A DNA stretch of 64,000 nt from Halichondria panicea (taxonomy: Eukaryota > Porifera > Demospongiae > Suberitida > Halichondriidae): NCBI RefSeq assembly GCF_963675165.1, contig NC_087377.1, positions 5,456,042 to 5,520,041 of the forward strand, in the 5' to 3' direction. Below are positions 1 to 64,000 of this stretch, one piece after another (position 1 is the stretch's first letter; each line of letters starts with the position of its first letter). A program made the position numbers and the translations under genes. Below the pieces are notes generated by a model. That model ran no database searches. It was given only the letters and a program-made list of their open reading frames with translations, and had not been told where the DNA came from.

Positions 1-18
1 TTGGATCTGTACTTACAG

Positions 19-2914
19 ATTCACCCTTTGCATCTGCAAGCACCTCTCCACAAGCTTCACAGCCTCCCGAGGTACCTGACTGTATAAGATTGCTAAGTGA
101 ATGTTGAGATTCCCTACTGATCAGCGATGGATCAGATATTTTGTGTACACTCTATAGCTACATGTATAGAGCATTCATGCTCAATATAATTATATCCACG
201 TGCATGCATGAATACTAGTTTCATATTCAACTCTGCATGGTGGTACACAAAATAATAATACACATGCATGTGCAGACAGAGGGGATGCAGATGTTTTGTA
301 CCACTGACAAAGAGGAGCTGGAACATGTTGACTCAGCTGATCCCTACAAGATCCCAACAGATACTCAGGGTGCATGGGTAGCACCACACCACTTGCTGTG
401 GGATGTGAAGCAACTTCCCGATCTGAAAGTGTATTTTTTGAATCCGGAAATTCTTGAGGATGAGCACTGGAAATGTGGGCATGCGGGTCCCTTAACAGTC
501 GACATTATCCTGGCTTGGGCCGCTGTCTGGAATAGCCATGCTGATCACTACCCTAAAATTTCTAATTATGTAGCAAAAAGGGAAAAAGCTCATATCCGGG
601 TGATATTTAAGAAGGACAGTGAGTATGCTTATGCAGTTGTATCAAGCTAGAAATTAAGTGAGATATTATTTTATCACCACCTTTGAAGCATGCAGTTCTA
701 TAATTATAAAACCCGACTATAGACTACCTATCGATACACCATTTCAGGCACAAACATGAGTCACATGTTCTTTTCTTGTACATGCATGCAGAGAAGGTGA
801 TCTCATCGTCAAAGGTCGGACGTTCGGCATTAGATGTTGACACGAATGAGCCGACAATGGTGCTCAACTTGTATCGCATGACAAAAGCTCTCCAGAGAAG
901 CATTGTGATTCATGAATTTGGCCATGCTCTAGGACTGTATCATGAGCATCAGCGATCCGACTTCTGGGATGTGCTGGAATCAAAAGACAAGGACAACCAG
1001 TATCGATTCATTATTGGGATAGATCAAATGAAAACTGGAGATGGTGGTAATTGCAATCCAGCTGTTGATGCTGTGTTCAGAGATGATAATGCGCCACTCG
1101 AAAGTCAAAAATCCAGTTACGACCCAGACAGCATTATGCACTATTGGTGAGTTAACTATAAATTATGGTTATTTGGGGCAATCCGCATAATGATAGCAGC
1201 TGTTACAAAACTAACAGTAATTTGTATAATAATAAATTTTAGCAGACCGTATATTCAATGGTTTCATGTAAATGGTGTACAGTGTATAACAATTAACGAA
1301 TGATCAATCCCAATGTATAGGTTTGACACAAACTGGTTGTTAAAGAAGTATCGAAAGCGTTCAAGTGTGGCTAAACATGTGGAAGATGAGCGAGAGAGAA
1401 AGGTGTTGTTGGGAGTTCATGACCGTGACTACCACAATGGGCAGCTGGCAGAAAATCCCTCCAAGCTAGACTATGAAACATTGAATAGGGCTTATGAAGT
1501 AATAAGGTATTATGAGCTCTTGACACAATTATACATGTATGCACAATACTTTCGATTTTACTGGTCAATTTTTGAGAGTGAGCTGTCATTGTCAGGTCCC
1601 CAAGGTGTGTTCCGCCAATTATCTTCCCTCTCATTTGTTACGCTCAGCCAATACTTGCCCGTATTTTCGTCACAACAAACTTTACACTCTTCACTGTCAC
1701 TGCATGCAGACTCATGCTAATCCATGAATACATAATTATGGTTAGCCGGTTTAAAATTGTTGATCATTAATCCAACTGCAGGTGGTATTTTATCGAGCAA
1801 TGTATTATAATGATTAAGCGATGTAACTCTATATATTTATGCAGAGATCCAACTCTATACATTCAGCAATGGTAAGGTCATTCATCGAGCGATGAATAGG
1901 GTTAGCCCGCGGCCTTTAATCAAAGTACGCATGCCATTATTTCAGTCATGAATGTTTCTCTGTCTATTCATGTATACTTTGTTAAAGGCTACGGTATACA
2001 GTAACCTTTGAACCCTACACTCGTATTCGTCACGCGATGCATGACCTATCGTCACTGTATGTATAGAGTTGCGTCCCTGGATAAATATAGAGTTACATCG
2101 CTCGATAATTGTATTACATTGTTCGATAAAATACCGCCTGTAGTTGTAAATGATCACATGCAATTTTGAAACAAATGGCTCTCCATAAATTCATGTACAT
2201 ATTTATAGTGCCATAAATACATGTACATAATTATTTATACTGCTAATAGAGGGCTGTAATAATGGTCATATGTATTATAATTATGTGAGTCAATATAATA
2301 ATTTGCAATGTATAGCGGGCAAAGGTTGCCCATAACTACAGTTGCTGATGGCCCTCCAGGCATTTCCCAGAAAACAAAGCCTGAAGGTGAACACGTTGCA
2401 TTATTATTTAGAATCAGGCGCTGGTTATTATTGTTATCAGTGTTGTACTCCAACATAATAAGCCTGCCATGCTTACAAATTTAATTATTATGTCCTGTTT
2501 TGAACTTAGACATGACATTGTACTAACGTGTTACTTATACTTATAGGATCATCAATAGGATCATCATCAGAAGAGTATTCCAGCAAACACCCGAAAGTGG
2601 TAGAAACTGTGAAACAATCAGTTGTTTTGAATGAAACGGATATTTTAACAATTTGTGAGAAGCTGAAGAGTGCTCGCAAAGATTGGTTCGATTTGGGAGC
2701 GGCATTTGGACTGAAGTATTCACGGTTGAAAGACATTGAAGACCTATACCCTGATAATAAGCGCCGCCTAAGGGAGATGATAAGCAAGCGTCTTGAAGGC
2801 GCTGATTCAGATAATCCAGTCACATGGCCCTACATCTGCGAATGTCTAAGAAGTCCTACTGTTGAGCGTAAAGATGTAGCTAATCAACTTGTAGCAATAG
2901 GACTATGTGGCTAG
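19..2914 (+). CDS. Zinc metalloprotease (astacin/metzincin-like) with C-terminal death domain, 5' end outside window
   Basis: I read exons 19-71, 276-618, 792-1146, 1321 to about 1498-1506, 2342-2386 and 2547-2914 (TAG). The first is a Ser/Pro-rich linker. Exons 2-4 form a peptidase: exon 3 has the zinc site HEFGHALGLYHEHQR (HExxHxxGxxH plus the astacin-type HExxR) and the Met-turn SIMHY, and exon 4 ends with a D-x-x-x-LN-x-AY stretch like the end of astacin domains. The last exon encodes a death domain (from ICEKLKSARKDWFDLG to WPYICECLRSPTVERKDV). Known of the family: astacins cleave peptide bonds and are usually secreted. No signal peptide is visible here, and the death domain implies a cytosolic protein (inference). 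Introns are mostly phase 1. The exon-4 donor could not be matched in phase to exon 2342, so an extra exon or an indel lies there. The gene at 9623 is its paralogue and carries an additional N-terminal death-fold domain, which may lie before base 1 here. Confidence 0.8.
1737..2187. repeat. Foldback MITE (family A) in an intron of the protease gene
   Basis: Two arms of about 200 bases are inverted copies of each other and meet near 1939. The outer ends read GGTTAGCC...AAAATTG and its complement. The same family occurs at 23331-23605 and 33125-33400. It carries no coding capacity and fills most of the intron before the C-terminal linker exon. Confidence 0.75.
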
Positions 2915-3225
2915 TATGAAAATGAAATTGTGGTGCTAGTTTTATATATAATTAATTATATTACCCGTTTTTCGTATTTTTCTCTGCTTGTCAACTTTGT
3001 ACTGAGTTACGTGTATACTTGTATGTTGCATGCGTGCAGATAAAGCGCATATATGCCCTATACGTACTCGGCTTAAAGCAAACACGGAAATACATTTTAA
3101 CAGCTAATTATGGTTATGGTTACAATAGTAAGTTTTGATAATTATTTACAATACATTGAGCGTGTGAACAAGATCATATAATTTTAGAGCTGCAAAAAAA
3201 GTAGAAGCTTTACTATACACTATAA
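2915..3225. other. Intergenic spacer between two converging genes
   Basis: This spacer holds the 3' flanks of the protease gene (plus strand) and the phospholipase D gene (minus strand). It is AT-rich. I see no gene, no clear repeat unit and no unambiguous polyadenylation signal for either gene. Confidence 0.5.
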
Positions 3226-5082
3226 TTATACTACTACACTGCAAGTAAGGACAAGTTCTATAAAGCTAATGGCTAGACAAGTCTCGACACTTTCATTGAC
3301 CTGCCTTTGTATTCTAGGAGGGCCTTTTAACAAATCCAAATAATCCACTACCAAATGCTGTGACTTTTCCCAATCATATTTACTTAAAAAAAACTGTGGA
3401 AATGTTACGATATGGCCACGAATTTGTCGTATCAAATTCCATTTTGATTTCTCAGATAAGGAATTCGGTTTATTTTTCCACTTTTTCAAATCTTCCTCAT
3501 TAGTGACGGTGTCAATTGGAACGATTTCTCCCTTAAACACCTCTTCATATATCTGAGTATTTCGGGCAGCTATTTTCGTGAGACTTTTACGGAAATGTTG
3601 ACTAATCGGATCACTGACATCGATATCAACATGCAAACCTTTTAAAATCCCGAGATGCTCCTTAATGAGATGGCAACGTAATGAGTGAGAGAACTCGCCT
3701 ACTTTATGTGAACTTCCGTTCATTTTTACAACAATCATTTCTTGGTCTTCAATTATCACATTTACTTCAGAATCTCTGTATCCAAGCATGCTTCGATCAT
3801 TAATATTTGCTGAACCAATGATTGTAAGTCGGTCGTCAACAATCATCACTTTGCTGTGCACATAAATCTGCTCGGTAGTGAGAATGTCATTTATTAAGTC
3901 ATAGGTACGCAATCCATAGACACTGATATACTTCTCAACAGACACATTTTTAACGATTAACTTTCCAAATAGGGATTTCACTCCTTTGAAAAGTGTGAAA
4001 TAAATTTTTTGGGTTTGTAATTCGAGAAAATTAGGACTGGATAAATTGCTCAGTTCACAGAATTCTCCAGGAAGATCTGATTTCAGTGGCAACACAACCA
4101 TCACATGAAAGTCCTCATTGTTCTCATCAGCTCTGACTATTCTATCAACAAGACTTTTTTGGATTGTATTTTTAATTGTTGTGTCATCCTGTGGACCAGA
4201 AACAAAAAACTGGTTCTCTATGTAAATTGAATGGTTTGATACGTTAATAGCATGGAGGTAAGCTTTCAAGATAGAATTTTCCAGACGTTGATTTGCAGAC
4301 CAGCTTGTAGCAGAACGAACCACTTGAATCTTTGAGTTCCTGGTACTCGGATTCTGTATGCGATGAATAACATTTGGACGATGCTCAGGGAGCTTATGCC
4401 TAGTCCGGATTGCATTGAGTCTTTGAATAAAATGATTTGCAACATCCAAAGCTGGCTCTCCGTTAAACATACAAGATGCATCATGCCAAGGCAGTCGAGA
4501 GGAATTGGGGAAATCTTTGTCTGTTAGCCTATGATTAGATGTATCCCATCGACGTAAAGCTAGGTCAATTCCACCTACAAAGGCAAGACCTCGATCAATA
4601 ACGACTAGCTTCTCGTGATGACTCCAACGTACAGTATTCCTGAACCAATCGTGAGGATGATGAAGGACAGTTATGTTTGCATTCACAAGTACATTAGCAT
4701 CCTTATTCCCGAGTTTGAGGACATCAATTGGATCGTTGTAGAGCAGAATATATATCTGAACACCTTCCATTGCTTTTTTCTTAAGGAGCATGTCTAGTCG
4801 CCACTCCTCAGTGGCATTGTTGGAATTTGAGCGCTTCAAAGACAAATTATAGCAGAACTCCCAGCCGGTTATTAAAACTTCATAAGTTGCATTGTTGATG
4901 CCATCAGCCACTTCAGACATGTAGTCTTTTCCATCCACAAGCCATTTTACCTCATTTGGACCATCTCTTACTGGTGCAAAAGAATCGAATCTGTTAGATC
5001 TACCAGTTGGCAACTGAGTTGCCCTAGAGCTATGAGTGAGAAGGCCTAGACTAACAGTTATAAACAAGCACACTATTAACAT
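3226..5082 (-). CDS. Phospholipase D (PLD1/2-type catalytic core) with N-terminal signal sequence, single exon
   Basis: This is a 618-residue intronless reading frame. Both HKD motifs are complete: HEKLVVID in the first half, followed by GGIDLALRRWD, and HSKVMIVD in the second half, followed by GSANINDRSM. RLPWHDASCMFNG, FIQRLN and YIENQFFVSG match the conserved blocks of eukaryotic phosphatidylcholine-hydrolysing PLD1/2. The family makes phosphatidic acid from phosphatidylcholine. Unlike PLD1/2 there is no PX or PH domain; instead a hydrophobic segment (LIVCLFITVSLGLL) follows the first Met, and several N-x-S/T sites suggest a secreted or lumenal enzyme (inference). I chose the Met at 5082. 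An upstream in-frame Met at 5193 would add 37 residues that hide the signal sequence, and it lies at the edge of the TIR repeat. The absence of introns could reflect a retrocopy. No homologue lies nearby. Confidence 0.88.
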   Translation of the reverse strand: MLIVCLFITVSLGLLTHSSRATQLPTGRSNRFDSFAPVRDGPNEVKWLVDGKDYMSEVADGINNATYEVLITGWEFCYNLSLKRSNSNNATEEWRLDMLLKKKAMEGVQIYILLYNDPIDVLKLGNKDANVLVNANITVLHHPHDWFRNTVRWSHHEKLVVIDRGLAFVGGIDLALRRWDTSNHRLTDKDFPNSSRLPWHDASCMFNGEPALDVANHFIQRLNAIRTRHKLPEHRPNVIHRIQNPSTRNSKIQVVRSATSWSANQRLENSILKAYLHAINVSNHSIYIENQFFVSGPQDDTTIKNTIQKSLVDRIVRADENNEDFHVMVVLPLKSDLPGEFCELSNLSSPNFLELQTQKIYFTLFKGVKSLFGKLIVKNVSVEKYISVYGLRTYDLINDILTTEQIYVHSKVMIVDDRLTIIGSANINDRSMLGYRDSEVNVIIEDQEMIVVKMNGSSHKVGEFSHSLRCHLIKEHLGILKGLHVDIDVSDPISQHFRKSLTKIAARNTQIYEEVFKGEIVPIDTVTNEEDLKKWKNKPNSLSEKSKWNLIRQIRGHIVTFPQFFLSKYDWEKSQHLVVDYLDLLKGPPRIQRQVNESVETCLAISFIELVLTCSVVV

Positions 5083-5193
5083 GATTCTTTCACTTAGAAA
5101 TTGATTGTGGTAAATTTCTGCATTTGGGTGTATGATATGAGGCCAGATGATGATGACTAAATTAACCTCCTGAACGGCTTCATGGCGCGGCAA

Positions 5194-6025
5194 AGCCCAG
5201 AGGAGGTGCGAAGCACTTAACCTTTGCTCATTAGGTCTCTAATTGCCGTTGTGTTAATTGCATGCCAGTCTCGTAAATTAGCCGCCCTTCCTAAGTGAGA
5301 GACCTAGGAAGGGCGGCTGATTCGTGAGACTAACCAACAAGCTGAAAGACATCATGCAAGACAGCCTGGAGCAAAGAGCTTGCCATCAATAGAATCATGT
5401 CAGGGAACACTCCAAAACAACCAGCTATAAGAAGCCATCATCTATGAGAAGTTATATCCAGGACCATGCATGTACCACAGCAGAAGAGCCTGAGGCCTCC
5501 TTTTACAATGTATATACGTATAAAGTGGACCGTACATGCATGCTACATGCAACAAAGGCCAGCTATTGAGAAGCCTGGCCAAAATCTCATCCGCCCTGTG
5601 TTCGACTGTGGGAAGGAGCAGCTCAATACTTGACTGAAAGTGGTCGCAAAGCAGCTAGGCTAAACGCACAAGTTAGTTTTATTCTCTGTGTTACGTTTTA
5701 ATAATCCACTCTCGTTCACACAGTTAATGTGCATGTGACGCTCATTCAACTCTAAAATGATCTTGTTGTTGCCAAACCAGTTCAAGATACGACAAGAAAT
5801 GAAGATTTTGATGAGCTCGAGCATTCTTCCTCATTAGTATTCACACCTGCAAGTGAGAGAGATCTTTATAGCAGTTCACTCCTGTGTACCGATGGTTAGG
5901 CTCTTGAATCAGCCGCCCTTCAGGTAGGAAGGGCGGCTAATTCATGAGACTGGCATGCAATTAACACAACGGCAATTAGAGACCTGATTAGCAAAGGTTA
6001 AGTGCTTCGCGCCTCCTCTGGGCAA
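5194..6025. repeat. TIR element with arms of about 115-140 bases
   Basis: Left arm 5194-5337 and right arm 5889-6025 are inverted copies (core GCCCAGAGGAGG, then GCGAAGCACTTAACC). Each arm contains its own small hairpin ending in GAAGGGCGGCT. The interior has no reading frame I recognise. A partial third copy lies at 57612-57735, and a short trace at 41205-41219. The left end begins just upstream of the phospholipase D gene. Confidence 0.75.
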
Positions 6026-6824
6026 AGCCCAATGGCAACAGAGTAGGTAAAGACATCACAGCTAAAAATGCTAATGTCTCCCCTAGAGAGCCAGCTAGTG
6101 AATTTGTGCTTTATTGGGGTCTGCATTAAACAATCCACCTTGTTATCGCCTATAAATTAAAGTGTCACTTCCTTGGGCTCTATATAAGTGTTAATTAACA
6201 GGAATGCATGAATAATAATCATTGGTGTTAACTATAATTATATTATTGTGATTGCCTCCTTTTGAGACTTGAGAGGCAGTTCTATTGTGTTGGTTTCTCT
6301 ATGATAACTATTGGCCCGACAATGCTGCTATTGAATGGCAGTCATGGTACCCCGGTAGTGGGGTATGAACCTATAGTTAAGTGATGAGCATGATGGGTTA
6401 ACTCTACATCAGAACCCATTCGTAACAAGCACCTTTCAGGTGCAACATTTTAATTATCATACAGAAGCGATCTAGGTGATTGTTTTGTACACCAACTGTT
6501 CATTTTGGACCTAAATCTATGTGCCTGGCCTTTTTACCGCATGCAGTTAGCTTGTTTTTAGGGAAGCTAAGCCTTAAGAGGGGTTCTAATGCCTTATCAC
6601 TAGCTATTATAGTACTTGTACTTCACTCCTTGTATACATGCAGGCCTCGATTGTCAGTAATGATTTCAGAAGAACCAGATGTGCATGCTTCTCGAGATTA
6701 CGAGAACGCAACGGAAAGATGGAATTATTCTACTTGCTTATAACTATAGGTATTTTGTGATTTATACTCATCATTAGGCGCATAATTTTTGCGTTAGATT
6801 GACCCTTGAACCTAAAACATTATA

Positions 6825-7002
6825 CAGTGGAACCCCTCTATAACGGATACCTTTGGGAAACAATGTTTTGGCCTTTATACAGAGGTGGCCTTTGTTGAGA
6901 GGTTGTTTTGTACACAAACTGTTCATTTGGGACCTGGGTGCCTGGCCGTTACATAGCAGCTGGCCTTTATTCGGAGGTGGTTGTTAACAGGGGTTCCAAC
7001 TG
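6825..7002. repeat. Pogo/mariner-like MITE, 178 bases
   Basis: The ends are inverted copies starting CAGTGGAACCCCTCT and ending GGGGTTCCAACTG, flanked by TA on both sides. This form is typical of short non-autonomous Tc1/mariner-pogo elements. It has no coding capacity. Confidence 0.75.
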
Positions 7003-8624
7003 TAGTCGTGAAGTTGACCTATCTGTGAAATAAATGGTCCTCGAATACTTCGCTGTACTGGTAGCCATAAATTATTACAGCTATAGTTAGTAAGATACAC
7101 TGAATGCAGATGTCTCATTATCTATATCCCATAACCTTCACTATCTGTGGAATCATGACACCATATGCATGCAGGATGTTGAGGTCAGTACTCAGTCTGT
7201 ACATAGGAGGTCAGAGCCAAGTGGTATGACCTGCATGAGATTGAGCTGCTGGAGTCCAGTTGGCATGCACTATACCTTGTGATGTGAGTTATGCTATATG
7301 CAAAAAAGTTATATATAGCTAGTATATACCATGTAATTACTAATCTTGTTTATTGAGTATAATTATTATGTCCTTTCTATGACTTTTTTTAGTTGTGGAC
7401 AGCCTCATCAGGGGACCGGACCCACAGGAACACATTATGCCTTTCCTGCATGTAGCCTTGCACTGTAGGGTGTCGTTAAGTGGAGACTTGGCTTGATACA
7501 ATATTAAAAGCCAAAAGGGCGTAAGAACTCAGTCATCTTTGCACAATTCTTCTATGTAACGGATTACAACTTCAGAATACAAAATAGTATACTGTTTAAA
7601 TTACTGGCAGTATCCACAAATACACGGAACGGATTGAATTACCTCCTTTTGGGGGTAATGTACGCGCATGCGCATATACAAGGTATATCAGGCCGCCTTT
7701 CTCTTCACGGCCTGGAATCGAGGATAGATTCCACTGTCCTATATGCAGTCCACTATATATACTCACACTGTCACTGACCTATACATGCAGTCGATGGAAT
7801 TATATAACAGCGGGAATTTACAATGGAATATAAGTGTATCTATATAGTAGTGTATAGCCTTGATTTTCCAAGTATTTGCATTGACCTGAATTCCTATACA
7901 TGCACTTATCAGCCACTATAGTGGGTATGTTGTGTAAACAATCACTAGCCATTGTTATGGTGGTGTCCCTTCTGGTGAGAGAGGTATTTGCTTTTCACAG
8001 CACCTGTTTACCAGAAGCCCAACTGCAAGGTCCCACATTGTATAGGCAGCAATAAGTTGATTTAATGTGTGTAACTGCATGCAATCCATTGCAACAGCTT
8101 TAGGTTAAGGTGCAATGCATACATGCTATTAAATAAAGATTGTTTACCATGATTATAAATGAGCTAGAGTCTAATTTTCCAACATATGGCTGCATGTGCT
8201 CATAATTATAATTAGCTATTCATATGAGCAGTATACCTGAGCTATATATAAAGGACAGTTTTGAGTATTTAAATTGCTCTGTCTATTTTGTTGAGGTATA
8301 ATTATACCCTACTGCCTTTCCTTTTATTATTTGTTTATGTGCATGCATGCATATCACATAATACACTTATTGATTGTAATTTTATAGCTCATCACTGTAA
8401 AGTAAATTACCATATGCCCGAGGCATGTATCGTATATTCAAATTTAAGGCAACATTTTTTTACACAAACATAAGTATAAACGTCGCCATTTTTGGAGATT
8501 CATGAAGTCTGGCTAGTTGCATCTAAATGGAGTGTTATAATTATTATGTACATATAGATTTACATGCATGCATTCAAATGGCTATATGCCAGAGTACGTA
8601 TATAATAAAATAATAATGACTATA

Positions 8625-8822
8625 CCGTATTACTAGAATATTTTGCGAGTGAAAAACCTTTGCGAATGAACCAAATCAGCAGAAATTTTGACCCTTTGCG
8701 ATCTGCGTTCTGGCAAGGATCGTGTGTAATAATTTAGGTTTTGCGATTTTATTGTTGCGAATCGATCAACCCTCGCAAAGTTCGCATATGTTTGATGCTC
8801 GCAAAACATTCTAGTAATACGG
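8625..8822. repeat. MITE with CCGTATTACTAGAAT termini
   Basis: Terminal inverted repeats CCGTATTACTAGAAT and ATTCTAGTAATACGG sit between TA dinucleotides. Two more copies lie at 25104-25302 and 35544-35745, at equivalent positions in the two duplicated blocks. Confidence 0.8.
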
Positions 8823-9622
8823 TATACTATCCAGGGCTACTATACAAAACGTGCCTCAGAACAGCAGTAAATAATACTTTAGTGTCAAGTTATGGAGGCG
8901 AAACAATTGTGTATGACTGCATGCATGCATGCATGCAAAGTTTAATCAATTGTCATATAGATCTACATAACGTGACAGAGAAAGAGTGTCATTAATAATT
9001 ATGTTGATATTTGATAGGTTTAAGAGTATTCATTAGCTCACATGCAGAAATGATGCAGATGCATGTGGGCTGCACAGCATGACAATGATTAGAATGGTCA
9101 AATGAGGTAACAGTATAAATTATACAGCCTCTTATATACATGAAGATTTTGAGAGCTCACTAGAGCTATACTGTACCAGTGTCTATGCACGCGTTGCAAC
9201 TATTATAAGGAGCACTGTGAGTGAACTAGCTGTATTATAGCTGAATCAACATGAAGATAAAATATGTATTGCAGATCTTCAATGCATGCATGCATGATTA
9301 TACTGTAACGATTTGCTCTGCAGCTGAATGTGTAATGTATGTGTAATTGTATAGAGTATACTTCCATGCATGTTGTCTTAGTTATAGTAGACTAGCAGCT
9401 ATCATTATGCATTATATTTCTTTGTTTGTTGTGTTTCTCATTTGTGGCCCTGAAGATTATTATTATTATTATTATAAAAGTGACACTATTATATAGGTGG
9501 CGAAGTGTGTGTATAATTATAACTAAACAACAGTCCATGCACCGTGTCACGTGCATGTGTGAGGCGAGAATTGTTCGTCAATATTTTGTCCCCTGCAGAT
9601 ACAATTCTGTAAGAAGGGGGTG

Positions 9623-12600
9623 ATGTCTAGGAAGATTACAGTCAATGATTTGAAGGTAGAAAAAGAAGTGACAGATGAGCAACTGCGACAGAAATGTGCT
9701 ATTGAGCATCTGAAGGATATTGCACCAGATGTCGAAAGCTACAAAAAATTTGCCAAGCACTACGAGATTCCCAAAGGTGAGCTAGCTGATATCACTGATC
9801 CCTTGAAATCTGTTGTCGAGAAAACTGAGGCTGTGGTCCTGTGGTGGAGAGAATTCAACCCGGATCCTACATACTTGCGGTTTGTAAATGACTGTCTCAA
9901 GCTTAGGGAACCCAACCTAGCACGTAAAATGTGCAGCCTTTGCAAAAGTACGTTAGCTATATAATTATAGAGTGCATAATTATTGTGCTACTATGATATT
10001 ATTGTTTCTTTGACACAGCAGGTGTTGAAGAAGATCCTGAGCCAAATTCAGGTAACTAACTCTACAGCAAGTATTGAATTCATGGTTACTGTTTTTTTGC
10101 ATGTCTCTGCGCATTCAAGCAAGGTATATATATGGTAGTGTTGTGTGCATGTCGCCACTGTTGTAGTGCTACTTACAATGAAAGTGCATGCAGGTGTTAG
10201 CCAGTAAATTTGCAACACTCTTTTTGACCATTCCTGGTTAACAACTACCAAAATATCTACCCCAAAATGTATTAAATACCTTTCATATGATAACATTTTA
10301 ATTGTTATGTGAATTTAACTGTGACCAAAAAGCCACCTAGTTTCTATTGCACTGTATAGAGATTGGGTCATGTATGAACTATTTTACTGGTTAAAATAAA
10401 TAGTCAGCTAGTTAACCTACACAACGTGATAGTAAACCATGGCAACAATGTTATCATCCTGGAATCGATACACAATGACAATGAATAGCCTTAACCAACC
10501 TAAATGCTAGTTGTTTGCCCGTTCGATAAAAGCGGCCAGGATCGAGGCTACATTCCTGCTAGCCACGTACCCAGGCTGATTTGTTAAGATAGAAAGAACA
10601 AATTCTGTCTGCATGGGATGAGGCTACATTAATCCTGGATGCAAAATAGCTATAATGCATGCAAAAAGTATAATAGTAGGTATTTTCGAGGCTTTCGAGG
10701 ATTGACCCTCGAACCTAAAAAATTGAGTGCCTCAAAATAATATGAAGACCTTTCTACTGTAGTGGTGTGGTCATTTGAACCTATAATTATTAATGTGTAA
10801 ACATGCAGCTTTCCACCGAAGCATCAGCACCCACTGTATTTGGTGATCTGAAACTCACCTTTAAATCTTACAGATACCAAAGCCAAAGATTCCCCCTATA
10901 AATCTGCAAGCAATTCTCCATCTTCTTCACAGCTTTCCAAGGTACACCTGACTGTATACTTATAAGGTTGCTCGTATCATAATTATGGTGAGCCTTTTGT
11001 TTCAAAATGGCGATACAAAATACCATGTGTTGGTGTCCCAAACTGGGGAAGGATAAATCGACTCGATGTGTTTTATCAAGAGTTCATTAGGAAGAGTACG
11101 CAACTCTACTTAAAACCATAGGGGGCGTTTCTCCAACCTTAAAACCAAGGGGGCGTTTCTCCACAACCTTAAAACCATAGGGGCGTTTCTCCAACCTTAC
11201 CTTACGTTGCAACCACATGCTGTTGTATAAACAAATTTGCAATGAATAATAACATAATAGTGATGATTGTGATAATTATCACTAATTTACAACTGCCAGT
11301 AGGAAAGGCAATGAGTTACTAATTTTATTCATTGCCTTTCCTGCTAGTTGCGTTACTACAGCCAGTATATCTATGACGTAAGATTGGAGGAATGCTTTTT
11401 GTGTACAGTCTATTGGAGTTGTGTACTCTTCCTAATGAACTCTTGGTTTTATCAACTCGATTTTATTGACTTCATCTGGTAGGGATCGACTCGATTCCAG
11501 GTCGCTGGGGGAAAAGGCGAGTTTCGAGGGCGGCCTGATATGGCTGTACTCTAGCAACGAAGGCGCTAGGTTCAGACAAGGCTACAGGCACGCCTATACA
11601 GCAGCTCAGAGTAGCTCAGATGGGGACCTTCTGAGCCTGAGATCACACAGCAGCTACTTGCTATGTTTCATGAACTCAAGTAGACAAGCATTTAGTGATT
11701 TAATTACTGTGACCCAGCACAAGTAAGCTGCTGTGGCCTTCTGCAGGCGTGCCTGGAAAGTCAGCTACTCTGACCTGCTGTAGGCGTGCCTGTGGCCTCA
11801 AGAGTCTCAGTGCCTTGTCTGAGCCTAGTGCCTTTGTTGCAAGAGTACGGCCATAGATAGCCTCGATATCAAGCCGCCCTCTAAACTCGCCTTTCCCCCC
11901 AGCGGCCTGGAATCGAGTCGATCCTTACCAGAAGCAGTCGATAAGATAAAACACATCGAGTCAATCCTTACCAGATGAAGTCGATAAAATCGAGTCGATC
12001 CCTACCAGATAAAGTCGATAAAATCGAGTTGATTTTTGGGACACCAACACATGGTATTTTGCATCGCCATTTTGAAACAAAAGGCTCACCATAGTATGAA
12101 TGCTATATGCATGGATCAGATGTATCATGCAAAACTATATACCCCTGCAAATCATACTACAATTATTACGCTATATACATTTTCTCAGTTATTGATCTTG
12201 CATTCAACCACATGCAATTCTAGGTAGACTTCCTAAACCTTGCATGCATGGTTATACATAATCCTATACATGTGCAGATAGAGGGGATGCAGATATTTTG
12301 TACCACTGACGATGAGAAACTGGAGCAGATTGACCAAGATGATGCCTCCAACATCCCAACAGATGCTCAGGGTGGGGTAGCACGACTCCACTTACTGTGG
12401 GATGTGGAGCAAATTCCTAAGCTGAAGATACATTTCTTGAATGACGGCATTCTTAAGGACGATCACTGGAAATGTGGGAATGCGGGTCTCTTAACAGTTG
12501 ACACTATCCTGGCTTGGGCTGCTGTCTGGAATAGCCATGCTGACAACTACCCACAGATTGCTGAGGGACTAGCAACAAAGGAAAAAGCCCATATCCGTGT

Positions 12601-15600
12601 GGAATTTCGGAGTATGTTCAGTTTCTATATATACACTGTATTGTAGCTCTTGGTTCTATAGCTCATTGAATTTCAGCTCAATGTAATATTACTTATTATT
12701 ATATAGGCCATAGTCATGTATGTGCTTTAAGTGTTTGTTGTTACAGGGAAAGAGATCTCATGGTCAAAGGTTGGAACCGCAGCCACCTGGGAAACTGACA
12801 AAAAGAAACCAACGATGGTGCTCAACTTGTATGGCATGACAAAAGCTGACCAGAGAAGCATGGTAATTCACGAGTTTGGCCATGCTCTGGGCCTGGATCA
12901 CGAGCATCAGCGATCCGACTTCTGGGATGTGTTAAAGCGATTCATTATTCCAAAAAGTGATATGGAAGATGGAGTAAAGTGCAAAAAAGCTTGTCCCGCT
13001 GTGTTCAGATCCGACAATAACGATGCACCGTCGTATGGATCTGAATACGATCCTGACAGCATTATGCACTATTGGTGAGTGGTACTGCGGTGCTATGTGG
13101 ATCCAGATTAGGTCTAACTTACGTAGATCAAGCTAGGGACTAAAACATAATTATAGATCTGTCCAGCATCTGTAGAGGCCTAGGTTCTATTCTACCTACA
13201 TACAGGGTTCCACATGCATTAATAATGCGTATAGCTATAGCTATAGTGATACAAAGTTTATTTCTTGCCCAATTAATATAAACATGCATAGGTTTGACAG
13301 GAACTGGTTGCTACCGAAGTATCGAAAGCGAGCAGATGTGGCCAAGCATGTGACAAATGAGCGGGATAGGAAGGTGCTGTTTGGAGTTCATGACCGTGAC
13401 TACCACAATGGGCGGCAGGCAGAAAATCCTTCCAATCTTGACTACGAAACATTGAATGGAGCGTATGGTACTAAAGGTGAATTTTGGTACTGCATGTAGA
13501 TGGAGTTGATGTAATGATTACAGGGCCATGCACCAGAATTTAAGTACCGTATAATCTGGTTAATAAGCACACATCAACTAAGGCCACACCAATGTTTCAC
13601 GGATTTTCCGGGTCATATTTTTACAGAATGTCCAAAAAAATAAACCAATTAGTGGTCCAGGTCAGAGGTCAGAATAGCCACGTGATCTAGCAAAACGTTA
13701 CAACGTTTTGCTAAAGTGACTTTTTGTGGTGTGTTGTGACTCTGTTTGTGGTCAAATTTTTTTCTTTTTTTGCCTGCCACCCTGGTCTGTTTTTGAGGAT
13801 TAAAAGTCCGTGAAACATAAGATCAATTTGGTGTGACCTAATAGGTGCATACTGGTAAGCAGACCATGCGCCTTGATAGAAGGCGCATGGTTTTCTGCAA
13901 AGTTCTCTGCCCAACAACTGGTCTCCACACTTCTTTATAGATGTTAAGTCTCTTTCACTACCCGTAGTTGTCTTACTGCTGTCAGATATAACTATAATAG
14001 ACCTCTTGCAGACAAACGATCCAGCTATAGCTAATGAGGATTTGCTTCATTGAAATGTCATGGGCGTGGTTAATCTCTATAAGCGCATCTGGATAATAGG
14101 CGCATAGAGGCTTGCTTTTTTCCCTATAGGCGCATGCGCTTACTATACGCAGGGCCGTAAGAACCAGGGGGGCTGGGGGGGAAACTGCCCCCCCACTCTG
14201 AAAACCAGAGGGGCAGAGCCGCCCTGGTTTCAGACAGTGAAATGGGGTGGGGCGGCCCCTCTGCAGAGTCCAACAGATCCACAGTCGTCCTGCATGATGA
14301 TGATATTATATTTAGTGCCTTTTAAATGCATGTGGTTTGTTGCAACAACACTGCATGTACAGTAACTAAAGTAAGTTGATCCACATGCAGCTGAAATTTA
14401 TATAGCTAGAGCTCACTATGGCACAATATTCATTCCTTTTCTCTTCAGTACCTCAGCCTGCCCATGATGAAGAAGGTAGGCAAACTAAGACCTTCTTCAC
14501 GAAGCTCGATAATCCACAGCGTCTATTCTTACTTTATATACACAAGTTGCTAACTGATTCGCTTGACTTTGAAGCAGTTGCTCGTGACTTTGCTTCCAAA
14601 CACACGTCGAATAAACTATTTTGCTATAGCTTTCACATGCAGATTATTTCATTTATGTCTTTCTCCTGTTTATCTCTGAGAACATACAAAATGTAAAAAG
14701 TTCGCCTCCGGCAGAACGGGAGAGGGAATTTCCCCCTCCCGGACCCACCCCCTGCGTCACAAGGAGAGGGGCCATTCCTTTTTCTGCCCCCCCCACCTAA
14801 AAAATCTTCTTACGGCCCTGATACGGTACCAACTCAACAATTTTTAGGTCTTACGCCATAATTGTAATATTTTTTCTGCCACTTATAAAAAGACGTGTTT
14901 GTGGTCGTCTATATATATACTTTTTGGCCTATAATAACTATTACACGTATGCATATAATTATAGCTGTACTGGATGTATAACTGTCGCAACTGTAAATAC
15001 AGAGACCAAAAATTGAACTGTAGATCCACCTGTGTACTAAAAGTTTGCACTCAAAACAAAGTGCGCCATTTTGCAAGTGTAATTCCTTTTTCGAGTGCTG
15101 CATATAATTACATCAACTATGATACTATCATTGGAACAAGCGAAGCAAGCATGCATGTATACCTAGTACATTGTATCATGGACCGGCACAATAATTGTAA
15201 CTATTATGCTTTTAATTTGGTACTCTGATTTACCAACTTCCACGCAATAAGCCAGCTAATTTACACATCCAGCTCAGAAAGGAAACAAGGACTCCTGAGG
15301 TCACACACAAACAGCATGCAGCTAACTTGATTGCTATATAAGCACTATAGGTTGTTTTTCTTCTTACTGCTTGTATTTGCGTCAAGCAAGAGCCATATCA
15401 ACTTTTGATTATGTTCTCCTGCCAGACTGTGCATGCACCCAGCTTTTTCGTCATAAAATTGTAGGTTATATCTACTGCTGCATGCATGTGTGTATCATTT
15501 TTGGCAGCAACATTGTAAGATGCTGAACTTTCTCATGACAATTATATACAATGGCTACACCTTCTAAGATATCAAGCAGCTAGCATTTATCATGCCAATA

Positions 15601-16998
15601 TCGATTGGCTATACACCTTCGAAGATATCGAGCATGCAACTAGTATTATTGTGCAGTTGCTCGATGCACGTCAAAATCATTATAGGCTTATAGCTACTTC
15701 TCTTATACATGCACACATCATAATTATAACCCAAAATCACAATTCGCTCATGCTCGCCCCAAACATGACTGTATTATTTTGGGGGTTTTTAGTGGGAATC
15801 TCTTATAAGACATGCTCATGTTCATTGATTGGAATGCACCACTCCTCCTCCTTAGCAGTACATGGTTCCCAACATGGTGCCCCAGTGGCTGCTACTGCAA
15901 GTTTTCTACAGGGTGATCAATCTGGTGCACAACCGGAAGGTGAGTAGCACCCATGCACACATTAATTAATGGACTAAGTGTGACAATTAGGCTTTGTGCT
16001 ATTTAATTGTTTAGTGCATGCTCAGTTTATTGTGGCGAAATAATAATGTCTCTATTACGCATACAGATCCTATAGCCTTAAGTCATCGCAAAAGAGCTTT
16101 GGCATCAGATAAAGAAGTTGAAACTCCTTCAAAGCGTTGGAAAGAGGATATCGGTATGCTTTATTTTCATAATGAGTTTATAAATACATTGATTCAGTGA
16201 ACGGCTTTGGCCACACACACTAAAAACCATTTGTTTCTCAGGCACGCCTGCATGCTTACTCATTAAAAAAACGACGTATAATTGACCTTTGACATTTTTT
16301 ATGCGATGATGTGAGTTTTTTTATTTTTATTATGCTGATGCCCTGTCAAAAATGTGCATTCCCGCATCCGATTTTAAGGAAAAGGCCTGAAAAACAAGTG
16401 ATTTAGCGTGGGAAACAACTGTTAATTGTATACAGACACAAAGACATCCAGTTATGTATATGAGTCCCAACTTTTATATTAACAACACAACATAACTCAG
16501 GAGAGAAGGTGTATTATGGACAAATTGCAGCTTATTAATAGCTTAGAAATATGGGGTGGAGCCCCCCCTTCCTACGCCACTGTATAATAATACATAAGTG
16601 CAGATGATTAACTGGCTATATATAAGTACATCATACGATGCTTATGTTTATACAATAGCATTGTCATCAGTCGAGGGGCATCCTAACAAAAACCGTCCTC
16701 CGATCCCATTGTACTTACTGGAAAGGATGTTCAAACAATTTGTGTGACGTTGGTGAACGCATGCAATAATTGGTTCAATTTGGGATTGGCTCTTGGAATG
16801 AACTATGACCAGTTGGAATCTATCCAAGATCAATTCCGTGACAATAGTGGTCGCCTAACAAAGATGATAGCCAAGCGTCTTTCAGTCACTGATCAAACAA
16901 ATCCAATGACATGGTCTTACATCTGTGAATGCCTAAGGCGTCCTACAGTAATGCGTTATGATGTAGCAGAAGCAATTGAAAGAGAAAAAGGACTATAA
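9623..16998 (+). CDS. Death domain - zinc metalloprotease - death domain protein, last exon frameshifted
   Basis: Exons 9599-9947, 10019-10051, 10874-10941, 12278-12611, 12747-13074, 13292-13476, 15859-15939, 16067-16153 and 16671-16998 join with matching phases throughout, mostly phase 1, for about 590 residues. Exon 1 (ATG 9623; the frame is open back to an acceptor at 9598) is death-domain-like, with SYKKFAKHYEIPKGEL and VLWWREFNPDPTYLRFV. A short acidic/Ser-rich linker follows. The protease exons carry HEFGHALGLDHEHQR and SIMHY, all zinc ligands present. Exon 8 has a basic pair-spacer-basic stretch (HRKRAL, then KRWK) that could be a bipartite nuclear signal. The last exon is a second death domain (NNWFNLGLALGMNYDQLESI). 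The expected entry phase hits a stop in that exon, and the death-domain frame has TAA at 16684, so a one-base indel lies between about 16687 and 16726: sequencing error or decay. It is paralogous to the gene at 19-2914. Confidence 0.82.
10987..12090. repeat. Large foldback element in an intron, with nested repeats
   Basis: The ends are inverted copies of about 60 bases starting GGTGAGCCTTTTGTTTCAAA. The interior has three tandem units of about 28 bases (GGGGGCGTTTCTCCA) at 11108-11205, a hairpin at 11300-11345, and a nested inverted pair whose outer end reads GCGGCCTGGAATCGAGTCGA. It explains why this intron is over 1.3 kb, against about 200 bases at the same place in the paralogue. Confidence 0.75.
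13580..13840. repeat. TIR MITE in the protease-to-linker intron
   Basis: Inverted ends read AAGGCCACACCAA and TTGGTGTGACCTA; CACGGATTTT on the left matches AAAAGTCCGTG on the right. There is no reading frame of note. Confidence 0.65.
14150..14820. repeat. TIR element with CAGGGCCGTAAGAA termini
   Basis: Starts CAGGGCCGTAAGAA and ends TTCTTACGGCCCTG, with the flanking five bases ATACG repeated on both sides. The terminus resembles hAT-type ends (known feature), but the visible target duplication is shorter than the usual eight bases. The interior contains C-rich and G-rich runs and a frame at 14418-14696 that I do not recognise. Confidence 0.65.
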
Positions 16999-17510
16999 AT
17001 ATAGCTATATAAATTATGGTAGAAATGAGCTATATAAAATTAATTATGGTAGAAATGAATAGTTGTTTAATAGGTTGTTTAATAGTTATTTATAATTATA
17101 GCCATTAACACAATACTGCATGCATGCTTAATTGCACAGTCTTGTTTCTATATTATTTTATTGACATACCAGATACCGTATATATAGCGGGTATATATTT
17201 TCAAGAGTATAAATGTTCGTGGTCTTTGCGGATTAAGTATGTACCGCAGACATTTATAACCGCGAATTTAATATTGCATGCATGTATGCTGCTGCTGCTC
17301 CACGAAACTTAAATCCGCGAAAACCTTTCTAAAGGCATTTCCGCGAAAATTTACACCCTTGAAATATCGTGGCCAGAATATAGTTTATATATAGTTCGTA
17401 TGCGCATATGCAACGTGCATTACGTTGTATCATGCATGGCCTAGCCTTCTCCATAGGCCTCAAGGAAAGAAGGAGCTAGTGCCTCCTCTACCGCTAAGGG
17501 GTACGTCGGC
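16999..17510. other. Spacer with a decayed MITE
   Basis: 17176-17390 is a degenerate member of the CCGTATAGCGGGTA element family: it starts with CCGTATA and contains inverted GCGGATTAAG / CTTAAATCCGC and CGCGAATTT segments. The rest up to the start of the duplicated block shows no gene. Confidence 0.5.
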
Positions 17511-17697
17511 ACATGTAACTTAGTATGCTGGTTTGAAATTGTGGACCGTATATCTATAGAACACTATAATTATAGAAACCACATGTACTACAAAAAGCAA
17601 TGGATAGATTTGTGGCGGTAAGACTAGGTGATGACCAATCGTCCTCTAGCAAAGCTACATGTAGCAAAATACCGTGTCTTGTAGATAATGTTGGGTC

Positions 17698-17698
17698 T

Positions 17699-17742
<44 letters not shown>
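17698..17742. repeat. (CT)n microsatellite, copy 1
   Basis: About 21 CT units. The equivalent tract in copy 2 (27410-27481) is about 70 bases, so it has changed length since the duplication. Reading frames across it are artefacts. Confidence 0.95.
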
Positions 17743-17744
<2 letters not shown>

Positions 17745-18089
17745 TCCTATATTCCCCTTTCTTTTGGGTAGGAAGCTTCCCCCCCCCCCCCACTAGATGA
17801 AACCCTGCCTGTGCGAGGGGTTGTCCAGATATGTCTTCAGGGAAGGCCGTTCTCTTGTGCGATCCTCGATATCTGAATATATCAATCGGTATATATAGGC
17901 CTGTGCCGAATTTTCAAATTTGTTTACCTATTTGTTTACCTATTATTCTTTTCACTTCATCAGCCTATTATTCGTATTATTTCAATAATTATTATGATAC
18001 ATAATTTATACTGCATACACACAGCAGCGAAATAATTATTATAATTATAGCACCATTTCAGCAATGAACGACGAACAATGTGTGAAACT

Positions 18090-18600
18090 AGTTGGGTGTG
18101 GTCCGACCTTCCGTTAGGGTGGGAGGTTGGGTTGCAAGCTTATCTTGGATTTGTTCTGCCACTATAGTGGCACCATATCAGATTGCAGCATTTTGCATGT
18201 GGTTGGTTACACTTTCTTGGTTACACTTTCGTTTGTATCTAGTTGCAAAACCCGCATGCAGTATCCTTACTATGCTGTGGTTTAGCCACGTCACGAAGTC
18301 AGTTAGCACCTATGCACTTGAGTATAAAAACAGTGTTACATATAATTAGTGTGAAACCACATAATTAGATTGCCAAATCTATTTTTGGGGCTGTGCTTAA
18401 TTTCACAGCTTACTACAAACACTTATCGCCACTTAGAGCACCACTATAATTATATATTTGTGGCGCAGTCAACACAAATATAAATTGGCCAGACCCTATC
18501 AATTAATCTACTTGACAGTTACAATGCAGCAGAACAAATCCAAGAAGCTTGCAATCTGACCTACTATCCTAATGGACGTTCGGGCCACGCCCAACTAGTG
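18090..18600. repeat. TIR element with AGTTGGGCGTGG termini
   Basis: The left end AGTTGGGCGTGGTCCGACC and the right end GGCCACGCCCAACT are inverted copies, as are GCAAGCTTATC...GGATTTGT and ACAAATCC...AAGCTTGC. The copy-2 version, from 27698, has lost its right end by a deletion near 28130. The element at 55576-55895 is a relative. Confidence 0.65.
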
Positions 18601-19304
18601 TGAAACTGCATAATTAGATTTGCCAAATCTATTCTAGCTAAGCAGGTGCGGGCTGGGGCTGTGCGGTTTCACAGCTTACTGACAAACACTTATCAGCCAC
18701 TTAGAGCTCCACTAACATATTTGTTGCGCGGTAAACACAAATCTGTATGGTGATACCCTACTCTTGAATTGTGTCTGCATGGCTTTCGCGAAACTAGATT
18801 AGCATGAGATCATAACTTAGAACTACAGTGGAACTTCGATCCGTAAAACTTGGCCATTATAGGCCACTATTAATGAAAGCCATGCTTCCGGTCACCTCCC
18901 TAACGGCTTCTCTAGCTCGAAAAGGCTGTATGGACGAGCTACAGCTAAGTTTTCATGATTGTGCCAAATAATGCTGCTACGCAATGGTCAATGGTTGAAG
19001 TTTCCTGTATTCAAATTGTTAGAAGATATTTGCCAATCCACTTTTTTCTCTTCCTCTATTCTTTGGTACGGTGGTTCACCACAGTAATACTGTGCTCCAA
19101 GGTTTTGCAGCTAAGATTTCTATAATACAAACAGCTTTCTTCAGGTAAACAGCTCTAGCTATTCCTTTCAATGTCATCTTAGATCTACACGTGTTATAAC
19201 TTGCTTGCACTCCAATTTTAATAGAGTATAGATTCCAGTAATTTCCAATGACTTTCTACTCACTATCCTATAATAACTGATGACAAATAACATAATTATG
19301 GGCA

Positions 19305-19533
19305 GTTGACTAGCGCAAAGACCAAGTGGTACAATATTGCATTTGCTTTGGGGTTTTTTGACACTTCGAATGGAATTAAAATATAAATATCGTGTAAAAA
19401 CTGGCAAAGCTAGCACTCGATCTCCAGGAAATGCTTAAAAATTGGTTAATATAGAGAAGCAGACCAACCTGGGAGAAGGTGTGTGCTTCTTTACGCTCTC
19501 TAACTGTTGGAATGAGTGTGCTGGCAACAATTA
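19305..19533 (+). pseudogene. Death-domain exon, broken (copy 1)
   Basis: Matches the intact exon 28731-28958 of copy 2. Relative to copy 2 it has a three-base deletion (GLGI becomes GFF), then a one-base change of register in the A-rich run after GGAATT that brings an immediate stop, and it also lacks the strong pyrimidine tract before the splice acceptor. It can no longer contribute a complete domain. Confidence 0.7.
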
Positions 19534-19612
19534 ATTACACGATGTCATAAATAAATACAGGGTGTGCTATTAATTACCACTCACTAGACTTTGATCGTAA
19601 TTATGACTGTAG

Positions 19613-19992
19613 GTGCTCAGAGTGAACCTAAACTTGTTACCAGAACTGAAGAGGCAACACAATCTGGTCGAAAAGGCGGAAGAGATCCACCTGCTAGCAG
19701 CCCAAAGAGAACAAAAGCAGGAAAGATCGAAGGTGAGCAAGTTCTCATGAAGATTGGCCGCGAGCTTGGAGACCAGTGGATGGATGTTGGTGTGGCATTA
19801 GGAATGAAATTCATGGACCTTAAAAACACAATTGAAAATAACCCCAAAATAAAGCACCACCTCAAACCAATGGAGATGTTGCAGAAGTGGCAAAGTAAAG
19901 CTGGTGACTCTTTTACGTATGCAACACTGGCGTCAGCACTGGAAGAAGTTGGCCTCGATACTTGTGCACAAACACACTGTTATGAACAATGA
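19613..19992 (+). CDS. Terminal death-domain exon (copy 1)
   Basis: Phase-1 exon after the acceptor at 19611-19612, ending with TGA at 19990. It encodes a basic Ser/Pro-rich linker (GRKGGRDPPASSPKRTKAGK) followed by a death domain: IGRELGDQWMDVGVALGMKF, then LKPMEMLQKWQSKAGDSF and TYATLASALEEVGL, the expected six-helix pattern with the W and the L-x-x-L-x-x-A spacing. The copy-2 protein (29056-29435) differs at only three residues that I can see, although surrounding introns are full of indels, which suggests purifying selection or gene conversion. Its upstream death-domain exon is broken in this copy. The family makes homotypic contacts in apoptotic and immune signalling. Confidence 0.75.
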
Positions 19993-21255
19993 TAGATCTA
20001 TAGGTTGACAACCACTTTATTTTTGACAACGTATATATGTTACGGTAATAATTATTTTACACTATTTCTTCATGCATGGTCTATTTCTAGCTAGTAATGA
20101 TACCAGCTGAGAGCATTAATTTGCAAAACTTTTCTCTAAAGTCCGTATAAATAGTCCCTAAAATATCTCTAGGTTATTGGATTATGGGGGAATCTTGGGT
20201 GTTAGCATCGTTGTCTTTGGTCACTCTCCTTCTTGCCTCATGCATGCAGGGTATACTTACTTACTTAGTTTTTTCCATACAGTTTCTGTATGAGCAAAAG
20301 GTAGTAGAAGTGTAAATATGTCATTGTAATAGAGTTTTGTTAGGTGAGAATGAGCACGCATGCAGGTTCAATTCTTGGGCTACATATAGTATAGGTCCAT
20401 AATTGGAAGCACGTCCAATTTAGCCTTGAAATTGACGATCTTGCACCCCTATAATGCAATAATTGAGGAACGTAGTAGGGAGAAAGAGAGCCTGCATCGT
20501 AACCAACTCATGGTTATGTTGGTCGTGTTTTACAGAGAGTAGTGATGCCAGACTTTTTTAGCATGCATGTAGTGGCAGCATTGCCGAGGCCTCCAGTGCA
20601 TGAGTGACAGTAAAGGAGCTGTGCTCCACTTCTCTTACGCTCGTTTCTTGATATTTTCGTGCTTTCTATATAGGTGGCAGATAGCTATAATTATATATTA
20701 TATATAGATGACATTCGACTTAAAAGCGGCATGTGGATTAAACGTATAATGTCAAAACATTTTCTCAAAGCGGCTTCCCCAAAAGCCGTTCGCAGCGATG
20801 TCTATAGACGAGCGCAACCTGCTACTATGGCGGAGGCACCAGAGGAGGGTTCACCAGTAATGGGTTGTATAAGACTAAGTCTTGATTGCTATGCTCTGTA
20901 CTGATCCAGTCATGTCATACATAACTTTTGATGTTTTGTTTGTGTTCTACTTATCGGATTGTTGATTGCTATATGCTCGTCTACATTGTAGATCTACAAT
21001 AACATGCAGTACTGTTGCTTTTCAACCCATGCATTCTGTTTCCATTTTTAAGCTCCTCTACTCTATAATAACCGAGTGGCATTCATTGTCAAATTCCAGT
21101 ATAAAAAAAACAGTATACTTTATACAACATAATAACGCAAACTAATTACCTCTTCTATAACACTAAGCGAAAGCAAAACATGGTGAGAGGCAGCTTGCAG
21201 CACTCGTTTTTCCATTATTGACTTCTGTATACGTTTTTACTCCATTATCATGCAG

Positions 21256-21434
21256 TAACTGTCATTAAGCCACAAGGCTATAATTATGTACTTTTGGCTG
21301 AGCAATATGCAAATGGAAAATTCATTGTAATAGATAATGTTAAGAGCTCGCTCTCATCAAATTCTGAGAATTCAGGACAGAAAACTAAATTGTTAGTTGG
21401 AGGGCCTTATGCATGCAGACTTCTAAAGTCTTGA
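21256..21434 (+). CDS. Candidate 3'-terminal exon of unknown protein
   Basis: After an acceptor at 21254-21255 a phase-1 frame stays open for 58 codons to TGA at 21432, reading GYNYVLLAEQYANGKFIVID and later LLVGGPYACRLLKS. The composition is protein-like and unlike the AT-rich random frames around it. I do not recognise the domain and could not find the preceding exon. The segment is missing from copy 2, where a short inverted piece takes its place. Confidence 0.35.
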
Positions 21435-21989
21435 TTTCCATGATCCCTTGGTGGTGGGTGTGTTATGTGCATGGTTATTTAAAAAATGTTGTCCTGATTA
21501 GGAGATACATATGTAGCACCCTTTTGAGATACATGCCTGTATGTACCAATAGCATAGGTGCCAACTGTACAGTCCCGAATTTGGAGACTCTGTCCTGTGT
21601 CCCGTCCGGAAATTGCTATTTACCTGAAATGTCCCGAATTTTCAAGGTTGCTGCTCCTGAACTGGGATAATACAGTCAAATATTCTAAAGCTATGCGGAT
21701 AATTTTTGTTGGTGCAAAATTTTCACACACATTTAAATAATTATTATGCCTGAGCATTACGAGTCCTAGTTCCTTAGTATGGTGGACTGAAATGTTGAAA
21801 GTAAGTCACTATTAAATTATTTTTCGAATATTCGTAACATGCAGCTCAGGATAGTGACTTCGTAGTTTTTAATGCTCTTTAATGCAATACGAAATAAGAA
21901 AATTTCCACCGTGCTGAATTTTTAGACCACGCCCCATTTAAAAATGCCCCGCCCGCTATAACCACGTTCTCCTTCAACAAACACAGGAT

Positions 21990-22315
21990 CTAAAGCCTCG
22001 TTTACACCACATGTACACCTAATCCGGGTCAGATTTTCTGAGTAGTGGGCGTAGTAAAATGACCACTAATTGCATTTACGCAAACATTGGCTGATGGAAG
22101 CTATAGGCCTAGAAACACCCACGAACATGTACAACACCTCAATTAGCTCTCTGTGCTTACACCGCTTCTGACACAATCTGCACCACCTCTAGAAGTGGTT
22201 GGCTTATTGCGCTAATCCGGACTAGAACGCGGATAAGGGCCGTTTATACGAACGCGGTTAGGTTTAATCAGGATTCCAACCTGGATTATAGGCCTGGTGT
22301 AAATGGGGTTTAGGA
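21990..22315. repeat. MITE with CTCGTTTACACCA termini (copy 1)
   Basis: The ends are inverted: CTCGTTTACACCA with ACCTAATCCGGGT on the left, GGATTATAGGCCTGG with TGGTGTAAATGGGG on the right. The copy-2 equivalent is 32143-32443. It contains an inner pair GGACTAGAACGCGGATAAG / GAACGCGGTTAGG. Confidence 0.7.
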
Positions 22316-22399
22316 GAGAGAGAGCTAGTAGAAAAAACTCATACTTATAGTAAACCCAGGAGTGCGAGTTCTATAGGCTATCTCAGCTATCGTATGGAT

Positions 22400-22510
22400 C
22401 TCACCTCTGGTGACCAATGCTGCTCAAAGACAAGAAAAAATACAAAGGAGAGCCACAAAGTTTATCCTTCCCCAAACCACATCTACTATGACCTATAAGA
22501 ATAAAAATAC
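22400..22510 (+). pseudogene. LINE reverse-transcriptase 3' fragment (copy 1)
   Basis: A short frame reads EKIQRRATKFIL, the conserved tail block of CR1/Jockey-like reverse transcriptases; the same block occurs in the elements at 37500-38690 and 61690-63600. The matching fragment in copy 2 is 32672-32800, so the insertion predates the duplication. Confidence 0.65.
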
Positions 22511-22720
22511 GCATGCACATGGGCAGTAATTGGTCCTCATCTAGAAGTGAATGTCACCAGTTAAGAGCGTTGAGCAGGCGAAAGGATTGCTCCCTACATG
22601 CATGGTGGGGGGGACTGTGACAGGGGCGGCTGGTTCCGCTTGGCCTGACACCCATGTTTTGCCCAAAAATCTTACATTAGGTATACATATCTACACTAAT
22701 TACGGTGTCCTACACACCAC

Positions 22721-23203
22721 TAGCCTCGCTCCTTCACCGGCCTTCATGGGAAAGAAGGCCTGCTATCGACTGCTTGCGCATGCACCAAATTATTGGGATA
22801 TTTTTACCCGTAAAATTTCCTATAATACTGAATTCATCAGAGAAAAATCTTAAAAATCATACACAGAGCTATATAGCTAGCTAGCTAGAGACAGAGCTGT
22901 GTAGGTTTGTTGTACTGCTATTTTTTTCTGATAGAATCAGTAGCAGTAGTATAGTAGACGTTCACCAAAGTTAGTGTTAAAGGCTGCAGGCTAAGGGTAG
23001 CTATCAGAGAATGCTATCCGATGAGCTAGAAACCTTCAATAGAACAATCCACTTCCGTTCGTTGTGATGTCATAGTTTTACTGAGCATATACGATGTTAT
23101 CCAAAGCCCCCAGATACCGGGGGATATTAGCGCATGCGCAAGCAGTCGATACCGGGCCCACTTCCCTAAGTGAAGTGGGAAGTGCGGCCTGGGATCGAGG
23201 CTA
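22721..23203. mobile_element. TAGCCTCG-family element, 483 bases, 9-base target duplication
   Basis: Begins TAGCCTCGCTCC and ends GGGATCGAGGCTA, with subterminal inverted GGCCTGCTATCGACTG and CAGTCGATACCGGGCC. It is flanked by ACACACCAC and ACACACCCC. Copy 2 of the duplication has the unoccupied site at about 32985-33005, which proves insertion after the duplication (or precise loss). Nine-base duplications are typical of Mutator-like elements (known). It has no transposase. Confidence 0.85.
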
Positions 23204-23330
23204 ACACACCCCATGTATGCATTCAGCAGCAAGAATGACGAGGGTGGATATGCCATGCAATGCAAAAGTGTTAGGGCAGGGTTTCAGAACCTGCTTGCTC
23301 CTAAACCCCAAGAGGAACATAATTGTTAAT

Positions 23331-23605
23331 AGACAGAAAGACATTCGTGACTGAAATAAGTTATTTCAGTCACGAATGTCTTTCTGTCTATGCATATGTA
23401 CTCTAATTAAAGGCTGCAGGATGTACCCTTTGAACCCTATGAACTCTAAACTCGTATTCATCGCTTAATGTTTGTATCCCTAGATAAATAATTATGTACA
23501 TCGCTAGAGTTATAATTATCGCTCAATGATTGTAAAATATATCGCTTGATAAAATACCGCTTGGAATGATCAACAATTTTGAAACAAACGGCTAACCGTA
23601 GCCTT
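23331..23605. repeat. Family A MITE remnant with a fresh palindrome (copy 1)
   Basis: 23331-23388 is a near-perfect palindrome of the terminus AGACAGAAAGACATTCGTGA. In copy 2 (33125-33400) the same place has only one arm. The rest matches half of the foldback at 1737-2187, ending ATAAAATACCGC...CAATTTTGAAAC. Confidence 0.7.
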
Positions 23606-24031
23606 CAGCATTAATACTAATAAGTCAGTGCTACATCTACATACATAATGTATTTTGTCCTTAATGTTTTTGAAAACAATAATGGCAGATCATTGCATTA
23701 CCCACTCCATAGAGTTTCCCTGTTCATAATGACATTGTATTTTGTCCTTAATGAAAACAATAATGGCAGATCATTACCCACTCCATAGAGTTTCCCTGCC
23801 GGTTCACAGGCTGTGATAGGTAAAGACATCACAGCTAAAAATGCTAATTCTCCTGTGCCAGATGAATTGAGCTCAGCGCAGCAGAGCTAGCTAGCTACCT
23901 AGCTAGTGAAATGTGTACTTTCTGCCAGCATGTATAAATAGTAGTTTCAAATCACATGCAGAGATCATCCCACGTACCTCCTCGCCCTACACGTACGTGT
24001 GCATTCACGGCTGTCAGAGCTGGAGTTCTAG

Positions 24032-24435
24032 TTATATACACATAATCACTAGTACTTGACTCCACAACGCACCACAACCTTGCAAGGTAACATACAAATT
24101 GATGTTATCACCTTCGCCCCCACAACTCTGAGCCAATATAATTACTCCCACCCTTGACAGGAATAACCTCGCCCTCTCTCTACCTAGGGATCTCAGACTA
24201 AAGACTTTGCGACAGGTATATTTACGACTGTAAATTGATATACAAGGCCATGTTCTGTCATTAGCCAGATGCACACCTTTCTTGGGGAGCAAATAATTCC
24301 GCGATTGTGATCGGTTCATTGTGTGTCATAAGTATAGGATATAGTCTACCACACCTAAGAGGAGGATACAATTATGGGGTTCATATCCTCCGAGTAGGTG
24401 TGGCATATCTGACTTATACCATGTGACCGCAGCAC
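24032..24435. other. Conserved non-coding segment between the duplicates (copy 1)
   Basis: This stretch is well preserved in copy 2 (33660-34080), including GGTGTGGTAGACTATATCC on the minus strand. I see no convincing reading frame on either strand. In copy 1 a hairpin (CACACCTAAGAGGAGGAT with ATCCTCCGAGTAGGTGTG) precedes the TATA element. Confidence 0.35.
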
Positions 24436-24614
24436 TATAAAAGGACCTCCCCCTAGCAACAATTCAATCCACGATGCAGACTGCAAAAAAGAACAAGACT
24501 ATGCGGCCGGATTTTTCAGCCGTCAAAGAGCTAGTTGAGCACCTACAGATGCTCAAGAGCTTCCTTGTTGACCATTTGACGTCCCTTACTGGAGTTCAAG
24601 CTCTTCTTGGATAA
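24436..24614 (+). CDS. Candidate 46-residue microprotein behind a TATA box
   Basis: TATAAAAG at 24436-24443 lies 38 bases before an ATG at 24474 that opens a 46-codon frame to TAA at 24612. The peptide is basic at its start (TAKKNKTMRPDF) and then amphipathic and Leu-rich (KELVEHLQMLKSFLVDHL), as in a short coiled coil. In copy 2 (34084-34270) the TATA is changed to ACTAAAAG, the ATG to ATA, and the frame is interrupted. I do not recognise the protein; it could be chance, since a TATA word is common in AT-rich DNA. Confidence 0.3.
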
Positions 24615-24807
24615 AATATATCTAAACCGCGCCCATGGACCCATGGAAGCTTAGCCATCTTGTTGGAGAGCACCTTCCGTGTTTTTGCCGTCGCTTTGAG
24701 TCTTAGTACCGTCAAGCATGGCTCTTTTCTCTTTGCTTACTTTCTTGAACAAATGAAAAATCTAAAAAACAACTTGAAAAACTGTACATGCCTGGGGCCG
24801 TATGCTA

Positions 24808-25017
24808 CCGTATAGCTGGTAATTTTCGTGGGGCAAAATATTCGTGGTTTTCGTGGTTGGAGGTCTGACCACGAATATTTTACCCACGAATGAAGCGACC
24901 TTGCCTACCTTTACCTACAATCCAAGCTCCAACCACGAAAATATTATCCACGAAATGTCTCAATAATTATTGCTGAACCACAAATATTTTGTCCCCCGAA
25001 AATTACCCGCTATACGG
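24808..25017. mobile_element. MITE with CCGTATAGCGGGTA-type termini, empty site in copy 2
   Basis: Inverted ends CCGTATAGCTGGTAATTTTC and GAAAATTACCCGCTATACGG between TA dinucleotides, with inner repeats built on TTCGTGGTTGGAG. Copy 2 has an unoccupied TATGCTATATATATCC at about 34467, so this is a post-duplication insertion. A full relative lies at 57832-58037; partial ones lie at 54690-54815 and 40007-40080. Confidence 0.85.
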
Positions 25018-25103
25018 TATATTATATCCTACAGCTGTTGACCAATGAGATCAATTAGTGGTGACGTAAGTGTGGTGACGTAAGTGTGGTATAATTATGT
25101 ATA

Positions 25104-25302
25104 CCGTATTACTAGAATAAATTTGCGAGTGAAAAACCTTTGCGAATGAGCCAAATCAGCATAAAATTTGACCCTTTGCGATCTAACTATTGCGTTCTGG
25201 CAAGGATCGTGTGTATTTACTAGTAATAATGCGAATTTTTTTGATGCGAATTGATCAACCCTCGCAAAATTCGCAAATGTTTGATGCATTCTAGTAATAC
25301 AG
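25104..25302. repeat. MITE with CCGTATTACTAGAAT termini (copy 1)
   Basis: Same family as 8625-8822, TA-flanked. It is present at the equivalent position in copy 2 (35544-35745), so it predates the duplication. Confidence 0.8.
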
Positions 25303-25931
25303 TATAGGCTAGGGCTTCAAGGAAAGAAGCTTAAGGTCATCTCGTGCAGCCGTTCACTACTGTATACTGCCATGCATATGTATAAAGCTTTGCACACAAA
25401 ATTCATTGTAGTTTAATTGTTGTCTGGCATAACAACTATCATTAAGCTGTTATTTGTGTATGCATTTTCATTAAAGTTGCATTTCCATTATTAAAAGGGA
25501 CATTAAAGGGACATGCCATTTCTTGGTTATCAGTTGAACTTTGAGCCTATAATTATATTGTAGAGAAATTTTCCTAGCCGGATAATCAAGGTTATCGAGG
25601 TACTGGTACTGATAAATTAAACTTTGATTTATCAGTGAGGTCACCAGTACCTAACTACACTGTTCCCTTTGAATACAGTGACTTCATGCATTCATTGTGG
25701 GACTGGTAAAGGATCCTTAAATGTAGCAAGCACTGAGGCCATATAAAACATCTAGTGAAATGCCTGACCTTTCATCGATAATTGCGTTGATAATCAGTAT
25801 ACATGTACATAATCTACCCCTTCCCATCTGCTGTAAATAGGAGAGCCATGATTTACACTTTAATTATTTTTTAGCAAGGCCATTTCACATAAAGCAATGG
25901 AATGTTAGCTCACCGTTAATAATTATTAGTG

Positions 25932-26275
25932 TGACGTCATCACGGCTAGGGTACATTTCTGCGCCATTTTTTAACCACTAACAATGAAGTCAATGTAAAA
26001 GTACATCAACTTCTGCGCAAAAACCCAGTAAAGAGACATTCCAGTAAAGTTATAAGTTCTCAAGGCTGTTTTAGAGTTAATATGGAACGTGTAACGTGTA
26101 AGCCTGGTTATAACTACAGGCAGTACTACAAAAGGACTATACCTTGATATATAAGTGAGTTGCACGGACTGAGCACAATTACTTGTAGTTTATTATGCAC
26201 CGTTGTGTATGAATACTGAGATATTGTTGTAATGGCCTCAACTAAACTGCAGCGTAGTGCGGATATTACTCGAGG
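25932..26275 (+). promoter_or_regulatory. Candidate promoter and first coding exon (copy 1)
   Basis: A CRE-type palindrome TGACGTCA (25932-25939) is followed by about 300 bases unusually well conserved with copy 2 (36341-36678), then ATG 26232 opening MASTKLQRSADITRG up to a GT donor (CGAGG|GTAAC). In copy 2 the donor reads CGAG|GTAAC and the residue I becomes V. CRE sites recruit CREB/ATF factors in animals (known). No next exon in matching phase was found, so the exon call is tentative. Confidence 0.35.
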
Positions 26276-26333
26276 GTAACTTCCTTTCCAATCCCTCTAA
26301 CTCTTCAATCAATATGCTGTAAAAAAAATCCAT

Positions 26334-27027
26334 GTACAGCAGTTTTAAGCACCTTTGCAACACACACACACAAATGGGTAAACCACAATGTAAACCCACA
26401 ATGTAAACGTGGACTACATGCAGGCTAGCCTTGAGTGGTTTCTTACCAAATAAAAATTGGCCAGTGTACTAACACAACAACTATAGATCTAGCTATATAC
26501 AGGGTTGCAGTAATAAGGCCTACTCCACAGATGTGATATATGGAGAATGGTGTACCAGAGCTGAGGTGTGTACTTGGTCTATCTCATACCACACAGAAAA
26601 AATAACTAGCAATTTGAAATGTGAACATAATTATTGACAGCAGTGATAGCAGTGGTGTAGGAAGAGAGTTATCACTTAGAGAGCATGGAAAAAGTTTAGA
26701 AGGGGAGCTGATACGCATGTGCACACATATTAAAGTGCGCCTGCAAGGGGGTCTTAGGGTAGTCCCCTAAAAAAATTGCATGCTCTGGTATTGATTGGTG
26801 TATTTGGTACAATTAAAAGCTTGATCTTTGATTCAATTGAGCTTGGGTAAAAAGCAAGCATGCAGTGTTAGGGGCCTGGTTCCTACTTTTAGTACACCAC
26901 TGGACTGCATGGACAGTACTGCAGATGTCTCCCATTTGAGTAACCACAATTTACTACAATAGTACATTGTGGTTTTATGCTTGTGTTCATGTGTTGCAAA
27001 GGTGCTTAAAACTGCTGTACAGCACAT
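26334..27027. repeat. TIR element at the junction between the duplicated blocks
   Basis: Ends GTACAGCAGTTTTAAGCACC and its complement GGTGCTTAAAACTGCTGTAC are perfect inverted copies, continuing through TTTGCAACAC. Its left end coincides with the last base matching copy 2, so it either marks the breakpoint or inserted there. Confidence 0.75.
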
Positions 27028-27409
27028 ACAGTAACACTTTGTTCTACCTCGTGGCTCTCATCTTCGGTGACGCCAGCAATTGTTGCTCATCCAGAGAGTC
27101 AAGTACGACTCCAAACGCCACCTGTCAGGGTTTCATCCAGGATTTTATATTTAGGGGGGAAGTTTGAAAAGAAACCGCACGCACCAGCGCAGAAAAGTTG
27201 AGGCCACGCCCACTTACGGTCACCACACCCCCTATAATATAGGGGGTGTTGTTTGTGCCTAATATTAGCGATATACTCCGGCAACTCCATGTAACTTAGT
27301 ATGCTGGTTTGAAATTGTGGACGTATCTATAGAACACTACAAACCACATGTACTACAAAAAGCAATGGATAGATTTGTGGTAAGACTAGGTGATGACCAA
27401 TCATCCTCT

Positions 27410-27481
<72 letters not shown>
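27410..27481. repeat. (CT)n microsatellite, copy 2
   Basis: About 34 uninterrupted CT units. See the shorter tract in copy 1 at 17698. Confidence 0.95.
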
Positions 27482-27489
<8 letters not shown>

Positions 27490-28730
27490 GAATACGCTCT
27501 GAATACGCTCTATATCAATAGGCCTACGCCAAATTTTCAAATTTGTTTATCTATTGTTCTTTTCACTTCATTAGCCTATTCCAATAATTATTATGATACA
27601 TAATATACTGCATACACACAGCAGCGAAATAAGGCGCTTATAAATTATTATAATTATAGCACCATTTCAGCAATGAACGACGAACAATGTGTGAAACTAG
27701 TTGGGCGTGGTCCGACCTTCCGTTAGGGTGGGAGGTTGGGTTGCAAGCTTATCTGGATTTGTTCTGCCACTATAGTGGCACCATATCAGATTGCAGCATT
27801 TTTCATGTGGTTGGTTACACTTTCGTTTGCATCTAGTTGCAAAACCCGCATGCAGTATCCTTATACTATGCTGTGGTTTAGCCACGTCACAAAGTCAGTT
27901 AGCACCTATGCACTTGAGTATAAAAACAGTGATACGTATAATTAATGTGAAACCACATAATTAGATTGCCAAATCTATTTTTGGGGCTGTGCTTAATTCA
28001 CAGCTTACTACAAACACTTATCGCCACTTAGAGCACCACTATAATTATATATTTGTGGCGCAGTCAACACAAATCTAAATTGGCCAGACCCTATCAATTA
28101 ATCTACTTGACAGTTACAATGCAGCAGAACAAAGCCACTTAGAGCGCCACTATACATATTTGTTGTGCGGTAAACACAAAATTAATCTGTATGGTGATAC
28201 CTTATTCTTGTGTCTGCATGGCTTCCGCGAAACTAGATTAAACTATAGCGCCATTATAGGCCACTATTAATGAAAGCCATGCCATGCCTGGTCACCTCCC
28301 TAACGGCTTCTCTAGCTCGAAAAGGCTGCATGTAGGGACGAGCTACAGCTAAGTTTCATGATTGTGCCAAATAATGCTGCTACGCAATTGTCAATGGTTG
28401 AAGTTTCCTGTATTCAAATAAATTGTTAGAAGATACTTGCCAATCCGCTTTTTTCTCTTCCTTGGTATGGTGGTTCACCACATGCAGTAATACTATTATG
28501 CTCCAAGGTTTTGCAGCTAAGATCTCTATAATACAAACAGCTTTCTTCATGTAAACAGCTCTAGCTATACCTGTCAATATAATTATGTCATCTCTTAGAT
28601 CTACACGTGTTATAACTTGCTTGCACTCCAATTTTAATAGAGTATAGATTCTAGTAATTTCCAATGACTTTCTACTCACTATTCTATAATAACTGATGAC
28701 AAATAACATAATTATTGGGCTTTTTGACAG

Positions 28731-29435
28731 TTGACTAGCGCAAATACCAAGTGGTACAATATTGCATTCGCTTTGGGGTTGGGTATTGACACTTTGAATG
28801 GAATTAAAAATAAATATCGTGGAAAAACTGGCAAAGCTAGCACTCGATCTCCAGGAAATGCTTCAAAATTGGTTAATAATTATAGAGAAGCAGACCAACC
28901 TGGGAGAAGCTTCTTTACGCTCTCTAACTGTTGGAATGAGTGTGCTGGCAACAATTAACACGATATTATAAATAAATACAGAGTGCATGTGCTATTAGTT
29001 ACCGCTCACTAGACTTTGCATATACCTGATCGTAATTATGATTCAATGACTACAGGTACTCAGAGTGAACCTAAACTTGTTACCAGAACTGAAGAGACAA
29101 CACAATCTGGTCGAAAAGGCGGAAGAGACCCACCTGCTAGCAGCCCAAAGAGAACAAAAGCAGGAAAGATTAAAGGTGAGCAAGTTCTCATGAAGATTGG
29201 CCGCGAGCTTGGAGACCAGTGGATGGATGTTGGTGTGGCATTAGGAATGAAATTCATGGACCTTAAAAACACAATTGAAAATAACCCCAAAATAAAGCAC
29301 CACCTCAAACCGATGGAGATGTTGCAAAAGTGGCAAAGTAAAGCTGGTGACTCTTTCACGTATGCAACACTGGCGTCAGCACTGGAAGAAGTTGGCCTCA
29401 ATACTTGTGCACAAACACACTGTTATGAACAATGA
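28731..29435 (+). CDS. Tandem death-domain gene, two 3' exons (copy 2)
   Basis: Exon 28731 to about 28941 follows a pyrimidine tract and CAG and encodes a death-fold segment (TKWYNIAFALGLGIDTLNGI, then FFTLSNCWNECAG). Exon 29056-29435 encodes a basic Ser/Pro linker and a second death domain (GDQWMDVGVALGMKF, LQKWQSKAG, TYATLASALEEVGL), ending in TGA. A weak donor at 28941 (GAGT|GTGCTG) keeps the frame; otherwise the first exon would end at TAA 28956. The architecture resembles adaptor-like proteins that work by homotypic death-domain contacts (family knowledge); partner and pathway are unknown. Upstream exons were not found. The copy-1 version has a broken first exon. Confidence 0.7.
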
Positions 29436-30603
29436 TAGATCTATAGGTTGACAACAACCACTTTATTTTTGACAACGTATAATTATACGTTACGCTAATA
29501 ATTATTTTACACTATTTCTTCATGGTCCATTTCTAGCTAGTATAATGATGCCAGCTGAGAGCATTTGCAAAACTTTTCATAAAATAATAGTCCCTAAAAT
29601 AATTATCTCTAAGTGGAACAAGGTTATTGGATTATGGGGGAATCTTGGGTGTTAGCATCGTTGTCTTTGGTCACTCTTTCTAGAATGTCTCTGTACAGGC
29701 AGCTATACTTCCCTGGTAGCACAATCCTTCTTGCCTCAGGGTTACTTACTTACTTACTTAGTTTTTTCCATAGTACAGTTTCTGTATGAGCAAAAGGTAG
29801 AAGTGTAAGCATGTTATTGTAATAGAGTTTTGGTGAGAATGAGCACGCATGCAGGTTTAATTCTTGAGCTAGTATAGGTCCATTGGCAGCACGTCCAATT
29901 TAGCCTTTAAATCGACGATCTTGCACCCCTAATGAAATAATTGAGGAACGTAGTAGGGATAAAAAGAGCCTGCATCGTAACCAACTCATGGCAAAGTTGG
30001 TCGTGTTTTACAGAGAGTAGTGATGCCAGACTTTTTTAGCATGTACATGTAGTGGCAGCATTGCCAAGGCCTCCAGTGCAAGAGTGACAGGTTAAAGGAG
30101 CTGTGTTTCACTTCTCTTATGCTTATTTCTTGATATTTTCGTGCTTTCTATAGGTGACAGATAGCTATATATAATATATATATATAATTATAGTGATGAC
30201 ATTCGACTTAAAGGGGCATGTGGATTAAACATCGAACGTTAAAACGTTTTCTCAAAGCGGCTTCCCGAAAAACCGTTCGCAGCAATGTCTAGGCGAGCGC
30301 CACCTATTATTATGGCAGAGGCACCAAAGGAGGGTTCACCAGTATTGGGTTGTATAAGACAAAGTCTTGATCGCTATGCTCTGTACTGATCTAATCATGT
30401 CGTACATAACCGTTGATGTTCTGTTTGTGTTCGTATTTATCAGATTGTTGATTGCTATGCTCGTCTACATTGTATATCTACAATAACTTGTACTGTTGCT
30501 TTTCAACCCATCTTTTGTTCCATTTAAGCTCCTCTATACTCTATACTTTGTAATGACTGAGTGGAATTCGTTGTTAAATTCCAGTATAAAAAAAAAACAA
30601 TAA

Positions 30604-30660
30604 TAATGTGCTTTCACTTAGTGTTATAGAAAAGGTAATTAGAGTTTGCGTTATTATGTG
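30604..30660. other. Short inverted segment relative to copy 1
   Basis: The complement of this stretch, starting CACATAATAACGCAAACT, matches copy 1 at about 21126-21182 in opposite orientation. The following copy-1 sequence up to about 21598, with the candidate exon at 21256, is missing here. This is a micro-inversion linked to a deletion. Confidence 0.7.
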
Positions 30661-30812
30661 TCCCGTCCGGAAATTGCTATTTACCTGAAATGTCCCAAAT
30701 TTTCAAGGTTGCTACTCCTAAACTGGCAGTCCAAAAAAGCTCAAAGATTCTGAAGCTACTATGGGGATAATTTTTGTTGGTGCAAATTTCCGCACGCATT
30801 TAACTATTATGC

Positions 30813-31896
30813 TAGCCTCGATCCCAGGCCGAGTTTTCGCTTTTATAACGGTTAGGCGAACAACTGGGCCTGGTACTAGTTGTCTGCGCATGCGTCAGTC
30901 GTTCGTCAGATTCTGACGAATGGATATTCTCGTTCACTTTCGTGACATTTATATTCGTGTACTATCGTGTACTAGAAGTCAGTTCCCGTTTTATCATTAT
31001 TGGAATCGATTGGAATGGCTCTTAGCTGAAGCTTCTCTCTTCTCTGAAGCTTATTCTGAAGACTGAACAACAAGGGAAGAGGTATAAAGCTTTGTCAAGC
31101 TTGTTAAGGTCAGATATTTTTGTGTGGGCCCTATGGCTATGCTATCAAGTCTTGTTCATGTTTGGCAAGAATGTAGGTAGACTATAGTTTCATCATTAAT
31201 ATGGTGGATCAAGTGAAGAGTGTGAGCTAGAGAACTTGGTGCTGCCATCATCAGCTCGTCGACAATGACACTATAACCGAGAAATTTAATATGTATAGAT
31301 CTACACGTATTTAAAATGTCTACTTCTCTGTACAGGAGCAATGGCTAATATCCAGCTATCCCAACAGTGCTCCTCTTGGCTATACTAACGGACGAGACTG
31401 GACAGTTTGAGGTAAGGGTTTAACCGTCTTTGGTTTCTTTTAACATTGTCCTATACTCACAGACACAGGACTGGAGTATGACCTGCTCATTCGAGCGTTG
31501 CTGGGTAGCTCAGAGACATCAAGAGAATCTACGTTTTCTCAAGCAATGAGTTACGAGTTGGGGCCTAGAATCAGAGAAGTCCAGCAGCCTGCTAAATCTT
31601 TTTGAAACGTAATTTGAAGGCATTCAATCATCCTGAAGTTGCCCTGGGTCACTGTAATTGTGCTGCAGCACAACTGGCAACTCCCCAGGCCTTTGTGAAG
31701 CAGCTCCCTATGTGCATCTTTTGTGTACTCACTCTGTGCATTTTCTGTGTACAAATTTCTATTATTGATTTATTAAATATTTTTGTCGACCACAAATATA
31801 CAATGAAAATTTGACGCATGCGCAGACAACTAGTACCAGGCCCAGTTGTTCGCCTAACCGTTATAAAAGCGAAAACTCGGCCTGGGATCGAGGCTA
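30813..31896. mobile_element. TAGCCTCG-family element, 1,084 bases, 9-base target duplication
   Basis: Long terminal inverted repeats, TAGCCTCGATCCCAGGCCGA on the left and its complement on the right, continue for over 80 bases through TTATAACGG and GTACTAGTTG. It is flanked by CTATTATGC on both sides. Copy 1 holds the unoccupied site (TTATTATGCCTGAG) at about 21742. The interior has no transposase frame. Same family as 22721, 34598 and 61265. Confidence 0.92.
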
Positions 31897-32142
31897 CTAT
31901 TATGCCTGAGCATTACGAGTCCTAGTTCCTTAGTATGGTGGACTGAAATGTTACAAGTTAGTCAATAGTGTACTTTGTCAAAATATTCTATTCTACATGC
32001 AGGATAGTGACCAGAATAATTTCATGCTCTTCAATGCAATACGAAATATGAAAATTTCTACCGTGCCGATTGTTTAGACCACTCCCCCTTTTAACATGCC
32101 ATGTCTGTTAACTAACCACGTTCTCCTTTAACAAACACAGGA

Positions 32143-32443
32143 TCTAAAGCCTCGTTTACACCACACCTAATCCGGGTCAGATTTATCTGAGTTAGTGGGC
32201 GTAGTAAAATAACCACTAATTGCATTTTGCAAACATTGGCTGATGGAAGCTACAGGCCTAGAAACACCCACGAACATGTACACAACACCTCAATTAGCTT
32301 CTGACACAATCTGCACCACCTCCAGAGGTGGGTTGACTAATCCGGACTAGAACGCGGATAAGGGCCGTTTACACGAACGCGGTTAGGTTTAATCAGGATT
32401 CCAACCCGGATTAAAGGCCTGGTGTAAACGGGGCTTAGAAGAG
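32143..32443. repeat. MITE with CTCGTTTACACCA termini (copy 2)
   Basis: Equivalent of 21990-22315. The right end here, TTAAAGGCCTGGTGTAAACG, is closer to a perfect inverted copy of the left end. Confidence 0.7.
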
Positions 32444-32671
32444 AGAGAGCTAGTCATACTTATAGTAAACCCAGGAGTGCATGAATATGGTACCGTATAG
32501 CGGGTTATTATGCCTCGGTGTGCATGCGCAAGCGAGGTAGACTACTACGGTAGTGTGTTTGTGATCAATTAAGTGCAAGTATAAGAGTTCTATAGGCTTC
32601 TAGTCATATTTATTTAGATACAACTCTACCTTTTCTTATAGTGAGATCTTAGCTATCGTATGGATCTCAAC

Positions 32672-32800
32672 TCGATCTGGTGACCAATGCTGCTCAAAGA
32701 CAAGAAAAAATACAAAGGTCCAGAGCCACAAAGTGTATCCTTCCCCAAACCATCTCCTATATGACCTATAAGGAACGACTCATCTACCTAAAGTTTAAAA
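32672..32800 (+). pseudogene. LINE reverse-transcriptase 3' fragment (copy 2)
   Basis: Reads a KIQRS-x-ATK-like block followed by TYKERLIYLK, which is longer than in copy 1. A tail fragment of a CR1/Jockey-like element, without a terminus. Confidence 0.6.
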
Positions 32801-33124
32801 TAAAAATACGCATGCACATGGGCAGTAATTGGTCCTCATCTAGAAGTGAATGGTACCAGTTAACAGCATGGAGCAGGCGAAAGGATTGCTCCCTACATGC
32901 ATGGTGGGGGCACTGTGACAGGGGCAGCTAGTTCTGCTTGGCCTGACGCCCACGTTTTGCCCCCTACATTAGATACAATAATTACGGTGTCCTACACACC
33001 CCATGCATGCATGCATTCAGCAGCAAGAATGACGAGGGTGGATATGCCATGCAATGCAAAAGTGTTAGGGCAGGGTTTCAGAACCTGCTTGCTCCTAATA
33101 TAAACCCCAAGAGGAACATAATTA

Positions 33125-33400
33125 TTATTTCATACAGTCACCAATGTCTCTCTGTCTATGCAAATGTACTCTGATTAAAGGCTGTGGGATGTAACCTTTG
33201 AACCCTATAAACTCTAAACTCGTATTCATTGCTCGATGTATAGAGTTGCACCCCTAGATAAATAATTAGATCTATGTACATCGCTGGCCCGATAATATAG
33301 AGTTCTATCGCTCGATCACATCGCTCAATGATTGTAAAACATCGCTTGATAAAATACCGCTTAGAAATGATCAACAATTTTAAAATAAACGGCTAATTAC
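33125..33400. repeat. Family A MITE half (copy 2)
   Basis: Matches 23390-23605 and the right arm of 1737-2187, without the palindromic extension found in copy 1. Confidence 0.65.
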
Positions 33401-34597
33401 TATAGCCTTCAGCATTACTAGCTACATACATGTATTTTGTCCTTAATGTTTTTCAAAACAATAATGGCAGATCATTACCCACTCTATAGAGTTCCCTGTT
33501 CACAGGCTGTGATAGGTAAAGACATCACAGCTAAAAATACTAATGTCCCTGTGCCAGATGAATATCAAGCTCAGCAGAGCTAGCTAGATAGCTAGCTAGC
33601 TAGTGAATATTGTACTTTCTGGATAACCTCCAGCATGTATAAATAGTAGTTTCAAATCACATGCAGAGATCATCCCACGTACCTCCTCGTCCAGCACACG
33701 TACACGTATGTGTGCACTCACGGCTGTCAGAGCCGGAGTTACACATAACCACTAGTACTTGACTCCACAACACACCACAACCTTGCAAGGTACCATACAA
33801 ATTGATGTTATCACCTTCGCCCCCACAACTCTGAGCCAATATAATTTCTCCCACCCTTGACAGGAATAACCTCGCCCTCTACCTGGGGACCTCAGACTAA
33901 AGACTTTGCGACAGGTATATTTACGACTGTAAATTGATATACAAGGCCATGTTCTGTCATTAATTAGATGCACACCTTTCTTGGGGAGCATTATGCTAAA
34001 TAATTCCGCGATTGTGATCGGTTCATTGTGTGTCATAAGTATAGGATATAGTCTACCACACCTAAGAGGAGGATGTGACCGCAGCACTAAAAGGACCTCC
34101 CCCTAGCAACAATTCAATCCACGATACAGACTGCAAGACTATGCCGGATTTTGCAGCCGTCAAAGAGCTAGTTGAGCAACACGTCGACTCCTACTGATGC
34201 TCAAGAGCTTCCTTGGCCCAAGCGTTGACCATTCGACGCCCTATACTGGAGTTGCGAGCTCTTCTTAGATAAAATAATTATATGTAAATCGCGCCCATGG
34301 ACCTTATAGCCATCTTCTTGTTGGAGAGCACCTTCCGTGTTTTTGCCGTCGCTTTGAGTCTTAGTACCGTCAAGCATGGCTCTTTTCTCTTTACTTACTT
34401 TCTTGAACAAATGAAAAAACTAAAAAATAACTTGAAAAACTGTACATACCGGGGCTGTTGCCTGTATGCTATATATATCCTACAGCTGTTGACCAATTAA
34501 TGAGATCAATTAGTGGTGCCGTAAGTGTGGTATAATTGTGTGGTATAATTATGTATACCTAGAATATTTACACCCCATGCTATTGTAGTTACACCCC

Positions 34598-35178
34598 TAG
34601 CCTCCTTCACAAGGCCTAAACAATTAGGCCTGCTACTGACTGCTTGCGCATACGCAAAATTATTGGGTAATATTCCCGTAATGTTTCCCATTAAACTGAA
34701 TTTTTACCCGAATTATATCCTGAATAACATATACAGACAAAGAATACTCTTCATAAAGTCAGACACAGAGCTATATAGCTAGCTAGCTAGAGACAGAGCT
34801 GTATTGGTTGCAGCAATTTCTTTCTGATAGAGTCGACTTTCACCAAGGTTAGTGTCAGATGGGCGTGGCCTATCCATATAGGCTATTGTCAGCCTTCCCC
34901 TCCGTTCAGAGGATTGTTATCCACACTGTTGCAGGCTGTGAGTCCTTTGTTAACATAGTAGGCTAAGGGTAGCTATTAGAATGCTATCACACGGGCTACA
35001 ATCACACTTCTATCCACTTTCTTCAATCCACTTCCATTCGTTGTGACGTCATTGTTTTACTGAGCAAAATACTGGCAATATACAATGGTATCCGAATTAC
35101 CCACTTTCTGGGTAATAGGTGGCGCATGCGCAAACAGTCGATACCAGGCCCTCTCTTAGCGGCCTGGAATCGAGGCTA
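34598..35178. mobile_element. TAGCCTCG-family element, 581 bases, inside a minisatellite
   Basis: Begins TAGCCTCCTTCAC and ends GCGGCCTGGAATCGAGGCTA, flanked by TTACACCCC on both sides (34589-34597 and 35179-35187). Its interior shares AGAGCTATATAGCTAGCTAG with the element at 22721, so the two duplicated blocks were hit independently by siblings at different places. Confidence 0.88.
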
Positions 35179-35440
35179 TTACACCCCATGCTATTGTAGT
35201 TTACACCCCATGCTATTGTAGTTACACCCCATGCTATTGTAGTTTACACCCCATGCTATTGTAGTTTACACCCCATGCTATTGTAGTTTACACCCCATGC
35301 TATTGTAGTTTACACCCCATGCTATTGTAGTTACACCCCATGCTATTGTAGTTACACCCCATGCTATTGTAGTTTACATCCCATGCTATTGTAGTTACAC
35401 CCCATGCTATTGTAGTTTACACCCTTATGCTATGATATTT
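35179..35440. repeat. Minisatellite, unit of 21-22 bases, about 12 units
   Basis: Repeats of TTACACCCCATGCTATTGTAG, with a unit of 21 or 22 bases depending on an extra T, grading into degenerate units by 35440 and with one unit on the left of the inserted element (34569-34597). It is absent from copy 1. There are no spacers between the units, so it is not a CRISPR array. Confidence 0.93.
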
Positions 35441-35543
35441 ACACTCCCTTTTGTTTACTCCCCAAACCAGGTCATATTTACACCCTAGTACATGGTGTAT
35501 ACACCCCTATTTTAACAGTGTAAGTGTGGTATAATTATGTATA

Positions 35544-35745
35544 CCGTATTACTAGAATATTTTGCGGGTGAAAAACCTTTGCGAATGAGCCAAATCAGCA
35601 GAAAATTTGACCCTTTGCGATCTAACTATATATTGCGTACTGGCAAGGATCGTGTGTATTTACTAGTAATAATGCGGATTTTATTGGATCAACCCTCGCA
35701 AAATTCGCAAATGTTTGATGCTCGCAAAGCATTCTAGTAATACGG
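35544..35745. repeat. MITE with CCGTATTACTAGAAT termini (copy 2)
   Basis: TA-flanked, and equivalent to 25104-25302. Confidence 0.8.
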
Positions 35746-36340
35746 TATAGGCTAGGGCTTCAAGGAAAGAAGCTTAAGGTCATCTCGTGCAGCCGTTCAC
35801 TACTGTATACTGCCATGCTAAAGCTTTGCACACGAAATTCATTATAGTTATAATTGTTGTCTGGCATAACAACTATCATTAAGCTGTTATTTGTGCATGC
35901 ATTTCCATTAAAGTGGCATTTCAATTATTAAAAGGGGCAAAGGGACATGCCATTTCTTGGTTATCAGTTGAACTTTGAGCCTATAATTATTGTAGAGAAA
36001 TTTGTGTAGCCGGATAATCAAGGTTATCGAGGTACTGGTACTGATAAATTAAACCTTGATTTATCAGTGAGGTCACCAGTACCTAACTACACTGACTTCA
36101 TGCAAATACATTAATTTTGGGACTGATAAAGGATCTTTAAAGGTAGAAAGCACTGAGGCCATATAAAACATCTAACTGAAATGCCTGACCTTTCATGGAT
36201 AATTGCGTTTATAATCAGTACACATAATCTACCCCATCCCATCTGCTGTAAATAGGAGAGCCATGATTTACTTTAATTATTTTTTATAGTAAGGCCATTT
36301 CACATAAAACAATGGAATGTTAGCTTACCGTTAATTAGTG

Positions 36341-36678
36341 TGACGTCATCACGGCTAGGGTACATTTCTGCGCCATTTTTTAACCACTAACAATGAAGTC
36401 AATGTAAAAGTACATCAACTTCTGCGCAAAAACCCAGTAAAAATACATTCCAGTTAAGTTATAAGTTCTCAAGGCTGTTTTAGAGCTAAAATGGAATGTG
36501 TAACGTGTAAGCCTGGTTATAATACAGTACTACAATAGGACTATACCTTGATATATAAGTGAGTTGCACGGGCTGAGCACAATTACTTGTAGTTTATTAT
36601 GCACCGTTGTGTATGAATACTGAGATATTGTTGTAATGGCCTCAACTAAACTGCAGCGTAGTGCGGATGTTACTCGAG
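36341..36678 (+). promoter_or_regulatory. Candidate promoter and first coding exon (copy 2)
   Basis: Same TGACGTCA element and ATG (36636) as in copy 1, with donor CGAG|GTAAC at 36678. Homology to copy 1 stops about 55 bases later. What the exon would splice to is unknown. Confidence 0.3.
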
Positions 36679-36733
36679 GTAACTTGTTTCCAATCCTCTA
36701 ACTCTTTAATCAATATGCTGTAAAAAAAAAATC

Positions 36734-37499
36734 CATATGGTGTGTGAGATATAGTGCTTAGACTACACTTATCAGCCACCAGTGGCTAGCCACTGTTATC
36801 AGTTGTATTTCCTCGCTTTACCAGAAGCCCAATATTGTGTGCAGCAATTTTAGCAGCAGGTGAGTTCATTATAGGAACTCTTGATGTAATCCATGTAGCA
36901 AGTAGGCAGCAATAACTACCATCTTAGTGACCTTACCAACCAGGATATGGGTTACTTAATTATAATCGAAGCTTTACAGTATGACTTTATATTTAGACAA
37001 GGTGAATAATTTGTGATGGGTCAGAAATTAAGATCATACTGATAGGAAGTTCCTAGAAGGAACACCTGAGTGAATAATTTATACTACGTAAAATTTATAC
37101 ATAATTATACAGTTATACAGAGCAACAGGGACAAACTAGGTGATAAGTGCAGATGATTGATTGGTCAAAGCGATCTAGAAAATTAACTGTCCCAGAAATG
37201 TTTGTAGAGTTGATTCTTGATAGTTGACATCGAGTGAGAGAGATCTATAAAAGCGAGGGCAGAAGTTCCAGAGTCTGACCAATCTTTTGAAGTAGAAGTG
37301 TCTTGTTGTGTTTGAGCGATGATGACCTTAGCTTATGATTAGACGATACTCTTGTTTTGCTGGTAGAGAATGATATGAACTCAGTAATGTCGAAGTTGTC
37401 TACTGGTTTTTGGAGACACCTGACGGCGAATATATGACATCTTGCAACTCTAGCCAGTTCATTAGTGGCAAAAGGTCCAGTTTAATGAGGCGACGTTTG
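36734..37499. other. Right flank of the duplication and probable LINE 3' region
   Basis: 36760-36850 resembles the repeat at 7890-8035. The remainder is probably the 3' untranslated part of the minus-strand LINE that follows. No gene is seen. Confidence 0.4.
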
Positions 37500-38690
37500 T
37501 AGTCGAGACTAATTAGATCTACATGTAAGGTTCAGAATAAACTTTGAAGATCTTCTCTGGATTTGTTCCACTTTTGTGATGGCCTTGTGTGTTTGTGGTC
37601 TCCACAGTTGCGAACAAAATGTTAAATTAGATCTAACAAGTGTAGTATAAAGTGTTCTTTTTGTGTGGAGATCATGAGAGCATAGAGTGTTTCTTTTAAT
37701 AAGGTACAAACAGCTAGCTGTAGGCCTTCGAACATAGGTGGTTGATATGTTTGTCCCAGGAGAGACTATTCTGGATGGTCACTACTCCCAGGTCTTTGTG
37801 AGAGTCTCTTGTTAAGATTAGCTTTGAGTCCAAATTGTATACCGAGTCAGGAATGGTTTTACCAAAGTGGAGGTAGACATATTTGTAAATTGAGTGATAA
37901 GTTCCAGTCCTTGCACCATGTGACAAGATGGTGTAGATCAGATTGCAGGTCAACTTGGTCTTTTGCATTGGCTATTCGTTTCACTAGTTTAGTGTCATCT
38001 GCATAGATATATATGGACGAATTAACGACTGGAGTGGTGATATCATTGACATTATACTAAAAACAACGGAGGACCGAGAATGCTGCCTTGAGGTACGCCT
38101 GATAGCACAGATAGTGATAAAGAGTTTGTTCCCTCTAAACAGACATAGTGGCTTCGGTTGCTCAAATAACATTCAAACAATTTCCATACATTACCTGTAA
38201 TGCCTAACCTCCATAGTTTGAACAACAGTTGTTTGTGGGAAACTTTATCAAACGCCTTAGCAAAGTCCAAGTATAATTATAACGTCGCAGGATTCTCCAG
38301 CATTAAGAGCTTCCACAATCTCGCTGTATGATGTTAGCAGCTGTGATAGCAGGGTCTGCCCTTTAGGAAACCAAATTGATTTTTAGAGAGCTGTGGTCTA
38401 ATGAAGTAAATTATGTGGTTGTAAAACAATTCTTTCCAGAATTTTAGAAAGCATACACAGTAGAGAGATCGGGCGATAGTTTTTAATGAGCGTTAAGTCT
38501 CCTTTCTTAGGAATTGATACGATCTTGTGAATCTTCCATTCTTCTGAAAGTGAGCCAGTACTTAGACAGAGATCAAAAAGCATTGAAACAGGTTCATATA
38601 TTTGTAGTGCACTCATTTTTAAGAGAGCTGGATGTAATTTGTCACAGCCCATTGCTTTTGAATTATTTGAGGTATCCTATATTCCTCACT
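37500..38690 (-). pseudogene. CR1/Jockey-like LINE, reverse-transcriptase remnant
   Basis: Fragments in several frames read, in order on the minus strand, EEWKIHKIVSIPKKGD, KNYRPISLLCMLSKILERIV, DFAKAFDKVSHKQLLFKL, SGVPQGSILGP, a YADDTK catalytic box near 37995, LGVVTIQNSLSWDKHI and a tail with SKFILNL. These are the standard blocks of a non-LTR reverse transcriptase. At least three frame changes and missing bases (VPQGSILGPPLFLV is followed by a gap) make it inactive. There is no endonuclease region, so it is truncated at its 5' end. Confidence 0.85.
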
Positions 38691-41220
38691 CACCTACCTA
38701 CACACGTGTGCTGTCTCCATGATTGGTAACTAAACAGTTGTAGAGAGCATTATGATCCTGGGAAAAATGAGGCGCCATTTTGAATAATGCTAGCTTAATC
38801 AAAGGTTATGGCAATTGACCCTTTAATGAGTCCCCATGCATGCATGCACCCTCTTTAAACATGTCACCTGAATCCACATGTCAAAATTAAAGGTGTACCG
38901 TATAACGGGTAATTTTCTCATTGGTGCACATTTTTGTATGAACTATATACCTGTTTAAATTTTGTATTTTGCAGCTCCTATAATAGCTCATCTGTTTCTG
39001 AGATAATTATATAGCCTCAAAACAAACTGTAGATTGTTTCATAACTGCAGTATTTCATGATTCCACTATCTTATACGTATATGCAGTTCACTATACCTAT
39101 ACCTATACATGCAGTCGATATAGTAATTTACGATGAAATATAACAACGTGAATTTACGATGGAATATGACAGCATGTATGATGTCATAATTATAACATCG
39201 TCCACGATGGCATATTTCATCCGAAATTACTACATGCACAACATAGTATAAGGATGATGATTTTTGACAATACATGTATTGTCAAAAATCATCATCATAA
39301 TTATACTGGCACTGCTATTCCTCAGAGGTCAAAAGGCAACAAGTAATAGTTGTGACACATGGGGCCTAAGTTACTACTGAGCCAATATTATTATATCCCA
39401 TGTGGCACAACTATTACTTGTTTTCATTGACCTGAATTCCTATACATGCACTTATCAGCCACTGTAGTGGGTATGGTGTGTAAACAATCACTGAGCCATT
39501 GTTATCGGTGGTATTCCTTCTGGTGAGAGAGGTATTTGCTTTTCACATCACCTGTTTACCAGAAGCCCAACTGCAAGTGCTTTCGGAAGTAAGGTGCCTG
39601 CATGTACGTTATTATAAGGAAACTGTTCGTTTACCATGAAAAAGTAAATTGTATATAATTATCATTATACAGGTGTATATAATTATTCTGAAATTTTTGG
39701 CCATATGCATGTCGAATGTCACACTCCCATGCAAAGTGCTTGATGGATTACAACTGCTGGAGACATGTGTATCTATATAATTATAGCCGCACTAGGGATA
39801 CAGTAATGCTGTGCGTGCATGTGTGCATGTATTCCAGCTGTAATTGCTCCAACGAGACGAAAACTAACAGCGGTTTCTAGCAACGTTCTCTTGGATTTTG
39901 ATTCGTGGATTTGCAAACTAAAGCTTTCTTCTCGAGAGTCATGGTGAAGGCTGTTGCAGTCTCCTTAGAATCTTTCATATAGCATCGTCTGTTCGCATAA
40001 AGACTCTACCGTATAGCGGGTAATTTTTGTGGGGTAAAAATTTCAAACACTGATTTTTGTGAGTAAAAATTTTGTTTGACTTTATTGCCTGTACTGTATA
40101 TCGAGGCAATGTATTGCATGCATTGTTCCGGTATAACCCATGCCTACATAATTATAATATACATGTACAACAGTAAATTGATATGCATGGTTGTAAATAA
40201 GGTGACAATTATTTTCACAGGTAGATTTGTTTGCATTTTCACTGTTTAGCTCATTTTGCTGGTATTACATTCTGCAAATCATAGATCTATTACTCGCCAG
40301 TGGTTTTAATGAGCATTTTTTATCTGCGAGTACACATTTTCCGATATTTTACTCTCATTCGCACAAATAGCATGCAGAAATGATGATATGACACAAGTCA
40401 TGGATAATGACTAGATCTACTCATGAATAATTATACTTTCAAAAGTGGGTGGTACTATGAATTACTCAAAAGAGGTGGATAAGACAATGAAAAGTATAGA
40501 TCTGTAGCTAACAGAATCAATGTAATAAGTCAAGAGAATTGTTTTAATTACTGTGCAATATCAAATTGAGGAGCAATGTGAGTTAGTACTGGATCAGTAT
40601 ATAGCAGCTTCTCAGCTGCTTATTATTATTGTTTCCTATAGATATATAGAATCTCTATCTATATTCTTACACTAGTTCACCATCGATGATTTTAAAAACT
40701 TGACAAGCGAGAGACTGAGTAGATCTAAATCTAGAACACTGTTTCCTACAATGCGGTGTTTAAACTGTATGCCAAGAAAACTTTACTTATAATATTATTA
40801 CTAATAGTCACTGGCATATCTGAAGTTACGTTGTATTAAGTCACTAGATCTACTAAATCCTGTTTTACCAATCAGATCAAGGATTGACAAAATAAAAAGA
40901 AGCGTATGCGTTCTCTTACAGTAGGACGCATTTATAACTAATAGTCAGCCTAACTGTGGCTGCTGTTAGCCAGTCAAGGAGCTATAGTAAGTCGAGTTGA
41001 CTGCACTAGTGCTGTGCAACCTTTTTCTTGTTCTTTTAGCAACGTTCTTGGAGCAAGCCAAACAAAAATTCATAGCAGCTAGTCAAGCGTTTACGGTTGA
41101 CCTTTTGCATGCGTTGGAAGTGACACTGACGTAATGACAATTAACATTCCATTGTGGAATGACCTCTAGACTATAAAGTGCTCAGACTGACTCTCCAAGG
41201 CAGGCTGATTCATGAGACTA
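38691..41220. other. Repeat-rich spacer upstream of the 2A/death-domain gene
   Basis: Contains a perfect palindrome at 39251-39297 (GATGATTTTTGACAATACAT centre), a second foldback at 39338-39423 built on AGTTGTGACACATG (a relative lies at 48361-48470), the dispersed repeat 39424-39575, a partial CCGTATAGCGGGTA MITE at 40007-40080, and a repeat at 39830-39999 that recurs at 55289-55490. No coding frame recognised. Confidence 0.55.
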
Positions 41221-41354
41221 CCGTAAAACCTCGATTTAAGGCGACACTTTTAAATAATTACGTTTTGCGAAAGTAGTTTTATGTACACAAAAAAATGGGC
41301 GAAACGTCCAAGTGTCGCATATTTAGAGGGTCGCCATAAATAGAGGTTTTACGG
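41221..41354. repeat. MITE just upstream of the 2A gene
   Basis: Inverted ends CCGTAAAACCTCGATTTA and TAAATAGAGGTTTTACGG between TA dinucleotides, with inner GCGACACTTTTAAATAATTA. It ends 67 bases before the start codon at 41422 and so lies in the promoter or 5' leader. Related sequence is nested at 53812-54137. Confidence 0.8.
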
Positions 41355-41421
41355 TAAGAGTGATTATTAAGTGAAATTTTCCAGCAATAAATGTTTTCAT
41401 GCATGTATTCCAGCTAGATGC

Positions 41422-43064
41422 ATGGAGGATTGGCCGGCTTATGAAAGCAACTGCAGCTCAGTTGAATCAAGTCTGTTGGCTAAAGATGCTACCACCTATA
41501 TTGATATTAAGTGCTTAGCAATGGTTAAATCAATCCAAGACAGATTCAATTTTAGGAATGTTCCTCCCTCAAATAACTATTACTACGAAGATGTAGGTTC
41601 CGATCATGAAGAACCAGTGACTAGCACAGCTATTCATAGCCCTAATCACTTGAAAAGAGTTTGTTTTGGTTTCACAACTACTGTGCTGATTGTGATTGGA
41701 GCATTAGTCGTTTTTCTTCTCCTGTTATTGGCCGGAGATGTGGAGATAAACCCTGGACCTGGACTAGGTATATATTTCCTGATGTTTTAATTATGATACT
41801 ATTTCACTTAATGTGATGCAGATACTGTTCTGACTGTCTCTGACCTATTTGAGGTGTGTGAGAGGGTGAAGAGTGCTAGTCCGAACTGGTTCAACTTGGG
41901 ACTGGCGTTGAAGCTGAGCTATACCGATTTAACCAACTTTCATGAGATGTACGATGACAATTATGTGTGTTTGCGTGAGGTCCTAGCTCATCGACTGCAG
42001 ACAGGTGTTCCTCTAACTTGGGGAGGTATATGTACTGCTCTCAGGCACTCTACAGTGGCAAGAAATGATGAAGCTGAGGAGATAGAGGAGTACATGTATG
42101 CACAAAGTAAGTAGCTGTGTGTAAGTAATGGCATACGTCTCTAATGATGCATAATTTTACATATAAATTACATGCACACATTTGCAACAGGTAGAGAGAA
42201 AGAAGCACTCAAGGTAAATCATTGCATTGGGTATAGTACCTATAGGACAGGTTACCATAAATTGCATTCAACATGTATGAGCCATGCACAGTTGATTTGG
42301 TATCAAGAGTCTATAATAAAGCATTAATTTACTTCAGTGTGTATTTGGAAAGTAACGTTACTTCCTGCTTTGTAACTGATCAATCCGAGTGCTTGGAGCC
42401 GCCACTTGCCTCGAGGCAGCGATAATGTTATTACCAAATTGTCATTTATTGATTGATCATGCGTTACAAACAGGAAGTCACGTTACTCTCTGAATACATT
42501 TGATGCAATTAAGGCAAGACTTTGTTGGATCTCTTTTATTATGGATTAATAATTATATTCTTGTTACTACAACTATTACTAGGGAATTTAAATTTTAAAA
42601 ATAGAGCAGCGCTGAATTATTAATCTGCATGAGTGAACCTTCCCAGCTTTTTCATATAATTATACAGATAACTCAAAGCACTCAGAAAAGCGATTCATCA
42701 GACGGTAAGATTTTATTATTATTATTTTTTATGTTTGTTAATAATTATGATGCTATAGTTATTGATTATCATTGTGCTCCAGATTCTGTTCTGACTGTTT
42801 CTGACCTACTTGAGGTGTGTGAGAGGGTGAAAAGTGCTAGTCCGAACTGGTTCAGCTTGGGACTGGCGTTGAAGCTGAGCTATACCGATTTAACCAACTT
42901 TCGTGAGACGTACCGTGATAACAATGATGTGTGTTTGCGTGAGGTCCTAGCTCATCGACTTCAGTCAGGTGTTCCTCTAACTTGGGGAGGTATATGTACT
43001 GCTCTCAGGCACTCTACAGTGAGTAGAAATGATGTAGGTGAAGCAATAGAGGAACACTTTCATG
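41422..43064 (+). CDS. Membrane segment - 2A-like peptide - two tandem death domains
   Basis: Exons 41422-41767, 41822-42106, 42191-42213, 42668-42704 and 42783-43064 join in phase; the first intron is 54 bases. Residues 1-80 are unremarkable and acidic. A hydrophobic segment (TTTVLIVIGALVVFLLLLLA) runs directly into GDVEINPGP, the canonical D(V/I)ExNPGP 2A motif, then GLG and the first death domain (VCERVKSASPNWFNLGLALK, TWGGICTALRHSTV). A short Ser/Thr linker (REKEALK, ITQSTQKSDSSD) precedes a second, nearly identical death domain. Known of 2A: ribosomes skip the last Gly-Pro bond, releasing two proteins. Inferred here: a membrane peptide plus a free cytosolic death-domain protein, or an N-terminal targeting signal used only without skipping. 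The donor at 43064 implies further exons; otherwise read-through stops at 43121. I started at the Met after the CAG at 41413. Confidence 0.82.
41737..41760 (+). other. 2A-like ribosome-skipping motif
   Basis: Codes for DVEINPGP preceded by LLLLLAG. All residues of the D-(V/I)-E-x-N-P-G-P consensus are present. The Leu-rich lead-in is the form known from metazoan 2A sequences in non-LTR retrotransposons and sea-urchin NLR genes (general knowledge). Confidence 0.9.
42344..42504. repeat. Palindromic MITE in the intron between the two death domains
   Basis: AAAGTAACGTTACTTCCTG on the left pairs with CAGGAAGTCACGTTACTCT on the right, followed by TGTAAC...TGATCAATC on both arms; the loop is about 80 bases. 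It is non-coding. Confidence 0.75.
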
Positions 43065-43380
43065 GTGAGTGGCTTTATTATTATAATTTTATTACGTGCC
43101 ATAATAATAATATAATTTTGTGATTATGCTTCGGAGCATAAGGCAGAGGTGTCCGGTACGACTGATTGTGGGGGAGGTACGACAAACATGCGTGCGCCTA
43201 ATCAAGAAATTTGAGTTCATGTGACCTATAATAAAGTCCATATTTCAGATATTAATTTTGTCCACTCTATAAAAATAAATTGTGGTGACAAATATAGTTC
43301 AAAACAAGATGCTCATAATTATAGAGCATTCACCCTGTGTGTTGAGCTTCATCGCATAGCGGCAAAACGGATATATGATA

Positions 43381-43618
43381 CTGTATAGTGCGAAATTTTC
43401 GAGGGGCTTAATTTTTGCGGATTTCGTGAGTTAGCAATCCTACACAAAAATGAAGTCAACGAAAAATTGTTCTTTAATTAGAATTATCTGCTATAACGTG
43501 CAAAGATTAAAGGCGTGGCTTCCGATAAGCAGTCATTCCATGAACATTGTGCAACGAAATGCTTTTAGAGGCCATTCCACGAAATGTATAAGTGCCTCGA
43601 AAATTTCGCTCTATACAG
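43381..43618. repeat. MITE with CTGTATAG...CGAAATTTTCGAGG termini
   Basis: Ends CTGTATAGTGCGAAATTTTC and GAAAATTTCGCTCTATACAG are inverted copies between TA dinucleotides. The frame 43450-43737 that overlaps it is not coding. Confidence 0.75.
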
Positions 43619-44454
43619 TAATTAACATTATATACGGAATGGTCCTGAATCGGGGTGATTCTGAAGCAACGATCAGATCGATTAGAAACAGTGTTTTTTG
43701 TCGCCTTCGAAGATCGCCTACAAGTTTTAACTGTTAAGCAGCCTATTATTTTTCAACTGTAATAATTATTATGTAGTTAAAGCAGTCCATGAAACAGCTT
43801 AAACAGCTCATTTTGTGTCTATACACACACACACACACACAGCATGCACACACACCGATCACTCTATACCCCTGCTGCGCGCACACGGGGTATTTAGTAG
43901 ATACATGATGCGAATCTGGTTGGAGATGTCATTTGAAACAAAAAAAACTCAAACTTTTTATCCCTGCCTATCAGATTACACGCGAGACAAAACAAGAATT
44001 AGTCATTAGATTCGAGGTTGGGTCGCTTAAATTTAGCCGCATCTGATTTTCTGAAATTTTCTGAAGCCACCTCGCTATTCCGGCCAAACTTCACTGTCCA
44101 AAGGGTGGCCGAATTAACAAGAGTCTACTGTATTGTAAATGTACATGATGACTATATTGGTTTGTTGCATTTTGAGTGGGCAGATCAAAGGAAACACTGT
44201 GCCAATATCTGCCATATGGTACAGGTCAAACCGTGAACTGTGCCACTATCTGGATACTGGCATAGCGTGGCTTAAGTTACCTAAATCCCACCAACCACCC
44301 AGTAACCTGAAACGGTCCCTTTTATAGTATAACACCGTTGTAGTTACTAGTAGTTTTCATTAAGTATTCATGACTTCCTGTGTATTATTAAACATCATTT
44401 TTTAAGCATAACGATTGTTTTTGAACCATCAAGCACACATAACATAATTAACAA
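43619..44454. other. Spacer before the recombinase gene
   Basis: Holds a (CA)n run at 43825-43842 and, at 44010-44132, a decayed pogo-like terminus (GGCCGAATTAACAAGAG, then TCTACTGTA). No gene is seen. Confidence 0.45.
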
Positions 44455-45933
44455 TCACTCTTTTGTACATTGGTTCTCACAGTTGTCAAAAGAAATTTTA
44501 TTCGGATTTCCAGAGCTAGTGAGTCTGCTAGTCTCTTCTTTTGCAATGACTTCGAAGTCCCGTTTAGAAGAACAAGCAATAATATCAGACACTGACTGTT
44601 TCTGTTCCATGGAAGTGCGTTCATACACTCGTAGACCTTCTGTACTGCGATGACCAGTACGTTCAGCTATTAACTTCTCTGGAACATTTGCAGCAAACAA
44701 TCGTGTGGCCCCAGTAGCCCGCAGACTGTGATTTGTTTTTCCATATATGCCAACTTGCTCACACATTAGTTTGACAAGGTTTCCTAGGAGCTTTTTGCCA
44801 CAGGTCTGCATCGTGAACCAACAAGCGTCTGCATCTGTAGGAAGCCTTTCCTTGGCTTTCCAGTAGAAGGAATCGTCTTCCTTGGCTTTGGTAGGCAATT
44901 TATCTAAATATTTCTTCAGCAAATACACATAGCAGCGATCGCCTGAGGATGGGTCAGAGAAATGCCTGATAACTTTGTTGTCGGTGTTGTCTTTATAGCT
45001 TCCTGATCTATTCTTCGAGCCAAACTCAATGTATTCGACATATTCACGCTTATTTTCAACTCCAAAAGTGAATTGGGATAACTTAAGAGCCCTGTGCCCG
45101 CGCCCTCCTCTCAGGCATAAAACTTTTCCGTTCATGAAGAAGATGGTAGAAAATAGACATTTCGGAGTTGAAGATCCCAATACTTCACGATCCCAGAGTT
45201 TATCTTCTTCCTCGTAGGTAATCACTTCCGCATGTTTTACTGAGGAACCAACACCATCTTCTCGTAACTGGCGTGAAACAGTGTCTCTAGTCCCTCTTAG
45301 TCCATCGAAACGATAATCATTCTCGTCAAAAAAGTTTGGGAGAATAGGGTCTACCGACGTCATGTGACGTCTAATTCCAGCCAAAAGCAAATCGATCGTT
45401 TTTGAAAGGTAGGGACTGCCATTTTTTTTTTTAGCTTCCATTACAAACAGAGAAAGCCACTTGTTCAGAGCAGTAGCATCAACACAAGTGAGAACATCAA
45501 TAGGTACCTTATCATCAGTTTCTTTATGGGAGCTGTTTCTCCATTCACACCAACAGTAGAACACTTGAAGGGCCCAACTCGTATTATTCTTAGTGTTTGC
45601 AGGTACAAAGCCCTTGGATGCAGTAGCCAGAGAGGTAAGGTTGGTAACTGTACTGCCAAATCGAGATGCACCAGTAGATATGCTCGCACTAAAACTCGCC
45701 GCACAATTAGTCACGTCTTGAAGTTCCTGGTACTTCACTCGCTTTGCTAGACGTGGTTTGGAGACATAGGACAGTGCCTCAGTGCCTAAAATGAGTTTGT
45801 CAGTAGGTATGGCATCCCAGTCAATTTTTGCTGCATCTTTTTCGGCTCGCAACATTATGGAGGTACTTACTACCTCTTCCCAGTCGTCGAGATCTTCAAC
45901 CGTTACATCAGAGAAATCCAAATCTAGAGCCAT
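44455..45933 (-). CDS. Crypton-type tyrosine recombinase (DUF3504-like), intact
   Basis: A single 492-codon frame. The N-terminal 100 residues are acidic (LDFSDVTVEDLDDWEE) and Ser-rich. The middle has a helical core-binding region (ALQVFYCWCEWRN). The C-terminal half is the catalytic domain: LCLRGGRGHRALKLSQ carries the first catalytic Arg, HSLRATGATRLF the H-x-x-R box, ERTGHRSTEGLRVYERTS the second His and the nucleophile Tyr. All four positions are present. This is the domain that ZMYM2/3/4, QRICH1 and KCTD1 relatives took from Crypton transposons (known). It could be a living Crypton or a domesticated copy. There are no zinc fingers, which favours a transposon (inference). Its ATG lies only 30 bases from a 1.2-kb foldback, which must supply its promoter or 5' leader. 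Confidence 0.85.
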   Translation of the reverse strand: MALDLDFSDVTVEDLDDWEEVVSTSIMLRAEKDAAKIDWDAIPTDKLILGTEALSYVSKPRLAKRVKYQELQDVTNCAASFSASISTGASRFGSTVTNLTSLATASKGFVPANTKNNTSWALQVFYCWCEWRNSSHKETDDKVPIDVLTCVDATALNKWLSLFVMEAKKKNGSPYLSKTIDLLLAGIRRHMTSVDPILPNFFDENDYRFDGLRGTRDTVSRQLREDGVGSSVKHAEVITYEEEDKLWDREVLGSSTPKCLFSTIFFMNGKVLCLRGGRGHRALKLSQFTFGVENKREYVEYIEFGSKNRSGSYKDNTDNKVIRHFSDPSSGDRCYVYLLKKYLDKLPTKAKEDDSFYWKAKERLPTDADACWFTMQTCGKKLLGNLVKLMCEQVGIYGKTNHSLRATGATRLFAANVPEKLIAERTGHRSTEGLRVYERTSMEQKQSVSDIIACSSKRDFEVIAKEETSRLTSSGNPNKISFDNCENQCTKE

Positions 45934-45963
45934 CGCTCATATAGTCATAGCTAGCTCACTAGC

Positions 45964-47198
45964 ACTACAGTGCAACAACCAAAGAGAGTAGAACTTTTGT
46001 TTTTTTACGTTTTTGTGTATATCTTCTAAACTAAATGTGATTGTATCAATTTGAGTGCAGGTACTGAAAGTTCAACTATTGGCGCTTCCAGTGGACCACC
46101 ACCTGTTACATCATATGACATCATCATTCCAAAATGGCTGCTAGAATATGTGTACATTGGAAAATATGTTAGGCATGAAACTATCTTATATGTTTGAGTT
46201 AAGATCTGAAATTTGTTGTGCAAGTACTTCATTACCTTGCACATCTTTTGAGCTCCAGCGGAAGTGCAGGCTGTTAGTAGGTTCTGAGATACACAGAATT
46301 TTGTAAATATTTAGTAGCAAATGTGTTAGGCATTGATTTTTTGAGTTTGTGCTAGTTAAGGTCTGATTTTTGAGGAGCATGTACTGCAATAGTATACTTT
46401 TCATTTGTACTAACTTACAGGAGCTAGACAAGTCTCTTCTTTGCTAGAGCGGCCCTTCTTGTCAAAAATGGTGATTTTGCTCCATTTTGCTGCTCTTTGC
46501 CTGTTTGTGCTGACGTAAACAATGATATTCATTGATTTGTGACATCACAAATCATCTTGTCTTTATTTGCTACATCCAAGCTCATGTGATGTCTAACCTG
46601 GCAACTACACCCAGTTGATCAGTCATAATGTGTCACAGGGGCGTGGCAATTTACACTACGCAACAGAAACCGTGAAAATCAGCTAAAATTACCATTTTTG
46701 GCAAAAAGGGCCGCTCTAGCAAAGAAGAGACTGGTCTAGCTCTTGTAAGTTAGTACAAATGAAAAGTATACTATTGTAGTACATGCTCCTCAAAAATCAG
46801 ACCTTAACTAGCATAACTCAAAAAATCAATGCCTAACACATTTGCTACTAAATATTTACAAAATTCTGTGTATCTCAGAACCTACTAACAGCCTGCACTT
46901 CCGCTGGTGCTCAAAAGATGTGCAAGGTAATGAAGTACTTGCACAACAAATTTCAGATCTTAACTCAAACATATAAGATAGTTCCATGCCTAACATATTT
47001 TCCAATGTACACATATTCTAGCAGCCATTTTGGAATGATGATGTCATATGATGTAACAGGTGGTGGTCCACTGGAAGCGCCAATAGTTGAACTTTCAGTA
47101 CCTGCACTCAAATTGATCCAATCACATTTAGTTTAGAAGATATACACAAAAACGTGAAAAAACAAAAGTTCTACTCTCTTTGGTTGTTGCACTGTAGT
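45964..47198. repeat. Large foldback, arms of about 515 bases
   Basis: Left arm 45964-46480 and right arm 46683-47198 are near-identical inverted copies, from ACTACAGTGCAACAACC outward to GCTAGAGCGGCCCTT at the loop side; mismatches are sparse. The loop of about 200 bases is unique and GC-richer. Frames 46026-46244 and 46918-47136 are the same arm read twice and are not genes. Confidence 0.9.
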
Positions 47199-47199
47199 A

Positions 47200-48286
47200 C
47201 AGTAGAACCTCCATTATCCGGCCCTCCATTATCCGGAACCTCGATTATCCGGCTTGGCAGTTTTCTTGTTATCAGATCAGAAAATGGGCGTGTCCCTCAA
47301 ACGCGCATGCGCGTTGCAGCTGTTACCATGGAGACATGCCTGCTTATCTTCTGCGCATGCGCAGACAACCATGTGGCTAGACTCGCAAGCCACTCCCTTT
47401 TCTCTGATTGGACGGGGGCGGGAGAAAAGGGACTGGTGACTCTGGGCTACAGCTTGTGTAAATCAGGAATGCTATTAAATATTAATGTCACGTGCAAATT
47501 ATCCAATTTATTCTGATGCATCAAAAGCTAAAGACACACAGAAGACAAGTATACAGATCTATCTAGCCAGCCTTTTTTGATATTATAGATCCTTGTACCA
47601 GTGTCTGTTGTGCCACAACTTGTGGATTAGCATGGAACAGCTGATGAACGTAGAAATCTTGGCAGTCCTTCTTTGAACCGAGGAGTTCGAGTGGCAGCGA
47701 TTTAAGACAGCTTGTACAAGTCTGACTACTCTCAATTCAACTTCTGCCCTCTGCCATTATCTGTCTTGTATTGTACAGGTTATTAAAAGCTTTAGGCAAC
47801 CAATGACTTTCGGCTGCCAGTTCTCATCACGTAAAACTAAAACAAGCTAATCTCTGCTGGTACATGGTGTGATGACTATATCCTAGCTGAATGCCTGATG
47901 TCTTTATTACTCCATCATCTTCTCTTTTCTAGCACTAGCATCATATCCATTCTCAAACTGTAACTAAGAAGCCCGCGATCACTTTTGCAGGGTACGCAAT
48001 TCTACTTAACCTCACGCAATTTTTGGATCACGTGGAAAAATCAATGAATAATCTCTACCCAAATTCTGATAGAGACACAAAATGTAGCCCAGAGTCACCA
48101 GTCCCTTTTCTCCCGCCCCCGTCCAATCAGAGAAAAGGGAGTGGCTTGCGAGTCTACCATGTGGCACTGCTGTTTATCAATAAAGTGGGTGGATCAAGGC
48201 GTGGTTTATCTATTCGATTATCCGGCATATTCACTTATCCGGCCTGCTTCTGGAACCAAGGTGTCCGGATAATCGAGGTTCTATTG
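47200..48286. mobile_element. Pogo/Tigger-like non-autonomous element, 1,087 bases
   Basis: Begins CAGTAGAACCTCCATTATCC and ends GGATAATCGAGGTTCTATTG between TA dinucleotides. The terminus motif is repeated two more times at the left (CTCCATTATCCGGAACC, CTCGATTATCCGG), and inner inverted copies (CAAGCCACTCCCTTTTCTCT) lie at 47388 and 48128. It has no transposase. It abuts the foldback directly, sharing the TA. Confidence 0.85.
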
Positions 48287-48360
48287 TAGCTGGACTGGTT
48301 GCAAGATAAATCTAGTTTCTAAACTAGTTTCGCAAGCTTTTGCAGACCATATATGGATAC

Positions 48361-49216
48361 AGGATGCAACAAATTAGTTGTGACACATGCACGAGTGCCA
48401 CATGGGATATATTGGCTCAGTAGTGACGTAGGCCCGAGGGCCGCATGCATGTGTCACAACTATAACGTACCGTACCCTCACGAAAATAAGCCCATCTTGA
48501 ATAAACGCCCATCCCCTCTTTTTTGCTTCGAAGTTCTTGCACAAGGGTATTTTCACTCGATAAGCCCACCCAGAATGAAAAGTTGAGCATGCGCAGTAGC
48601 TGAATGCCACATGTTCACTATTAATTTTAGTGAAGAAAGGAAGTTTTAGGTAGTAACTAGTAAGACTATACTCCTTGCTGGACCAAGATCAGACATATAA
48701 CTTTTTCTGTATGGATCTGTTTGCCCTTGAAGATGTATATGCAGGGAACAAGTAGTCCTTATATAATTATATGAAAAGAAACACGAAGTCCAAGAAAGTT
48801 ATCACACAGGCCATTTTTGCAGGTTACCTTGCCTGGTTTTCTGAAACAAAGTACCTGATAGCTGCTCTGTAGGAGTATGACCTAGCATCCTTTGGGAAGT
48901 TTCTGCTACATCGACATCGACACAAGTGACAAGCAACGAATAGAGTCAGAGTCCACTTCTTTTTAATCATGTTCATTCTCGCTTTTTAATCATACTCATG
49001 CATTAGTCACGCAGTAGTTTTTAACTTACATTGTTGTTGTCAATGAAATGTTCATAAACTAAAGAATTGTCATAGAGCAAAGTGTAAACTCGATTTGAGG
49101 CCGCGCGGGTGGGCGTATATTCGAATGAAAACTCGCCGTTCGCGATTAAAACACCCAGTCCCCTAATAAGCCTAAACTTCTTGCAGAAAAAGGTGGGCGT
49201 ATTTTCGCGAGAGTAC
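48361..49216. repeat. Two further MITEs back to back
   Basis: 48361-48470 is a foldback built on AGTTGTGACACATG, related to 39338-39423. 48472-49216 has inverted ends GTACCCTCACGAAAATAAGC and GGGCGTATTTTCGCGAGAGT with CGCCCA motifs inside. No coding frame. Confidence 0.6.
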
Positions 49217-49310
49217 AGTATTATTTATTCTGTATGAAAAGCTATCATCAGGTCTAAAAGCTGCTAGTAGTTTAGTAACTTTGTGTTCTTTCTTAATTAT
49301 GTTATAGTTA

Positions 49311-49424
49311 TTGACTGGTTGACTAGTAATTATGGCTTATAACCAACCAATGCCGAGGGCGCAGCCCGAGGCTGAGGTTGGTTATAAACCATAATTACTA
49401 GGCAACCAGTCAACAACTGATTTA
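49311..49424. repeat. Palindromic MITE, 114 bases
   Basis: GACTGGTTGACTAGTAATTA with TTATAACCAACC on the left mirrors GGTTGGTTATAA with TAATTACTAGGCAACCAGTC on the right. The loop (GCCGAGGGCGCAGCCCGAGGC) is itself GC-rich and partly self-complementary. Confidence 0.8.
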
Positions 49425-49877
49425 TTTACTGCAAAAACAGCAAAACAGTCATTTGAACATCAATGGAGACAGTCAAACTTGCTCTCACAGCCACTTGTGC
49501 CTCAGAATATGCAGTTAGAACAGTTACAGCTGTCAAATATGAGAGCTAGCTAGCTAGCTACTTCTAATTCTCCAAACAGCTAGGTTCTACTGGAAGCTAG
49601 CTAGCTATAAACTTTGACCAGCCCGCCCACCACCAATATTCAGCAGCTGCCGTTTTCAATTTGTATTGCACGAGTCTACCAACACTGCTCTACCTCTGAT
49701 CTGAGCCACAGCTTGACTAGAAACACAGAGCAAGGATTGAACTGCAGTGTTTCAAGCCTCATGAACATGTAATAAGTAGCTTAGACTGCTAGCTAGCTCA
49801 GGTCAATATGACAATAGCACAGAACATAGTCTACAAACCTTTTTGCTTGCTGTATTGCTATTTTACTGTGTACACAG

Positions 49878-50105
49878 CCAAAAATCCACTGGTCCGTTTC
49901 AGGCCGTTAGTTGAAAACGGGCCGTTACGGGCCCGTGAACGGCCTGTATACAGGATGTAGCCCACCCACGTCCTGTGTGCAGGACGTTCTCACAGGCTGT
50001 AAACAGGACGTTAGCCCACGTCCTGTTTACAGCCCGTGGATACGGGCCTGTATCAGGGCGTAGCAACCACGTCCTGTATACAGGCTGTTGACAGCTTATG
50101 CGCAT
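49878..50105. repeat. GC-rich repeat of CCTGTATACAGG and GTCCTG words
   Basis: Multiple direct and inverted copies of ACGTCCTG, CCTGTATACAGG, CTGTAAACAGGACG and ACGGGCC, all within 230 bases and standing out from the AT-rich flanks. Non-coding. Confidence 0.6.
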
Positions 50106-50384
50106 GCGCTAGCTTGAGGCAGGGATGACGTCACCTGACTACAAAAAGAGAATGAGACAAAGCTCTGAAAGATGAGAAAAAATCATGCTGCTTGTCACAA
50201 GAGGAGCTGCTGGTCCAAAAAGACAGCTTATATTATCTTGTTCTTGTCTTCTTTGTCTTTGAATTGTGACCTTTGAAGCATGATACTAGCTTATTAAATT
50301 GTGCATAGTATATAGATATATGTTCACTTAAATTCGCCAGGGTAAAACTGTGAACTTATGTAGTACCAATTATATTATATATAT

Positions 50385-50704
50385 ATATCGGGTTTCGTAT
50401 GCGAGTCTCTTTTGATTGCAAATTACGAGTTTTTACATAGATTGCAAACGAAAGACACGCAAAGAGTGAACATGGCGCATGCATTTCGCAATCAAAGAAA
50501 GTTTCGCGATCTCCCAACAAGAGCTTTGCATGTAAAATATGAGTTTCTCCCAGTTTTACTTACCGCAGTAACTGCTCTGCCTGAATTTTGTACCTCACAA
50601 AAATTCCAACTATATCTACTGTAGTTAGAAACGCATTTGGGCTTGTACATATACACTTTATCATTCACAAATGATTATAACTACACAGTCGAAACCCGAT
50701 ATAA
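50385..50704. repeat. MITE with TATATCGGGTTTCG termini
   Basis: Left TATATCGGGTTTCG and right CGAAACCCGATATA are inverted copies. The frame 50412-50624 inside it is not recognised. Confidence 0.65.
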
Positions 50705-51819
50705 TGAATGTTACAAGCTGCGCTGCGCTAATGCCTCTTGTCATGTTTTGCTTTGCTCATGCAGGAGCTTAATGGAACAGAAGTCTATATCATGGCTTTG
50801 AAGTACACATCTGATGACTACCGTATATGTTTTGCATTTCCTGTCTTTAAAGAAAGGGGTGGATCTGCAAAGAGGTTGGAGTGCACAATTAGCTGCTTCT
50901 AGCTGACATTTACAGCTCTTTTTTGTAGCTAACAAGCAGCTAGACTTTAATGCTATAGGGCTCATGGAAAATAATTTATGGATGATGCTACGAAAGATTC
51001 TGAAGAGACAGCAACAGTCTTCACTGTGAAGTAAAACTATAGCTTTAGTCTCCAAATCCACAATCTAAGAGAATGTGGCTAGAAGCCTCCTATAATTATA
51101 TAGAAGCTTTTAGACTAGCTGACCACATCCGCAAGAGACAGGTCTGGTCAAGTGCCTATCAACGAGTTGTTTTCGTTACCTGAATCTAGTATGACCAATC
51201 ACATTGCTGAAGCAATGCCCACGTATTTTATTGTAGTTTGGTTGGAGCTATGTTGTTCAACCACACAACCCACACGATGTTGTCACACAACTAATTAAAA
51301 TTCTACTAGAAAATATTGACTCACTTTCATTAGTGTGTTGAATTGTACCCTATACATTAATTAAAAAGCAAAAATAAATCATATTGGTCTTCATATGAAC
51401 GCAGCTGCATGAGCTAGAACACACCAAACAGGTTGAATAATTATTACAGCATGATAGTCACATGCATGCAGATGTTATATTATTATTACTATTTGGGATT
51501 TACCTTAAGTTCTTTTCTCTCTCCGCCTGTAACATATAATTATAGGATTATATGCATGTATCGTGAGCAATTAGTTACCGCCTCGAGGCATATAGCCACA
51601 CGAGAAATACGGTAAAGTTGACTGTTGGCCAGTCCCACATGCGCAAGGGAATTAGGAACTGGTCAACTGCCTATCATCGATTTGTTAACGTGTGCTGCAA
51701 GCTGTACCGTACCGTATCCCTCGTGTAGCTACGCCTCAAGGCATAATTATTACGATAGCTGCAACAAAGCATATAATTATATCATGTATACGTATCTCTT
51801 GGATGTAATTTTCATGCAG
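50705..51819. other. Intergenic stretch with no recognised gene
   Basis: 51120-51180, 51630-51700 and 53130-53205 share a loosely related repeat (GGTCAAGTGCCTATCAACGA and variants). 51573-51735 has CGCCTCGAGGCAT / CGCCTCAAGGCAT ends near CGTATCCCTCGTG, probably a decayed MITE. No coding signal is seen. Confidence 0.4.
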
Positions 51820-52390
51820 CCCATCAAATGTATCCAAGCATAAAAGAGTTAGAAGCAGATTCTATGAAGATGGAATCACAATTCTCCATGCTTGTGTCAG
51901 ACCTGTGTCGATCACTTCAAGTTCGACGAATTCCAAAAGATTCTTTAATTGCTAGTTTGATGAGGTTTAATTGTCTAAAGAAGGTGTTTGGAAGAAAAAA
52001 AAAAAAATCAGAGTGTTTTCAGAGCTCAACGAAGGAAATTGGAGGACTGCTCAACTAGTGAAAATGTTTGGCAAATTATTGGAGACTATTTCTCCTTCTT
52101 TAGGTATGACATGATTGAGCAGATTACACACAGCTTAGGATCAGACGAGGACAAGGACAAAATGAAAATGTACAAGATAAACTTTATTGAATATGCTAGA
52201 CGTCGACTAGTAAAATCTAACGGGGAAGTACCGTTTCTACAGTTTCTGTTGGATAGTTCATACGACGATTGTGAACTCAGTCATCTGAAACTGCTCGAAT
52301 GGAATCTACAATCAATTTTAAACTTGGATGATGAGGTTGTTTTAAAAGTACAGGGCCAATCAAGTGAAAGGGATTTTACGGCCAGTTCAG
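51820..52390 (+). CDS. Conserved helical protein exon, frameshifted at an A-run
   Basis: After the acceptor at 51818-51819 the frame reads MYPSIKELEADSMKMESQFS, then LVSDLCRSLQVRRIPKDSLI and NCLKKVFG. At an uninterrupted run of 13 A residues (51996-52008) the frame must change to continue as SVFRAQRRKLEDCSTSENVW, IIGDYFSFFRYDMIEQIT and FIEYARRRLVKSNGEV. Both halves look like one all-helical protein, and the YPSIKEL...FRYDMIEQI pattern recalls proteins I associate with sponge and cnidarian death-domain families, but I cannot name the domain. The exon ends at a good donor (TTCAG|GTGAGA, 52390). Upstream and downstream exons were not found. The run length suggests a sequencing or assembly slip, a recent mutation, or slippage. 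Confidence 0.55.
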
Positions 52391-53338
52391 GTGAGAAAGT
52401 TGATACTGTTGGTATGATTTGAACCAAAATAATAAGCTTCTAGTCTCGGTTTGGGTGCATGGAAGAAGTGAATGAATTTTGCCCCTACATCTGTGCACGA
52501 AAACAACTACAATGTCATGCATGTGTATAACCCGCGATTTTCTTCAGATTTGCGATAATTATAGGTTTCTGAATTATGTATACATGTAGTTCGACTTACC
52601 TCAGAAATTCGACACTTGTGCTATAGGCCGCAGCAGGAGCTCCTGGCCGCAGTAATGTTAAATACTTTACCATTATACTTATGTAGATTGTGGCTGCATG
52701 TGACATGCCATTAGCTTTATTACTATTATTTTTTGTAGATCTATGTAATACCATGCACATGCAGTCAGTCCATTAATGTCTTTTGGCAGTTGATACATCG
52801 AATCAAATTACAATAGCTAGCTGGTAGCTGTATACTAAAGCCATAATATCTAGACTGAAAGGGTGGTTCCGTGGCATCCTGGGATCTCCCCCTGGATCTG
52901 CCACTGCATACATGCACCTATATATAATCTCCCCTATATATATAGGAGTCATTCCCAATGTAGCTGACTCATATACTGCATGGAACCTCCGTATAAACCC
53001 TCACATGCACCAAAGAACAATTAACCTCTCCATGAAAGGGCATTACAGCTATGGCCTATATGGCACACACGAGCGGACCTTCTTGATGCGGAACAGCAGG
53101 CAAGCTACGTGCTCCCATCTTATATAGACTCGCTGGCCAGTCCCATGCATGCACATGCATTCGCAAGAGAAGGGACTATAACTGCCTATTAACAACTTGT
53201 CCTATGTTTAATACAGTAGTGGATAAACTGACTCAGGGTTTCATCTAGGATTAAAAGTTTGGGGGAACCTCCTTCCCCACAAAATGTTTGTAGAATAATG
53301 ACATCATCACATTAATACTGTCTATGATGCACTAGCAG
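52391..53338. other. Downstream flank with no recognised exon
   Basis: AT-rich. 53230-53280 carries GGGTTTCATCTAGGATTAAA with a following G-run, a fragment also present at 27127-27165. No continuation of the preceding gene could be placed. Confidence 0.4.
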
Positions 53339-54172
53339 AGGAGGTACGACATGTAGGAGCAATTACATGTAAAATTGGAAATTAATTGGAAATTTTTGCT
53401 GAGTCAGCAAATACGTTCAGATACAGAAAACTCAGCGTTTGCAGAGTCCTATGGCTAATAAAAACAACAGGCAGCAATTGCAAGATCACTTCTATATATG
53501 TAGCTAGCTTGTTAGTTCTCAGGTATAAGGTCACTGTATTGTATATTCGCTGACTCGACATGTAGGGCAATTACTATTACATAACAATCACGTGCTACGA
53601 ATATTGTCATGTCAGCAAAATATGTGTAGCTACGTTGATGCTCAATACAGTGACCTTATACCTGAGAACTAACAGGCTAGCTACATAGAAGTGATCTTGC
53701 AATTGCTGCCTGTTGTTTTTATTAGCCATAGGACTCTGCAAACGCTGAGTTTTCTGTATCTGAACGTATTTGCTGACTCAGCAAAAATTGTCAATTAATT
53801 TCCAATTACCATACTTATTCGATTTAAAGCGACACTTTTAAATAATTATGAAGCCAGAGGTCGTTTCTTTTGGAGGTTGAAAAATTATGTTGAAGTCCTG
53901 GTGTCGCATATTTAGAGGGTCGCATCTAATTGGAGGTTATTCTACTGTCCTCGATTATAGGCCGCTTAAATTACATTGTTTTTTGCGGCCTGGAATCGAG
54001 GCTGCGGTTTGACCTCTATTTAGGATGCGACATAAAAAAATAATTGTGAACGCTGCAGTCGCTATTTTAGAGGTCAGAAAATTGGAAAAGATCGAGTGTC
54101 GCATATTTGGAGGGTCGCTTTAAATCGAATAAGTACGGTACATCTAATTGCTCCTACATGTCGTACCTCCTC
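53339..54172. repeat. Foldback with nested MITEs
   Basis: Outer arms 53339-53580 and 53630-53810 plus 54138-54172 are inverted copies: GAGGAGGTACGACATGTAGG and its complement at the ends, CTCAGGTATAAGGTCACTGT near the middle. The right arm is interrupted at 53812-54137 by an element with TATTCGATTTAAAGCGACAC ends, and that in turn by a small piece ending GCGGCCTGGAATCGAGGC (53947-54003). Three layers of insertion are readable. Confidence 0.8.
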
Positions 54173-55575
54173 TGATGCACTAGCATGTAATAAGGGGTGT
54201 GACCAACAAATGTGGGAGTGGCCAAACATTTTGGGTTGTAGCAGCATTCTAGTGCAGACAGTACAGACGACCCTTGGGCTATTTTTATGCTTGCACAGCG
54301 AGGTATACCGTCATCTGTCTGTCTGTCTGTGAAGACTGCTACAGCTGCTCAAGGATCAATCAAGTGCAAGTTTCTATAGGCTTCTAGTCATGTTTTCTTA
54401 GATTTTATTTGTGGATTTGCAAAATAATACTTGGTTCTCGAGTTATGCCTAGTTTCGCTACTCTACTTAGTATTTAGCTCTGCACTAGAATGCTAGCTAT
54501 TGGTATTGGTAGCTGCATAGTTTCAGACCCAAAATTTACCTCTGGGATGAAACGGCTGGCTTGCAAGACTAAGATCTGCAAGGCGTTGCTGCATTGGACA
54601 TGGTGCTTGGGGGGGATCAGCAAGTATATAGCAGTAAGAATTTTGGCATTGATCATTTTTAACAACAATCATGGTCGATGTGAGTAATATTTTCGTGGTT
54701 GGAGCTTGCACTGCAGGTAAAGATAGGCAAGGTCGATTCATTCGCGGGTAAAATGTTCGTGGTCAGACCTTCAACCACGAAAACCACGAATATTTTGCCC
54801 CACAAAAACTGTATTAAAACGAAAGAAAAACAATTTTGGCACAAACGGCGCCCCATAATGTGGGAGGACAGTTATTGAGGTTTTCTCTCGCCCACGCTCA
54901 TTAAAATTGTTCTACGTCAGTAGGGGATCACGCGACTTAGCAAGGCAGGCTCTCCTTTTCTTTGTCGCTTTGTTCCTCCAATTTCCTCTTTTAATTCTTA
55001 CAAAGAACAGAAAAAGGAGGGCCTGCGAAGGAGGCTAACTATACGTACCTATAGATCTCTCCTGTGCAGCAATTTATACCCTATATAGCCGGGTTTGAAA
55101 AATTCAATAAAAAGTCAAAGTTGGCAATTCAATCCTGGATCTCTCAAGCTGGTTCCTCTGGGGCACGATATAGCTCAACCAATTTTTGTTGTGATTATAC
55201 CTCGAGGCGCAGCCGCACAAGGGATAAGGTAAAACTGGCTGTGTGTACGTACGTGTGTGTGCGTGTCTGTCTGTCTGTGTGTCTGTTCCAGCTGTAACTG
55301 CTCAACGGTTGTAGTGCAACGAAAACTAACAGCTTCTATACGCTTCTAGCCACGTTCTCTTGGATTTTGATTAGTGGATTAGCAAGCTAAAGCTTCTTTC
55401 TCGAGTTATGGCTAGTTTGACTCACATTGAAGGCTGTTGCAGTCTCTTCAGAATCTTTCGTAGCATTATCTGTTCGCACAAAGTTTTTATTCAACTTATA
55501 AGTTAGTCTTGCACTAAAGTGCTAGCTTTTTGTTAGCTACAAGAGTCAGAAAAGTGCTGTAAAACTAGTACATAT
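54173..55575. other. Repeat debris
   Basis: 54330-54475 and 55289-55490 are copies of the repeat at 39830-39999. 54690-54815 is half of a CCGTATAGCGGGTA-type MITE. (GT)n and (GTCT)n tracts lie at 55240-55285. No gene recognised. Confidence 0.5.
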
Positions 55576-55895
55576 ACTAGTTGGGCGGAGCCCACCGTCC
55601 CTGACGGGAGGTAGGGTTTCAAGCCTATGTCAGGATTTGTCTTTGCTGCAACTATAGTTGCAGCCCAATCAGATTGCAGCATTTCTACTGCGGTCTGTGT
55701 CACGTCTGGTTGCGCAACCTCAAGCAAGATAAAATGGTTAACACCCACTTTAGAATAATTATATTCATAGAATAAAATGATTATTCATAGCTGCTTATCA
55801 GCGTGTTACATAATTCAGCAAGACAAATCCTGACATAGGCTTGAAACCCGACCTCCCGTCAGGGACGGTCGGGCTCCGCCCAACTATACATATAC
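55576..55895. repeat. TIR element with AGTTGGGCGGAGCCC termini
   Basis: Inverted arms of about 65 bases: AGTTGGGCGGAGCCCACCGT and GGGTTTCAAGCCTATGTCAG on the left, their complements on the right. Related to 18090-18600. Confidence 0.75.
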
Positions 55896-56225
55896 CGTAG
55901 TATAGTAGCCATTAATTTTGTGAACTTGACCTCTTGCAGACACACCCCTTATTTCTGTGTATGTAATGCGCATGCACGCTCACCCCCACGTGTTAAGAAA
56001 CAGATCAGATCCTCCTGGCAGAATCTTTTTCTTGCCAGAGAGCCGGCTAACTAGATATAACAATAATTATGCATGTACACAAGTTTTTTTAGGATATACA
56101 CTGAACTCCAGATCCTGGAAGAATCAATTTTCTTCTTTCTTGAGGCCACAACTACAATGATACCATAATAATAATTATAGATGAATGTAAACAAGTCTTT
56201 TCTTTTAGCACATTAAGTACTGTAC

Positions 56226-57000
56226 ATGGGTCAAAACAGCCCAACCTGCCCACCTAGAATCAACCATTCAGACGGAATCCTGCCCACCCCAAGTTCACCC
56301 AGTTGTTTTCGAACGCTAGCTCCATCCGCTCTGCTGCCCTTTGCACAACCGGGGCTACCGGCCCCTCAGGAATCGATGCACACAGCTGGAGGAGACTCTG
56401 TACGTCTTTCAAATCCGCCTCACAAGACCTATGCAACTCTCTGGCGCTCCTTGCGAGAAGACTGAGTACAGAGTTTGTGGACCCAAATGGCCTGACCGCT
56501 CTGATGGCTTGTAGACTTATTGCCCTGGACAAATGCCCCGGAGTCCGACCGATTGGCATCTGTGAGACAGCTAGGAGGATTATCGCAAAAGCGATACTAT
56601 TCATCACCAAGAACGACCTTCAGGACGTGACTGGCTCCCTACAACTCTGTGGTGGTCAAACTGCCGGTATAGAAGCTGCAGTGCATGCCGTCAGATCAAC
56701 CTTTCAAGATGAAAACACAGAAGGAGTACTCCTGGTGGATGCCAGTGCCTTCAATTAATGCGCTAAACAGAAGAGCAGCACTTCATAACATCCAATACCT
56801 ATGCCCAAGTCTGGCCACCATCATGATCAACACTTATAGAGGTGCCGCTGAACTATTTGTGGATGGTCAAGCATTGTACAGAGGAAGGCACTACCCAGGG
56901 CGACCCTCTTGCAATGCCACTCTACGCCCTTGCAACAGTCCTGCAAATTCCTGCGCATGTAGGGCCACTAAACACTGTAAACAGGAACGTCAATAAACAG
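56226..57000 (+). pseudogene. Reverse-transcriptase fragment of unassigned retroelement
   Basis: Frame 56303-56758 reads CPGVRPIGICETARRIIAKA and later [12 protein letters not shown]; a one-base change moves to [17 protein letters not shown], and another to [19 protein letters not shown]. These correspond to reverse-transcriptase blocks 2 to 4 (fingers, the D-A-x-x-AF box, the QGDPL box). Relative to the expected DASNAF one residue is missing. The YxDD region is absent, so it is truncated and dead. It differs clearly from the CR1-like elements at 37500 and 61690. I cannot assign the clade. Confidence 0.65.
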
Positions 57001-57611
57001 AAACAACCGGAAATGAAGCCAATAAATGGGCATGGCTATTGCGAATTATTGAACTGGGGAATGGAGCTGCGACATGGAGGCATGGAGTCTAGAGAGTGAT
57101 ATTGTAGTGTAGCTGTATACTAGCTATATTATATACAAAAAAAGGTAGCTAGAAATCAAATGAATCTTATTGTTTCTTTAATTTAATTCACTAACACTGG
57201 TACGTCTAGTTTGTTTTGGGGAGAAAGATGCTCCTCTATGACATAATAAGTCATCTGGGTGCCTGGTTGAGTTGCACAGCCTGTATCTTGGCACAAAACT
57301 AATCAAATTCGTGACCTTACGCCCCACGTATTAAATAATTGTACAAAGCGTCAAGCGCATGCGTAATGATTATCCAAATGCGTTGAGCAACGGTCTTGGC
57401 AAATTAATAAAACTGTGACAAGAACTCTTCGTTGCCGATGATAAAACTGTTTTCAATAGGAGATGTGAATGTGAGAGGTGGAGGCGGCGTAAGATGATCC
57501 GTTTCCATTTCCATTTTCATTTGAGCATTAAAACCTCCAACAGTTGCAATATGCGAAACGAGCTCGGAATACAATAATTTTTTGAACTTAGACGAGGAGA
57601 GCTCAGATAGT

Positions 57612-57735
57612 CAAGAAGGGCGGCTGATTCATGAGACTAGCATGTGACATGTTCCTGCTCTAAGCCTCATTCAATTAGTGACCTTAGTTAGCTAAGGTCA
57701 AGTACTTCCAGCCTCCTCTGGACCAAGCTCAGTTC
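57612..57735. repeat. Fragment of the 5194-6025 element
   Basis: Matches one arm (AAGGGCGGCTGATTCATGAG ... CAGCCTCCTCTGG) with divergence; the other arm is missing. Confidence 0.65.
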
Positions 57736-57831
57736 GTCCAGCTGGTTTACATGGCTTTCATTAATTCTGTGAGAGTGTTTAACACGTGGTTCGACTCATT
57801 TGAACTTCTTTGAACTATTCCTACTTACATA

Positions 57832-58037
57832 CCGTATAGCAGGTAAGTTTCGTGGGGTAAAAAATTCGTTCAACTCGAGAAACGGTAGTTTTCGTGAGTA
57901 AAAAATTTCGTTTAGTCTCGTGGCTGCACGGCATTCCTACGTTCAGATAAGCCATGCCTACGATAAAATTTCGTGGAGGTCAGCCTGCCCACGAAAATAA
58001 CGAATATTTTACCCCACGAAAATTACCCGCTATACGG
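57832..58037. repeat. MITE with CCGTATAGC termini
   Basis: Ends CCGTATAGCAGGTAAGTTTC and GAAAATTACCCGCTATACGG between TA dinucleotides; full-length relative of 24808-25017. Confidence 0.8.
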
Positions 58038-58372
58038 TATAGTGTTGGCAGGGGATCTATAATGCCTCGGTTTGCTTAGCTAGGTCAGACGGACAGGGGT
58101 TTAGAGTGAAACACACAGAGACATACATGCTATTTATACAAAACGGAAAACCAGTTTCTAGAACACTAATACAGAACTCACTAAATAAGGTCATGCAACC
58201 ACTATAGAAATAACAAGAATAGTGACAGTTCACTATTTATTTTACACAAATCACAAGCTATCTAACCGGCATAGTTATACATTTGGTACAAGTGTTAATG
58301 TCCTTTCCACATGCATATAATTATAGATCCTCTAGCCTCAGGCCAGCACAAAAAATTATTTCTGTCATGCAG

Positions 58373-58435
58373 ATGAAGAAGTTGAAACTCTGCATCCAAA
58401 GCTTCCGAAGAAGGATTTCACTCTCACTGTACAAG
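58373..58435 (+). CDS. Orphan phase-1 linker exon of the protease/death-domain family
   Basis: Bounded by CAG at 58370-58372 and a GT donor at 58436. It reads DEEVETLHPKLPKKDFTLTV and resembles the linker exon 16067-16153 (DKEVETPSKRWKED) in sequence, length class and phase. No neighbouring domain exon was found, so it may be a stray duplicated exon. Confidence 0.4.
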
Positions 58436-59658
58436 GTATATGATTGTTCAATGAGACAGAAATAATTATGTTTATAATTTTTTTTAGAATACTGCGTATA
58501 CACTTTGAGGCTATGGTTTTGCCTTGTATAGTATCGAAAATAATTATTGTTGTCTTAATCTATAATTATATACTTTGTTTGAGAATACCACAATAGGTGC
58601 CCATACAGAAATGTCAACTGAACAAGCTAGCTACAAGGTGGTTTGGTCAGTTCAGTGCAGAAAGGTTGTTCATAGTACAACCTGGAAAACAGTAACAACC
58701 TTGCATTGTGCATGGTTGTCATTCTGTACAATTGATTTACAACCTTGTAAAATAGTTGCAGCAACATTGCGTTCTGGTTGCTCATTTTGTAACAACCTGT
58801 TTCAGTACAACCTTGTACTGAAAAGACATGGCAAGTGCACCCCAATTGGAATTATTTTCATATCTTGAATGTCAGCTGTCTAGCTAAGAGCAGGACAGAC
58901 CTACTGCATACTAGTTTAGCTAACTCAGACTACTCTATAATAGAACAACTAGATGTTTAGGTTAATTTACAAGCCAAAATGAATGACACATCTATTGGTA
59001 TCTCTTGAGGTGGATCGAAGAGGAGTCAGTAGGAATCATGCCCTCCTCCAATGTGCACCAAGTTGCTGTAGCTGTCGTGAGACTGTAATGGTTGGCCAAG
59101 AAGTACTATGATGCCAAAATTTTAAAGATGTCCAGTAAGTAGCATTCATGATATTAAAAGCCAGACAAACGAGTGCTGCGCTGTGCATGACATATAGCCT
59201 CGCTATATGTCATGCTTTCTATCAAAAGTATTAGAGTGTTTTAGTACTAGAGACTTAGTATAGGGGGAATTCTATAATGAATTTGAATTTGAAAGTGAAT
59301 AATCTCTATATATCTATATCCCTTTACTGGTCAAATTGTTGTAAATTTTACAACAACAATCTGGGAGGGAGCGTGCTATCAACTTGTGAATGTTGCATGA
59401 TATTGGATTCTGTGGCAGATTGGATAGTATCATGAAGGTGATTATCCTTTGAAGTTCTGCTGAGTTGTTCAATTAGGACACTAAAAAAAAAAAAAAAAAA
59501 AAAAAGGTTCATGTATAGGACTGAGTAGTATCCATTGGTAGACCCTCTGGACTATCTTGGTAGCCATAGACTATTTTCGAAGAGGAAGCAGCAATGTACA
59601 CAGGCACTTCACAAGTGGACACAAGCTCTACAATAGTCTACATGCTTGCTAAGCAGCT
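58436..59658. other. Spacer with low-complexity sequence
   Basis: 58632-58822 contains several ACAACCTTG / CAAGGTTGT words in both orientations, probably a MITE; a frame across it is Cys-rich but unlikely to be coding. 59190-59220 is a small hairpin (GACATATAGC/GCTATATGTC). 59483-59505 is a run of 23 A. No gene is seen. Confidence 0.45.
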
Positions 59659-60894
59659 TACAGTTCATTTAGTCTAGAGAGTAGATTACCACAAATGTGT
59701 GAGTAGTTGTACTTAAATGTTAATATCTTTTGATTGGAGCATTTCTAAGAAATGATGTTGATACCCGTGTGTAGATGAATGACTGAACTACAACATATCC
59801 AAAAATGTTTCCATGGAAACATAAAGTGGTGGGTTTGTGGTGATTAATTGAACAACAGCAAATTGTTATAGTGGGTAATCGGTTAGAGTAATAAAACAGT
59901 AATCTTGTACAGCTAAGGTCCTAGACTTCATCACATAATTGCTCAATGGTTTAGATATCCTGGCCATCCCTTTATGGGTGTTACAAATGTTCACAGTGAT
60001 TATAATTTATGATTTACTGGTTTTTAGGTGCACTTTTGGTTAGAGTAATAACTTTTGAAAAATTAATAGCTTAGCTTTCAAATTTCTGTAGTAAGTTTAC
60101 AGATAAATGGGCTACATTTTGATACCAAGAACATCCTATATGCTTATTCCATTGCTGAGATAACACTGAAAAGCTACATAATTTACTATTTTCTACTGTT
60201 TTGATGACATCAACAGCTGCAAACCACAAACCAATGATGCTTTAATCAACCACAAACGTAATGAAGAGTGGGTGTACAGTTATTGTACGCCCACTTACGT
60301 GGTTAATTAGAGTGTCATCGATTTGTGGTTAGCAGCTTGTGATGTCATCAAAACAGTAGAAAATAGTAGAATATGTAGTTTTTCAGTGATATCTCAACAA
60401 TGGAATAAGCATAGAGGATGTTCTTGGTATCAACATGTAGCCCATTTATTTGTAAACTTACCAGAGAACTTTTAAAGCTAAGCTATAAAATTTTCAGAAG
60501 ATATTACTCTAACCAAAAGTGTACCTAAAAACCGGTAAATCATGAATTATAGACACTGTGAGCATATGTAAGACCCATAAAGGGATGGTCAGGAAACCTA
60601 AACCATTAAACAATTGTGTGATAAAAGTCTAAGACCTTATCTGTTTAAGGTTAGTGTTTTATTACTCTAACCGATTACTCACTATAACAATTTGCTGTTG
60701 TTCTATTAATCACCACAAACCCACCACCTTATGTTTCCATGGAAGCATTTTTGGATATGTTGTAGTTTAGTCATTCACCTACACACGGGTATCAACACCA
60801 TTTCTTAGAAATGCTCCAATCAAAAGATATTTACATTTAAGTACAACTACTCACACATTTGTGGTAATCTACTCTCTAGACTAAATGAACTGTA
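59659..60894. repeat. Near-perfect inverted repeat of about 1.24 kb with almost no loop
   Basis: Arms of about 610 bases run from TACAGTTCATTTAGTC to the centre at 60270-60296 (GTGGGTGTACAGTTATTGTAC then GCCCAC) and back. Mismatches are scattered. It encodes no protein. Transcription through it would give a long double-stranded RNA hairpin (inference). Confidence 0.92.
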
Positions 60895-61264
60895 GTTGAC
60901 CAGAGTGCAGCTTTTAAAGGCCACACATATATACTTCCATCGAGGCAGCAGCAAGGCATAAAATCGATGGTTAGTTTGTGCACAGCCATTGACCCACGCC
61001 CATCTCTACAAGCCATAGCCCGGCGATAACATCAAGCTAATTTGGTGGGTTGGGCTCAGATGCAAACTAAAGTGATGGAACTGTTCCAGGTTCCAGATTG
61101 TGTGCGATTGACCTGGAAAGGGATATATAGGGGTATGTCTGCAAGAGCTCACACAATTAATGGCTACTAAATAGAGTAAACAATGGAACTTCGAACAACA
61201 CGGATTTTCGAACGATTTAGCACCACGGTAAGCAAAAACAAACAGCGTTATGCAGAATCTGACC

Positions 61265-61322
61265 TAGCCTCGAATCCACGCCGATTAAAATACGTATTTT
61301 AATCGGCGTGGATTCGAGGCTA
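61265..61322. mobile_element. 58-base perfect palindrome with 9-base target duplication
   Basis: 29 bases starting TAGCCTCGAATCCACGCCG followed by their exact complement. Flanked by AATCTGACC on both sides (61256-61264 and 61323-61331). The right arm of the host element holds the unoccupied site at about 63842-63852 on the other strand. Same terminus as the elements at 22721, 30813 and 34598, reduced to termini only. Confidence 0.93.
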
Positions 61323-61689
61323 AATCTGACCCTACACAAGCCGACTTACATGCCTTAGGAACAAGCTGGGTTGAATATCAACGTCGTAGTTCTTGCAATG
61401 ATGACGTAATAATCCAGAAAACAAAAGTGTGCGATAGTTGGAATTTCGAAAAAAAGTAATGTATCCCCGAACCGAGGTACTTGCCGCTTTAATTAGCTAA
61501 TATCGAGCTTCCCATCAGCTTTAGTATGTCCTATTTAGTATGTAGTGAACATAAGCAACACTAAAATTACTTCACTGCTACTCAAAACAAACAATAAGCT
61601 TTCGAACAGTAAGTGCTGAATCAGCACTTTTAACACCCACGTGGATGGTTGTATACAGCAGATTTTATACAACCATCCACGTGGGTGGT

Positions 61690-63600
61690 AGGCATGAAAA
61701 AGAACTGTGTGATCATATGGAAATCTCAAAGTCGATATATGAAGCACAACTTGTTGAGGAGTTTGCCCACAACAACAGCAACAAAATCTACAAATACATA
61801 AATAGTGTTCTGCACAACAACAGCCTACCTGTAGCAATGCATCTCAATTCTCACACTGCCACATCTGATGCAGATAAAGCTTCTCTCTTTAATGAGTATT
61901 TCGAATCAGTCTACTCCAATCCCACTTCTAATGCCTCCCATACCCACACTCTCTGTTCAGGAACCTCTGTTCTGAATAATATTGCCTTCTCAGATACTGA
62001 AGTATACACAGCCCTCTCAAGTTTGGATCCCTTCAAAGCCTCAGGAACTGACGGTGTATAGGTTCTAGGATACTAAAAACATGTTCCCTTGCTCTTTACC
62101 CAGTGGTACATCATCTGTTTAAAATGAGCCTGGCTAGCTGCAAGCTCCCAAAGGAGTGGAAATTACACTGCATTATCCCAATATTTAAGTCTGGGGACAA
62201 AAGCCTTATTTCAAACTACAGACCGATCTCCCTTCTATGCTCGATCTCTAAAGTTCTTGAAAGGATTGTGTATGATAAGGTGTTTGGGTTCATTGGCCAA
62301 TCAATATCGAAATCCCAATATGGATTCCTGAGGGACCACTCATGTCTGCAACAACTATTCTCTTTTTTGTCATGCGTTGAAAAGTCCCTAGAAAGAAGAT
62401 GCCAGCACGACACGATATATCTTGATTTCCAAAAAGCATTTGATAGAGTACCCCATAAGGAACTTCTCTTCAAACTCCATGATCTGGGGATTTCCGGCAG
62501 ATGGTTTAAAGAATACCTTACTTCTAGATGGAAAATGGTACCATCAATGGTCACCACTCAACTCTCCTACCGGTATCTTCTGGAGTTCCGCAAGGAAGCA
62601 TCCTTGGGCCTATGCTTTTCCTGGTTTATATCAATGATCTTCCTCTTAGCATTAACTTCTCTAATATTCATATCTTTGCAGATGATACCAAATGCTCTCA
62701 TCAGATGAAATCAACCTCAGATACAATTGAACTACAATCAGACCTTGATATGCTGAATGATTGGAGCAACAAATGGAACCTCTCTTTTAATTCTCAAAAA
62801 TGTGTGTTGTTGAAATTCTCTAAAAACCCCTCACTCTTTATAAACTCCTCTTTACTTCCTTTCGGGGAGGCAGATCTCACCAAAGGAGAGTCACAGAGAC
62901 CTGGGGATAATACTGCAACAGGATCTGGGCTGGCACAAGCATTATGACAGCATTTCTGCTAAGGCATACAGACAACTAGGTTTACTCCGCCGTACTTTCT
63001 CATCATCCAACTCAGTATATACCAAGAAGAAGCTATATATACCTGTCACTGGTTCGCTCACAGCTGTTGTATTGCTCACAACTTTGGAGACCAATGCTAG
63101 TCAAAGATACTGAAGCTCTGGAGCGTATTCAGAAGAGAGCAACAAAGTTTATCCTAGGCAACTCTGATGGTGACTACAAGGAAAGACTAGTGAAGTTAAA
63201 GTTACTTCCTCTGATGTACTCCTTTGAGCTGGCAGACTTAATGTTCTTTGTTAACTCATTTAAAACAAAACAAATCGTTTCTGCATTACAGATTTCGTCT
63301 CAATATCCTGTTCTAACACAAGGTCATCTGACAAGCTCACCCTCCGTCACACCAGATCAAGCCACAATCAACACCGTCATTTCTATTTTAACCATCTGCC
63401 CAGACTGTGGAACTGCCTACTGGCCATTGATATGTCTCTCTCATCTCAATGCATAAAGACACTGATCAAGCGATTTCTATGGTCCCACTTTGTAACTCAT
63501 TTCGACCCCTACAACATATGTTCCTTTCATTTTCTCTGTCCCTGCGGTAAATGCTCTACAATGGTAATTAGTATTCGTTTGTGAATCGCTTGTTCTCTAT
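61690..63600 (+). pseudogene. CR1/Jockey-like LINE, 5'-truncated and frameshifted
   Basis: Readable blocks in order: ADKASLFNEYFESVYSNPTS, SSLDPFKASGTDGV, KEWKLHCIIPIFKSGD, SNYRPISLLCSISKVLERIV, IYLDFQKAFDRVPHKELLFK, SGVPQGSILGPMLFLVYIND, a FADDTK catalytic box near 62676, LNDWSNKWNLSFNSQKC, then the tail ERIQKRATKFILGNS. The coding jumps frame at about 62075, 62560, 62890 and 63330. No endonuclease domain lies upstream. The clade is inferred from the blocks. The element is dead but the reverse-transcriptase motifs are nearly complete. Confidence 0.85.
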
Positions 63601-64000
63601 AATCTATCTCATACTGGGCAATCTGACTAGTTTCAGATTAGCCTTCAGCTGTACACTCACTATGTCCTGTTTTTTTGTAATCACCTGTATGTATGCTGAG
63701 AAACCATAATTATTATTATATTATATTATTTTTTCGAAATTCCAACTATCGCACACTTTTGTTTTACGTCATCATTGCAAGAGCTACGACATTGCTATTC
63801 AACCCAGCTTGTTCCTAAGGCATGTAAGTCGGCTTGTGTAGGGTCAGATTCTGCATAACGCTGTTTGTTTTTGCTTACCGTGGTGCTAAATCGTTCGAAA
63901 ATCGGTGTTGTTCGAAGTTCCATTGTTTACTCTAGCTAGCTGCTCTTTTCTGACTCTTGTAGCTAATAAAAAGCTAGCGCTTTAGTGCAGGACTATATCA

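Follow-up and report, generated by a model that had tools for sequence, protein, structure and literature searches.

About 100 immune-type genes of the sponge Halichondria panicea probably follow a single plan, in which a membrane module, an exon ending in a 2A motif, and a death-fold protein are arranged in succession and split in translation. We give this reading a probability of roughly three in four. The gene from which the analysis starts lies in the window, i.e., the whole 64,000-nucleotide stretch analyzed here (C1:5456042-5520041 of the 131-Mb, 39-contig assembly). The evidence is laid out below, beginning with the motif across the genome.

The 2A Motif in the Sponge Genome

The pattern D[VI]ExNPGP occurs at 116 sites in the genome, against 0.10 expected from base composition, and the reversed control pattern occurs at none in the same genome. 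We examined 107 of the 116 sites, seven of them reached through their death domains. Sorting by sequence gave families A (11 sites), B (19), C (11), D (43), E (9), F (2), G (2), and H (1), as well as three other sites and six retrotransposon-like ones (the letters A-H are our own, and the window gene belongs to family A). The retrotransposon-like class is defined by a cysteine-rich finger after the motif, a feature that we take to mark likeness to retrotransposons; 101 of the 107 examined sites fall outside this class. A degenerate form of the motif, GDVKPNPGP, stands behind a hydrophobic stretch at L114 (G000:C2:7790300-7796800), in a family-C cluster.

Death Domains Downstream of the Motif

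A death-domain profile was built from a seed of six domains (two of family A, two others of the window, one of family B, and one of family C) and searched over the stretch downstream of each site, up to 1.5 kb. A related death domain was found on the sense strand at no fewer than 74 of the 107 examined sites, a lower bound because some loci cover only ~0.5 kb downstream, while the same profile matched the antisense strand at none of the 107. By family, the downstream matches number 11 in A, 17 in B, 5 in C, 40 in D, and 1 in H, with none at the E, F, G, other, and retrotransposon-like sites; the seed favors A, B, and C, yet D and H, absent from it, were matched as well.

Because the sites had been picked by their motif, pooled synonymous and non-synonymous counts over the motif were dropped and replaced by counting from the death domains, for which the best 150 of 541 candidates were scored. 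Among the death-domain matches listed, 42 lie on C14:0.5-1.63 Mb, and an exact 2A motif is found upstream of 41 of these (39 within 1.5 kb and two at 1.5 and 2.1 kb, with seven positions approximate). The 42nd has GNVEANPGP upstream, with N for D, as does the copy at C14:3451636; according to PMC12846837, N in that place of the motif is >95% active in the viral contexts tested.

Similarly, 11 of the 14 close family-A death domains listed follow a 2A exon within ~1.1 kb. The other three are the second domain of the window and the copies at C4:6784306 and C4:4052275, the latter containing a stop, and for these two copies no 2A was found upstream in the stretch searched. Related death domains also occur free of the motif: at L128, L129, and L131, three of six loci, none lies within 1.3-1.5 kb upstream.

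The regions further downstream vary. A NACHT domain lies ~1-2.5 kb past several family-D sites and one F site, and 5.5 kb past the H site; Pfam confirms it in a D locus and an F locus (L112 and L118, respectively), and a search of L112 for LRR at E 0.01 found none. Past an E site (L117), Pfam reports Roc above the cut-off and COR-A below it, and past a B site (L115), ankyrin repeats, the membership of these domains in the 2A genes being putative in both cases.

A Shared Exon and Splice Junction

The exon that carries the 2A motif ends just past it, at a donor shared among several families. A GT[AG] donor 4, 7, or 10 bases past the motif (phase-1) is present at every one of the 86 sites in families A-D and F, the distance being 7 in A, B, and D, 10 in F, and 4 in C. 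The same donor is found at one of the three other sites, at none of the 12 sites of E, G, and H, and at none of the six retrotransposon-like sites. The beginnings of the exons are also related: a start like MGI[GST]VELWRARIGLF is common to A and B, and WR.R.GL starts occur in F and H. In three family-A loci (L029, L042, and L043), the post-2A intron is open and in frame, so that its retention would give a linker and not a stop.

In 10 of 12 NCBI-named family-D models, the annotated splicing connects the 2A with the death domain through the predicted junction; the two others (P0017 and P0069) begin downstream of the death domain, without the 2A. The arrangement proposed for the window in the initial annotation, i.e., membrane segment, 2A, and death domain, is in this respect a recurrent one, although the idea behind it is not new in kind, as discussed below. 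The C-terminal parts differ among the ten models: P0001-P0004 carry NACHT (precomputed annotation), P0028 has a dynamin-type GTPase C-terminal to the death domain, and Pfam matches below the cut-off were obtained for Roc in P0005 and P0032 and for ZU5 in P0018 (P0006 and P0008, isoforms of the P0005 gene, stand outside the Pfam scan). In the P0028 subgroup (G000:C14 ~1.22-1.31 Mb), the part upstream of the 2A contains a motif around DTPG..GEKQR, presumably a fragment of an EHD-type GTPase, so that the membrane module can in turn be joined to further parts.

Pfam searches of four front ends gave nothing above the cut-offs. The family-F front end, used as a query, retrieved nine proteins matched over 10-17% of the query region; none of the nine contains NPGP, and all begin downstream of where the 2A would sit.

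The Window Gene

Proposed exon 1 of the window gene (41422..41767, plus strand), aligned with ten family-A paralogues, encodes a polar N-terminal stretch, a hydrophobic segment, and the 2A motif; its start codon is uncertain. The hydrophobic segment (41680..41736, plus strand) consists of 19 residues with a mean hydropathy of 3.02, probably spans the membrane, and is flanked by net charges of +2 on the N side and -2 on the C side. The D(V/I)ExNPGP core of 2A/StopGo peptides follows in frame within the open reading frame as DVEINPGP (41737..41760, plus strand), with the predicted skip site between the Gly codon at 41755-41757 and the Pro codon at 41758-41760. Exon 1 ends two codons and one base past the motif. 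The predicted 54-base intron behind it (41768..41821, plus strand; GTATAT..TGATGCAG) has consensus ends and, as in other family-A copies, a donor 7 bases past the motif; retaining this intron would bring a stop seven codons past exon 1. The first death domain is encoded by the exon at 41822..42106 (donor GTAAGT) and the second by the exon at 42783..43064 (donor GTGAG), both on the plus strand. The motif, hydrophobic segment, intron, and pair of death-like domains described in the initial annotation were all recovered, with coordinates exact to the base.

Pfam alone failed to confirm the two domains, the first scoring 12.3 bits for Death, below the curated cut-off of 22.6, and profile and fold were used for this reason. 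In a PDB profile search, death-domain proteins made up 19 of the 20 matched sequences (best E = 4.3e-5). An AlphaFold model of the death domain has six helices (pLDDT 95.6) and, as modeled, the death fold; death-domain entries fill the first 26 VIA rows, and a Foldseek search returned no E below 0.03. The profile search and the model place the death-like domains of the window with FADD death domains, from which they differ in being ~24% identical and under the Pfam cut-off.

A probable C-terminal domain (the ‘DYFSFF’ domain; 51846..52350, plus strand) lies at a distance and is broken at a run of A into two pieces in different frames (51846-51977 and 52000-52350). A similar further domain is found in a family-A locus (‘DYFSFF’) and a family-B locus, with 47% identity over 222 residues, and from these paralogues, we infer that the domain is part of the window gene. 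None of the 102 scored NACHT matches listed, a lower bound, falls within the window span. A protein search with the window gene gave 11 matches, five of them with the motif and none an NCBI-named protein.

Several repeats and a probable mobile element lie near these exons. A MITE-like inverted repeat (41219-41356; 35-base arms, 86% complementary) leaves a gap of 66 bases to exon 1. The interval from the death domains to the probable C-terminal domain contains a 493-codon open frame (44458-45936, minus strand) with matches to DUF3504 and QRICH1 and weak matches to phage integrase, which we take to be a tyrosine-recombinase mobile element, probably Crypton-like. Large inverted repeats at 45964-47198 and 47378-48156 (arms of 384 bases at 99%, 141 bases at 92%, and 82 bases at 98% complementarity) occupy the same interval. 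Elsewhere in the window, two near-identical Pfam-type death-domain open frames ~9.4 kb apart (19588-19989 and 29013-29432) sit in a run of death-domain genes at approximately C1:5.39-5.57 Mb, and two similar open frames (710-1147 and 12731-13075) share the motif HEFGHALG, presumably zinc-protease-like.

The window copy may be decaying. It could be a dying duplicate that makes no product and in which youth alone has preserved the 2A and the death domains, a serious possibility that we rate at somewhat under even odds, and one that concerns this copy only and not the family. The start motif of family A is absent from it, an inverted repeat stands just upstream of exon 1, and the DUF3504 frame and inverted repeats have been inserted ahead of a frame-changed C-terminal domain. 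The dN/dS of its death domains ranges from 0.30 to 1.09 against eight paralogues and is 0.70 for the two domains against each other. On the other hand, the 2A, both death domains, and the splice sites are intact, and the frame change sits in a run of A, presumably a common place for assembly errors. The family-level conclusion is independent of whether this copy works.

The Upstream Product and Its Topology

Under a threshold of mean hydropathy of at least 1.6 over 19 residues for the last segment before the motif, all sites qualify in A (11/11), B (19/19), F (2/2), G (2/2), and H (1/1), and all eight testable sites of the 11 in C. The threshold is reached by 23 of 43 sites in D (range 1.32-2.60), one of nine in E, none of the three other sites, and one of six retrotransposon-like sites. 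By hydropathy, the 2A lies near the N-terminus behind a hydrophobic, signal-like stretch. Two further hydrophobic segments are found upstream in seven of the eight NCBI models scanned, the exception being P0028, which has none.

This stretch might act only as exit-tunnel context for the 2A, the upstream peptide being a non-membrane product that is discarded and the 2A serving to trim an N-terminal leader. Leucine-rich stretches ahead of the 2A are a known activating context (PMC12846837), and the stretch is below a hydropathy of 1.6 in 20 of 43 family-D and eight of nine family-E sites. We nevertheless find this unlikely: families A, B, F, and H reach values of 2.2-3.1 over 19 residues, and the two additional segments in seven of the eight NCBI models lie too far upstream to act on the 2A in the tunnel.

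The flanking charges bear on orientation. The N side of the last segment is the more positive in 83 of the 84 copies tested, which comprise 11 of A, 19 of B, 8 of C, 43 of D, 1 of H, and 2 of F, one of these last being a tie, although the C side owes its -2 to the motif itself and the contrast thus leans on the N side. By positive-inside reasoning, this suggests an N-in, C-out topology, and the death domains of a chain that failed to skip would end up in the lumen or secretory path, much as in the sea urchin. The initial annotation had expected failed skipping to tether the death domains to a membrane; the charges point to a lumenal location in place of a tether on the cytosolic side. After release, the upstream peptide would end ~10 residues past the last segment, like a tail-anchored protein. 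According to de Felipe 2010 (PMC2978324), the 2A reaction is inhibited when certain upstream proteins are translocated, a possible concern for the sponge membrane-2A genes.

Less probable again is a reading in which the sponge 2A has no activity and the receptor is truly made as a fused membrane-death-domain chain. Activity of a 2A depends on its upstream context, and the NCBI models show a fused chain; however, the motif is retained in 41 of the 42 listed C14 copies, the remaining one having N for D, and the predicted topology would put a fused death domain in the lumen. That the motif belongs to a non-LTR retrotransposon open reading frame and precedes death domains by chance is highly improbable. 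In its favor, six of the 107 sites are retrotransposon-like by their cysteine-rich finger; against it, the shared donor and a related downstream death domain are both missing from all six and both present at the window site. There, a non-LTR retrotransposon 2A was considered and rejected, as no finger or reverse-transcriptase frame follows the 2A: the unspliced frame stops seven codons past the exon, and the spliced one continues into the death domain.

Proposed Mechanism

The split of membrane module from death-fold protein, our preferred reading, can be rationalized into three steps. (i) A small membrane part with one to three hydrophobic segments would be made ahead of the 2A exon. (ii) The nascent 2A would be expected to prevent formation of the final Gly-Pro bond, the ribosome letting the membrane peptide go and then continuing on the same mRNA. 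(iii) One mRNA would, in this way, yield two proteins, one in the membrane and the other a free cytosolic death-domain protein starting with proline, while a failed skip would leave a fused chain in the secretory route, its death domains lumenal and unable to signal. Skipping, topology, and the fate of both products are what we infer from the sequences; a regulated ratio of the products, and with it the translational switch of localization proposed in the initial annotation, is speculative.

More tentatively, and with rather less confidence than even odds would imply, the membrane-2A exon may be a shuffled module that heads several lines of death-fold receptors (A-D, F, and H, and possibly E and G) and provides, at a fixed ratio, two proteins: a small membrane one with a possible sensing or anchoring role and a cytosolic effector. 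The skip after the last membrane segment would then be an exit from the translocon that keeps the effector out of the ER, and its efficiency would set receptor dosage and could be a switch.

Relation to Known Systems

The closest precedent is the sea urchin. According to Roulston et al. 2016 (PMC4981915, Traffic), 2A-like sequences occur in 85 of 241 NLRs of Strongylocentrotus purpuratus, and 14 of 87 later NCBI entries carry them as 26-residue N-termini. One leader was tested, with ~80% skipping in vitro (a qualitative estimate); the skipped product was cytosolic and a non-skipping mutant mainly in the Golgi. The likeness extends to immune-type death-domain/NACHT proteins that begin with a hydrophobic leader followed by D(V/I)ExNPGP, and to the proposal of two products with different destinations, shown for one leader (PMC4981915). 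The two systems differ in that skipping was shown by experiment for the sea-urchin leader, whereas in the sponge it is predicted, and in the membrane part, which is longer in the sponge, with up to three hydrophobic segments in family D, than the 26-residue leader described there. Moreover, the sponge module also heads genes in which no NACHT was found and places its motif at an exon end with a shared donor, whereas the sea-urchin genes are NLRs.

With 2A/StopGo peptides of viruses and non-LTR retrotransposons, the sponge sequences have in common the core octapeptide and its preceding leucine-rich stretch, but the 2A of the viral polyproteins described separates parts of a polyprotein, whereas the sponge 2A is predicted to separate a membrane module from a death-domain protein. 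Family D, with a death domain followed by NACHT, resembles the DEATH-NACHT-LRR receptors of Dysidea avara (NLRD, PMC12909245), and the main text of that paper, in the portions available, has no mention of 2A-like sequences or ribosome skipping. StopGo has been described as never or only rarely used in cellular organisms (PMC12846837). We found no sponge report of such 2A genes in the literature, to the extent that its texts were available, and the eukaryotic 2A catalogue of Rao et al. (Cell Rep 2025) may list cases. Sea urchins already furnish the principle; what the sponge adds is a new phylum, an occurrence that reaches past NLRs, and an upstream product containing between one and three hydrophobic segments.

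If skipping is active, gene models with one fused membrane-receptor chain would be wrong, the location of the receptors would have to be re-predicted, and their predicted site of action would change. If the ~100 sponge loci are active, one animal would use StopGo across much of its receptor repertoire, in a phylum far from sea urchins, and one could test directly where cellular 2A sequences came from and what they are for.
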